Source of the DNA: Lachnospiraceae bacterium | GTDB lineage: Bacteria; Bacillota_A; Clostridia; Lachnospirales; Lachnospiraceae | NCBI GenBank assembly: GCA_024691045.1 | Contig: JAILOC010000016.1 | Location: 1 to 7,313, forward strand | Direction: 5' to 3' | Length of the DNA: 7,313 nt | Part shown: positions 1 through 7,313 of the stretch, piece by piece | How the letters are laid out: each line of letters starts with the position of its first letter | How positions within the stretch are numbered: the first letter of the stretch is position 1 | The notes under the pieces: model-generated | Database searches by the model: none | What the model saw: only the letters and a program-made list of their open reading frames with translations | Told to the model about the DNA's origin: nothing | Translations under genes and position numbers: made by a program

Positions 1-621
1 GAGCATGAATCCGCCGTCATACTTGATGAGATCGAAATACTTTACATAGGATGCATTGGGAAGCATGTATCCGTAGTAGTAATCCCTGTATCCGTCCATC
101 TCATAGATATTTACATTGGAAGTTCTTCTGTACTTGAAGAGTTTGACCTTATCCTCCATGCCTCTCTTTGAAAAGATATCGAGTGCGTCATCGATGGGGT
201 ATGATCTCTTCATATAAGGAGTACCCGCTTCAACGATCTCGAGCATGCGCTTCTTGATCTTCTCCGCATTCTCATCGGTGCTTTCGATAAGCCCCTCGGT
301 ATTGATGAACAGACCTCTCTTAACGGTAAAATCTGCCCTGCACTTATTTGCGGTCTCTTCACCGAAAAGATCCCAGATGGATTTCATAAGGAGCATCGTC
401 GCACTCCTTACATATGTAAGATGTCCGACATTATCCTTAAGAGTGAAGAACTTTACTTCACCGCTTCTGGTAACCTTCTTGAAAAGCTCCCTTATCTTGC
501 CGTCAAGGCTGATCGCAGCGATGGGCGAATCAAAATCCTTCTGGTAATCCTTCGCCACATCTTCCCATGTGGCATCGGGAGCATATTCCTTTTTTTCACC
601 GTTAATGATAAGTGTGTACAT
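1..621 (-). CDS. Nucleoside (uridine) kinase-like protein with TGS/ThrRS-like N-terminus, 3' end outside window
   Basis: The first 207 codons of a minus-strand gene are present and open to the left edge. Residues 1-60 look like a TGS (ubiquitin-like) domain, opening MYTLIINGEKKEYAPDATWE. Residues about 62-190 resemble the ThrRS second additional domain, including VGHLTYVRSATML at 65-77, KLFKYRR at 160-166 and the aromatic run YYYGYMLP at 181-188. This pairing is known from a Clostridia family of about 550 residues in which a P-loop uridine kinase/phosphoribulokinase domain follows. The kinase domain, and so the catalytic residues, lie outside the window, and kinase function is inferred from the family. 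The expected role is phosphorylation of uridine or a related nucleoside in salvage. The ATG at 621-619 is preceded by GAGGG (627-631) with 5-nt spacing, and this Shine-Dalgarno almost touches the trmK stop 10 nt upstream. It is probably the next gene of the same operon. Confidence 0.82.
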   Translation of the reverse strand, partial: MYTLIINGEKKEYAPDATWEDVAKDYQKDFDSPIAAISLDGKIRELFKKVTRSGEVKFFTLKDNVGHLTYVRSATMLLMKSIWDLFGEETANKCRADFTVKRGLFINTEGLIESTDENAEKIKKRMLEIVEAGTPYMKRSYPIDDALDIFSKRGMEDKVKLFKYRRTSNVNIYEMDGYRDYYYGYMLPNASYVKYFDLIKYDGGFML

Positions 622-631
622 AGATTCCCTC

Positions 632-1339
632 TCATTCTTTACTGATGCAAGATCTGATATTGCGGTTAAGCTCCATCAGTTCTCTTATCTCTTCTGTACG
701 CTCATTATGTTCTCCGCTTTCGGAGATCAGTTTCTCAAGTATCCTTTCATAGGAACTCATCTCAGCATCCAGATAATCGGACAAGCCTCTGTTCTCTTTG
801 ATAAGATCCGCACCGTATCTGTCTTCGGGGGTCATCGAAGGATCGGCACCGTCTTCAGACTTTCCGGTGTATCTTATCCTCATCGGAAAATAGTACTTTC
901 CGGCATCGACCAAAACGTTATTGCGCTTTATCTCAAAACCGTTTAACCTGAGGAAATTCCTGAACTCCGGAATGTTCGACTGCGGCTGGACTATGAATTC
1001 GTCCATCTGCTTTATGCAGTCCATACCGTTTGTCAGGATATCCCTGATGAGCATCCCACCCATTCCGGCAATGACTGCGGTCTTAACGCTACCCGGCTCC
1101 ACTTTCGAAAAACCGTCTGAGATGATGAGACTGATCATATCCGAAAGACCTGCTTTTTCAACATTTTCCCTTGCTCTTTCAAGAGGACCCGTGCGAAGGT
1201 CGGAGGCGATCACTTTGGGAGAGATTCCTCTCGATACCAGTTCGATAGCCATGAAACCGTGATCGCAGCCGATATCGGCGCATGCAAGTCCTCCCGGAAC
1301 AAGTTCAAGTATGTTCTCTAATCTGTCAGAGAGCCTCAT
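632..1339 (-). CDS. trmK: tRNA (adenine(22)-N1)-methyltransferase TrmK
   Basis: This 235-residue class I SAM-dependent methyltransferase matches the length of Bacillus subtilis TrmK (YqfN, about 238). The family methylates N1 of adenine 22 in the D-loop region of certain tRNAs in the cytoplasm. Visible motifs are the glycine-rich SAM loop ADIGCDHG (21-28), the acidic residue after strand 2 in [11 protein letters not shown] (44-54), SDG (74-76), the diagnostic AGMGG (91-95) and QPQSN (118-122), which stands where the family usually has QPN. A C-terminal helical, charged region (about 178-235) fits the coiled-coil domain of TrmK. The ATG overlaps the rpoD stop in an ATGA (1339-1336), with GGAGG at 1344-1348 only 4 nt upstream, so translation is probably coupled to rpoD. 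The rpoD-trmK order is a known Firmicute arrangement. No disrupted motif is seen. Confidence 0.93.
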
Positions 1340-3309
1340 GTATCCTCCAGATAATCCTTGAGCTGCTTTGAGCGGCTGGGATGACGGAGCTTACGGAGAG
1401 CCTTTGCCTCGATCTGTCTGATCCTCTCACGGGTTACGTTGAATTCCTTTCCGACCTCTTCAAGAGTACGCTGTCTTCCGTCATCAAGACCGAAACGGAG
1501 TCTGAGTACTTTCTTTTCCCTGTCGGTAAGTGAATCGAGAACCTTGTCGAGCTGCTCTCTGAGAAGCATCTGTGTTGCTGCCTCTGCGGGTGCGGGAACA
1601 TTGTCGTCCTCGATGAAATCTCCGAGATGTGAATCTTCCTCTTCACCGATGGGAGTCTCGAGCGATACGGGCTCCTGGGAGATCTTGAGGATCTCACGAA
1701 CCTTCTCCTCGGGAATGTTCATCTCGGCTGCGATCTCCTCGGGGCTGGGCTCTCTTCCGAGAGTCTGGAGGAGCTGGCGGCTTACACGGATGAGCTTGTT
1801 GATGGTCTCAACCATATGTACGGGGATACGGATGGTACGTGCCTGGTCGGCGATGGCTCTGGTGATCGCCTGTCTGATCCACCATGTTGCATATGTCGAG
1901 AATTTATATCCCTTGCGGTAATCGAACTTTTCAACTGCCTTAATGAGTCCGAGATTACCCTCCTGGATCAGGTCAAGGAAGAGCATTCCTCTTCCGACAT
2001 ATCTCTTTGCGATGGAAACAACGAGTCTGAGGTTAGCCTCTGCAAGAGCATTCTTGGCTTCCTCGTCACCCTTTTCCATTCTCTTTGCAAGCTTGATCTC
2101 TTCCTCTGCGGTAAGAAGAGGAACCTTACCGATCTCCTTGAGATACATACGGACGGGATCCTCAATGCTTACGCCTTCGACAAGTGCATCGATGTCAATC
2201 CTGTCTACGGCATCCTCATCGGAATCAACGAGATCCTCGGGGCTGGGTCCGTCAAGCTCAAACTCATCGGGAGGAAGATCCGATCCGCCGGGGCCGTCAT
2301 CGGGGAAAAGAATGATTATTCCCTTGGCTGAAAGGTTCTCGATAACCTTATCAACCATCTTGTCGATAAGCTCATCATCATCGGTGACCTTTGTCACGGC
2401 ATCATTGATCTTGTCGTAATCTAGTCCCTTGTTCTTTTTGCAATGCTTAACCAGAGCCGCAGTGATCTCCTGGACCTTATCTTCGAAGGACATCTCATCG
2501 GAATCAGTGATGACGATGGGCTCTTCTGCCACCTGCTTGCCCTTACCCTTTGCGGGCTTGGTCTCGGGAACCGCCTTGCTCTTTGTATTGGGTTCTGCCT
2601 TTGACTTGGGTTCTGCTTTTGCCTTGTCCTTAGCTTTGCTCTTGGGCTCTGCCTTGGGTACGGGCTTGGTCTTTACATTCTTTGCATCAGCCTTCTTAGG
2701 TGCGGGCTTGGTCTTTGCATTCTTATTATCAGCCTTCTTAGGTGCAGGCTTAGCTGCCTTCTTGGGCTGTGCTTTTACTGCGGGCTTTGCTGCCTTCTTA
2801 GCAGGTGCCTTTGCTGCGGGCTTTGCGCTCTTCTTAGGTGCTGCCTTTACTGAAGGCTTTGCAGTCTTCTTAGCGGGTGCCTTTGCTACGGGCTTTGCAG
2901 TCTTCTTAGCGGGTGCCTTTGCTGCAGGCTTTGCTGCCTTCTTAGGTGCTGCCTTTGCTGCGGGCTTTGCGCTCTTCTTAGGTACAGGCTTTGCTGCAGG
3001 CTTTGCGGCCTTCTTAGGTGCTGCCTTTACTGCAGGCTTTGCTGCCTTCTTAGGCGCTGCCTTTACTGCAGGCTTTGCGGCCTTCTTAGGTGCTGCCTTT
3101 GCTGCGGGCTTTGCGCTCTTCTTAGGTGCTGCCTTTGCTGCAGGCTTTGCGCTCTTTTTAGGTGCTGCCTTTGCTGCGGGCTTTGCTGCTTTCTTGGGCG
3201 CTGCCTTTGCCGCGGGCTTTGCACTCTTTACAGGCTTTTCCGCTGCCTTCTTTGCTGCGGGCTTTGCGGCAGCCTTCTTAACATTTTTCTTCTCTTCCCT
3301 CTTAGCCAT
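1336..3309 (-). CDS. rpoD: RNA polymerase primary sigma factor RpoD/SigA with long Lys/Ala/Pro repeat tail
   Basis: This is the housekeeping sigma-70 factor, which directs RNA polymerase to -10/-35 promoters. Of its 657 residues, about 1-260 form a low-complexity basic tail: thirteen 12-mers at 31-186, two 14-mers at 187-214, then a Lys/Glu/Pro/Ser stretch. No acidic residue occurs from 25 to 193. A sigma region 1.1-like domain follows (about 273-335, ending near [13 protein letters not shown]), then an acidic linker (336-374), region 1.2 (382-418), region 2 (420-490, with [10 protein letters not shown] at 446-455 and YATWWIRQA at 473-481), region 3 (about 498-580) and region 4 (588-645, with [20 protein letters not shown] in the helix-turn-helix). 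The core is complete and canonical, so the protein should be functional. The tail nearly doubles the usual Firmicute length of about 370. Basic N-terminal tails are known in actinobacterial SigA/HrdB, but this core looks Firmicute. ATG 3309 has AGGAGG at 3320-3325, inside the end of dnaG. No start downstream of the tail has been favoured. Confidence 0.97.
2668..2751 (-). repeat. Two tandem 42-bp coding repeats in rpoD
   Basis: Immediately after the 36-bp array, residues 187-200 ([14 protein letters not shown]) and 201-214 ([14 protein letters not shown]) form a second, longer repeat type. It shares the KP..KKA core with the 12-mer but introduces aspartate and asparagine. It grades into an irregular Lys/Glu/Pro/Ser segment (215-260) with repeated EPKSKA words at 221-226 and 233-238. 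Confidence 0.9.
2752..3219 (-). repeat. Thirteen tandem 36-bp coding repeats in rpoD
   Basis: The stretch encodes RpoD residues 31-186 as thirteen contiguous 12-residue units, with no spacer and the frame kept throughout (13 x 36 = 468 bp). The majority unit is [12 protein letters not shown]. Variants change A to V at position 4, A to S or T at position 11, AAP to APA at positions 6-8, and one unit carries PVP at positions 6-8. On the plus strand the recurring words are ttcttaggtgctgcc and gcgggcttt. Units 2 to 6 from the N-terminus are closest to one another, as expected from recent duplication by slippage or unequal recombination. Each unit contributes four lysines and no acidic residue. 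Confidence 0.95.
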
Positions 3310-3314
3310 CTGGG

Positions 3315-5108
3315 TTATTCCTCCTCGTCTGTGATACGTAATTTTTCCTGTTTAAGTCTGTCTATCTCTATCCTGCAGTTAAAGACCTTGAGTTCCTTTT
3401 CCGGATCGTCCGTTGTCATCAGAAGATCGCATTTTCGTTCCATGACTTTGATGATCAGATCCTTGAGCATTGCGATCCGCTTTTCCGGAGTATCTATATC
3501 CGGTGCGGAATTCTGCAGGATACCCGTTGCATCTTTAATGAGTTCCTCATCTTCAAAGCCTGCGAGAAGCTTCTGCGTATCGAACTCACCCGTCTCCAGC
3601 ATCTCATATGCTCTGACCGCAACCTCTCTGCACGATCCCGGTGAAAAATCATCCGCCTTCAGATATTTCTTCACCACCCTGAATATGACCGGTTCATCCG
3701 TCATCCAGGTCAGCAGCGAGCTTTCCGCGGGCGTCCAATCGTTTTCCTTCTTTTTGCCGGAAGGCTTCTTAGGCGGTGTATATACCGTCTTGCCGGCAGA
3801 TGCCTTGGAAGCATATTCCGGAGGTCTAGTCTCTTCCAGAAGCTTTGATACTTCGGAAGCCGGAATGCCGAACCTGCTCACGATTGAACCGGCATAGGAA
3901 TTCATCCTTACCTCGTCGCCTCCGAACATCCACAGATTCTCAACTATCTCGCGTTTGCATCTGTACTGCTCCTCGGGATCCGACAGGTCGTATCGTTCCT
4001 TTACCCTGTCTTCTATATAAAGGAATCCGTTCTCCGCTTCTTCGATACGCTTTTCGAATTCCTCCGGTCCGTTCTTGTTCAGGAATTCATCCGGATCCTT
4101 GCATGGCTTAATGCTTATCCTCTTCGGAGTGATGCCGACGTTCGTAAGCATCCTTACCGCCTTGAGAGCCGCTTTTTCTCCGGCTTCATCCATATCGTAG
4201 GCGAGGTAAACATCTCGTCTGTCCCTTTTTATCATAGCCGCCTGTTCTTCGGTAAACGCCGTTCCCAGGGATGCTATCGCGGAATCAAATCCGGCCTGGT
4301 GCATCGATATGACATCCATGTATCCTTCACAGAGGATGTAATATTTCTTGCGCGATCTCTTGGCGAAATTGTATCCGTAGAGATTTCTTCTTTTATCGAA
4401 GATTGAAGTCTCGGATGTGTTCAGGTACTTCGGTTCACCGCTTCCGAGAACTCTTCCGCCGAAGCCGATGACCTTCTTATCCGGGGTTATTATCGGGAAC
4501 ATCACTCTTCCGAAAAATGCCGAACTCATTCCGTACTTTTCATGGTTCGTCGCTATTCCCGAGGCAATGATCAGTTCGTCCGAATACCCCTTCTTCCTTA
4601 AATGATCGACGACCTCACGTCCGTTGTTGCCGGCAAAGCCGAGTCCGAAATGTCTTATCGTCTCATCGGTAAGGCCCCTGTCCTTGAAATACGCAAGGCC
4701 CCTTTCGCCGTGCGGGGAACTCAGGTTGTTCATGAAAAAGAGAGCGGCGTCCGAATTGATCGCTTTCAGAAGATCGGATCTCTGGCGTCTTTCCTTGTCC
4801 GCCGGGGAATCATCGGCCTCCTTCACCTCCATGCCCGCACGTTCGGCGAGGATCTTAACGGCTTCGGGGAAGGATACGTTCTCGTACTTCATTACAAAGC
4901 CGAAGACATTTCCACCCTCACCGCATCCGAAGCAGTGAAACATCTGCTTGGGCGGATAGACCGAGAATGACGGAGTCTTTTCATTATGGAAAGGACACAG
5001 TCCCCAGTAATTATTTCCTTTTTTCTTGAGAGGTATGTAGCTTCCGACGACATCGAGGATGTCATTGCGTGCTCTTACTTCCTCTACGAATTCATCCGTA
5101 AAATACAT
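3315..5108 (-). CDS. dnaG: DNA primase DnaG
   Basis: DnaG synthesises RNA primers for Okazaki fragments and chromosome initiation together with the DnaB-type helicase. At 597 residues it is normal length. The N-terminal CHC2 zinc-binding domain shows C38, H41, C59 and C62 ([11 protein letters not shown] at 38-48, [11 protein letters not shown] at 59-69). The RNA-polymerase core includes FGGRVL (216-221) and [11 protein letters not shown] (224-234). The TOPRIM catalytic centre has EGYMD (261-265, glutamate E261) and YDMDEAG (304-310, D305 and D307), followed by KDPDEFL (337-343). A Pro/Lys-rich linker (about 428-457) leads to a helical C-terminal domain (about 458-597), expected to bind the replicative helicase. 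The ATG lies 3 nt after the dgt stop and has only a weak, distant GGAG, so expression probably relies on coupling to dgt. The stop is 5 nt before rpoD. All expected catalytic residues are present. Confidence 0.97.
3320..3325 (-). promoter_or_regulatory. rpoD ribosome binding site inside the dnaG 3' end
   Basis: AGGAGG is a perfect anti-16S match lying 10 nt before the rpoD ATG. The same bases encode the last glutamates of DnaG (its C-terminus reads TDEEE), so the primase C-terminus and the sigma-factor ribosome binding site constrain each other. It supports the start at 3309 and hence translation of the repeat tail. Confidence 0.85.
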
Positions 5109-5111
5109 TTA

Positions 5112-6119
5112 TCAGATCATCTCCCATGATTTGGGAACAAACAGGTCATTATATGTAAGGATTGCGAATCTGTCAGTCATAGCTCCGACATAGTCACAAA
5201 CGGCGATCTCGAGTTTCTCGCCCTCGGCCACCATCCTTTTGTTTTCCTCGGGGAGCTTGTCGGGATGGTTCATGTAGTAGTCATAAAGGGTTATGACGAG
5301 AGTCTCGGCCTTACCCTCTTCGGATTTGATGTCGGGGTTTGTGTAAACCCTGTCGAACATGAACTGTCTGATCTCCTTCATGGCATTCATAACACCGTCA
5401 CTCATGCAGATATCATTCTTTTCTTTGCTGTTTGTGATGATGTCGTGCATAAAGGTATCGAGCCTGTCTCCGGGAGTCGAGCCGAGAACATCCCTTATCG
5501 AAGCGGGAACATCCATTTCGGTAAGAACCCCGCCCCTAACCGCATCATCCATATCATGGTGTATATATGCGATCTTGTCGGATAATCTCACAACCTTCCC
5601 CTCAAGCGTTGCCGGCATCCTGGAGGTCTGGTGATTCAGTATTCCGTCCCTTACTTCCCAGGTAAGATTAAGGCCCTTTCCGTCCTTTTCAAGCTTTTCG
5701 ACAGTTCTTACGCTCTGCTCGTTATGCTTAAAGCCGAAGGGGCAGACAGAGTTGAGGGCTCTCTCTCCCGCATGTCCGAAAGGCGTATGTCCGAGATCAT
5801 GACCCAGAGCTATCGCCTCTGTGAGGTCCTCGTTCAGCCTGAGCGCTTTGGATATCGTGCGGGCTATCTGTGAAACCTCGAGAGTATGGGTGAGCCTGGT
5901 CCTGTAGTGGTCGCCCTCGGGGATCAGATAGACCTGGGTCTTATCCTTGAGCCTTCTGAAAGCCTTGCAGTGCACTATCCTGTCACGGTCCCTCTGGTAA
6001 ACGGGCCTGATATCACACTGAGGCTCCTCCGTGTCACGCCCTTTTGAATTTTTGGAAAGTGATGCGTAAGGGCTTAAGATCTGCTCTTCACGCTCCTCAA
6101 GCATTTCTCTGATGGTCAT
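5112..6119 (-). CDS. dgt: dGTPase-like HD-domain deoxynucleoside triphosphate triphosphohydrolase
   Basis: This family hydrolyses dGTP, or other dNTPs, to the deoxynucleoside and tripolyphosphate, and so adjusts the dNTP pool. With the start at 6119 the protein has 335 residues. It opens MTIREMLEEREEQILSPYAS, contains CDIRPVYQRDRDRI (35-48) and carries the metal-binding HD set: H78 in RTRLTHTLEVSQ, H107-D108 in GHDLGHTPFGHAGE (106-119) and D181 in LSDKIAY. The C-terminal DYVGAMTDRFAI and PKSW motifs are also family hallmarks. An upstream in-frame TTG/ATG could add 15 residues, but the chosen ATG has CAGGAG (6126-6131) at 6-nt spacing and matches the family N-terminus. It is the first gene of the minus-strand operon and ends 3 nt before dnaG, which puts nucleotide-pool control next to primer synthesis. 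Substrate preference cannot be read from the sequence. Confidence 0.93.
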   Translation of the reverse strand: MTIREMLEEREEQILSPYASLSKNSKGRDTEEPQCDIRPVYQRDRDRIVHCKAFRRLKDKTQVYLIPEGDHYRTRLTHTLEVSQIARTISKALRLNEDLTEAIALGHDLGHTPFGHAGERALNSVCPFGFKHNEQSVRTVEKLEKDGKGLNLTWEVRDGILNHQTSRMPATLEGKVVRLSDKIAYIHHDMDDAVRGGVLTEMDVPASIRDVLGSTPGDRLDTFMHDIITNSKEKNDICMSDGVMNAMKEIRQFMFDRVYTNPDIKSEEGKAETLVITLYDYYMNHPDKLPEENKRMVAEGEKLEIAVCDYVGAMTDRFAILTYNDLFVPKSWEMI

Positions 6120-6125
6120 AATTTT

Positions 6126-6131
6126 CTCCTG
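6126..6131 (-). promoter_or_regulatory. dgt ribosome binding site
   Basis: CAGGAG lies 6 nt before ATG 6119-6117. It decides the dgt start in favour of this methionine over the longer in-frame alternatives near 6164, which have no purine-rich site in front of them. Confidence 0.8.
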
Positions 6132-6192
6132 AAAAACAGTCACCGTATGTATATACCCCATCAATCGGGAAATCCCTCTGTTTTTTTAGAAA

Positions 6193-6206
6193 AATTTCAC
6201 GAAATT
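6193..6206. repeat. Short inverted repeat, possible operator
   Basis: AATTTC-AC-GAAATT is a perfect 6-bp inverted repeat with a 2-nt centre, inside the divergent promoter region. Its size suits a dimeric repressor site, but such AT-rich palindromes also occur by chance and no regulator gene is adjacent. Confidence 0.25.
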
Positions 6207-6258
6207 CTCCAAAGTCTCAATAAGCCTGCTTTTCTACCATGAGTTGTTCTACCGCAGG

Positions 6259-6264
6259 TATAAT
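6259..6264 (+). promoter_or_regulatory. Candidate -10 element for the exporter gene
   Basis: TATAAT matches the sigma-A -10 consensus exactly, 24 nt upstream of ATG 6288. No good -35 hexamer is seen 16-18 nt upstream, nor an extended -10 TG. The alternative TTGATG/TATGAT pair (6266-6292) would start transcription near 6299 and allow only the TTG start. Confidence 0.3.
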
Positions 6265-6327
6265 ATTGATGATTCAAGGGTTTTCCTATGATAAAATACA
6301 ATTCAATTCGAAAAAGAGACAAAAAAC

Positions 6328-6331
6328 GGAG
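6328..6331 (+). promoter_or_regulatory. Ribosome binding site favouring the TTG start at 6339
   Basis: GGAG lies 7 nt before TTG 6339-6341, an optimal spacing. The in-frame ATG at 6288 has only AAGGG, about 7 nt upstream. Confidence 0.5.
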
Positions 6332-6338
6332 AAATGTC

Positions 6339-7313
6339 TTGAACAAAGATCCAAAACTCAAAAAAAACGATATTGAAAAGCTAAAGAGCCTCGGAATAGA
6401 GGAATCCGGGATTCTGTTATCAAGCCCCATAGATCTTTCCTTTTCGGGAGAATATATCGAGGGCTTTATAGCCGTCACCACCGACAAGGTAGTCATCTGC
6501 AAAAAAGAGCTCCCCGAAGGACATCTGAATCTTTTTAACGGGGTGCCTGTGCCCGAAAACCTGCCGGACGAAGAGGCGTCCATAACGAATACATACGTTT
6601 ACGAAATAAGCGAGCTCGCCCACCTGCGCCTCGATACCTACATAGGTTCAAATGTCCTTTCGGCTTCCTACAAGGGAGTTCCCACGCACCTTGCGGCATT
6701 CACCAACAGATATTCATCCGAAATGAATGTCCTCTTCCGCAAGCTCAAGGGCTTCCTTAAGGGTGAAGAGATCACGCAGGATGAAGAAAGCCCCGATGAG
6801 GGGGCCGAAGAGACAGAAGAAAAGAAGAAAAAGAGCAAGCGCTCCATCTTCTTCAGAACCCTGAGATACTTCCTTAAATACAAGTTCGGGCTGTTCATTC
6901 TTTTCCTTACATATCTGACCTCAGCAGCACTCAGCATTGCGTGGCCGTACCTGACGGGTAAGGTCCTCTTCGACCACGTCCTCGAAAAGGACGAAGTATT
7001 CCTCGCACGCTTCGGACTGAGCGGCAGATACATCCTTGCTCTGGGAATGGTCGCCCTTACGATGATCGGCGTAAAGGTCATTCAGTCGGTCTCAAACTAT
7101 TTTCAGGTATTCTGCATGGCGAAGGTTGCAGCCTATACCGTCAGGGATATCAAGACCGATGTCTTCGATTCTATGAGCAGGCTTTCCCTTAACTTCTTCG
7201 TAAACAAACAGACCGGCGGTCTGATGACAAGAGTCCTGAGTGATTCCGAAAGAGTAAGGGAATTCTTCATAGACGGAATCCCGATGGTATTCGTTCACGG
7301 AATAACGATCATC
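6339..7313 (+). CDS. ABC exporter (fused permease/ATPase type), 3' end outside window, with extra N-terminal PH-like domain
   Basis: 325 codons are present and the frame is open at the right edge. Residues about 11-145 form a soluble domain whose pattern (LSFSGEYIEGFIAVTTDKVV at 33-52, YVYEISELAHLRLDTYIGSN at 86-105, then a helix ending in FRKLKGFL at 133-140) resembles bacterial PH-like folds. An acidic then lysine-rich linker (147-169) precedes the membrane domain. TM1 is about 182-205 and TM2 about 229-258. The intracellular loop has the exporter signature NFFVNKQTGGLMTRVLSDSE (285-304), followed by the start of TM3. This is the type IV exporter fold (MsbA/BmrA-like). The ATP-binding cassette, with Walker A, signature and Walker B, must lie beyond the window. 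The substrate is unknown. The start is TTG 6339 (good Shine-Dalgarno) or ATG 6288, which adds 17 very basic residues (MIKYNSIRKRDKKRRNV). It is transcribed divergently from the dgt operon, with no evident functional link to it. Confidence 0.85.
   Translation, partial: MNKDPKLKKNDIEKLKSLGIEESGILLSSPIDLSFSGEYIEGFIAVTTDKVVICKKELPEGHLNLFNGVPVPENLPDEEASITNTYVYEISELAHLRLDTYIGSNVLSASYKGVPTHLAAFTNRYSSEMNVLFRKLKGFLKGEEITQDEESPDEGAEETEEKKKKSKRSIFFRTLRYFLKYKFGLFILFLTYLTSAALSIAWPYLTGKVLFDHVLEKDEVFLARFGLSGRYILALGMVALTMIGVKVIQSVSNYFQVFCMAKVAAYTVRDIKTDVFDSMSRLSLNFFVNKQTGGLMTRVLSDSERVREFFIDGIPMVFVHGITII

Follow-up and report, generated by a model that had tools for sequence, protein, structure and literature searches.

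What does a housekeeping sigma factor gain from an N-terminal arm of about 260 residues, a third of them lysine? The question is raised by a 7,313-nucleotide stretch of DNA (the window), placed in the Lachnospiraceae by its DnaG, which is 97% identical to that of a Lachnospiraceae MAG from yak rumen. The minus strand carries dgt (5112-6164), dnaG, rpoD, trmK (632-1339) and a further partial gene, and the plus strand the start of an ABC transporter gene. The partial gene (1-621, minus) shows faint similarity to threonyl-tRNA synthetase (TIGR00418, 24 bits against a cut-off of 384) and has no Pfam match. The features of the rpoD locus are collected in Table 1.

Table 1. Features of the rpoD locus in the window, with the basis of each assignment.
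Feature	Positions	Strand	Basis
rpoD ORF	1336-3309	minus	657 aa
Polycationic N-terminal RpoD tail, residues 1-260	2530..3309	-	translation, counts; AlphaFold2 pLDDT 26-39
13 contiguous 12-residue (36-nt) KPxxKxxxKKxA units, residues 31-186	2752..3219	-	unit listing; Tandem Repeats Finder
Sigma region 1.1, residues 275-334	2308..2487	-	PF03979 20.3 bits, below cut-off 22.5, best stretch 284-334; AlphaFold2 helices
Acidic disordered linker, residues 336-374	2188..2304	-	counts; pLDDT <50 over 336-390
RpoD regions 1.2 to 4, residues 384-657	1339..2160	-	Pfam PF00140, PF04542, PF04539, PF04545; NF006666; 7l7b_F E=7e-148
rpoD Shine-Dalgarno GAGGAGG	3320..3326	-	inside 3' end of dnaG; duplex energy -11.6 kcal/mol
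dnaG	3315..5108	-	5 nt upstream of rpoD start; TIGR01391 428 bits

The tail contains 87 Lys (33%), 85 Ala, 40 Pro, a single Arg and 10 acidic residues, with a net charge of +78. The acidic residues stand at positions 5, 6, 24, 194, 208, 221, 228, 233, 239 and 249, and the stretch from 25 to 193 holds 57 Lys and neither Arg nor any acidic residue. The original prediction, made from the sequence, had given the tail about 260 residues, about one third of them lysine, and an acid-free interval from 25 to 193; the counts agree, for the interval to the residue. The H1-like KP..K...KK pattern that it described resolves into the thirteen contiguous units of Table 1, and Tandem Repeats Finder reports a 36-bp period with 13.3 copies at 2743-3222. 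The Lys:Arg ratio is 87:1 in the tail and 22:26 in residues 384-657 (Fisher p = 1e-13). AC2028, a relative that also has the tail, allows a comparison over 800 kb, or 29% of its genome. Of the 673 non-overlapping ORFs of at least 100 aa there, none matches the RpoD tail in net charge per 100 aa (+34, with +22 the runner-up) or in longest acid-free run (220, followed by a membrane-like stretch of 121), so the composition of the tail is more than chance. The tail has the composition of H1-like tails of the AlgP and HupB type: a lengthy repeat of Lys, Ala and Pro that is predicted to be disordered, contains KP and KK motifs and has few Arg or acidic residues. A Pfam search with the window tail gives no match at E<=5, the HC2 family PF07382 included, and a PDB search gives nothing significant, the best hit (E 0.02) being a designed protein. 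HC2 is like the tail in composition, and for the sigma tail of P0052 its profile gives 25.9 bits, short of the Pfam cut-off of 40. A 301-aa open frame runs antisense across the tail (2429-3334, plus strand) and is probably a by-product of the repeat composition. A pattern search for the repeat DNA in five tailed genomes also finds KPEP-type runs at places other than rpoD.

Beyond the tail the protein is conventional. Regions 1.2, 2, 3 and 4 all score over their Pfam cut-offs and the RpoD equivalog model NF006666 (NCBIfam) gives 608.9 bits against a cut-off of 572, in line with the complete RpoD core first described; by these profile matches residues 384-657 are an ordinary primary sigma. Each of five tailed relatives has one RpoD match per genome, some of the assemblies being incomplete, and the remaining matches are at or below 31% identity. 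The tailed RpoD thus appears to be the sole primary (housekeeping) sigma factor of the clade. The AlphaFold2 model, built from a 35-sequence alignment, orders the protein as disordered (about 1-272), helical (275-328), disordered (336-390) and then the sigma core, with an overall pTM of only 0.25, a mean pLDDT of 53 and 338 of 657 residues below 50. Residues 1-270 have pLDDT 26-39 in 10-residue blocks and no secondary structure, and the tail is predicted to be intrinsically disordered. At the place of region 1.1 the model has helices at 275-292, 298-308 and 312-328 (block pLDDT 67-80), and the phmmer alignment to 7l7b_F starts at residue 277; a helical region 1.1 is therefore predicted to be retained between tail and core. 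Residues 261-383 together carry a net charge of -25.

The start codon of the tail is preceded by a strong ribosome-binding site, the only one in the window. Its duplex energy with the anti-Shine-Dalgarno sequence is -11.5 or -11.6 kcal/mol in L003, L004, L005, L006, L007, L013 and L014 as well, seven of the eight related loci that have a complete rpoD N-terminus (L010 was left out of the scoring). The tail is very probably translated, as judged from these start sites. A start after residue 260 had been named at the outset as a result that would count against the tail, and the start-site evidence points the other way.

Related loci were gathered with dnaG as the anchor: genome contigs were scanned with the window DnaG and the 80 best loci were kept. 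In all 14 of the closest (DnaG identity 73-97%) the tail follows dnaG directly. The rpoD N-terminus is complete in eight of them; the contigs of the other six (L001, L002, L008, L009, L011 and L012) end 39-316 nt past the dnaG stop, inside the tail, of which 11-104 residues can be read. A contig ends inside the tail at 6 of the 14 clade loci and at none of the 66 others. The repeat appears to break assembly, and such tails are therefore probably under-reported. The window and the 14 loci form one side of a branch of the DnaG tree with SH-aLRT 100. The remainder of that tree, with tail labels set by our own thresholds, comprises 60 loci without such an extension, four labelled 'mixed' and two unscored. 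Next to the clade stands L015, whose long extension is no lysine repeat and whose position as sister is unsure, the join being flagged as long-branch. Within the clade the number of repeats varies between close relatives and the frame stays open. Several members come from the rumen, and two genome records, AC2028 and P6A3, are not marked as MAGs. The gap between dnaG and rpoD is at most 5 nt in the tailed clade (3310-3314 in the window) and 14-105 nt, measured to the first ATG, in 51 of the 64 loci outside it where rpoD was matched; L058 and L062, among the other 66, have no rpoD match. The original prediction had asked which lineages carry the tail and had held that close relatives without it would speak against a function. 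In the DnaG set it is confined to one clade, and the 14 closest relatives are all tailed, six of them being only partly read.

The wider samples place this clade at one end of a range. In the family sample, 289 of 298 genomes match the RpoD core, and among the best 150 matches, from 149 genomes (the other 140 lie outside), an open frame of at least 440 aa occurs in 12 genomes. One is AC2028 (G001); of the other eleven, eight combine high Lys with mixed charge (D+E 10-22%), two are not Lys-rich and one is so only weakly. In the class sample, 139 of 148 genomes match and all are listed; 14 have a frame of at least 440 aa, G001 included. The 13 others are of mixed charge (G214 and a number of short extensions), built on a PAKKAE repeat (G430), acidic, or not true extensions, and none of the 13 has an acid-free extension. 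In the RpoD of G430, another Clostridia genome (L163, G430:C80), the PAKKAE repeat is long and of near-balanced charge, net -12. The acid-poor form is absent from the other listed genomes read in the two samples, in agreement with the expectation that Firmicute sigma-A normally lacks such a tail. Clostridia vary the N-terminus of RpoD, and among the sequences read here the window clade is the extreme basic end. When the tail served as a protein query against 8 genomes, 5 of them tailed, it matched 2; searches of this kind are poor for such low-complexity sequence, and the negatives were not used.

Codon use points to a constraint on lysine within the clade. The longest acid-free tract from each of 15 clade loci, selected as acid-free, together give 705 Lys codons (626 AAG, 79 AAA) and no Arg; over whole tails the totals are 947 Lys and 7 Arg. 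The window, L001 and L003 supply 37 twelve-mers, chosen to have at least 3 of the 4 Lys, and their 148 Lys positions read 134 AAG, 10 AAA, 2 AGC, 1 AAT and 1 GGG, with no Arg and no Glu. AAG to AGG and AAG to GAG are single transitions, like the silent AAG to AAA; the silent change is seen ten times and the other two never. Among the 13 units of the window pN/pS is 0.36, a value given without a p-value since repeats homogenise and the units are not independent. Silent changes accumulate without Arg or Glu and pN/pS is low, and this favours purifying selection for Lys in the tail. The tail is real, clade-wide and under apparent selection.

Tails of this kind are found on other sigma factors. 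A search with residues 1-260 alone (7981 candidates scored) returns at least 41 proteins at E<=0.001. Sigma-70 domains are present in 31 of these; 15 belong to the Lachnospiraceae type, 3 combine PF04546 with region 1.1, and 13 fall in neither class. Of these 13, eight were examined and resemble one another, and one of the eight is named Actinomycetota. Among the ten other matches are esterases, PF16258 proteins and DksA-type proteins (PF01258: P0131, P0143 and P0144), DksA being, like sigma, a factor that binds RNA polymerase; P0131 has a KPA-rich tail. The esterase/hydrolase matches (PF00756) are P0123, P0130 and P0132, with P0130 named as Olsenella. The original statement that actinobacterial tails lack such regular repeats is not supported, as Actinomycetota-type primary sigmas carry dense repeats (14 protein letters not shown). 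In P0121 and P0122 these have the KPAAK style and few Arg, as in the window tail, which is nevertheless longer and more cationic (87 Lys, compared with 36-42 in five Actinomycetota-type tails counted). All 25 tails counted, drawn from separate groups, have more Lys than Arg.

In a tree built from 104 RpoD cores, at least five changes of the acid-poor label are needed, and well-supported branches force three of them; each change may be a gain or a loss, and five is not a census, the sample being biased toward proteins found by similarity to the window RpoD. The acid-poor groups are the window clade with P0020, P0044 and P0046; P0049; P0045, P0052, P0055, P0073 and P0077; the Actinomycetota type, for whose rows a long-branch join is flagged; and the PF04546 type, which we take to be the Proteobacteria-type RpoD lineage. 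All rows without an acid-poor tail are loci read from DNA. An earlier tree with database proteins (11 changes) was discarded because truncated gene calls were labelled 'short' in it and at least two of these genes are tailed. The acid-poor, Lys-only tails of the Actinomycetota and PF04546-bearing types lie on branches separate from the window clade, and on this tree the similar tails seem to have arisen separately.

With moderate confidence, the tail is most likely an H1-like electrostatic tether for non-specific contact of sigma and holoenzyme with DNA. Each sigma, and hence each holoenzyme, would have a flexible arm with some 80 added positive charges. This arm would bind DNA weakly and without sequence preference, increase local contact with DNA while promoters are being sought and in the early steps of initiation, and keep the holoenzyme on the nucleoid; off DNA, it could fold back onto the acidic 336-374 linker. 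We infer DNA binding, tethering, a place outside the cleft and effects on search, open-complex formation and localisation from charge, predicted disorder, position before region 1.1 and analogy to AlgP, HupB, CarD and mycobacterial sigma-A. The restriction of the tail to one well-supported clade in which every member has it, the conservation of Lys at codon level and the occurrence of a single RpoD match per tailed genome (five genomes) are consistent with this tether.

The analogues agree with the tether in different respects. The C-terminal domain of AlgP/PhaF in Pseudomonas is a 154-aa Lys/Pro/Ala repeat, disordered, H1-like and DNA-binding (PMC9239181); it is C-terminal and not on a sigma factor, and the comparison concerns the KPAA repeat. 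The mycobacterial HupB tail, with H1-like PAKK/KAAK motifs, is required for nucleoid association (PMC5676037), and sits on an HU homologue rather than on RNA polymerase. The HMGA-like domain of Myxococcus xanthus CarD is basic, disordered and DNA-binding, on a protein that binds RNA polymerase, and can be replaced by other basic disordered domains (PMC4374960); CarD differs from RpoD in being a transcription factor and in its AT-hook (RGRP) motifs. The closest layout is that of mycobacterial sigma-A, whose Group 1 N-terminal extension is disordered, basic in its first half and acidic in its second (PMC5511352), as the window RpoD is basic first (1-260) and acidic second (261-383), with predicted disorder over 1-272 and 336-390. 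According to PMC5511352, the mycobacterial N-terminus is unrelated to region 1.1, whereas a helical region 1.1 is predicted in the window RpoD; the extension sits outside the cleft in crystal structures, and its deletion destabilised fork-DNA complexes in the work of Lin et al. cited there. The same system provides the strongest counter-evidence. In PMC10011835, mycobacterial sigma-A lacking 42, 92 or 132 N-terminal residues showed no significant change in promoter affinity (SPR), still transcribed and complemented, while removal of 179 residues, the acidic part included, failed. These deletions of the basic part make a large contribution of such a tail to promoter binding less credible. The recurrence of such tails could also reflect easy expansion of lysine-rich minisatellites.

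Two other roles were considered and dropped. The RNA polymerase delta subunit has a basic tract plus an acidic tail; its HARE-HTH domain, PF05066, is not among the window Pfam matches, and delta is found in 0 of 30 Lachnospiraceae genomes searched, tailed and others alike, so compensation for a missing delta is uninformative. Replacement of HU is rejected, as HU is present in 30 of 30 of the genomes. HU copies number 2, 3, 3, 3 and 2 in the five tailed genomes (G001-G005), compared with 1 in 23 of the 25 others.

An unlikely but reasonable alternative is that the main partner is another polyanion, polyphosphate or RNA, or that the tail drives RNA polymerase condensates, instead of plain tethering to DNA. 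AlgP, with its KPAA repeats, is associated with granules of polyphosphate (PMC9239181), and a Lys-only, disordered polycation spaced by Pro and Ala could coacervate. PPK1 is found in 29 of 30 Lachnospiraceae genomes searched, all five tailed ones among them, which makes polyphosphate an available alternative ligand to DNA; however, PPK1 is equally common without the tail (24 of 25) and does not track it.

That the tail is a nearly neutral low-complexity expansion, a lysine-rich minisatellite tolerated where the disordered N-termini of primary sigmas are weakly constrained, seems improbable. The Clostridia extensions read here range over acidic, zwitterionic and basic forms, the repeat number shifts between close relatives, and a mycobacterium can do without the basic part (PMC10011835). 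Against this, the tail is kept in 15 of 15 clade members, its Lys positions turn neither to Arg nor to Glu while silent changes accumulate, pN/pS is 0.36, and the preference for Lys over Arg extends across separate groups, although repeat homogenisation could mimic part of this evidence.

A mainly internal role is doubtful as well; here the tail would engage region 1.1 and the acidic linker, and so set the strength of free-sigma auto-inhibition. The net -25 of residues 261-383 stands directly beside the +78 tail, and the 115 residues that lead up to region 1.2 have a net charge of -22 to -29 in the 17 tailed proteins counted that belong to neither the Actinomycetota nor the PF04546 type. The charge of the tail is, however, about threefold that of the acidic segment, and acidic linkers are also present in those relatives without such a tail whose sequences were read, so the linker is probably older.

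An annotation artefact, with the true start after the tail, is very improbable: the 395-aa database entries P0038 and P0039 open at internal Met codons and omit the whole tail, and L005 has a strong predicted site at an internal TTG (-10.3 kcal/mol, the strongest internal in-frame start among the 8 scored loci), but the first residues of the two entries lie within the tailed frames of L004 and L014, whose contigs match theirs in length, and there the tail start codon has -11.6 and the internal Met codons -2.2 and -2.0 kcal/mol, the counterparts of the TTG are weaker (-4.3 in L004, -6.7 in L013), in the window no internal start is better than a GTG (-6.3), and start-site strength and conservation together reject a spurious upstream extension. 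Internal start calls hide the tail in these two entries, and the trait is probably under-reported for this reason too.

Returning to the tether, a broader proposal is tentative. There may be an unrecognised, recurrent class of 'histone-tailed' primary sigma factors, arisen separately in Bacillota, Actinomycetota and the PF04546 RpoD, in which an H1-like nucleoid-binding arm would set the distribution of RNA polymerase on DNA and the repeat copy number would tune the charge, like a VNTR rheostat.

Primary (Group 1) sigma factors are already known to carry divergent, disordered N-terminal extensions, which are poorly understood; what is new here is the form of the tail. Among the papers listed in searches of the open-licence literature, none concerns a Lys-rich RpoD tail in Lachnospiraceae. 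The version found here is extreme, nearly free of Arg with a long acid-free stretch, and sits on what is apparently the sole housekeeping sigma of a Firmicute clade. Since region 1.1 is predicted to be retained beside the tail, the effect of a polycation on an otherwise standard sigma factor would be cleanly testable in this clade.
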